From a virus: a DNA stretch of 26,162 nt. The notes below the pieces were generated by a model that worked only from the letters and a program-made list of their open reading frames with translations, was not told where the DNA came from and made no database searches. This document shows positions 1 to 26,162 of the stretch, in pieces. The stretch lies in the IMG/VR virus record IMGVR_UViG_3300047494_000027, positions 1-26,162 of that record, one strand, 5' to 3'. How positions within the stretch are numbered: position 1 is the stretch's first letter; every line of letters begins with the position of its first letter. The position numbers and the translations under genes are program-made.

Positions 1-1050
1 CGGCACCCGCAGGTCAGTCTCCTGCTTGCTGGACAGGGTGTCGTAGTAGTGCCGGATTTCCGCGCTGCCGTTGGATCCCAGGCCGCCGGGCGACCTTCCG
101 AGGAGGCGGGTAACCGGGATGTTCGCGGCTCCCGCGCACACCTCGAGGAATGCCATCAGGACGTCCGGAAGCTCGGCTAGGGAAACCTGCTTCTGGGTGT
201 ATTCCTCCAACTTATCCAGAAGGAGCATGCCGGATAGCGACTTCCCCCGGTTAGCTAGGGAGAGCCGTTGCAGCATCGCCGTCCGCCAGCCGAGGTCGAC
301 CGACTTCTCGGTCAGCCCTTCGATCTGGACGACGTCGATCTTGGCTTCCTGCACCAGGGCGGCGAGGCCCTGCGCGCTGGCGGCCGCGTTGCGCAGCGGC
401 TCGTAGATGCGCTGGAGGATACTGTCTCCCCAGCAATCGACTTCCCGGGAGGTTTCCAGGTGCTCCAGACCGAGGAAGCGCACGACGCGCGACGGATGGA
501 TCTGGACGCCCGTCTCATCGGTAGGGGTCGCCAGGATGTAGTAGTCCGGCTCCCCGAAATAAATGTTCGCCGGATCCCGGCAGATCGGGCCGTTGACCAA
601 TTCGGTCCGGGAAAGATTGTGGAGATACTTCAGGCCGCCTCTCGGCAGACGGTCGACGTCGAGCTCCTTTGACGGATCTTTGGAGCCGTCTCCGATCAGG
701 ATACCCGCGCCGCCCAGTGCCCGGGACTGCTTGAGAGCCTTGTTGACTTTGCCGCGGACGTTGAACTGCTTCTCGACGCGGTCCATGGCGGCGACGTTGT
801 TCTTGCCGCCGTTCCAGGTGCGCCATTCGCGAGTCATGTCGTCCGCAGGCGCGTCGACGACGGAGCCGCCGACCCAGTCGTTGCGGTAGATCGCATCGAG
901 TTCGGCGTAGCTCAGCCATTGATTGTGAACGAAGTGCCCGTGGCTGCCCTTATCCTTGTCTCCACCGAGGCCGGTGACCAGGTTCCGGAGGCTGTCCGTC
1001 AGCGCGAGCGTGCGGCTCTCGTCGATGGCGTCATAGATGGCGGTGGGCAT
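1..1050 (-). CDS. Phage portal protein, DUF1073 type (partial, C-terminus outside window)
   Basis: Portal proteins form the dodecameric ring at the capsid vertex through which DNA is packaged and ejected. The frame is open from an ATG at 1050 to the window edge (350 residues, no stop). It looks like the DUF1073 family: an N-terminal stretch with WVGGSVVDAPADDMTREW (about residues 59-76), an ALGGAGILIG segment (111-120) and the hallmark LLGRSPGGLGSNG followed by EIRHYYD (316-336). The start is 4 bases after the large-terminase TGA with a GGTGGGA ribosome site, the usual terminase-portal order. Shorter frames over the same bases are arginine- or proline-rich shadows. The family call rests on remembered motifs, not a search; the capsid-portal role is clear from position and sequence. 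Confidence 0.9.
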   Translation of the reverse strand, partial: MPTAIYDAIDESRTLALTDSLRNLVTGLGGDKDKGSHGHFVHNQWLSYAELDAIYRNDWVGGSVVDAPADDMTREWRTWNGGKNNVAAMDRVEKQFNVRGKVNKALKQSRALGGAGILIGDGSKDPSKELDVDRLPRGGLKYLHNLSRTELVNGPICRDPANIYFGEPDYYILATPTDETGVQIHPSRVVRFLGLEHLETSREVDCWGDSILQRIYEPLRNAAASAQGLAALVQEAKIDVVQIEGLTEKSVDLGWRTAMLQRLSLANRGKSLSGMLLLDKLEEYTQKQVSLAELPDVLMAFLEVCAGAANIPVTRLLGRSPGGLGSNGSAEIRHYYDTLSSKQETDLRVP

Positions 1051-1054
1051 CGTT

Positions 1055-2389
1055 TCATCCCACCCATGCCATCGATGTGTCGTAGGTCGAGCCGTCGAGC
1101 ATCAACTCGGTCAGCCCCCAGATCCCGGCGTCCGCCCTGTCGGGGGACTTCGATCCCTGGTAGCCGGACTGGCTGAAGTTGCAGAGCTGGTCTTCCAGGA
1201 GGAGGAGATCGCGCTCCCCTTCGTGGTCGATCATGTGACTAACCTTGCCCTGCTCGTAGAGGGCGGCAATCGGTTCGGCCCGGCGGACCTTGCCGCGTGA
1301 CGCGGTGACCAGCTTCACCGGCGCGTTCTTGCGGGCGGTCTTGATGACCGTCTCAACCATGGCACCGCCGTAGTTCTTCTCGCCGATGATCTTGTCGGCG
1401 TGCCAGTCGTCGTACGCTTTGATCGTTTCCTTGGCCCACCCCTCGGGGGAGAACCGGCCGGAGCGGTCTTCAAGCACGTAACCATGACCGGCGGCGTCCC
1501 GGCCGCAGACCACGATGCCGATTTCGTCGGACCGGAAATCCTCTGGGCCGGAGCAACCGGAAGGATCCACCGCAACCACGATGCGCTGCATTACCGGCAG
1601 CTCGCTTCGTGCGATCCGGTGCGTGCCGATCAGGTCGGGGGTCCAGAGGGCGCCGTCGACCTGTGCAAGGAATTCTCCGAGTAGGAACCGGCGACGTTCT
1701 TTGTCCGGCAACCCTTCGAGTTGCTGGATGTAGTTCGCCGCAAGGTTTGCCCGGTTTGCATCCGGGTTCATCAGCAGGCTGGCGTAGTCGCCGGGGTTCG
1801 CCAGAGCCGCCCCGCTCTTGGGGTCGACCAGCTGTTCGAACAGGCGATACGTCCAGTGGCTTTTGTTCGGAGGATTGCAGTCGTAGTAGAACTTCAAAGC
1901 CAGAGGCGACTGCTGCGCCAGGCGGGTCAGCGCCTTATTGCGGGCGTCGAAGCTGATCTGGCTGCATTCGTTCAGGAAGATCGTGCTGAACTCGAGGCCC
2001 AGGATCTTCTCGGTGCGCTCCGCATCGTCAAGGCCGCCGAAGATGATCTGGCTTCCGTTCGGGAAGCTGGCGAACCAGTCCGTCTTGTCGATCTTGTAAG
2101 GCACCTGCGGGAAGCAGAGCTTCATCACCTTGGGGAAGGTGTCGAAGACAATCGAGTTCTTCACATGGTTGAAGCGGAACCTGAAGACTGCGTGCCGGGT
2201 TTCCGGCGCCTTGATCGCCCGGGTGGCGGTGGCGCGCATCAGGGAGAAGGATTTCCCGGACCGGCTGCCGCCGTAGGCCATGCAGTGAGTAGCCGCGCTT
2301 CCAAGGAGATAATTTAGTTCGGCCTGCTTCGGGTTGAGCCGGAAGTCAGAGGTCGACGTCTGAACCCGTGAGGACGACGGTAATGCCAC
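1055..2389 (-). CDS. terL: Terminase large subunit (packaging ATPase and nuclease)
   Basis: Motor of DNA packaging: it hydrolyses ATP to drive DNA into the prohead and cuts the concatemer. The 444-residue protein shows an N-terminal ATPase with Walker A GGSRSGKS (40-47) and Walker B TIFLNE (136-141), a coupling-type FYYDCNPP segment (167-174), then an RNase H-fold nuclease with AVDPSG (273-278, D275), the acidic E337 in IIGEKNYGG and D418/D420 in SPDRADA. Length is normal for compact TerL proteins. The ATG start overlaps the small-terminase gene by 44 bases; the next methionine (M37) lies inside the ATPase approach to Walker A, so the long start is kept. It reads straight into the portal gene. 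Confidence 0.95.
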   Translation of the reverse strand: MALPSSSRVQTSTSDFRLNPKQAELNYLLGSAATHCMAYGGSRSGKSFSLMRATATRAIKAPETRHAVFRFRFNHVKNSIVFDTFPKVMKLCFPQVPYKIDKTDWFASFPNGSQIIFGGLDDAERTEKILGLEFSTIFLNECSQISFDARNKALTRLAQQSPLALKFYYDCNPPNKSHWTYRLFEQLVDPKSGAALANPGDYASLLMNPDANRANLAANYIQQLEGLPDKERRRFLLGEFLAQVDGALWTPDLIGTHRIARSELPVMQRIVVAVDPSGCSGPEDFRSDEIGIVVCGRDAAGHGYVLEDRSGRFSPEGWAKETIKAYDDWHADKIIGEKNYGGAMVETVIKTARKNAPVKLVTASRGKVRRAEPIAALYEQGKVSHMIDHEGERDLLLLEDQLCNFSQSGYQGSKSPDRADAGIWGLTELMLDGSTYDTSMAWVG

Positions 2390-2870
2390 CGGCGTGCTCC
2401 ACTTCGACCTTGTCCTTGAACATGCCGAGGTTCTTGCCGAGCAGTTCGTTCGCCCGAATGGTGTCCTTCAGCTTGAACTTGGTGCTTTTCACGCGGCGCG
2501 CCGCTTTGCCCGTGCCGTCGACGTATTCCTCGCAGACGATCTCGGAGATGGCGTAAGCCTGATCACGGGTGAGCTTAGAGAGGTCCCCGAGTGCGTTGCC
2601 GTCCGGCTGAACCCTCATGTAGTCCATCATGTTCGCCTGCGCGATCCGCTTCAGGTTCTGGATGACCCAGTCCTGGTCGACCTGATTACGCTTCGTGATG
2701 GCGGCTTGCCCTTCGGCGACGGCCTCTGCGACCTGGGGGTGCTTCAGTAGCTTGCTGGCCACCTGCTTCGCGCCGTTGACGCTGTATCCGGCGCGGATCA
2801 CTGCGGCCGTTCCGTTGCCGTCGATCAAGAATTCTGAAACGAAGCGTTCCTGCTTGATGCTGAGCGCCAT
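2346..2870 (-). CDS. terS: Terminase small subunit, Terminase_2 family
   Basis: Recognises phage DNA and hands it to TerL. The 174-residue protein begins with the classic N-terminal helix-turn-helix region of Terminase_2 proteins: LSIKQERFVSEFL then DGNGTAAVIRAGYS and a KLLKHPQVAEAV helix (about residues 3-52). The middle (QNLKRIAQANMMDYMRV and a region ending LKDTIRANELLGKNLGMF) matches the oligomerisation part of the family, and the tail ends in a short beta-like TVVLTG segment. The ATG has an AGGGAG ribosome site 9 bases upstream. It is the first gene of the packaging operon terS-terL-portal. Confidence 0.9.
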   Translation of the reverse strand: MALSIKQERFVSEFLIDGNGTAAVIRAGYSVNGAKQVASKLLKHPQVAEAVAEGQAAITKRNQVDQDWVIQNLKRIAQANMMDYMRVQPDGNALGDLSKLTRDQAYAISEIVCEEYVDGTGKAARRVKSTKFKLKDTIRANELLGKNLGMFKDKVEVEHAGGITVVLTGSDVDL

Positions 2871-2902
2871 TTGGGCCGCTCCCTAGTTTTGCCGCTCAAA
2901 CG

Positions 2903-2931
2903 AAAAAGCCGCCCATCTTTCGACGGCGGCT
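2903..2931 (-). terminator. Intrinsic terminator-like hairpin just upstream of terS
   Basis: On the minus strand AGCCGCC (2931-2925) pairs perfectly with GGCGGCT (2913-2907) around an 11-base loop and is followed at once by a T-run (2907-2903). It ends a minus-strand transcript only about 33 bases before the terS start, yet no minus-strand gene of useful size lies upstream of it. It may therefore act as an attenuator or end a short untranslated RNA. Confidence 0.6.
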
Positions 2932-3086
2932 ATCAGGTCAGGGCGGCTCGTGGTGTTGGATCGCAGTCACAAACCCGGAGGGCGGACACTCGCGGAAGTC
3001 CGCAACAATGGCGGGCCGCTGCTGGCGATCAACGCTATTGCGGTAGTATGCAGGAAACTTAGCACGACTCTCCACGAATGGGAAGC

Positions 3087-3151
3087 ATTTTGTGAGTGTC
3101 GTCACACGTCAACGGATTACAGTTGACTGGTTGCGGATTTTGTGAGCTTAG
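3087..3151 (+). promoter_or_regulatory. Promoter candidate with flanking operator-like direct repeats
   Basis: TTGACT (3123-3128) is a good -35 box. At a 17-base spacing lies a weak -10, GCTTAG (3146-3151). The 10-mer ATTTTGTGAG occurs at 3087-3096 and again at 3137-3146, exactly 50 bases apart. The second copy sits between the -35 and -10 boxes and touches the -10; the first overlaps an inverted repeat TGTGA-N6-TCACA. This suggests a repressible promoter for the plus-strand gene at 3176. Boxes and repeats are seen; the regulation is inferred. Confidence 0.45.
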
Positions 3152-3175
3152 TGTGGGCAGACAAGGAGACTACCG

Positions 3176-3409
3176 ATGCGCGAAGTTGAGAACCTTGAGG
3201 CTGGCCTGAGCGTCGGCCTTGGTGTCGCTGCGATCGGCATGATCAACGTGGCCAACTCCATCGGCAACTCGATCCGCCAGGCTGCCGACAACCGCCGGGT
3301 CGCAGCAGACACCAGCAATCGGATGCGGGCGCACTTCGCAGAGAAGGCGGCCCATGCAAACGCTGGTGCCGCCCTCCTTGCTCGCTTCCACCTGTCGCAG
3401 GCTGCTTAG
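3176..3409 (+). CDS. Small alanine-rich protein with hydrophobic N-terminal helix (unknown)
   Basis: A 77-residue protein, one of only two plus-strand genes in the window. The ATG has a strong AAGGAG ribosome site 7 bases upstream. Residues 11-29 (LSVGLGVAAIGMINVANSI) could form a membrane-touching or amphipathic helix. The rest is helical and rich in Ala and Arg (NRRVAADTSNRMRAHFAEKAAHANA). No family was recognised. Its stop overlaps the stop of the convergent gene ending at 3406 by a few bases. Being alone with its own operator-like promoter, next to the packaging genes, it might be expressed at a different time from its neighbours; that is inference. Confidence 0.75.
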   Translation: MREVENLEAGLSVGLGVAAIGMINVANSIGNSIRQAADNRRVAADTSNRMRAHFAEKAAHANAGAALLARFHLSQAA

Positions 3410-3951
3410 TTCACCCGGCGACCCTGAAGGCCGCGGCCTTCGTCTGAGTAATCGTTGGCCGCCGCTTCCTTGGCCCGCTTTGCCGCGATCCTGGCCGACA
3501 GGTTGGTGATGCACCGCTCTTCCGCGGCAGGCGCCACAGTCTTTTCCTTGGTCGCCACGGTCGCGTGGAATCCTGTGGTAAAGCTCTGGATCGCCGGGGT
3601 TGGGGCATTCCCGAGATCACGCAGCAGAGCCTGCGGCATGGACTTCAGCGCGTCGTAAAGATCACCGGACAGCTTTGCTCCGGTCGTCGGCTGCCCGCGA
3701 GCCAGCCGCATGGCTGTGCGCTTCACATCCGCCGGTTGGTCCAGGTCCGGAGCGGTCCGGCGTTCGTTGTCCTTAGCAATCTCCGCATTCACGGTGCGCT
3801 GCGCGACATTCTGCGCGGTGTCCTGATTTGAGGCGCCGCCGCCGCTAAACAGGCGGCCAAAGATATTGAACGGCTCCGCAACGAGCCAAAAAGCCCCATG
3901 GACAAGGCCCCCAAGTGCCCGGCGTATTGCATTCGCTATAGCTCTCAACAT
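3406..3951 (-). other. Probable separate gene inside the fused frame (181 codons)
   Basis: The internal ATG at 3951 is preceded by AGGAG with 8 bases spacing, as good as any site in this operon. The product would begin with an amphipathic or membrane-associated N-terminus (ALGGLVHGAFWLVAEPFNIF, about residues 13-32), continue with a glycine linker and a charged region, and end Lys/Arg/Ala-rich. It would be translated alone even if the longer frame is real. No family recognised. Confidence 0.55.
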
Positions 3952-4314
3952 GATCGGCTCTCCTGAATTCTTGGACAGCCGATCAGACCACGGGGACATG
4001 CAAGGCACGCCGTCAGTCTGCCAGATGGCCCCAGAACCGGAGCGCCCAGCGCGTGACGCAATCCAAATCGGGGTTCGCTTGGTGCCGGGGTGACCCCAGC
4101 TCGTAGCAGCTGCCGCCCGCTTAGTGATCCACGCATCCCGGTTGCCCAGGTATCCGACAACATGGATGCCGTCGGTCCTTGGCGTCGTGATCCGGATCAG
4201 GTGCCAATCGCTAATATCGTCGACCGGCTCGATCTCAATGATGGCGTAGAGCCGCTGGAGCGCATCGTACGGCTGGAGCACCCGGCCGACGCGGACGCCA
4301 GCTTTGAGGGACAT
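3406..4314 (-). CDS. Hypothetical protein: apparent in-frame fusion of two small genes
   Basis: One open frame of 302 codons from an ATG at 4314 (a GTG at 4329 is also possible). The first part (MSLKAGVRVG...HVVGYLGNRDAWITKR) is a compact domain of unknown function. The second part, from residue 122, starts like a separate protein (MLRAIANAIRRALGGL) behind its own AGGAG ribosome site. The bridge (about residues 68-121) looks less gene-like than another frame, which reads CYELGSPRHQANPDLDC and ends with TGA at 4013-4015. A one-base indel around 4100-4120 would turn this into two ordinary genes, 4013-4314 and 3406-3951. Function is unknown for both parts. The gene follows the exonuclease/phosphoesterase operon. 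Confidence 0.55.
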   Translation of the reverse strand: MSLKAGVRVGRVLQPYDALQRLYAIIEIEPVDDISDWHLIRITTPRTDGIHVVGYLGNRDAWITKRAAAATSWGHPGTKRTPIWIASRAGRSGSGAIWQTDGVPCMSPWSDRLSKNSGEPIMLRAIANAIRRALGGLVHGAFWLVAEPFNIFGRLFSGGGASNQDTAQNVAQRTVNAEIAKDNERRTAPDLDQPADVKRTAMRLARGQPTTGAKLSGDLYDALKSMPQALLRDLGNAPTPAIQSFTTGFHATVATKEKTVAPAAEERCITNLSARIAAKRAKEAAANDYSDEGRGLQGRRVN

Positions 4315-4331
4315 CTGCCCCGGGTGCACGC

Positions 4332-4682
4332 TCAGCGGCAGGATCCCACTTCGCGGACGACCAGTTCCCCGACGGGATCAATGCCCCACAGCGCGAGGGC
4401 CTCGAGAAGAAGTCCCTGGGCGGCCATGTCCGGCCGGGCGACCTCCCACTTTAGCAACCACGTGGAGCCGCTGGCGGTTCGCACTTTATGGCTGGCGGGG
4501 TCGATCTTGGTCAGTGGGCTGGTGATGTAGGGCAACTCGTCTGCCCGGTAGCCGAGCGCATGGTAAGTCACCCGCCCCGACTTCTCGGCCGCGACGAAAA
4601 CGAACCGCTCGAGCACGCCGCGCTCTTTGCCGGTCACCGCGCCGACGAGGACTGCCGGTGCATGGACGATGTCGTAGCTCAT
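4332..4682 (-). CDS. Hypothetical protein (116 aa)
   Basis: Starts at an ATG (4682) whose last two bases form part of the TGA of the upstream exonuclease (ATGA overlap), which argues for this start over a longer one. It is a mixed alpha/beta protein with several beta-like stretches (VLVGAVTG, RFVFVAAEKS, STWLLKWEV) and the C-terminal ALWGIDPVGELVV. It may be one compact domain of the kind seen in small phage proteins of unknown role. It is translationally coupled to the DEDDh exonuclease and phosphoesterase, so a role in nucleotide or nucleic-acid metabolism is possible but unproven. Confidence 0.75.
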   Translation of the reverse strand: MSYDIVHAPAVLVGAVTGKERGVLERFVFVAAEKSGRVTYHALGYRADELPYITSPLTKIDPASHKVRTASGSTWLLKWEVARPDMAAQGLLLEALALWGIDPVGELVVREVGSCR

Positions 4683-5269
4683 AAACCGCGCTCCTCGAGT
4701 TCTTTGGCGACCGCCTTCTTCACAGTCAGCCACGTCAGCCGCAGGCGTTCAGCATCCGGCAGAGCACGGTGCAGCGTTGGGGACCGCCCAGTTGCTGTCT
4801 CTTGAGCCTCGCGGACGACTTCCACAGCCCAGGCGGCCAAGTGATTGCGGGTGGCTTCATTGTCCGGCGGCAGCGTGTCCTTGATGGCTGCGAACTCCCG
4901 GCGATAGAGATCGTGGACATGGAGCAGGGCGGGCGTCTCGTCGATGCCTGCGGCCGTCAGGAGCATCTCCAGCCAGTAGGCGTCAAACTCCGGGGCATCC
5001 GAGACTACCACGGACGCCACCGGCGACAGGACGGCGTGGGCGCGTTGAGCCACCTTCGATAGCGGGTAACCGTCGGTGATAAGGGTGGGTAGCGAGATCC
5101 CATGGATCCTTTCGGACTGGAAACTCCACCCTCGTCCGCCGCCGATCCATTCTTCCGGCGGCCGTAGGAGGTAACTTTCCCCATGGCCGAACTCGTCGAC
5201 CCACGCGATTTCGACCGGGAAGCTTCCCTGGCCGAGCGAACTGGCTTCGATGTCCAGGAAATAGATCAT
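4679..5269 (-). CDS. DEDDh-type 3'-5' exonuclease
   Basis: A 196-residue member of the DnaQ/RNase T-like exonuclease superfamily, which removes nucleotides from 3' ends using two metal ions. The catalytic pattern is visible: D6 and E8 in FLDIEAS, D96 within DAPEFDAYWL, and H167-x4-D172 in HRALPDA. A long insertion (residues 28-60) separates Exo I and Exo II. The ATG at 5269 overlaps the stop of the phosphoesterase gene (ATGA). It could trim RNA or DNA ends or degrade host nucleic acid; the substrate cannot be told from sequence. Family confidence is high because all five residues are in order and well spaced. Confidence 0.85.
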   Translation of the reverse strand: MIYFLDIEASSLGQGSFPVEIAWVDEFGHGESYLLRPPEEWIGGGRGWSFQSERIHGISLPTLITDGYPLSKVAQRAHAVLSPVASVVVSDAPEFDAYWLEMLLTAAGIDETPALLHVHDLYRREFAAIKDTLPPDNEATRNHLAAWAVEVVREAQETATGRSPTLHRALPDAERLRLTWLTVKKAVAKELEERGL

Positions 5270-5937
5270 CCCGGAAACCGCCAGATTTCTCCGATGCCGA
5301 GCGCCTTCACCCGGATCCCATTCGACAGCACGGAGACGCCTGAATGATGATGGTGGCCGTGGACAAGCCAGCGGGCACCCACGGCCTCCGCCAGGTCGTC
5401 CAGGACAGAGAAGCCCATATCCTTCCAGACGGATGACGGACCTTCATGGGTCACCAGGACATCTGCCCGCTGTTTTCCGAGCATCTCGACATCTTCCTGC
5501 CAGATGACATCCCGCATGTGCAGCGGCAGCCCGCCCATCCATCGCTGGCGGTTTGCGGCCATCCAGTCCGCGCGGCTCGGATATTTCGGCGGCCCGACTT
5601 TCGGGCTCCACACCCTGCCCTTGAAAACCCCACCGAGACCGGCAGTCCGGACACCCTCGAGGTCGGCCACCTTACCGTGGATGTCCCCGGCGGGATGGCC
5701 GCCCTTATCTCCTGTCAGCCAAAGCAGCTGGTGCGCACCGGCATCGAAATCGTGGTTGCCGATGATGTAGCGGACGTCAAATCCCGCGGCGAACAGCGGC
5801 GCCAGGACGGCGGAGACCGGCGCGGGCAGTTCGAGATCACCGACGATGACGACGGTGCCGACGGGACTGTCGACCAGCGCCAGCAGAGTGCTGAAATCGC
5901 CGTGCGGGTCACCGCAAAAATAGAGAGGTCGAGACAT
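5266..5937 (-). CDS. Calcineurin-like metallophosphoesterase
   Basis: A 223-residue binuclear metal phosphoesterase. Signature blocks occur in order: GDPHGD (9-14), GDLE (33-36), GNHD (60-63), VTHE (162-165) and HGHHHH (193-198). Phage members of this fold act on nucleotides, phosphoproteins or nucleic-acid ends; the substrate here is unknown. I chose the ATG at 5937 because it has GGAG upstream and the protein then begins directly with the first metal-binding strand; an ATG at 5970 would add 11 unremarkable residues. It leads an operon with the DEDDh exonuclease and the 116-residue protein, joined by 4-base overlaps. A TATATA stretch about 100 bases upstream could be its -10 box. Confidence 0.88.
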   Translation of the reverse strand: MSRPLYFCGDPHGDFSTLLALVDSPVGTVVIVGDLELPAPVSAVLAPLFAAGFDVRYIIGNHDFDAGAHQLLWLTGDKGGHPAGDIHGKVADLEGVRTAGLGGVFKGRVWSPKVGPPKYPSRADWMAANRQRWMGGLPLHMRDVIWQEDVEMLGKQRADVLVTHEGPSSVWKDMGFSVLDDLAEAVGARWLVHGHHHHSGVSVLSNGIRVKALGIGEIWRFPG

Positions 5938-6049
5938 GGAAGGCACTCCGGCAGAGACATATGAGGGCATCCGGCTACCCGTGGGTGCCGATCAGACGTG
6001 GATGCCGGGAGATATGCTCTGGTGTGCCATGACTCATATATAGCAGCCC

Positions 6050-6109
6050 CCGGGGCAAATTGGAGCCCCGGAGTAGCGGCCGCCGTGAGATAACTCACGG
6101 GCGGCCGCT
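6050..6109 (-). terminator. Two strong hairpins between the 6115 gene and the phosphoesterase operon
   Basis: CCGGGGC (6050-6056) pairs with GCCCCGG (6065-6071). A long stem pairs 6075-6089 (AGCGGCCGCCGTGAG) with 6094-6109 around an ATAA loop, with a single bulged G. Neither has a T-run, so they may be Rho-assisted terminators, pause sites or RNA-processing/stability hairpins at the end of the gene that stops at 6115. Confidence 0.5.
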
Positions 6110-6114
6110 GGTAG

Positions 6115-6465
6115 CTACTCAGCGTAGGCGAACTGTGCCGGTCCACCCGCAGTGTTCAACTTGGCGTTCGCAGCTGCCCGGACTTCTGGAAGCCTGTCGC
6201 AGATGCCGTTCAACGGAAAAGCCGCCATTTTCTCCGTAAGCAAGGCTTTGAGTTCGATAGCAAGTTCAGCCACCGACCTGTCGACCGGGCAGTGGCGGAT
6301 GACCATGCGCAGATACGAGTATCCGAGATACGCGTTGATCTGATCGACTTTCGCCAGATCACGGATGACCTCGTTTTTGGCGCCCGTCGCGATGTCCACG
6401 AAGAAATCGACGTCGTAGTCGAATTTTTGGGCGGATCGCTGAGCGGCAGTAAACTTCTTAGGCAT
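6115..6465 (-). CDS. Hypothetical protein (116 aa)
   Basis: Begins MPKKFTAAQRSAQKFDYDVDF and is predicted mostly helical, with a Leu/Ala-rich segment (SVAELAIELKALLTEKM, about residues 64-80) that could mediate oligomerisation. No motif or family recognised. The ATG has AAAAGGACG upstream and the leader reads GGACGCCCACC directly before ATG, nearly the same as in the next two genes. It sits between hairpin blocks and may be its own transcription unit or the last gene of a read-through unit from 7575. Confidence 0.7.
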   Translation of the reverse strand: MPKKFTAAQRSAQKFDYDVDFFVDIATGAKNEVIRDLAKVDQINAYLGYSYLRMVIRHCPVDRSVAELAIELKALLTEKMAAFPLNGICDRLPEVRAAANAKLNTAGGPAQFAYAE

Positions 6466-6505
6466 GGTGGGCGTCCTTTTGGTTTTTGGTGTCCGGAGTA
6501 GGGTA

Positions 6506-6528
6506 GCCGCCCGGTGCTAGCGGGCGGC
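6506..6528 (-). terminator. Intercistronic hairpin (8-bp GC stem)
   Basis: GCCGCCCG (6506-6513) pairs perfectly with CGGGCGGC (6521-6528) around a 7-base loop, 9 bases past the stop of the gene ending at 6537. There is no T-run. The same stem sequence recurs in the hairpin after the next gene upstream (6951-6976). Confidence 0.5.
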
Positions 6529-6536
6529 CATAGTCT

Positions 6537-6914
6537 TCAGGCGGCTTTCGTCTTCATCGGCGTCGTCCGCGTGGCGGAGTAGAACAAAGGGTCAGGCTGG
6601 CTGGACAGCATGAACTTTGCGGCTTTCACTACGTCCGGCCACAGCCGGTCCCTGGTATCCAGAAACCGGTTGCCGTGATCGGAAGCGATGAGTTCTGCGT
6701 ATGCGTCCTGCGTCGCCTGGCAGCATTTGAAGTGATCGTGCGCCGCGCGGAGCCAGCAAAGCTCGCTTGAAGAGTATTCCGGCGCGATGATGGCCTTCTT
6801 GACGGCAGGCAGCCCCTCGCCGTTGATGATCTGGATCAGGCGGATGGCGTTTCGCATGAGAGCCATCGCGTTATCGACGGTGACCTCTTTATTGCAGTGA
6901 AGATAATTGAACAT
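6537..6914 (-). CDS. Hypothetical protein, paralog of the adjacent gene at 6985
   Basis: A 125-residue protein that clearly aligns with its upstream neighbour. Shared blocks include TVDNAxALMRxAxRLIQ, NGEGL, CWxRAAxxxFxCC and RxRLWPD. It lacks the neighbour's extra 70 or so C-terminal residues. The conserved cysteine cluster (FKCCQ) and WLRAAHD suggest a small helical domain, but no named family was recognised. The start at 6914 has AAGGACG upstream; a longer frame would only translate the leader. The pair is best explained by tandem duplication followed by divergence. Confidence 0.75.
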   Translation of the reverse strand: MFNYLHCNKEVTVDNAMALMRNAIRLIQIINGEGLPAVKKAIIAPEYSSSELCWLRAAHDHFKCCQATQDAYAELIASDHGNRFLDTRDRLWPDVVKAAKFMLSSQPDPLFYSATRTTPMKTKAA

Positions 6915-6950
6915 CTGGGCGTCCTTCTGTGTCCGGGTGCATAGGCGGGG

Positions 6951-6976
6951 GCCGCCCGGCATGTTTACCGGGCGGC
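6951..6976 (-). terminator. Intercistronic hairpin (9-bp GC stem)
   Basis: GCCGCCCGG (6951-6959) pairs with CCGGGCGGC (6968-6976) around an 8-base loop, directly after the stop at 6985. Stem sequence is shared with the hairpin at 6506-6528. No T-run follows, so it may be an RNA stability or processing structure instead of a terminator. Confidence 0.5.
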
Positions 6977-6984
6977 GGCAGGCT

Positions 6985-7575
6985 TCAGTCTTCGTCTTCG
7001 ATAGCGATCAAGGGCCAGATCACTTCGCCGTCCGATGTTTCCGTGTGCTCAGCGCGCCACCCCGGCATCTCGATGTCGAAGATCGCCTCCATTCCGCGGA
7101 TTTCTTCTCGCACCTTGTCGGCTTTCAGCCACATCAGATCTCTGATGTCCGCGTTCCCAAACCTATCGACCTCGAACCGGCCCGCAAATTCGACCTCCAG
7201 ACTGGCGATGTTCTTGCCGTGCTCTTCCGACCGATGGAGAAGTGACTGCGTGACGGAACTTTGTTTCAGAATCCACGTCGCCACCTCCACGATATCCGGC
7301 CAGAGCCTCTCCCTTGATTCCGAGAACTGCTCGCCAACCTCTGAGAGCATCAGTTCTCCGTAAAAAGCCACCGTCTCCGGGCAGCATTGGAAGTTCTCGT
7401 AGGCCGCCCTGACCCAGCAAAACTGGTAGGACTCGTAGGTCGGCGCGTGGATAGCTGCCCGGAGGACTTCCAGCCCCTCGCCGTTGACCAGTTGGATGAG
7501 GCGGCAGGCGTCGCGCATCAGCGCAATCGCATTATCGACGGTGGACCCTTCGATGTAGCTCGAAAACGTATTCAT
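6985..7575 (-). CDS. Hypothetical protein with C-terminal acidic extension, paralog of the 6537 gene
   Basis: A 196-residue protein. Residues about 12-108 are homologous to the 125-residue product at 6537-6914 (TVDNAIALMRDACRLIQ, NGEGL, FCWVRAAYENFQCC, RERLWPDIVEVA). The remaining part, about residues 109-196, is unique, with beta-like and acidic stretches (ASLEVEFAGRFEVDRFG, ending AIEDED). The ATG at 7575 is preceded by GGACGTCCACC, like the leaders of the two downstream genes. Function unknown. It may lead a three-gene unit (7575 to 6115) punctuated by hairpins. Confidence 0.75.
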   Translation of the reverse strand: MNTFSSYIEGSTVDNAIALMRDACRLIQLVNGEGLEVLRAAIHAPTYESYQFCWVRAAYENFQCCPETVAFYGELMLSEVGEQFSESRERLWPDIVEVATWILKQSSVTQSLLHRSEEHGKNIASLEVEFAGRFEVDRFGNADIRDLMWLKADKVREEIRGMEAIFDIEMPGWRAEHTETSDGEVIWPLIAIEDED

Positions 7576-7731
7576 GGTGGACGTCCAGTTCTGCTCAGGA
7601 GCCGGACCCGGTTGGGTGCGGTAGTCCTCTACGGACCGGTTGAGCACATACAACCGGATTTGTCCAGGGGGCTAACTCCTCTAAGGTCCACATTCATCAC
7701 AAGCAGTCCGTTTGCATGGGCGATATTGATT

Positions 7732-7772
7732 AAATAAATCACGTCGCTGTCCACAAACAGGCTTGCGGATTT
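7732..7772 (+). promoter_or_regulatory. Composite element copy 1 (AAATAAAT / TGTCCAC / AGGCTTGC), plus strand
   Basis: AAATAAAT (7732-7739), 8 bases, TGTCCAC (7748-7754), 4 bases, AGGCTTGCGGATTT (7759-7772). The same parts with identical spacing occur on the minus strand at 16059-16098 and 16627-16668. It lies 43 bases before the ATG of the DUF6011 gene. TATCAT (7795-7800) downstream could be the -10 box. Likely a promoter with an operator or activator site. Confidence 0.6.
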
Positions 7773-7814
7773 CCAAACGTCACACCGATCTTTCTATCAT
7801 TGGGGAGACACACG

Positions 7815-8504
7815 ATGTTTAAGGACGCAAAAACCGCCGCTGCCTACGCTTTCGCCGGGAACGCCGGGATCACTCTGCGGTCGACCGTCACCGGCGCGCA
7901 CTTCACGTTCAAAGTCACCTCGCCGCGGACGAATGCGGATAACGTGCTCTTCGTGAGCGTCCTCGTGGGTGCCGACGATTACCGCTACATCGGCATGCTC
8001 GATGCCAGCCGGACCTTCCGCACCACGGCGAAGTCCCAGATTGCCCGGGACGCCAAAGCAACTGCGGCGTTCCGCTACTTCATCGCCGCCCTGGCTAAAG
8101 GCGAGATCCCGTCAGTCTTGGAAGTCCGCCACGAGGGTCGCTGCGGAGCCTGCGGACGGAAGATTACTACCCCGTCCAGCCTGGATAGCGGCATCGGTCC
8201 GGAGTGCGCTCGGCAGGCGGGAACCCCGGCTCCGCGGCTGGCCCGGAAGTCGGCCTGCAATCACAGCCGGACGACTTCTCCGTTCCATTCGTCGTCCTGC
8301 TACGGCCAGAGGATCATCCGCCAATGCACGTGGTGCGGCGACATCGCCCCCAACGGCGTCAGCTTTCAGAAGGCGACGCCGGAGATGTTGGCGGCCATCG
8401 AACAAGCCGCGATCGCCAAGGACGCGTGGCACCACGCTTACCGGACGGGCACCGAGGAATACCGGGATCGCGTGATGGACGAGTTGCTCGACGCCATCGC
8501 TTGA
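7815..8504 (+). CDS. DUF6011-domain zinc-ribbon protein
   Basis: A 229-residue plus-strand protein. The central part carries C110-x2-C113 followed by SSLDSGIGPEC131, the signature I associate with DUF6011, a small phage-common zinc-binding domain of unknown role. A second cluster (C162, C171-x2-C174) suggests another zinc site. The N-terminal 100 residues (YRYIGMLDASRTFR and neighbours) form a separate alpha/beta region seen with such domains in other phage proteins. ATG at 7815 has GGGGAG upstream; a TTG at 7800 is less likely. It is transcribed against its neighbours, has its own promoter element and ends in a strong bidirectional terminator. Confidence 0.8.
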   Translation: MFKDAKTAAAYAFAGNAGITLRSTVTGAHFTFKVTSPRTNADNVLFVSVLVGADDYRYIGMLDASRTFRTTAKSQIARDAKATAAFRYFIAALAKGEIPSVLEVRHEGRCGACGRKITTPSSLDSGIGPECARQAGTPAPRLARKSACNHSRTTSPFHSSSCYGQRIIRQCTWCGDIAPNGVSFQKATPEMLAAIEQAAIAKDAWHHAYRTGTEEYRDRVMDELLDAIA

Positions 8505-8520
8505 GCGGATACCCAAAACC

Positions 8521-8557
8521 AGAAAGGGCGGCTTCCAGCGATGGAGCCGCCCTTTCT
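8521..8557 (+). terminator. Bidirectional terminator between convergent genes
   Basis: AGAAAGGGCGGCT (8521-8533) pairs perfectly over 13 bp with AGCCGCCCTTTCT (8545-8557) around an 11-base loop. It lies between the plus-strand DUF6011 gene and the end of the minus-strand operon at 8570, with pyrimidine-rich 3' arms in both directions. Confidence 0.75.
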
Positions 8558-8569
8558 GTTGCCGGGAGC

Positions 8570-8650
8570 CTAGGCGATGAGGCCGATGACCACCGCCGTC
8601 AAGGCCGCCAGTACGATCAAAGGAACCAGCTTTTTCCAGCCGCCCGGCAT
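8570..8650 (-). CDS. 26-residue single-span membrane peptide
   Basis: A tiny gene: MPGGWKK followed by a hydrophobic helix of about 19 residues (LVPLIVLAALTAVVIGLIA) and TAG. Its ATG shares a base with the TAA of the upstream gene (TAATG), the same coupling used at 13277, and it ends 13 bases before the operon terminator. Positive N-terminus and a hydrophobic span suggest an inner-membrane peptide. Roles of such phage peptides include superinfection exclusion, lysis tuning or toxin-like effects; none can be chosen here. Confidence 0.6.
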   Translation of the reverse strand: MPGGWKKLVPLIVLAALTAVVIGLIA

Positions 8651-8916
8651 TACAGTCGCCCTCCAGATTTGCGGGCGTCGATTGCTGCGCGCGCGGTGAT
8701 GTCCCGGATCGCGGGTGCGAGATCGGCATAGCTGGCGATCCTGCCGCGCTGGCCGCCTGGGGTGTTGTGGTAGACCCAGTATCCTCCGCCGACCCGCCTC
8801 AGCGACAGCCTCGTGCGGTCGGCGACTACGTCGATCAGTTCACCGCTGACGACAGTGGCTTCCATGCCGCCGGTGCGGAGGGCTTCCGATGCGGAGGTAG
8901 TCCAGGGGTCACTCAT
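8650..8916 (-). CDS. Hypothetical protein (88 aa)
   Basis: Starts MSDPWTTSASEAL at 8916, overlapping the upstream stop by 8 bases. A beta-rich middle (MEATVVSGELIDVVAD, LSLRRVGGGYWVYHN) is followed by a helical tail (YADLAPAIRDITARAAID). The pattern resembles small phage proteins with one beta-sheet domain. No family recognised. The longer frame back to 9057 only reads the upstream gene in the wrong phase. Third gene of the operon led by the promoter at 9659-9695. Confidence 0.7.
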   Translation of the reverse strand: MSDPWTTSASEALRTGGMEATVVSGELIDVVADRTRLSLRRVGGGYWVYHNTPGGQRGRIASYADLAPAIRDITARAAIDARKSGGRL

Positions 8917-9220
8917 CGAGGTCATACATCGGCTCGTGAACCAGCACGCTGAAGTTATCCTCGAGGATTTGGAGGATTTCTCGGAGGTCGTCGACCGCTT
9001 CGGTGTTGCCCTCGTAAGTCGCGTGGTCGCACTCGCGCCGGAGGCCGCTGTCGACATCGTAGGACGCCCGGTAGAGACGCCTGAGCAGCTCGATTATCGT
9101 TCCGCTAGTGGTGATGTGTGTCGCAGTATTCGTGTTGTTGCGGAGCCAGCCTAGGAAGGCCGCCGAGCCGAATATGGGATCTGCAATGTCTACTGAGCTT
9201 GCTTTTGGCACCCCTCTCAT
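8909..9220 (-). CDS. Hypothetical protein (103 aa)
   Basis: ATG at 9220 overlaps the upstream TGA (ATGA). The protein begins with a polar stretch, has a Thr/Asn-rich turn region (NNTNTATHITTSG), then two helices (TIIELLRRLYRASYDVD and AVDDLREILQILEDNFSVLV) and an acidic end (MYDLDE). No motif recognised. Translational coupling at both ends places it firmly in the 9627 to 8570 operon. Confidence 0.75.
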   Translation of the reverse strand: MRGVPKASSVDIADPIFGSAAFLGWLRNNTNTATHITTSGTIIELLRRLYRASYDVDSGLRRECDHATYEGNTEAVDDLREILQILEDNFSVLVHEPMYDLDE

Positions 9221-9627
9221 GACTTCACCCTCGCTTCAGCCGGGATATCCTCGAGCAGCTGCGGAAGGCGCCCTTCTTCCTGCATCCAATTGTCGCTGAC
9301 CTCGATGTGTTCGACCGGGATGAACAGCGCGGCCGCCAGCGGCTCAAGGCAGCGTCCCGCGATGAATGCGCTGCCATCAACCAGAAGATTGCCATTGAGG
9401 TAAACGCCTTCCCACTCGGAGTAACCGGTCACGACAGTGATCAGATTTGTGAAGAGCGGCTGTCTCTCTTCGTGACGGCGCCATGCCTCGACGCGGGCTT
9501 TCTCGACACTGTCGAAGACTTCGCACCCTTCCTCGTCGGGGCCGCAAAGGACTTCCCGGCCGGGGCCGTCGTTTAATATTTCCCAGTCCGGCGGCAGTCC
9601 TTCAGGTATCGTGTTCGCTTCGGTCAT
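9217..9627 (-). CDS. Hypothetical protein (136 aa), first gene of operon
   Basis: ATG at 9627 is preceded by AAGGGTG; a GTG three codons upstream is possible. The protein opens with EGLPPDWEILNDGPGREVLCG and a region like the short domain found in many small phage proteins that wrap a substrate label (EEGCEVFDSVEKARVEAWRRHEE). The second half (VYLNGNLLVDGSAFIAGRCLEPLAAAL and EVSDNWMQEEGRLPQLLEDIP) is alpha/beta. Function unknown. It is the first gene after a GACTTCCT-type promoter. Confidence 0.75.
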   Translation of the reverse strand: MTEANTIPEGLPPDWEILNDGPGREVLCGPDEEGCEVFDSVEKARVEAWRRHEERQPLFTNLITVVTGYSEWEGVYLNGNLLVDGSAFIAGRCLEPLAAALFIPVEHIEVSDNWMQEEGRLPQLLEDIPAEARVKS

Positions 9628-9658
9628 CGTGGGCACCCTTGAATTTCGTGGTGCCCTT

Positions 9659-9695
9659 ATTGTCAGTGAGCCGCCCCCCGGAACCGCAGGAAGTC
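9659..9695 (-). promoter_or_regulatory. GACTTCCT-type promoter, copy A
   Basis: On the minus strand the octamer GACTTCCT (9695-9688) is followed after 23 bases by GACAAT (9664-9659) and then AAGGGC. It heads the operon starting at 9627. No -35 box of the TTGAC type at normal spacing. One of eight matching elements. Confidence 0.65.
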
Positions 9696-9708
9696 GTTAC
9701 AGGCGCCG

Positions 9709-10125
9709 TTACGCGATGCGGCGCATATCCGTCCAGTCGGTTTGCAAGAGCGGCTCATCGGGCTCCTGCCCGGCGGCACGGCGCTCAGCCAGACGCCCGG
9801 CGAAGTAGCTGTCGTCGGCCACCCGGTCGACCTGCCCTGGTTTGAAGTCGTCTTTCATCTTGTTGACGAACGCCGCGACGGTGTCCACATGCGCCTCAGA
9901 TAACGCCTTTAGTTCGGCGCGCGGCAGGATAGCCAGGCTCTCCCGCATGAAAGTGGATACCGTGCCGGAATGGAGATCCTTCCCGGCCAGCAATCGGCGG
10001 GCAAGGCGGCGCACCTGCGTCGGATCGTCGACGCCAAGGACTTTCTCGGCGGCCGTGGGAACGGGATCCGGGCCAGCTACAAGGACTTCGAGCTTGTGAA
10101 TCAGGCTGCCGATCTTGCGAAGCAT
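9709..10125 (-). CDS. Hypothetical helical protein (138 aa)
   Basis: ATG at 10125 has GGAG 8 bases upstream; the longer frame starts in non-coding leader rich in Pro and Cys. The protein begins MLRKIGSLIHKLEVLVAG, has a mostly helical middle (VRRLARRLLAGKDLH, ALSEAHVDTVAAFVNKMKDDF) and ends with a Arg/Glu-rich tail followed by LLQTDWTDMRRIA. No family recognised. Monocistronic by layout: a gap of 62 bases separates it from the upstream gene. TAGAAT in that gap (10153-10158) is a possible -10 box, but the octamer seen at other operons is not clearly present. Confidence 0.75.
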   Translation of the reverse strand: MLRKIGSLIHKLEVLVAGPDPVPTAAEKVLGVDDPTQVRRLARRLLAGKDLHSGTVSTFMRESLAILPRAELKALSEAHVDTVAAFVNKMKDDFKPGQVDRVADDSYFAGRLAERRAAGQEPDEPLLQTDWTDMRRIA

Positions 10126-10187
10126 CGCCGGTCTCCGGTTTGGGGGTGGACATTCTAGGCACGGCGGGATGCAAGGCAGGGGGGATC

Positions 10188-10613
10188 TCAATCCATAAAG
10201 GCGTCCGGATGGATGTCAGACAGCCATGACGGGAAGTCTTCCCCGTAGGTATCGCGCCTCCAGGCCAACCAGTCCTTGCGGATGCCCTTCTTAACCAGAC
10301 GCCCGCCGTTAAGGTGAACCATCCTCCAGGTCAGGTACTCCATCTCACCGGCGGTCCCAGCGATGGAGAAAGCGGCCCCTACGAATATTGCTGCGCGTGG
10401 CCCAGATATTCCGATGTCGTCGCGCTCACAGAGGACCGTCACTACAGGCTTTTCGACCGCCGCGCGGATCGAGATGCCCTCCATGTCGATGGTCTCCCGT
10501 TTCCTTATTTCTTCCAGTAGATGGCCGTAGCCAGCTTTCAGAAGAGCCGTCCTGATCTCGTTGTAGGCCGACGGACTGATGTCCAGCGTCGCCGTCGCAT
10601 AAGTGTGCGTCAT
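10188..10613 (-). CDS. Hypothetical protein (141 aa)
   Basis: ATG at 10613 overlaps the upstream TGA (ATGA). It starts TYATATLDISPSAYNEIRTALLKAGYGHLLE, a pattern of one strand then a long helix. The rest has an alanine/glycine-rich middle (PRAAIFVGAAFSIAGTAGEMEY) and a Trp-rich tail (TWRMVHLNGG, KDWLAWRRDTYGEDFPSWL). The middle could be mildly hydrophobic but not a clear membrane span. No family recognised. Last gene of the three-gene operon headed by promoter copy B. Confidence 0.75.
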   Translation of the reverse strand: MTHTYATATLDISPSAYNEIRTALLKAGYGHLLEEIRKRETIDMEGISIRAAVEKPVVTVLCERDDIGISGPRAAIFVGAAFSIAGTAGEMEYLTWRMVHLNGGRLVKKGIRKDWLAWRRDTYGEDFPSWLSDIHPDAFMD

Positions 10614-10909
10614 GCCGCCTTCCCCCTCGTGGGCCGCGTCCAGCCGATGGCCTTCTCATGCTCCCGCAACCGACGGCGGACATCCGCGAGGGCGGCGCGC
10701 CAGGTGGCGTGGGTTTCCTCGATATACCGACGCCCGTGGAGTCCGGCGACGTGAACCGAGTAGCGTTCGCCCTTCGATACGGTCAGCTGGAAGTTGTCGC
10801 ATTCCGCCGTCACGTCGTCGCCGAAGCGGCTCTCGGCGAACAGACCGGCGGCGTTGAGATCCGTGATGGCTTTGGTGATCCAAGCAGCGGTCAGGGTGTC
10901 TTCAGTCAT
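10610..10909 (-). CDS. Hypothetical protein (99 aa)
   Basis: ATG at 10909 overlaps the stop of the upstream gene (ATGA). N-terminal helix (TAAWITKAITDLNAAGLFAES) is followed by a beta hairpin region (CDNFQLTVSKGERYSVHVAGL) and a basic helix (WRAALADVRRRLREHEKAIG). This fold outline is common among small phage proteins, but no family was recognised. It lies between the Acb2-like candidate and an unknown gene in one coupled operon. Confidence 0.75.
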   Translation of the reverse strand: MTEDTLTAAWITKAITDLNAAGLFAESRFGDDVTAECDNFQLTVSKGERYSVHVAGLHGRRYIEETHATWRAALADVRRRLREHEKAIGWTRPTRGKAA

Positions 10910-11205
10910 GACGCCACCTGATGCTGCGACGCCCAGAACATGGCTTCCTGAACCTTGGTGACCGCCAGCGACAGCTCCCGGGAGGACCCAGTGGCGCGGA
11001 TTTCCGAGATCAGTGAGGACGCCAACTTCTCGAGGAAGTCAGCTGTTGGGCGCGCCACTTCGGCGATATCTCTGCTCGTAACCAAGCCGTAGCCGCGGTG
11101 CTCCTCGTGAACTCTCGCGTAAGCCGCCGCAGCGGGCATTTCCGATTTTTCCATATACCAATGCGCCAGCTCGTGCTGCTCTTCCGTTCCCTGATATTTC
11201 GTCAT
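10906..11205 (-). CDS. Candidate Acb2/Tad1-like helical-hairpin protein (possible anti-CBASS/anti-Thoeris sponge)
   Basis: A 99-residue all-helical protein. The C-terminal segment SRELSLAVTKVQEAMFWA (75-92), after a helix ending LISEIRATG, resembles the Acb2/Tad1 hairpin family as I remember it (serine-arginine, then a Leu/Ala helix ending in EA-M-W). Those proteins bind cyclic nucleotides or related signals and block CBASS or Thoeris defence; they are about 90-130 residues long, as here. The first half (EQHELAHWYMEKSEMPAAAAYARV) is less typical. ATG at 11205 has GAGGTG upstream. It is the first gene of its operon, fitting early expression. Alternative: an unrelated small helical protein. The family call is from memory only. 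Confidence 0.45.
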   Translation of the reverse strand: MTKYQGTEEQHELAHWYMEKSEMPAAAAYARVHEEHRGYGLVTSRDIAEVARPTADFLEKLASSLISEIRATGSSRELSLAVTKVQEAMFWASQHQVAS

Positions 11206-11231
11206 CGTCGCACCTCATCTGCGGAAGTCCG

Positions 11232-11268
11232 ATTGTGCGCCCGCGGCTTGCCGGATCCCGAGGAAGTC
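11232..11268 (-). promoter_or_regulatory. GACTTCCT-type promoter, copy B
   Basis: Octamer GACTTCCT (11268-11261 on the minus strand), 23 bases, CACAAT (11237-11232). It lies 27 bases before the ATG of the Acb2-like gene and heads the 11205 to 10188 operon. Confidence 0.65.
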
Positions 11269-11292
11269 GAAGCCAATTACTCTGGCTCCCTT

Positions 11293-12087
11293 TCAGTCGG
11301 GGTCGGAGAACTTCATCGCGGAGATCCGCGCCAGCTGGCGGTCCTCGATATGCGGCTTCCTCGCAGCGAGGGCGGCCAGCACTTCAGACTTAGAGAGGCC
11401 CATCCGGTTGGCGACATCCCGGAGCGGCAGCTGGTGATCATGCACGAGCGACCACGCGGTGGCAGGGACCGCATCCAGCTCCGGGATGGCTTTCTTGGAC
11501 GCCTTTGACGACTTCGGTGCCTTTTTGACGGCATCCCATTCAGCTTGGCGGGCTGCCGTGTCTGCCGTCGGCGGCGTCACCACAGCGGCCGGGATCGGCG
11601 GGGTTGCGGGATCCGCCCGTGCCCCGGACAGCCGCGCCTTTGCCGTCTCCTTTACCTGCCGGACCTGTGCTTCGTAGGCGGCAGTCAGGGCGGCAACCTC
11701 ATCCTGCACGGACTGCTCGAGTTCGGCAGCCTGCCGCCGTGCAGACGCCTGCGCGGTGATGACTGCGATCTTCGTGTCGCGGGATGCTTCTATCGCGGTG
11801 ATCTTCGCCTTGGCGGCCGCCCGGATGGTCGCGATCTCCTTCGCTGCGCGGTCAGTCAGCCACCGGAGTTTCTCGTCGTCCGAACGACGAGGCGCACCAG
11901 CAGGAATGCCTTCGTAGACGGTGGCGGTCCTGACTATGCGAGATGCGCTATGATACTGAATGCCGAACTTCGCCGATATCTGCTTTATGGTCGCCCCGGC
12001 GGCAGCCATCGCACGCGCCTCGATATACTGCGCGTTGGTCAGCCGCGGGCGTTTGCTGGCGGCGGGCGTCTCCTGGTGTTCCGTCAT
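11293..12087 (-). CDS. DNA-binding protein with two helix-turn-helix-like segments and a coiled coil
   Basis: A 264-residue protein. Residues about 31-53 (ATIKQISAKFGIQYHSASRIVR) form a helix-turn-helix like those of resolvase or Hin-type DNA binders. A long Ala/Lys/Glu-rich coiled-coil follows (about 70-155), then a Pro/Ala linker, a basic patch (KKAPKSSKASKKAI) and a second helix-turn-helix (LRDVANRMGLSKSEVLAAL, about 221-240). The likely role is binding two DNA sites or oligomerising on DNA. ATG at 12087; a GTG three codons upstream is possible. It is alone behind promoter copy C, whose upstream edge carries a 19-bp palindrome. It could be a regulator of the promoter family; that is inference. 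Confidence 0.75.
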   Translation of the reverse strand: MTEHQETPAASKRPRLTNAQYIEARAMAAAGATIKQISAKFGIQYHSASRIVRTATVYEGIPAGAPRRSDDEKLRWLTDRAAKEIATIRAAAKAKITAIEASRDTKIAVITAQASARRQAAELEQSVQDEVAALTAAYEAQVRQVKETAKARLSGARADPATPPIPAAVVTPPTADTAARQAEWDAVKKAPKSSKASKKAIPELDAVPATAWSLVHDHQLPLRDVANRMGLSKSEVLAALAARKPHIEDRQLARISAMKFSDPD

Positions 12088-12116
12088 CTTTGGCACCCGT
12101 GGTTCGTGGATGCCTT

Positions 12117-12153
12117 ATTGTGCGGCGGCGACGTCCCGAAACTGGAGGAAGTC
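12117..12153 (-). promoter_or_regulatory. GACTTCCT-type promoter, copy C
   Basis: Octamer GACTTCCT (12153-12146), 23 bases, CACAAT (12122-12117) then AAGGC. It heads the single gene at 12087. The octamer overlaps the palindrome at 12151-12169. Confidence 0.65.
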
Positions 12154-12169
12154 GACTTCAGAAGTCGAC
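12151..12169. promoter_or_regulatory. Perfect 19-bp palindrome at the upstream edge of promoter C
   Basis: GTCGACTTC-A-GAAGTCGAC: two perfect 9-base arms around one base. It overlaps both the last codons of the XRE gene (stop at 12158) and the start of the octamer of promoter C, so GTCGACTTC occurs twice in tandem on the minus strand. Likely a binding site for a dimeric regulator; the adjacent XRE protein or the double-HTH protein are candidates. Confidence 0.5.
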
Positions 12170-12481
12170 GTCGGCGAGGTGCGGCGGAAGCGGCACGAAC
12201 GGCGGCCATCCTCCCACCGGCGGCGGGATCAGACCGGGGCCGCTGGGGAAGACCTGGGCGGCCGTCAGATCAAGAGCCCACAGCGCGCTGGCGGTGATGC
12301 CGACGGACACGGAAGGATCCCCACGTTCGACCTTCCGAAGCGTGGCAGTCGTCACGAACATGCGGGCGGCCAACATTTTCTGTGTCAGCCCCTTTGCCTG
12401 GCGGGCGGTCCGGATGTTGTTGCCTGCGATCTCGAGTGCCTCGGTGACGGCGGCGGGCAGCTTGTCGGTCATCTGGCTCAT
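12158..12481 (-). CDS. XRE-family helix-turn-helix regulator (107 aa)
   Basis: The Cro/CI-type DNA-binding domain covers about residues 19-77: NIRTARQAKGLTQKMLAARM, then TTATLRKVERGDPSVSVG and the closing helix. The C-terminus is short and Pro-rich (PPPVGGWPPFVPLPPHL), with no peptidase or dimerisation domain, so it resembles a small Cro-like repressor or an antitoxin-like protein. I chose the ATG at 12481, with GGAG 8 bases upstream; a TTG at 12496 would add five residues. It is the last gene of the ten-gene operon from 15251 and lies next to a palindrome it may bind. No toxin partner is visible beside it. Confidence 0.82.
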   Translation of the reverse strand: MSQMTDKLPAAVTEALEIAGNNIRTARQAKGLTQKMLAARMFVTTATLRKVERGDPSVSVGITASALWALDLTAAQVFPSGPGLIPPPVGGWPPFVPLPPHLADVDF

Positions 12482-12501
12482 GAGAGAGTTCTCCAATGCG
12501 T

Positions 12502-12774
12502 CTACTCGATGCCCGAGAGAATATCGGTGGCATTCAATCCCCTGGCGGCCAACTCACTGTGGACGGCTGCGAGGAACGGGTGCCAGCCCGGCAGCTGGTG
12601 CCGGTGCCCGCGTGTGTAGCGCAGCAGGCCGAGCATCTCGGGCCGCGTCGCGCCGGACAGGTCACCCGGCGATAGCATGGCATCGACGGCCGGGAAGTCG
12701 CCGTCGCGGAGCAGCTGCCGGATCCTGTCATAGAGATCCGTGTTGCGGGCCTCCAGGGCGGCTGCGGGCTTCAT
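12502..12774 (-). CDS. Hypothetical helical protein (90 aa)
   Basis: ATG at 12774 overlaps the upstream TGA (ATGA); the longer frame would read through the upstream gene. Helical repeats are likely: EARNTDLYDRIRQLLRDGDFPAVDAML and RPEMLGLLRYTRGHRHQL, then PGWHPFLAAVHSELAARG. No family recognised. It is coupled to the gene at 12771 and followed 20 bases later by the XRE regulator. Confidence 0.75.
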   Translation of the reverse strand: MKPAAALEARNTDLYDRIRQLLRDGDFPAVDAMLSPGDLSGATRPEMLGLLRYTRGHRHQLPGWHPFLAAVHSELAARGLNATDILSGIE

Positions 12775-13001
12775 GGGTTCACCGGCGCGGTCGGCTTGAA
12801 CCGAAGCAACTGACGGGTGGCCCATTCTGTTTTCTCGAGGGTGTCCGAGACAGCCCTTTGGAGAGCCGCACCGTCAGTGGATCCCCGGGATTCTTGCTCC
12901 GTGCGTTCAAGATGCTGGAGCATCCCGCCGCACTCGCGGATGAAGTTCGCGAGGAACCGCACCATGCCTTCGTCGACCGTCTCGAGTTCGGGGAACGTCA
13001 T
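12771..13001 (-). CDS. Small helical protein (76 aa)
   Basis: ATG at 13001 has AGGAGG 6 bases upstream. Two helices are separated by a polar loop: MVRFLANFIRECGGMLQHLERTE (13-35) and ALQRAVSDTLEKTEWATRQLLRF (46-68). The helical-hairpin shape recalls small phage effector proteins, but specific residues of a known family were not seen. Mid-operon position; coupled to the gene downstream. Confidence 0.75.
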   Translation of the reverse strand: MTFPELETVDEGMVRFLANFIRECGGMLQHLERTEQESRGSTDGAALQRAVSDTLEKTEWATRQLLRFKPTAPVNP

Positions 13002-13010
13002 GCAGCCCTC

Positions 13011-13277
13011 CTAAAGCCACCGAGTTCGGTGCTTCGATCTCTTTGCCGGATCCTTGCCCAGCGCGGCGTTCTTGATGCAGGTCTTGCAGGTTCCCTTCGA
13101 GCTCCAATTATTGCGGGCGATGCTGAAGCTCGAGCCGTTACCCCGGTTCCAACCGTGCGCGCACATGGGCAGAAGGTCATCACCGACGCATCTGTAGAGG
13201 TGCGACACAACGTCGTCCGGGCTATTTCGGCATGCTCCCGAGATGTAGTCGTCGCCAAGATCGATGATGTCGAACAT
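13011..13277 (-). CDS. Putative zinc-binding protein (88 aa)
   Basis: ATG at 13277 shares a base with the TAA of the upstream XRE gene (TAATG). It carries a cysteine set C16, C30, C39 (PMCAHGWNRGNG), then C64-x2-C67 (TCKTC), suggesting one zinc-ribbon or treble-clef fold. The C-terminus is strongly basic (KDPAKRSKHRTRW), so nucleic-acid binding is possible. No named family recognised. The longer frame to 13364 would overlap the XRE gene out of phase and is rejected. Confidence 0.7.
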   Translation of the reverse strand: MFDIIDLGDDYISGACRNSPDDVVSHLYRCVGDDLLPMCAHGWNRGNGSSFSIARNNWSSKGTCKTCIKNAALGKDPAKRSKHRTRWL

Positions 13278-13603
13278 TACGCAGCCCTCCTCTTGTGCAG
13301 AACCGCGATCAAGTCCGCGATGATCTGACGGTGATCCGACGTCAGCTCGGCGAACCGTTTCCACAGCTCGTCGCCCGCCCGGCTGCCGCCAATCTCATCG
13401 GAGACGCCCGAAAGGAAATCGGTGGATACCCCCATAGCTCGGGCCATCCGCACAATATTACCGCCGCTCGGCGTCTGGCGGCCGTTCTCGTATTTGGAGA
13501 TCGCCCCCTGCGGAATGCCAGTTCGATCGGACAACTGCTGCTGGGTGAAACCCCGGAGAAGGCGGGCTTCCTCGACCCGGTGGCCGATTGAGTTATTCAG
13601 CAT
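13277..13603 (-). CDS. XRE-family helix-turn-helix regulator (108 aa)
   Basis: Clear Cro/CI domain at about residues 8-62: HRVEEARLLRGFTQQQLSDRTGIPQG, then ISKYENGRQTPS and the closing IVRMARAMGVSTDFLSG. A short helical C-terminal tail (ELWKRFAELTSDHRQIIADLIAVLHK) may dimerise it, as in many small phage repressors. The ATG at 13603 overlaps the upstream gene by 11 bases. Its position in the middle of an operon, not divergent from a partner, is unusual for a lysogeny switch; a timing regulator is equally possible. Confidence 0.85.
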   Translation of the reverse strand: MLNNSIGHRVEEARLLRGFTQQQLSDRTGIPQGAISKYENGRQTPSGGNIVRMARAMGVSTDFLSGVSDEIGGSRAGDELWKRFAELTSDHRQIIADLIAVLHKRRAA

Positions 13604-14045
13604 CGGAGGTTCCTCCATACAGACGGAGAACCCGTGCCGCGCGGTTATCTCCCCGTGTGTGACGCCAGCCCTCGACGGCGGCATGGTGTTCGGTGTTTGT
13701 GCAGCGGTAGGTCACCTCGCAGTCGGAGACACGGTCGATGGTGCTGGGCCAGCCAGCGGCTGCCAAATCATCCCCATCCGCGAAGGCCACGAACCACGTC
13801 TCGCCGGTGGGCCTATGCAGGACATGATCACCGCAACGGGGCAGCTTCAGGCTGGTCTCATTATCCTTCAGATACTGGTAGATCCTTCCCCCGTGATCCT
13901 CCAAGGCATCATGGGCGTCAGACAGCATGAACTGAAGGTCATAGTCGGATGTCCGCCGCATCGCATCGTTGCAAGCAATCCGAGCATCCCAGATCAGGCT
14001 GCGGACCTTATCGACCGGGTCGGAGCCGTCATTCTGCGTAGTCAT
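13593..14045 (-). CDS. Conserved-type phage protein of unknown function (150 aa)
   Basis: Two ATGs lie six bases apart; the one at 14045 has GAGGAG at good spacing, while that at 14051 is too close to it. The N-terminal half is helical (VDKVRSLIWDARIACNDAM, LSDAHDALEDHGGRIYQYL). The second half begins PRCGDHVLHRPTGETWFVAF and continues GDDLAAAGWPSTIDRVSDCEV. This GD-V-H-PTGE-W pattern is familiar from many unnamed phage proteins. Function unknown. It overlaps the upstream gene by 17 bases. Confidence 0.75.
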   Translation of the reverse strand: MTTQNDGSDPVDKVRSLIWDARIACNDAMRRTSDYDLQFMLSDAHDALEDHGGRIYQYLKDNETSLKLPRCGDHVLHRPTGETWFVAFADGDDLAAAGWPSTIDRVSDCEVTYRCTNTEHHAAVEGWRHTRGDNRAARVLRLYGGTSDAE

Positions 14046-14391
14046 CTGCATTCTCCTCAGTCGGCCACGAAATCTCGGTCATCCGTGAAAGCAGATCGAC
14101 CGCACGCTCGAGATCCCGGCAAGCCAACGTCGCCAGAGACGACCGCTGCCGGGAAAGCTCTCCATGCGCCCGCACCAGGTGACAGGCGACGGCGACGACA
14201 ACTTCATGCTCGGTCACCTCATCCAGCAGCGGCCCAACCGTGGAGAGCGCTTGGCACGCTCCTACAGCGGCCGCAGACAGCCCCCTGGAGGTCTGCACGT
14301 AGTCCGGGCTTCCGGACATCCTCTCGAGAAGGACCGCCATCCCGTAGGCCGCCTGAAGGGTATGGCTGGCGAGTTGGAGTTCTCTAGCCAC
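14029..14391 (-). CDS. Hypothetical helical protein (120 aa, GTG start)
   Basis: The upstream gene ends at 14384, and the frame first becomes plausible at a GTG at 14391 (reading VARELQLASHTLQAAYGMAV), 8 bases inside that gene's end. The protein is all-helical with repeated Leu/Ala patterns: SAAAVGACQALSTVGPLLDEV, EVVVAVACHLVRAHGEL, LACRDLERAVDLLSRM. It is a four-helix-bundle candidate of unknown function. The frame upstream of the GTG is Arg/Pro-rich and non-coding in character. Start confidence is moderate. Confidence 0.65.
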   Translation of the reverse strand: MARELQLASHTLQAAYGMAVLLERMSGSPDYVQTSRGLSAAAVGACQALSTVGPLLDEVTEHEVVVAVACHLVRAHGELSRQRSSLATLACRDLERAVDLLSRMTEISWPTEENADDYAE

Positions 14392-14614
14392 GGTAGGCCG
14401 CCATAGCAGCCCGGATGGCCGTAGCGGTTGTAGGTGCATTCGCCTTGGAAGAGTTCGACCGAACCTTCTTCGTCGCATCTCCGTCGGACACCGCGAACGT
14501 GGCGACGCCGTCAGAGTAGACGGTGACCCAAGTCACGTTCTTGAAGATCAAGAGGTTCACCCTGAAGCCTGCGGGCACCTGGGCCAGCGCAGCCTCGATG
14601 GTGTCATCCGTCAT
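14384..14614 (-). CDS. Hypothetical protein (76 aa)
   Basis: ATG at 14614 overlaps the upstream TGA (ATGA). The N-terminal half predicts helix then strands (TIEAALAQVPAGFRVNLLIFK, TWVTVYSDGVATFAV). A Ser/Lys/Ala-rich linker (KKVRSNSSKANAPTTAT) leads to a short Ala-rich helix. No family recognised. Coupled on both sides within the 15251 to 12158 operon. Confidence 0.72.
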   Translation of the reverse strand: MTDDTIEAALAQVPAGFRVNLLIFKNVTWVTVYSDGVATFAVSDGDATKKVRSNSSKANAPTTATAIRAAMAAYRG

Positions 14615-14877
14615 GGCCGGTTTCCCTTGAGCGCAGCCGCCTCTGCGTCGGCGCGCGCTAGATCCCGGAGCGCGTTCATAGCGGCGACGTCACAACCACA
14701 GTCCTGGCATGCCAGACCCGTGACCTCCTGGATGCAGGAGCCGTCCGTAAGCCTCTGAAGATCGCGGATTGAGATGCTGACCATACTGTCGGGAGACCGT
14801 TCGGGTTCCCGCGTGTGGTCCGGCATCATCACCATCAGGTATCCGATTGAAGCCTTGGTCACCGTCGTTTGGTTCAT
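14611..14877 (-). CDS. Hypothetical protein with CxxCxC motif (88 aa)
   Basis: The ATG at 14877 overlaps the TGA of the DUF6527 gene (ATGA); another ATG two codons upstream (14883) is also possible. N-terminus is beta-like (SIGYLMVMMPD), then a polar loop, a helix (VSISIRDLQRLTDG) and C-x-x-C-x-C (ACQDCGC) before a final Ala-rich helix. The cysteines could bind a metal with partners elsewhere. No family recognised. The frame upstream of 14883 is a shadow of the DUF6527 gene. Confidence 0.72.
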   Translation of the reverse strand: MNQTTVTKASIGYLMVMMPDHTREPERSPDSMVSISIRDLQRLTDGSCIQEVTGLACQDCGCDVAAMNALRDLARADAEAAALKGNRP

Positions 14878-15251
14878 AGCCATTGGATTTGTCCTTTCGT
14901 GACGTAGTAGTGCGACCCGCACGCCCACGATTGATTGCCGATGCACGGCCGCAGCGTCGTGCCCTCCAGCGTCCAGCCGTTCGGTGACTGCGGCTTCAGC
15001 GGCGTCACCACCTCCCCGCCGCAGCCGCACGCGCACAGGTGGACCGCGACGCCGAAGTCAGCCGACACGTAGAGGATGCCCGGATGCATGATCTCCGGGA
15101 CGTGGCGGACGTCCTGCCTTTCGAGCGACTGGACCTGATCGCAGTCCGGACACTCGCGGGCTTCGATCTCGTCGGCGACATAACCGCCGTGGCCGCACGC
15201 CGTGCAGGACACCCAAGGGCGTTCGTCGCCGTCGTCTTCGTCGAATGCCAT
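14874..15251 (-). CDS. DUF6527 protein with extra N-terminal zinc ribbon (125 aa)
   Basis: Residues about 11-40 carry C-x2-C (SCTACGHGG) and C-x2-C (ECPDCDQ), a rubredoxin-like zinc ribbon. The C-terminal part matches DUF6527 as I know it: HLCACGCGGEVVTPL, NGWTLEG, a RPCIGNQSWACGSHYYV block and a final IQW. In bacteria, DUF6527 genes are often found near ubiquitin-like or E1/E2-like modules; none is visible here, so a stand-alone metal-binding role is all that can be claimed. The ATG at 15251 follows AGGAA at about 9 bases; the longer frame would begin before the promoter and is rejected. First gene of a ten-gene operon. Confidence 0.75.
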   Translation of the reverse strand: MAFDEDDGDERPWVSCTACGHGGYVADEIEARECPDCDQVQSLERQDVRHVPEIMHPGILYVSADFGVAVHLCACGCGGEVVTPLKPQSPNGWTLEGTTLRPCIGNQSWACGSHYYVTKGQIQWL

Positions 15252-15284
15252 CTCGCGGGTTTCCTGTAACATCGGGCAACCAAC

Positions 15285-15320
15285 ATCATGCCACCGGCGG
15301 CCGTCTAACCTCAGGAAGTC
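15285..15320 (-). promoter_or_regulatory. GACTTCCT-type promoter, copy D
   Basis: Octamer GACTTCCT (15320-15313), 22 bases, CATGAT (15290-15285). It heads the longest operon in the window (15251 to 12158, ten genes). Its hexamer departs most from YACNAT among the eight. Confidence 0.6.
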
Positions 15321-15356
15321 GACGATCCGGCCGGGAGCGCGTCGGCCGCCGGACAC

Positions 15357-15390
15357 GAAAAAGCCGCCCAAGGATTGCTCCTGGGCGGCT
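15357..15390 (-). terminator. Intrinsic terminator, minus strand
   Basis: A stem of 15390-15379 with 15374-15362 (AGCCGCCCAGGA against TCCTTGGGCGGCT, one bulge), a GCAA loop and a following T-run. It lies 27 bases after the stop at 15417 and just upstream of promoter D, cleanly separating two units. Confidence 0.8.
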
Positions 15391-15416
15391 GCGGATCGGC
15401 GGGCGTCTGCGAAAGG

Positions 15417-15626
15417 TCAGGCGGCGCGGTGCCGGGCAACGAATGCCCGCATCTCCCACTTGTTGCGCGCGGCATGCCTCTCAGCCAGCTTCTCGAGGAG
15501 TTCATCGGAGAGGATATGGAGACCTCCGAGATCGTTGATAGCGTCCGCCAGGAACTCCCTGCCTGTCTCACTGTCGATGCCGTATAAGGATTTGATCGTT
15601 AGGATGTTGTCGCTCCGGCTGGACAT
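15417..15626 (-). CDS. Small helical protein (69 aa)
   Basis: Strong ribosome site (AAGGAG) 7 bases before the ATG. The sequence (ILTIKSLYGIDSETGREFLADAIND, then LSDELLEKLAERHAARNKWEMRAFV) suggests three helices, with a basic C-terminus (ARHRAA). No family recognised. It ends before a strong terminator and is separated from the upstream gene by a GC hairpin, so it may be its own unit or the last gene after 15990. Confidence 0.75.
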   Translation of the reverse strand: MSSRSDNILTIKSLYGIDSETGREFLADAINDLGGLHILSDELLEKLAERHAARNKWEMRAFVARHRAA

Positions 15627-15682
15627 GGTGTTCTCCTTCTCCTTGGTGATGACGCCCGACGTCCGGGCCTCCTGAATCCCTG

Positions 15683-15709
15683 AGGCCCGCCGGTGAACCG
15701 AGCGGGCCT
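15683..15709 (-). terminator. GC-rich hairpin between 15733 and 15626 genes
   Basis: AGGCCCGC (15683-15690) pairs perfectly with GCGGGCCT (15702-15709) around an 11-base loop; no T-run. Its loop is nearly the same as that of the hairpin at 16178-16204, pointing to a common origin. Confidence 0.5.
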
Positions 15710-15732
15710 GATTCGGGGATGGCGCCGGATCG

Positions 15733-15990
15733 TCAGGCGGCGACGTGCTCCGCGACTTCCTCGTCCTCGTCGGTCTCGACCAGCTTTTCGTGGATGGCGA
15801 TATGAAAGCTGATCAGCTCGTAGCCGGTGTTCTCGGTCCACGCGTCGCGGATCGCCGCCTGAAAATCATCGGCGTTGTGATCGGTCCAGCCGCCCATGTC
15901 GTGAGCGTCATGGGCCCATGCGACAAGGACCGCGCGTGGATCCCTGGACTCCACGTAGCGCGGATCGTGTCGTGTGGTGAGGTTTGCCAT
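15733..15990 (-). CDS. Hypothetical protein (85 aa)
   Basis: ATG at 15990 has AGGGAG 9 bases upstream; the longer frame to 16092 would translate the promoter repeat. Sequence: a polar N-terminus with RHDPRYVESRDPRAVLVAWAHDAHDMGGW, a helix (ADDFQAAIRDAWTEN), a strand-helix (YELISFHIAIHEKLV) and a very acidic end (ETDEDEEVAEH). Acidic small proteins in phages sometimes mimic DNA or bind host proteins, but there is no specific evidence. It follows composite element copy 2. Confidence 0.75.
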   Translation of the reverse strand: MANLTTRHDPRYVESRDPRAVLVAWAHDAHDMGGWTDHNADDFQAAIRDAWTENTGYELISFHIAIHEKLVETDEDEEVAEHVAA

Positions 15991-16058
15991 GGTCTGGATC
16001 TCCCTGATCGATGCCCGCGATTGCTGCGGCATACCCCTCAGGTAGTTTTCGGCAATTT

Positions 16059-16098
16059 CATCAGCAAGCCTAAACGTGGACAAAACAGGCATTTATTT
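16059..16098 (-). promoter_or_regulatory. Composite element copy 2, minus strand
   Basis: On the minus strand: AAATAAAT (16098-16091), 8 bases, TGTCCAC, 4 bases, AGGCTTGCTGAT. Parts and spacing match copies 1 and 3. It lies 69 bases upstream of the ATG at 15990. Confidence 0.6.
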
Positions 16099-16149
16099 AA
16101 TGTTGGCAAGTATTCGGCGGGGATTTACCACCGTTCGGTGATATTCCAG

Positions 16150-16204
16150 CCGGGCAGCGGACGCCCGGACATGGAAAGGGCCGCTCGGTTCTCACCGGCG
16201 GCCC
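16150..16204 (-). terminator. Tandem hairpins after the 16228 gene
   Basis: GGGCCGC (16178-16184) pairs with GCGGCCC (16198-16204), and on the minus strand a short TTT follows. A second stem, CCGGGC (16150-16155) with GCCCGG (16163-16168), comes next. Together they probably end the transcript of the gene that stops at 16228. Confidence 0.6.
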
Positions 16205-16227
16205 TGATGGGTGGATGGCTGATGAGG

Positions 16228-16551
16228 TTAGGCGGTCTGCAATGCACACAGTGCGGCGAGCGCAGTGCGCAGCTTGGCATTCTCATCCTTGGATGCCTGT
16301 AGCTGACCTCGAAAGTAATCGAGGCGGCAATCCTTGGCTGTCTCAAGGATGACGCCACCAGCTTTAATTGTGCCGAGAGCTTCCGAGTAAACCGGAAATC
16401 TGATGATTTCGACTCCGTCGTGGCATGCCTCTGAAGCCTCCTCGTAGACGACCGCCAAAACTTTGTCGCCATCTTGCTCTAGCAGCACTCCCTCTTCCTC
16501 AAGACGGTTACAGTTGATGTTGGGCAGGGTGTAGAAGTTGATTTTGGTCAT
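16228..16551 (-). CDS. Hypothetical protein with C-terminal coiled coil (107 aa)
   Basis: Begins MTKINFYTLPNINCNRLEEEG, a beta-rich start that continues VLLEQDGDKVLAVVYEEAS and IIRFPVYSEALGTIKAGGVIL. The last 30 residues (YFRGQLQASKDENAKLRTALAALCAL) form a short coiled coil. No family recognised. The ribosome site before this ATG is weak, but the longer frame (to 16662) translates the promoter repeat and is rejected. It is a single gene between composite element copy 3 and tandem hairpins. Confidence 0.72.
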   Translation of the reverse strand: MTKINFYTLPNINCNRLEEEGVLLEQDGDKVLAVVYEEASEACHDGVEIIRFPVYSEALGTIKAGGVILETAKDCRLDYFRGQLQASKDENAKLRTALAALCALQTA

Positions 16552-16626
16552 GGTGAGATATCCGTCGTTTCGAAGTCTGCCGGGAAACTCCTCGCCTCCC
16601 ATGATAAGGATGTCTGAAAATGTATT

Positions 16627-16668
16627 CAAATCCGCAAGCCTAAACGTTGACAGGAGGAACATTTATTT
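16627..16668 (-). promoter_or_regulatory. Composite element copy 3, minus strand
   Basis: On the minus strand: AAATAAAT (16668-16661), 8 bases, TGTCAAC, 4 bases, AGGCTTGCGGATTTG. TATCAT lies 25 bases after TTGCGG, as it does 26 bases after the same hexamer in copy 1. It is 76 bases upstream of the ATG at 16551. Confidence 0.6.
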
Positions 16669-16676
16669 CGGGGCCG

Positions 16677-16916
16677 TTATTCCTTCGGCTTCATGCCCCA
16701 AAATGCCGGGTTGTTGTATTTGGATGGCGGCAGATCCCGCTTCAGCGGCAGCGCACCCGGCGCCGCATCCTTGCCATAGATGCGCTCCCGGATCGACGCC
16801 CACTTCGCTGCGATCTCGGCCAGCACCTCCGGGGACGGCGGCCGCACAACGAGAGTCACCATGCCCTTTCTCGGACGACGCTTCCGGACGGCAGGCGGGA
16901 TGGGCAGGTCGGCCAT
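16677..16916 (-). CDS. Small basic protein (79 aa)
   Basis: ATG at 16916 has AAGGA 10 bases upstream. The N-terminus is strongly basic and proline-rich (IPPAVRKRRPRKGMV), followed by a strand (TLVVRPP), a helix (PEVLAEIAAKWASIRERIYG) and a conserved-looking end (PSKYNNPAFWGMKPKE). A DNA- or RNA-binding role is possible from the charge alone. No family recognised. It is the second gene of the two-gene unit headed by promoter copy E; a longer overlapping frame is a shadow. Confidence 0.72.
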   Translation of the reverse strand: MADLPIPPAVRKRRPRKGMVTLVVRPPSPEVLAEIAAKWASIRERIYGKDAAPGALPLKRDLPPSKYNNPAFWGMKPKE

Positions 16917-16972
16917 GTGCGCGGGATCCTTCTGTGTTGGCGGCGGTCTGTAGCGCTCTGCCGGGTCGGCGG

Positions 16973-17449
16973 CTACAGATCGCAGTCGTCGTCGTCCCAT
17001 GTCGCCGGATCACCCCAGCGGCGCATGTGGGTCACCCGTGAGTAAGCGCGCATCGCCAGCGCACTGCCTTTGTCCTCATAGAGATCGACATCCTCGGTAC
17101 GCTCGATATCTGCGAGGGCCTGCTCGGCGATCTTCAGGCGCACTTTCCAGACCGCTGCGGCCGTCATCCGGGCAATTGCTTCGGGAGACGCCGGAACCGT
17201 CTCGGACCGGATATAGGCACCGCCAGAAAACCCGTAGAGGTCCGCTGTGGTCAGGGTCACGAACGGCTCGACGGCGGGGATGTCTGCTTTGGCGACTTGC
17301 TGGTCGAGGTATTCCTCCCACGCGCGATCCCAAGCATGGATAGGCCGCATCAGCTGAAGCTCTGGGTCGGCAGCCCGCAGTTGCAGAGCGCGGTCTGCAA
17401 GAAACGTAGTCGGCGCCGGGGCGGCTTTGAGAGTGGCGGTGTCTGACAT
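16973..17449 (-). CDS. Hypothetical protein (158 aa)
   Basis: ATG at 17449 has CGGAG 8 bases upstream and lies 28 bases after the -10 hexamer of promoter E. Predicted mainly helical: TTFLADRALQLRAADPELQLM, HAWDRAWEEYLDQQVAKA and SPEAIARMTAAAVWKVRLKIAEQAL, then an acidic C-terminus (TWDDDDCDL). The LTTADLYGFSGGAYI segment suggests a short beta part. No family recognised. Confidence 0.75.
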   Translation of the reverse strand: MSDTATLKAAPAPTTFLADRALQLRAADPELQLMRPIHAWDRAWEEYLDQQVAKADIPAVEPFVTLTTADLYGFSGGAYIRSETVPASPEAIARMTAAAVWKVRLKIAEQALADIERTEDVDLYEDKGSALAMRAYSRVTHMRRWGDPATWDDDDCDL

Positions 17450-17477
17450 TGCGGATCTCCGAGATCGGTAGACGCCT

Positions 17478-17514
17478 ATCGTAATCCCGGCGCCCCGCCG
17501 AACCTCAGGAAGCC
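17478..17514 (-). promoter_or_regulatory. GACTTCCT-type promoter, copy E
   Basis: Octamer variant GGCTTCCT (17514-17507), 23 bases, TACGAT (17483-17478) then AGGC. It overlaps the last codons of the upstream gene (stop at 17505) and heads the 17449 to 16677 unit. Confidence 0.65.
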
Positions 17515-17684
17515 GCCGGTGAAGTCGTGGACGGCGGCTCGTGGTCGATCTCGTCGTCATCGATGTCGCAGACGCCTCCGCACTTCCAGCAATCCATCTC
17601 GCCGTAGTTGTCGCAGACGCACAGGTCACCGCCGCAGTGGCAGTCGACCGTGCCGGTGCCCTGACATGCGGCGCACCACATCAT
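17505..17684 (-). CDS. Cysteine-rich zinc-ribbon protein, DnaJ-like CxxCxGxG motif (59 aa)
   Basis: Nine cysteines in the first 39 residues: C4-x2-C7-QGTG, C15-x-C17, C22-x-C24 and C32-x2-C35-GG-x-C39. CAACQGTG is the repeat type of the DnaJ central zinc domain, which binds unfolded protein; many tiny phage proteins carry one or two such repeats with no J domain, as here. The C-terminus is acidic then Ser/Thr/Pro-rich. Two ATGs are possible (17684 and 17681); both overlap the upstream TGA. Last gene of the operon headed by promoter F. Confidence 0.72.
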   Translation of the reverse strand: MMWCAACQGTGTVDCHCGGDLCVCDNYGEMDCWKCGGVCDIDDDEIDHEPPSTTSPAAS

Positions 17685-17923
17685 GGGATCCTCGCGTTGG
17701 CGGCCGCCTGCTGGAAGAGCCACCTGCACTGTTCGGCGTCGACATCCGGGTCGCAGCCGTCTTCGACGAGTTTGGCGCGGAGTTCGTCCGAAGGCATCGA
17801 GGTGATCCAGTCGACCAAGGCATGCCGGAGGTTGTCGAGGTCGGCTGCTGCCGTTGCGGCGGACCGGATCATGAAGCCGACCGGCGCGTCGCCTCCAATG
17901 TCTTTCGCGGTCTCACGCTGCAT
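17681..17923 (-). CDS. Hypothetical helical protein (80 aa)
   Basis: ATG at 17923 has a perfect GGAGGA 7 bases upstream and overlaps the previous gene by 11 bases; an ATG at 17938 has a poorer site. It contains VGFMIRSAATAAADLDNLRHALVDWI, then a segment with acidic and cysteine residues (EDGCDPDVDAEQCRWLFQQAA). Mostly helical. No family recognised. Confidence 0.72.
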   Translation of the reverse strand: MQRETAKDIGGDAPVGFMIRSAATAAADLDNLRHALVDWITSMPSDELRAKLVEDGCDPDVDAEQCRWLFQQAAANARIP

Positions 17924-18140
17924 CAGAGCTTCCTCCATCACCGTTCGCCTCGCACAACAGGAATGCCTCCCGCGTAAACGCCCCGTAACGCTCATCCCAG
18001 GCCACCCATTCGGATATCCAGCCGTATTTGCCCCCGGCGTCACGGAGCCACTCGGGCTGTCCGAAAGCTAAGAACGGTTCTCCGCCGCCAGGCTTGGGGC
18101 GCACGAGCACGACGGCAACCGGGTTAATGTGAACTGTCAC
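17913..18140 (-). CDS. Hypothetical protein (75 aa, GTG start)
   Basis: The GTG at 18140 overlaps the TGA of the upstream gene (GTGA), the same logic as the ATGA junctions; no ATG fits. It is beta-rich with a conserved-looking core (VAVVLVRPKPGGGEPFLAFGQ, then PEWLRDAGGKYGWISEWVAWD), followed by TREAFLLCEANGDGG. No family recognised. Start confidence is moderate because it rests on the overlap. Confidence 0.68.
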   Translation of the reverse strand: MTVHINPVAVVLVRPKPGGGEPFLAFGQPEWLRDAGGKYGWISEWVAWDERYGAFTREAFLLCEANGDGGSSDAA

Positions 18141-18460
18141 GTGCGAGGGTCTCTGCGACCGGCGGCGTCGGCGATGGAAAGAGTCATGCGACCCATGCGG
18201 ATCCAGTGATCCCACGTGTCAGCCTCCCAAGTGCATCCGCTGGCTTCGCACAGGAAACGGGATACACGGGGGACCCGGCGATCGCGCATCGGCGTCTCAC
18301 CCACCAGGCGATCGTAGATAGCCTGCTGACGCTCGATCCTGCCCGCTTGCCATCTGCGGTCCTCTTCGTCCCGGGCGGCCTCGATAGCTTCGCCGTCATC
18401 GTCATCGCAGAGATCAAAGGCGTGTTCGGCATGCTTATCGCGCAGGATAACTGTGGGCAT
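18137..18460 (-). CDS. Hypothetical protein (107 aa), first gene of operon
   Basis: ATG at 18460 has GGGAG 6 bases upstream and lies 29 bases after the -10 hexamer of promoter F. N-terminus has a short strand and an acidic patch (FDLCDDDDGEAIEAARDEED). A basic helical middle (RRWQAGRIERQQAIYDRLVG) leads to RVSRFLCEASGCTWEADTW and a helix. Two cysteines five apart could form part of a metal site. No family recognised. Confidence 0.75.
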   Translation of the reverse strand: MPTVILRDKHAEHAFDLCDDDDGEAIEAARDEEDRRWQAGRIERQQAIYDRLVGETPMRDRRVPRVSRFLCEASGCTWEADTWDHWIRMGRMTLSIADAAGRRDPRT

Positions 18461-18489
18461 TGTCGGCTCCCGGGTATCGGTTGCTGCCT

Positions 18490-18525
18490 ATGATACCGGG
18501 GCATGCCGCCAGAACTCAGGAAGTC
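18490..18525 (-). promoter_or_regulatory. GACTTCCT-type promoter, copy F
   Basis: Octamer GACTTCCT (18525-18518), 22 bases, TATCAT (18495-18490) then AGGC. It heads the 18460 to 17505 operon. Confidence 0.65.
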
Positions 18526-18579
18526 GGCTGTGAAAGTGTGGACAAAGCCCGCTCGATTCCGGTGGCGGTCAGCAAATGT

Positions 18580-18593
18580 CAACATTAATGTTG
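18580..18593. promoter_or_regulatory. 14-bp AT-rich perfect palindrome CAACATTAATGTTG
   Basis: Perfect dyad with no spacer, 5 bases after the stop of the gene ending at 18598 and about 55 bases upstream of the octamer of promoter F. It stands out from GC-rich surroundings. It could be a regulator operator; without a T-run it is not a convincing intrinsic terminator. Confidence 0.4.
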
Positions 18594-18597
18594 GTGG

Positions 18598-18927
18598 CTA
18601 ACCTTGCGGGTTTGGCGGCCGGGCCTCTCGCCGGGCGGCATCTCCGATGGATTGCCGCGCATTCAGCATGCGGCCGTCACCGCTCTCATAGACGGCCATT
18701 GCCTGACAACAGGCGGCGCACCAGCGGTAGGTCACCATGCCGTCAGGGCCTGCCTCGGTCAGCATGCGCGCCCAACCGCCTGGTGCCTGCGTGTCGGCGC
18801 ACAACTGGCAGTCGAAGGATTTCCGGTTCTTGCCGATGACGTTCCGAAGGACACGCTCACCGTCTCCGTAGTCGCCCTCGAACAGGTTGCACTCCAAAAC
18901 AGTGTCGGCGTCGAATGGGGGCTGCAT
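18598..18927 (-). CDS. Putative zinc-ribbon protein (109 aa)
   Basis: ATG at 18927 has GAGGA 5 bases upstream; the longer frame would read the upstream gene. The N-terminus is acidic (PPFDADTVLECNLFEGDYGDGE). Then come a basic stretch (RNVIGKNRKSF) and cysteines in two pairs: DCQLC and, 30 residues later, WCAACC. That spacing suits one zinc ribbon. No family recognised. It is the last of eight coupled genes from promoter G. Confidence 0.72.
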   Translation of the reverse strand: MQPPFDADTVLECNLFEGDYGDGERVLRNVIGKNRKSFDCQLCADTQAPGGWARMLTEAGPDGMVTYRWCAACCQAMAVYESGDGRMLNARQSIGDAARREARPPNPQG

Positions 18928-18947
18928 GGTGTCCTCGATCGTAATGG

Positions 18948-19163
18948 TTAGAAAGCCAGCTTCGGTTTGGCAGCCGTACCGCGCAGGCACATTGGCGGAC
19001 CCTTCGCCCGGCGGGCATCGCGGAGAGCTACCAGGTGCGCCTGCCACTCGGGTGTGCCGATTACTGCGAGGTGCGCTGGCGACCCCGCGGCAACCCGTGA
19101 GCCGTCCAGCAGCGTGACGGTGAACGTCGGCGTGGGATGGGGATCCGAGATCATGGATACCAT
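18948..19163 (-). CDS. Hypothetical protein (71 aa)
   Basis: Three close ATGs are possible; the one at 19163 has GGAGGA at 6 bases and is preferred. The protein begins with a short polar stretch and TFTVTLLDGSRVAAGSPAHLAVIG, a beta hairpin plus turn, then an Arg-rich helix (EWQAHLVALRDARRAKG) and a basic end. No family recognised. It overlaps the upstream 51-residue gene by 13 bases. Confidence 0.7.
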   Translation of the reverse strand: MVSMISDPHPTPTFTVTLLDGSRVAAGSPAHLAVIGTPEWQAHLVALRDARRAKGPPMCLRGTAAKPKLAF

Positions 19164-19306
19164 CCGCATTCCTCCGTCGACCCTTCCCGCATGCACCGGG
19201 TGCAGATTGCAGGCATCACGGGCCGCGTCATGCGCAGGTTCACGCGCCACCGGTGTCCGAACAGGCGGCAGATCAGAACTCTGATGGCGTGCGAGACGGC
19301 CGTCAT
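19151..19306 (-). CDS. Small Cys/Arg-rich protein (51 aa)
   Basis: A gene too short for most gene finders. The ATG at 19306 overlaps the TGA of the upstream gene (ATGA) and the frame stays open for 51 codons in the right place to fill the gap. The product (MTAVSHAIRVLICRLFGHRWRV, then PAICTRCMREGSTEECG) has C-R-L-F-G-H and C-x2-C patterns typical of tiny phage zinc proteins of unknown role. The rest is basic. Confidence 0.6.
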   Translation of the reverse strand: MTAVSHAIRVLICRLFGHRWRVNLRMTRPVMPAICTRCMREGSTEECGWYP

Positions 19307-19533
19307 CGTGGCAACTCCTTCAGCCACTGCTCGATCGTCTCGATGGCTTCCTGCCGCATTTCACGATGCCTCAGGTCCGGCGGCGTCCCGGTCAGATCAT
19401 AGCCCGCATATTGGGCAATCACGTTGTCGCACTCGTTTACCATTGCAATAGCGTCACAGACCTTGAAGAAGCCGATCCGTGTAAGCTTTTCGCTGAGGTG
19501 GATCGGCTTCATGGAAGTGATCGGCGGCCTCAT
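19303..19533 (-). CDS. Hypothetical helical protein (76 aa)
   Basis: ATG at 19533 overlaps the upstream TGA (ATGA) and has GGAGGA nearby; an ATG at 19545 is possible. Mostly helical: HLSEKLTRIGFFKVCDAIAMVNECDNVI, then REMRQEAIETIEQWLKELPR. No family recognised. Coupled on both sides in the promoter-G operon. Confidence 0.72.
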   Translation of the reverse strand: MRPPITSMKPIHLSEKLTRIGFFKVCDAIAMVNECDNVIAQYAGYDLTGTPPDLRHREMRQEAIETIEQWLKELPR

Positions 19534-19739
19534 TGCATCCTCCATAGGACCTTGCCGTCGATGTCCTCGACCCGTCGCGTTCCTGGGTTCAGCACGGCGC
19601 TGTCTGCCGCCTGATCGGCGAGAGATTTACCGACGCATCCTTGGACCGGATACCAGCCATCCGCGCGGAAGAAGATCAGCATCTCTTCCCGGCCGCCCGG
19701 TGCCAGGGTAGCTGCGGTATGAAGATCAGAATGTGACAC
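19530..19739 (-). CDS. Hypothetical protein (69 aa, GTG start)
   Basis: The GTG at 19739 has GGGGAG 7 bases upstream and overlaps the previous gene by 14 bases; no ATG fits. Sequence contains EEMLIFFRADGWYPVQGCVGKSLADQA, then RVEDIDGKVLWRMQ. This looks like a small alpha/beta domain that handles a single polar substrate, but no family was recognised. Confidence 0.68.
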   Translation of the reverse strand: MSHSDLHTAATLAPGGREEMLIFFRADGWYPVQGCVGKSLADQAADSAVLNPGTRRVEDIDGKVLWRMQ

Positions 19740-19947
19740 TGAGTTTCTCCCCGGTGTTTGCTTCGAAGCCGTCGACGCGAATCAGTCCGGACGGCGTGAC
19801 CCGGATCATAATCCGTTCCCTGGGGGTCTCGATCATGAGGAGGCGATGTCCCTTGTGCTCGCATGCCCGGCTGATCACCGCATTGCCCCATTGGAAGCCA
19901 TACGGCGTCTTCTCGGATCCGGCATGGGCATCCTGTGAGGAACTCAT
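19726..19947 (-). CDS. Conserved-type small phage protein (73 aa)
   Basis: ATG at 19947 overlaps the upstream TGA (ATGA). The core YGFQWGNAVISRACEHKGHRLLMI, then IMIRVTPSGLIRV, is a beta-rich pattern I have seen in many unnamed phage proteins, with the TPSGLIRV ending near-invariant. The function is unknown. Overlapping frames are shadows. Confidence 0.72.
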   Translation of the reverse strand: MSSSQDAHAGSEKTPYGFQWGNAVISRACEHKGHRLLMIETPRERIMIRVTPSGLIRVDGFEANTGEKLSVTF

Positions 19948-20207
19948 GAGAACCTCGACCGCAGCAGGTCAGCGTCCGCACCAAGGACCGCGACGTCATG
20001 TGCGGCCGTCCGCAAGGATCCGCCGCCGACTTCAGCCTGGCTGATGACCACCAGGGCGTCGCGCATCCTGTCGTTATCGGCGCGGAGTCGGGTGAGTTCA
20101 GAGACCTGCGCCGCTGGGTCCCACGTTTCGTATAGCCGCTCTCGTATGTCTGGAGCGATCTCCATCAGACGATGCGGCAGAACGTAGCTTTTACGAGATC
20201 CACTCAT
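19944..20207 (-). CDS. Hypothetical helical protein (87 aa)
   Basis: ATG at 20207 has GAGG 3 bases upstream and overlaps the previous gene by 17 bases. It begins with a basic stretch (SGSRKSYVLPHRLMEIAPDI) and continues with a coiled-coil-like helix (VSELTRLRADNDRMRDALVVI) and a final Ala/Leu helix. No family recognised. It may dimerise through the coiled coil. Confidence 0.72.
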   Translation of the reverse strand: MSGSRKSYVLPHRLMEIAPDIRERLYETWDPAAQVSELTRLRADNDRMRDALVVISQAEVGGGSLRTAAHDVAVLGADADLLRSRFS

Positions 20208-20445
20208 GATCCTCAGCCCTCCATTCCCAGTTGCCCGGCAGCCCGAGGATGCTGGCCTGAAACTCCGCGCTTTCCTTCGTATCGAACTGGCAGGCCGCCA
20301 GATGGGTGAAGGACAGCATCGGGCGGCCGTCGTGATACAGGTCGCCAGTCCAGTACAGCGGGACAGGTGCCTTTGGCGCCGTGTTGATGACCCACCAGAC
20401 GCCGGGCTGACCTCTACGCAGGGTGGCTACTCTCGGGTCCGTCAT
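20191..20445 (-). CDS. Hypothetical protein (84 aa), first gene of operon
   Basis: Two starts are possible. The ATG at 20472 lies only 6 bases after the -10 hexamer of promoter G and would be leaderless; the ATG at 20445 follows GGAAGG and gives a leader length like the other operons, so it is preferred. The protein has a Trp-rich beta core (GVWWVINTAPKAPVPLYWTG, then MLSFTHLAACQF) and ends in a small helix plus NWEWRAEDHEWIS. Unknown function. Confidence 0.7.
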   Translation of the reverse strand: MTDPRVATLRRGQPGVWWVINTAPKAPVPLYWTGDLYHDGRPMLSFTHLAACQFDTKESAEFQASILGLPGNWEWRAEDHEWIS

Positions 20446-20478
20446 CCCTTCCTCCGTCGGCGCAGTCGTCATATCTCC

Positions 20479-20514
20479 ATCGTAACCGGCACCCGCCCCG
20501 GCGCTCAGGAAGTC
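20479..20514 (-). promoter_or_regulatory. GACTTCCT-type promoter, copy G
   Basis: Octamer GACTTCCT (20514-20507), 22 bases, TACGAT (20484-20479). It heads the eight-gene operon from 20445 to 18598. The octamer begins 3 bases after the stop at 20518. Confidence 0.65.
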
Positions 20515-20517
20515 GGC

Positions 20518-21021
20518 CTACAGAACGTTGACCACCGTCCCGGCAGGAACCTTGAAGAACCCGAGGGCGCCCTTGATCCTGATGGGCGTCTGCACCGGCC
20601 GGACGTCGTCCAGGACAAAGCCGTGCGGACCGTCGAACCAAGGTGACGCCGACGACGTGACGCAGTCCGTGACGGTGGCCGTCCCGACGATGTGGCCGCC
20701 CATCGCCCGCAGGTCGCCGATCGTCACCGGCGGCAGCGTGAGTCCCTGGCTCTCCGCGATCCGGCAGCCGTAGTCGAGGTCGTCCGTGAAGACCGGCAGG
20801 CTGAAGGATTTGCTGGCGTGCAGAAGGACCGGGCCGCGGAACCTGGTCGGCCAGCTGCGGTTCTCGATGCGCTTGCCACCATTTAGGATCAGCCACCACC
20901 ATGGACCGCGAATGCTGAGGGCGCGCAACGGAAGTTCGGTGCCGCCGGGGACATGGCGGAACCCCTGAGGATTATGGCCTTCTTGCCTGAGTTCAGCCCC
21001 GGGGGCATATGGCTGGCTCAT
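20518..21021 (-). CDS. ASCH-domain protein (putative RNA-binding or RNA/nucleotide hydrolase, 167 aa)
   Basis: ATG at 21021 overlaps the TGA of the upstream XRE gene (ATGA). After a 30-residue polar leader, the ASCH fold is recognisable: LRALSIRGPWWWLILNGGKR with K50, then ENRSW and RGPVLLHAS (62-70). The last third has the usual beta ending (IKGALGFFKVP). ASCH domains bind RNA or act on modified nucleosides. The neighbouring RNA ligase makes an RNA-processing role plausible. Family identification is good; the reaction is inferred. Confidence 0.8.
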   Translation of the reverse strand: MSQPYAPGAELRQEGHNPQGFRHVPGGTELPLRALSIRGPWWWLILNGGKRIENRSWPTRFRGPVLLHASKSFSLPVFTDDLDYGCRIAESQGLTLPPVTIGDLRAMGGHIVGTATVTDCVTSSASPWFDGPHGFVLDDVRPVQTPIRIKGALGFFKVPAGTVVNVL

Positions 21022-21341
21022 CGGCTCCAGACCTCGATCAGCTGCCGGATCCGGGCCTTGGTGTCCTCCGGCAGCCCGCGATAGCGGTAGTAGACGGCGA
21101 GATCCTCGGCATCCTCGGCCACGTCGGAAACCAGATAGTCGATGGTCGTCCCCAACGCTGCGGCGATCTGCGACAACTTGGCGGCCGATGGACGCGGAGG
21201 GTTCTCGTGCTCCAAGGACCACAGGTAGGACTTGGAGCATCCGGCCGCGATGGCCAGCTTATCCAGTGACAGCCCGCGGGCCTTGCGCCCGGTGCGGATG
21301 CGGTCGCCGATGGGGTTGGGTGTTGCGTTACCGTCGGTCAT
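21018..21341 (-). CDS. XRE-family helix-turn-helix regulator (107 aa)
   Basis: Cro/CI domain at about residues 11-70: IGDRIRTGRKARGLSLDKLA, then AAGCSKSYLWSLEHENPPRPS and IAAALGTTIDYLVSD. A short C-terminal region (YYRYRGLPEDTKARIRQLIEVW) resembles the dimerisation tail of small phage and plasmid repressors. ATG at 21341 overlaps the ligase stop (ATGA). Being second in the ligase operon suggests autoregulation of this RNA-handling module. Confidence 0.85.
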   Translation of the reverse strand: MTDGNATPNPIGDRIRTGRKARGLSLDKLAIAAGCSKSYLWSLEHENPPRPSAAKLSQIAAALGTTIDYLVSDVAEDAEDLAVYYRYRGLPEDTKARIRQLIEVWSR

Positions 21342-21541
21342 GACGCCACCCTCACTCGGCGCTTTCCATCAGCCACAGCCTCAGCGCGCGTCCTGAAAAG
21401 TTCGCCGCCGAGATAGCAACCGCTCCCCTCCGCATAGGAGTACCAGCCTCCGACATCTCCGTCTGAATTACGGAACACGTCGTATCTGGCGGGCTTCACG
21501 GCGGTTTTGATGGTCTCGGTAGTGCCGGTGCCGTCGGTCAT
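21338..21541 (-). other. Possible separate small gene at the ligase C-terminus (67 codons)
   Basis: The in-frame ATG at 21541 has GGAGG 6 bases upstream, and its first bases form ATGA with a TGA of another frame. That frame (GSRDTCHAGAANALREDAA before the TGA) would be the normal end of the ligase if one base were gained or lost near 21595-21620. The product (KPARYDVFRNSDGDVGGWYS, then GELFRTRAEAVADG) is a small beta-rich protein unlike ligase domains. Confidence 0.5.
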
Positions 21542-22666
21542 GCCGCATCCTCCCGCAGCGCGTTGGCCGCCCCGGCGTGGCACGTATCCCGGGAGCCGGT
21601 TGCCCGTCGGTCGGATCTCCCGCCAGATCAGGGATGCCAGCTTGTCCGCGCTGCCCTTCCGGACGGGGAAGATGAACCGGCGCACGGTCTCCGGCACCTC
21701 GTGCAGTGCCAGCCCCAATTCCCTGTCGGTCAGCGCGTCGTATTTGGCGGCCGCCGCCTGGATGTCCGCCGCCATGTGGTTGAACTCGCCCTCCAGCGCG
21801 TGGACGATCGCGTCGAAGTCGGCATGGAATTCCTCGGGCAGATCCCGGCGGACGACATCGAGATCATCACCGGCGACGATCATGCCGTGGACGGCCAGCG
21901 GGGTGCATCGGCTGATCAGGGCATGGATCCGGCAATACTCGGCGCCCTTCGCCTTCAGACGCAGGCCGCCGGAGAACCGGATGACAAATCCTTCCTCGGT
22001 CGGCGGCAGGGCTGCCGTGGCGGCCACGAGTTCGGCGATGGAGCGGTAGGACACCCGGCGGGCGCACCGCCACTCCATGATGCCGCCCAGGTGCTCCAGG
22101 TCGTCCCACTCCAGCTCCCGGCCGTCAGCGTCATAGCCACCAAGGATTACGAGGCCGTCCTCGGGATACGGGACGACGATCCTGTTTGCCGCGTAGACGG
22201 CTTCCAGCAGGTAGGTGGTTCCGGGATCGAGGGACGCCTCCTGCGCAGCGCTCAGGTCGTCCAGGTGCGTCTGCGCCCACGCCGCCTGGTCGGAGAAGAA
22301 GGAACCCTTGGTCGCCGCGCGCCACCGGCCATCATGGTAGAAGACGACGATCAGGCTGCCGTCGACCTTCTCGTAGGCGTCGAAGTGTTCGGCAGGCACG
22401 GAGTGACCGTTCTCGCCGATGTTGAAGAACTTCGGAAACGGAGTGGCGACTACCTCCCGTCTCTTGACGTCCACGATCAGGCCGCGTGCCACCATAGTAA
22501 ACGGCGTCCAAGCCCGCTCGTAGGCGCACTGCTTCGTGTAGCAGAACAGCCGGAGATCGCCGTCGGACGACACCTTGACCATGCCGTCCGCCTCTGCGGC
22601 ATGAAGACCGGCGGCGAGGTCATCAAAGGAATACTGGCGGGCGGGGTGGAGGATTTCTGAGCGCAC
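21338..22666 (-). CDS. T4 Rnl1-like RNA ligase (nucleotidyltransferase), GTG start
   Basis: ATP-dependent RNA ligases seal broken RNA, such as host tRNAs cleaved by anti-phage nucleases. Motif I is KVDGS (100-104, nucleotidyl lysine K100). Also visible are ARGLIVD (60-66), ATKGSF (118-123), motif III TYLLEAVY (151-158), motif IV EEGFVIR (224-230) and motif V LRLKAKG (235-241). The GTG at 22666 has GGGGAG 8 bases upstream. The ligase proper probably ends near residue 352 (LIWREIRP); what follows up to 442 may belong to another gene joined in frame. No polynucleotide kinase is next to it. Family confidence is high; the exact C-terminus is uncertain. Confidence 0.87.
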   Translation of the reverse strand: MRSEILHPARQYSFDDLAAGLHAAEADGMVKVSSDGDLRLFCYTKQCAYERAWTPFTMVARGLIVDVKRREVVATPFPKFFNIGENGHSVPAEHFDAYEKVDGSLIVVFYHDGRWRAATKGSFFSDQAAWAQTHLDDLSAAQEASLDPGTTYLLEAVYAANRIVVPYPEDGLVILGGYDADGRELEWDDLEHLGGIMEWRCARRVSYRSIAELVAATAALPPTEEGFVIRFSGGLRLKAKGAEYCRIHALISRCTPLAVHGMIVAGDDLDVVRRDLPEEFHADFDAIVHALEGEFNHMAADIQAAAAKYDALTDRELGLALHEVPETVRRFIFPVRKGSADKLASLIWREIRPTGNRLPGYVPRRGGQRAAGGCGMTDGTGTTETIKTAVKPARYDVFRNSDGDVGGWYSYAEGSGCYLGGELFRTRAEAVADGKRRVRVAS

Positions 22667-22739
22667 GTCGGCTGCTCCCCATCGGGGGTTGGCAACAGAC
22701 CGCGGGAAGACGCGGCGAACGGACGCTCAGCAGATGCCT

Positions 22740-22776
22740 ATGGTAGCCCGACGATGGCCGTAGGATGGAGGAAGTC
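22740..22776 (-). promoter_or_regulatory. GACTTCCT-type promoter, copy H
   Basis: Octamer GACTTCCT (22776-22769), 23 bases, TACCAT (22745-22740) then AGGC. It heads the RNA ligase operon, 73 bases before the GTG at 22666, the longest leader in the set. Confidence 0.65.
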
Positions 22777-22803
22777 GGGATACCGGGGCGATGACGAGGA
22801 GCC

Positions 22804-23232
22804 TTACTCGTCGTCGTCGTAAGTATCTTTGAAGGTCTGCTCCCAATCCACTTTAATCAGTCCGTGCATTGACGAGGCGCTCACCCGGCCGGAGGGCTGC
22901 CGAAGACCTACGATTGTCACACGCCACGCACCGAAGCTTTCCCGGATTCGCAAGGTGAACTCTCCCCGGTCAAACGTGAAAAGCATGTCGCCGGTGATGA
23001 TGACCGGCATATGGCCTCCTGCGGCCTCCGCCTGCATCCTGCTGACGTCGATGGTGATACCAGGCTGATCCCAAATTGACATCCACGCCTGACAGACGGT
23101 TCGGTCGAACACGAGCAGGTGCCGCGCATCGGCCACCCAGCCATCAATCTTGTCAGCACTCCTCGGATCGCAGCTGGCAGCGGCCTCTGTGCAGAGCCGG
23201 GCGTGGTCTGCGGCAAGTGCTTGTCGGATCAT
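22804..23232 (-). CDS. Hypothetical protein (142 aa)
   Basis: ATG at 23232. The longer frame to 23454 runs through a structured intergenic region and is Ser/Pro-rich, so it is rejected. Domain outline: helical N-terminus (MIRQALAADHARLCTEAA), DKIDGWVADARHLLVFD, a beta-rich middle (GHMPVIITGDMLFTFDRGEF), then AWRVTIVGLRQPSGRVS and an acidic tail (DTYDDDE). No family recognised. CTATAC at about 23267-23272 could be its -10 box. No octamer of the GACTTCCT type was seen, so it is not part of that regulon. Confidence 0.72.
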   Translation of the reverse strand: MIRQALAADHARLCTEAAASCDPRSADKIDGWVADARHLLVFDRTVCQAWMSIWDQPGITIDVSRMQAEAAGGHMPVIITGDMLFTFDRGEFTLRIRESFGAWRVTIVGLRQPSGRVSASSMHGLIKVDWEQTFKDTYDDDE

Positions 23233-23380
23233 GTTCGGCCGCCTGAATGTGAGTGAGCCGAACGGTATAGCTGACAAGTTGGGTTGACGTAATCCAGACG
23301 GGAACGGCCCTGAGCTCCTGCCAGGCTTGCTGAGGGCGCTGGAGTCCGGGGTGTCCGAGTATGGGGTCGAGCAGGGAAAC

Positions 23381-23460
23381 GCCTCCTGGAGGCTCTTAGG
23401 CGGTCGTTGCGAGGCGGCAGTGAGCCGGATTGTCGGTTTTCGCGAGGCAACCACGGCTCA
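23381..23460 (-). other. Structured intergenic region after the primase-like gene
   Basis: Contains a stem-loop with TGAGCCG (23421-23427) pairing with CGGCTCA (23454-23460) and inner GGTT/AACC, plus a palindrome GCCTCC-T-GGAGGC (23381-23393). Lies 21 bases after the stop at 23481. May be an unusual terminator, a processing signal or a small RNA; no T-run follows. Confidence 0.4.
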
Positions 23461-23480
23461 CAAAGGCGGCTGGAGCCAGT

Positions 23481-25967
23481 CTACCACGGAACCCGCATAT
23501 CCTGCCCGGCGGCGATTGCCGCGATCTCCCAGGCTTCCAGTTCCGGCGTCTCGTCCTCAAGGCTGTCCATGAGAGCCTCGGTATCGCCGCTGTCGTCGAG
23601 GATTTCAGAGTCTGCCGGGCGGATGGCGGGGTCTTCCATGCCCGGAGGCTGATCCGAACCGGCGGAGAAGTAAGGAGCGAACCTCCACCGCGCATCCAAT
23701 CCAATCCTATCTGATACTCCGTGCTTTTGGAGTCCAGAGAGGAAGATATCGGAGTTCCAACGGTATGGGTTCAGGTTGATCTCATCCTGCTCGGCACATG
23801 CCGCCTCGAACTGCGAGAGGAATTCGGCGATGTCATCAAACTTCTCCGCCATCGCCGTCGCGCAGTTTAATGAGTTGCGCAGGCTCCGTGGTGCGTCGGG
23901 ACGCATTAACGCCATCGGCGCGTATCCGAGTTGGTTTAACGCATACCGGAGCATCCTGCTCGGCTCGTCGCAGGTCTGACCGGCGTAAGCCAGGGACTGG
24001 AGTGACTCGCCGAGGTGCCACATCGCCGCCTTGCTTCCGGGGCCTACGTGATCTTTCTCGGCATGCCGCAGGAGGACGTCGCACACCTTGCCGACTTCCC
24101 TGGTGGCTTCGGCGGAGATCAGGCTCACCGCGTCTGCCGAGACACCGAACTTCTCGGCGATGAACGCGAATGCGTCCACATCCTGTGGCTGGACCGCAAG
24201 CGTGGCGATCGCGCAGATATCCTGCATTTCATGGCGGCCGTAGAGGGGGCTGGTGTCGATGAGCGGCAGGCCAGCCGCATCCATTTCTTCGACGGAAATC
24301 TGATCGCCGTGGGTGCCTGTATCAAGCAGCGGCTGCCCGTTTCCGCGTGCCATCCGCTTGTTGTTTTTGTAGCGCGTCCTGCTGATACCCAAGGCGACCC
24401 ACGGTTGGCGGTTCTCCTCCGAGTTCTCACGCCGCTGCGCCATCGTCGGGATCCCCTTGGCACGGCGCCGGAGATAATGCCGGATCGGCTCGTTGCAAAT
24501 CGATGTGTCTCCAAGGGCAACCATTTCTTCCTCGGTGATTCCGAGCATCTCGATCGCCGTCGCTTTGAAGTAGCCGTAGCGGGCCGCATCGACCTTGTAT
24601 GTATTGCCGCCCACCGTGTAATCCGGCGGCACGATCCCGTCGGCGTCGTCTACGGCTCGCCTGAGCACCGCATGCTCGCAGCTACCGGCCCAACCGCTTT
24701 CAATCGCGGCGAAACCTCCGGCGATCAGGGGTGAGCAATACTCCCGGACCATTTCAGGGACTCGGCCGACATCGAAAAGGTAAGTCATCGCCGACGACAC
24801 GAGCATCATGAAAGGATTACGCAAGCCGACGGGCACTCCACCGGCGGCCGCCCAGATGCTGTCGTGCTCGACACGGTAGGCCACCAGCCGGGGGAGTTCG
24901 AGAAGGAAACGGGCACGCCAGATGTTACGGTTGACCTTTATGTTGCGGGATGTCGCCATAAGGCTGTCCAGGCGTTCGATCAGAGCTTCCTGCGGCGAGT
25001 TGCCGTCCCAAGGTGCGAGAACGATGTTAAGCGGCTCGCGCTCCCACTTCTGCGGCGTCTTATCGCCACGGACCGCATTGACGGCCACAGCGCGAGCCAT
25101 CTTACGGGCGGCTTTCTGTTCAGCGGTCAACTGACGGCCGGACATGGTTACCGTAACCGGGAGTTCCTCGAGGAGACGTTCCATGTCCACGACGCCGGTG
25201 CCGCAGATCATCCCATAGCGGCGATCCCCGGGGAACGGATCCGCCATGCCGGTGAAGACCGGGCGTGCCGTGTACACGGGCTGATTCCAAACCCCGACCT
25301 GGGGATCCACAACGCGAGCACCGATCTCGACTTGGGCGCCCAGCGTCTCCAGGCGAGCGATGGTATGTACCCGCAGGCGGTTCAGCATTGACTTCCTCTC
25401 GGCCTCGGTCGTCGACCGCGACAGCCAGAAGCGGAAATGTGCACCAAGCGTCTCCGGGGAGGCATCCTCGGCCAGCGGGCGGCCATCCTGTCCGGCGACG
25501 CAGGTGGAGGAGGACCACTGCCAGCTGAAGCCCGTGTCCTGCATTTCCTTTGGAAACAGGCTGAGCAGGAAGGCAAGCGCGGCGGCAGGATCGCGGCGGG
25601 GATCGATCTTGAAGTGGTTCGGGATCTTATCGAGGTCACAGATCAGCCAGTAGCGAGGTCCGTCTACCAGACCGCGTGGTGTTGCCCTGGTCTTCCTGCC
25701 CTTATTGTCGACACCGGCGGGTTTGTAGGATTTCGCACGAGTGATGGATGACCCGGCCTCTGGGGCAATGTTGCCGCCGACAATGTAGCCGACGCCATCC
25801 AAACCTTCGCAAATACGAACGCACTGGACATGCATTGTCGGCAGATCGGACACCGGCAACGCAATAGGATCGAAATAGGTGCCGCAATGGTAAGGCTTCA
25901 CGTCCACTGTGCCGTCGGCGTTGACGGTGATCGTCTTGTTTGCGGAGAACTTCGCCCCAACGCGCAT
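23481..25967 (-). CDS. Large replication protein with archaeo-eukaryotic-primase-like motifs
   Basis: An 828-residue protein. The N-terminal part shows the order expected of an AEP primase: a hydrophobic strand with LICDLDKI (metal-binding D111, D113), FSWQWSSS then GAHFRFWLS (H177) and a third acidic position in VVDPQVGVW (D221), followed by NQPVYTARPVF. No Walker A motif was seen in the rest, so a fused helicase is not evident. The middle and C-terminal regions are helical, with a possible helix-turn-helix (GISRTRYKNNKRMARG) and a strongly acidic end. Likely role: primer synthesis or replication initiation. Start is uncertain: the same frame is open upstream of the ATG as far as TAA at 26097-26099, without an obvious start codon or ribosome site. 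Confidence 0.6.
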   Translation of the reverse strand: MRVGAKFSANKTITVNADGTVDVKPYHCGTYFDPIALPVSDLPTMHVQCVRICEGLDGVGYIVGGNIAPEAGSSITRAKSYKPAGVDNKGRKTRATPRGLVDGPRYWLICDLDKIPNHFKIDPRRDPAAALAFLLSLFPKEMQDTGFSWQWSSSTCVAGQDGRPLAEDASPETLGAHFRFWLSRSTTEAERKSMLNRLRVHTIARLETLGAQVEIGARVVDPQVGVWNQPVYTARPVFTGMADPFPGDRRYGMICGTGVVDMERLLEELPVTVTMSGRQLTAEQKAARKMARAVAVNAVRGDKTPQKWEREPLNIVLAPWDGNSPQEALIERLDSLMATSRNIKVNRNIWRARFLLELPRLVAYRVEHDSIWAAAGGVPVGLRNPFMMLVSSAMTYLFDVGRVPEMVREYCSPLIAGGFAAIESGWAGSCEHAVLRRAVDDADGIVPPDYTVGGNTYKVDAARYGYFKATAIEMLGITEEEMVALGDTSICNEPIRHYLRRRAKGIPTMAQRRENSEENRQPWVALGISRTRYKNNKRMARGNGQPLLDTGTHGDQISVEEMDAAGLPLIDTSPLYGRHEMQDICAIATLAVQPQDVDAFAFIAEKFGVSADAVSLISAEATREVGKVCDVLLRHAEKDHVGPGSKAAMWHLGESLQSLAYAGQTCDEPSRMLRYALNQLGYAPMALMRPDAPRSLRNSLNCATAMAEKFDDIAEFLSQFEAACAEQDEINLNPYRWNSDIFLSGLQKHGVSDRIGLDARWRFAPYFSAGSDQPPGMEDPAIRPADSEILDDSGDTEALMDSLEDETPELEAWEIAAIAAGQDMRVPW

Positions 25968-26162
25968 GAGCAGGATGTGGTCGACGGCGGCAGGCGCGCC
26001 GGACGGCAGGATGTCGTCGTCCTGAGACGAAACGTCTGTCGGAACGTAGCCGATGAGTGAGGTGGACCCCAGAACCTGGACAGGAAACGGTGCGACTTAA
26101 GAGAGAGTCTCGCCGGTTTCCAAGGCCCCCTCACCGATCCAGAGGGGTTCAACAATTCGTAT

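Follow-up and report, generated by a model that had tools for sequence, protein, structure and literature searches.

The Rep protein of plasmid ColE2 binds its own origin and makes a primer that DNA polymerase I extends (PMC4538821), and according to PMC4980987 the origin, Rep, polymerase I, and SSB suffice for the reaction in vitro. ColE2 Rep has no NTPase domain, yet the DNA is opened by its PriCT-1 and HTH parts (PMC5862659). That paper gives the same order, an archaeo-eukaryotic primase (AEP) domain followed by PriCT and HTH parts with no ATPase domain, for ColE2 Rep, RepE/RepS, and PrimHYQ; it describes no helicase in the elements that carry RepE/RepS and PrimHYQ primases and puts the primase-encoding dsDNA viruses that have no replicative helicase at only ~2%. 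The whole ColE2-type Reps that we compared are 295 to 437 residues long, and the protein described below is longer.

This protein is encoded on a virus record that makes up the whole stretch of DNA analyzed (the window; 26,162 bases), so that the right edge of the window is also the end of the record. Terminase and portal genes on the fragment indicate a tailed phage, and the portal gene is truncated at the left end of the record, which is a 26 kb piece. The annotated primase frame (828 codons) runs from an ATG at 25967 to a stop at 23481 to 23483. Residues are numbered in the 871-codon open frame (from the upstream TAA onward) or in the 828 codons from the annotated ATG. The gene and its AEP features are as follows.

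23481 to 25967, minus strand: annotated primase gene (828 codons from the ATG; open frame; PHROG_16950 match at E 6.7e-5)
26097 to 26099, minus strand: in-frame TAA upstream of the primase gene, read from the sequence
25197 to 25982, minus strand: AEP primase domain (residues 39 to 300 of the 871-codon frame; BLAST, profile, model, and structure matches)
25629 to 25637, minus strand: AEP motif I, D-L-D (frame residues 154 and 156; both Asp invariant in 38/38 aligned sequences)
25437 to 25445, minus strand: AEP motif II, G-A-H (frame residue His 220, conserved in at least 90% of 38 sequences)
25305 to 25310, minus strand: AEP motif III, V-D (Asp 264 of the frame; invariant in 38/38)

Several other genes of the fragment, all on the minus strand, drew our attention. 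Downstream of the primase lies a T4 Rnl1-like RNA ligase (21338 to 22666; PHROG_562, E 1.1e-54), for which exact patterns found no relative in IMG/VR. The neighboring frames at 6537 to 6962 and 6985 to 7653 encode proteins of unknown function that align as clearly related, as after a tandem duplication, and neither has a PHROG match at E 0.01. Three genes (12158 to 12496, 13277 to 13684, and 21018 to 21341) match phage repressor or transcriptional regulator families. The gene at 20518 to 21240 has a strong match to PHROG_3193, a family of unknown function, and an ASCH-like domain (PF04266, E 9.4e-4, slightly below the curated cut-off); that at 5266 to 5970 is metallo-phosphoesterase-like (PHROG_1649, E 2.3e-11).

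On its motifs and modeled fold, the N-terminal domain of the primase is an AEP, with a predicted capacity for primer synthesis. The original prediction had read AEP motifs in this part of the protein, and motifs I to III are indeed present: hhhDhD/E as WLICDLD, sxH (as worded in the available text of PMC5862659, with "s" taken as a small residue) as GAH, and hD/E as VD. An arginine of motif IV is given in the same text as a motif of the PrimPol-PV1 supergroup. The HMM search that had been proposed returned the PHROG_16950 "DNA primase" family over the AEP part only, at E 6.7e-5 and 2.8e-5 in two runs. Pfam and NCBIfam named nothing credible in the N-terminal domain, and NCBIfam and PDB sequence searches with the primase gave chance-level matches only. 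Its counterpart on a Skermanella plasmid was found at E 3e-3 in the plasmid search and at E 9e-13 by pairwise BLASTP, and in an alignment the acids are common to the window protein, the Skermanella and Roseomonas plasmid proteins, and three T5-type origin-binding proteins.

Two profile scans collected 41 relatives, 21 loci in IMG/VR and 20 in genome contigs, most of the latter alphaproteobacterial by their record titles. The alignment holds 37 of these loci and the window protein (38 rows), L030, L032, L038, and L046 having been dropped as near duplicates; all 38 aligned members match PHROG_16950 at E <= 0.001. K25, R91, D125, D127, D235, and R264 (aligned-piece numbering) are invariant in the 38 rows, as is a QPxYxAxP stretch, the latter by construction, that pattern having served to find the loci. 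With the window row left out of the profile, the window protein scored 109 bits, versus at most 6.8 for 5,000 shuffles; the loci had been picked by similarity to a profile containing the window, so this score is support rather than independent discovery. Close relatives of the whole protein were found neither in phage records at E 1e-5, nor in IMG/VR by exact patterns or a two-row profile, nor in genome contigs by exact patterns, and plasmids gave only the partial Skermanella match.

An AlphaFold2 model built on the alignment of the 37 relatives and the window protein had pLDDT values of mostly 85 to 97 over the AEP part (residues 11 to 280), with 69 to 75 at residues 91 to 110. Past the AEP domain the model was poor (block means mostly 40 to 57), and a single-sequence folding model was of no use (pLDDT 33.6). 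Foldseek matches in the PDB were led by AEPs (LigD polymerase and ASFV PrimPol), the best at E 3.7e-3 and none reaching 0.001. The best VIA-align match was cyanophage S-2L PrimPol (Z 7.2, below 8; rmsd 3.7 over 154 residues), and ranks 1 to 49 of the 50 rows are AEPs or primase complexes by title; rank 50 is not. A viral structure library gave 30 matches at E <= 0.001 (best 2.2e-11), the third of which is a phage replication origin binding protein. The scores are middling and the match lists consistent; with AEPs leading both the Foldseek and the VIA-align lists, the structure search agrees with the predicted AEP fold, and the modeled domain is of that kind.

The same AEP domain, at 19 to 26% identity and with all invariant residues in common, occurs in the PHROG_16950 AEPs of phages, bacterial genomes, and plasmids (Skermanella pSR-5, Roseomonas, and IMG/VR loci). 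Unlike the window protein, these relatives end after the AEP domain or carry other C-terminal regions, many with a P-loop. A plasmid record filed as Bacillus safensis (NZ_CP015609, L005) encodes a primase whose start is almost identical over the compared stretch to that on a Roseomonas mucosa plasmid (L003); this near identity points to a possible misassignment or contamination. T5-type "replication origin binding" proteins (PHROG_3712) have an AEP that can be aligned with that of the window protein, with the same Asp residues; 25 of the 38 aligned members match PHROG_3712, whereas the window's own row does not at E 0.001. The T5-type proteins carry a GTGKT Walker A motif and the window protein has none; one that was tested matches Herpes_ori_bp.

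Beyond the AEP domain, the protein divides into two regions.

24354 to 24914, minus strand: PriCT/HTH-like putative initiator module (residues 352 to 538 from the ATG; Thioclava match at E 2e-7, RepB profile, and Halomonas Rep)
23484 to 24350, minus strand: C-terminal region (residues 540 to 828; matched nothing)

A plasmid search with residues 290 to 556 returned only three records at E <= 1, each a weak match by itself (E 0.2 to 0.7). Two encode RepB-like primases of Thioclava; the third, a Halomonas plasmid, encodes a ColE2-type Rep that matches at 45% over 40 aa (E 0.2). Pairwise, a Thioclava plasmid primase aligns over residues 352 to 538 at E 2e-7. When residues 256 to 828 were compared by BLAST with the 41 relatives and five other proteins (Skermanella, Thioclava, Rhizobium phage, Roseomonas, and Falsihalocynthiibacter), only the Thioclava protein matched (E 1.4e-5). 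A profile of six other plasmid RepB primases, which leaves out Thioclava and serves as a test independent of its selection, scored 13.1 bits at residues 461 to 534 versus at most 8.7 and beat 5,000 of 5,000 shuffles; this match takes in the linker and the first part of the putative HTH, and the PriCT-like part lies outside it. Plasmid RepB-type primases (Thioclava, Nitrosomonas, Xanthomonas, and others), several of them annotated in their records as RepB-domain or HTH proteins, consist, as read here, of an AEP domain, then a PriCT-like part, then an HTH, and match window residues 352 to 538 or 461 to 534. They differ in two respects: their AEP is of another family (0/8 among the 12 best listed for the window family's AEP profile), and they total 437 to 535 residues, with no C-terminal extension comparable to that of the window protein. 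One ColE2-type Rep stands among those 12 best, at 4.7 bits, which is in the shuffle range. A Rhizobium phage TM27A protein, found via the Thioclava protein, was set aside; it is not among the same 12.

Other searches with the second half gave less. Pfam reported no Replicase, PriCT_1, or HTH in the window protein, whereas the Halomonas Rep matches Replicase (PF03090) at 4.3e-28. Compared with ColE2 Rep (3vw4), the HTH piece gave E 0.8, ranked after DNA polymerase IV chains (~0.5); a match of the module profile to 3vw4 at 1.1e-16 was discounted, as that profile itself contains a ColE2-type Rep. A two-row HTH alignment found no match in 385 genomes from the class to which G001 (Paramagnetospirillum) belongs, a search that had no positive control; two weak matches (E 0.2 to 0.3) came from two of three genomes searched. 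When the collected loci were searched by tblastn with the second half, a few matches at E 1.2 to 4.5, taken as chance, came up in addition to the Halomonas locus and the two from Thioclava, and a match in faecal phage MT836991 (E 0.4) was rejected because its frame reads as a UvrD-like helicase. For residues 540 to 828 there was no Pfam match, and the C-terminal 287 residues alone found plasmid matches only at E 2 or worse; in phage records they were queried as part of the whole protein. Taken by their sequence, residues 352 to 538 resemble the post-AEP part of plasmid RepB-type initiator primases, ending in an HTH, and may act in a similar way.

The original prediction also noted the lack of a visible helicase, and the protein indeed has no match to the Walker A pattern [AG]xxxxGK[ST] and no helicase domain by Pfam. 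The pattern occurs at three places in the window's stop-to-stop frames of at least 60 aa, only the terminase one being in an identified gene. Because short AEPs of 240 to 430 residues that stand alone, with no fused helicase, make up 12 of the 41 relatives (L014 and L038 among them look like one protein), the missing helicase is less odd than first thought. The other 29 measure 685 to 1,258 residues, including one that runs off its contig. Among the viral relatives, 11 of 21 contain a strict P-loop pattern; among the genomic ones, 6 of 20 contain a somewhat broader version. The strict pattern misses at least one P-loop-like stretch, in L015. These counts bear on an alternative that we regard as tentative, in which the protein is a stand-alone AEP primase, a helicase is supplied from elsewhere (by the phage beyond the record or as host DnaB), and the C-terminal half binds DNA or partners with no opening of the duplex. 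The truncated record is consistent with this alternative, since the phage may encode a helicase outside the recovered piece, as are the short AEPs, three of which (L013, L023, and L037) directly adjoin a P-loop gene. The resemblance of the half after the AEP domain to plasmid initiator primases argues against it, as does the finding by BLAST that the second half of the window protein occurs in 0/41 relatives. We favor, on balance and with limited conviction, the reading of the protein as an initiator primase of a tailed phage, in which an AEP domain is joined to a PriCT/HTH-like module as in ColE2 Rep and translation starts upstream of the annotated ATG. The poor model of the second part weighs against this initiator reading and leaves the module to be judged from its sequence. 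Also against it count the empty Pfam result for Replicase, PriCT_1, and HTH, the RepB profile match confined to residues 461 to 534, the weakness of the three plasmid matches, the rank of 3vw4 behind DNA polymerase IV chains, the 385-genome search, the middling structure scores, and the ordinary energy of the AGGA described below.

The start of the gene bears on the same reading, and three further features are relevant to it.

25968 to 26012, minus strand: probable N-terminal extension of ~15 codons (coding signal, modeled strand, relatives' starts, and Skermanella alignment)
26010 to 26012 (ATC) and 26007 to 26009 (CTG), minus strand: candidate start codons, the exact codon being a prediction
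26020 to 26023, minus strand: AGGA ahead of the ATC and CTG, weak as a ribosome site

Upstream of the ATG, the original prediction described 43 open codons of gene-like sequence with no start codon. The 43 codons that separate the ATG from the TAA at 26097 to 26099 are open and include no ATG, GTG, or TTG. Stop-free stretches of this length are not unusual (8,600 of 20,000 random stretches from the window, or 43%), and in a second random draw 1,837 of 8,696 stop-free stretches also had no ATG, GTG, or TTG. The description as gene-like is clear for the inner part only: up to about residue 24 of the 871-codon frame the codon-preference score is mixed (-2.5 to +2.3 in blocks of 8 codons), and from there on it is positive. 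This score is itself noisy and falls to -2.9 within the primase gene, at residues 92 to 99.

Comparison with homologs places the start farther upstream. An ATG, GTG, or TTG lies at least 4 residues upstream of the annotated-ATG column in all 37 aligned relatives, and so does the listed start with the best ribosome-site energy (37/37); some start codon at or below that column and before the conserved Lys is also present in 13 of the 37. In the model, the annotated ATG is residue 15 of the folded piece and thus the sixth of the seven residues of the first AEP beta-strand (10 to 16), which corresponds to residues 39 to 45 of the open frame; the extension would encode most of this strand. Because the ATG lies within the first AEP strand and all 37 relatives start upstream of it, it is probably not the true start. 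The Skermanella BLAST alignment begins at residue 39 of the open frame, five residues upstream of the Met. Translation from the annotated ATG, with the upstream frame open by chance, appears improbable to us: the frequency of stop-free stretches would allow it, and the local profile alignment starts only at residue 45, one residue past the annotated Met, but the position of the ATG in the strand argues against it, the ATG has no ribosome site (+0.4 kcal/mol), and in 0/37 aligned relatives does the best-ribosome-site start fall at or below the ATG column. A longer N terminus with an unusual start, as first proposed, is thus supported, although it is not proven.

The N terminus is probably ~15 residues longer and begins at a rare start codon, or else an error close to where the record stops has erased a standard one. 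In the first case, translation would most likely begin at the nonstandard ATC (residue 29 of the open frame) or CTG (residue 30), at 26007 to 26012, and would complete the first AEP beta-strand. Translation table 11 also permits CTG and ATC starts. The coding score turns positive just before these codons, at ~24, and the AGGA site has an anti-SD energy of -4.0 kcal/mol, a value as low in 40% of 2,000 random sites (20-mers). In the second case, an assembly or sequencing error in the last 200 bases, or a real mutation, would have removed the standard start. This is a real possibility, if short of an even one: the start region is only 150 to 195 bases from the end of the record, and many relatives have a standard start 4 to 9 residues upstream of the ATG column, where the window has neither an ATG, GTG, or TTG nor a good ribosome site. 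Against such damage stand the ATC and CTG behind the AGGA, near the onset of the coding signal, and the open remainder of the frame. Recoding would fuse the frame to a longer protein encoded upstream, by read-through of the TAA at 26097 or by a frameshift, and is in our judgment very improbable. It is compatible with the 63 bases beyond the TAA, where the frame stays open as far as the record goes and the coding score is for the most part weakly positive; against it, the score is mixed between the TAA and about residue 23, and 63 bases do not suffice for a judgment. Two copies of a 14-nt sequence (25970 to 25983 and 26006 to 26019, 36 nt apart, 93% alike) flank the proposed start. The pair was considered as an iteron and set aside: at a spacing within 60 nt, the window has 2 pairs of this kind, and simulation of six windows gave 3, 0, 0, 0, 0, and 0.

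In the initiator reading that we favor, the HTH would bind the origin, by analogy with ColE2 Rep, and the PriCT/HTH part, which stands after the AEP domain in place of a helicase, would open the duplex with no ATPase. The N-terminal AEP domain of the same protein would then lay the first primer, which a host polymerase would extend. The original prediction suggested an uncommon replication strategy. As a strategy it is not new, helicase-free AEP-PriCT-HTH proteins having already been described, and the window protein is a variant of these known initiator primases; what sets it apart is its C-terminal half, which is found in none of the 41 family relatives. The combination is new in this data: the AEP family otherwise stands alone or with other C termini, and here it is joined to an initiator-type module and a C-terminal region. 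The available parts of PMC5862659, PMC4538821, and PMC4980987 do not describe this combination, which is too little to claim its absence from print. A doubtful extension is that, in a phage AEP lineage with relatives that stand alone or bear helicase-like regions, a PriCT/HTH module and a new 290-residue domain have come to occupy that place, giving a tailed phage in which a single motor-free protein opens and primes the origin. If the origin is opened with no motor, the trick of plasmid ColE2 would have arisen again in another primase family, and, if true, this would offer a system for testing how a phage starts replication without a helicase of its own.
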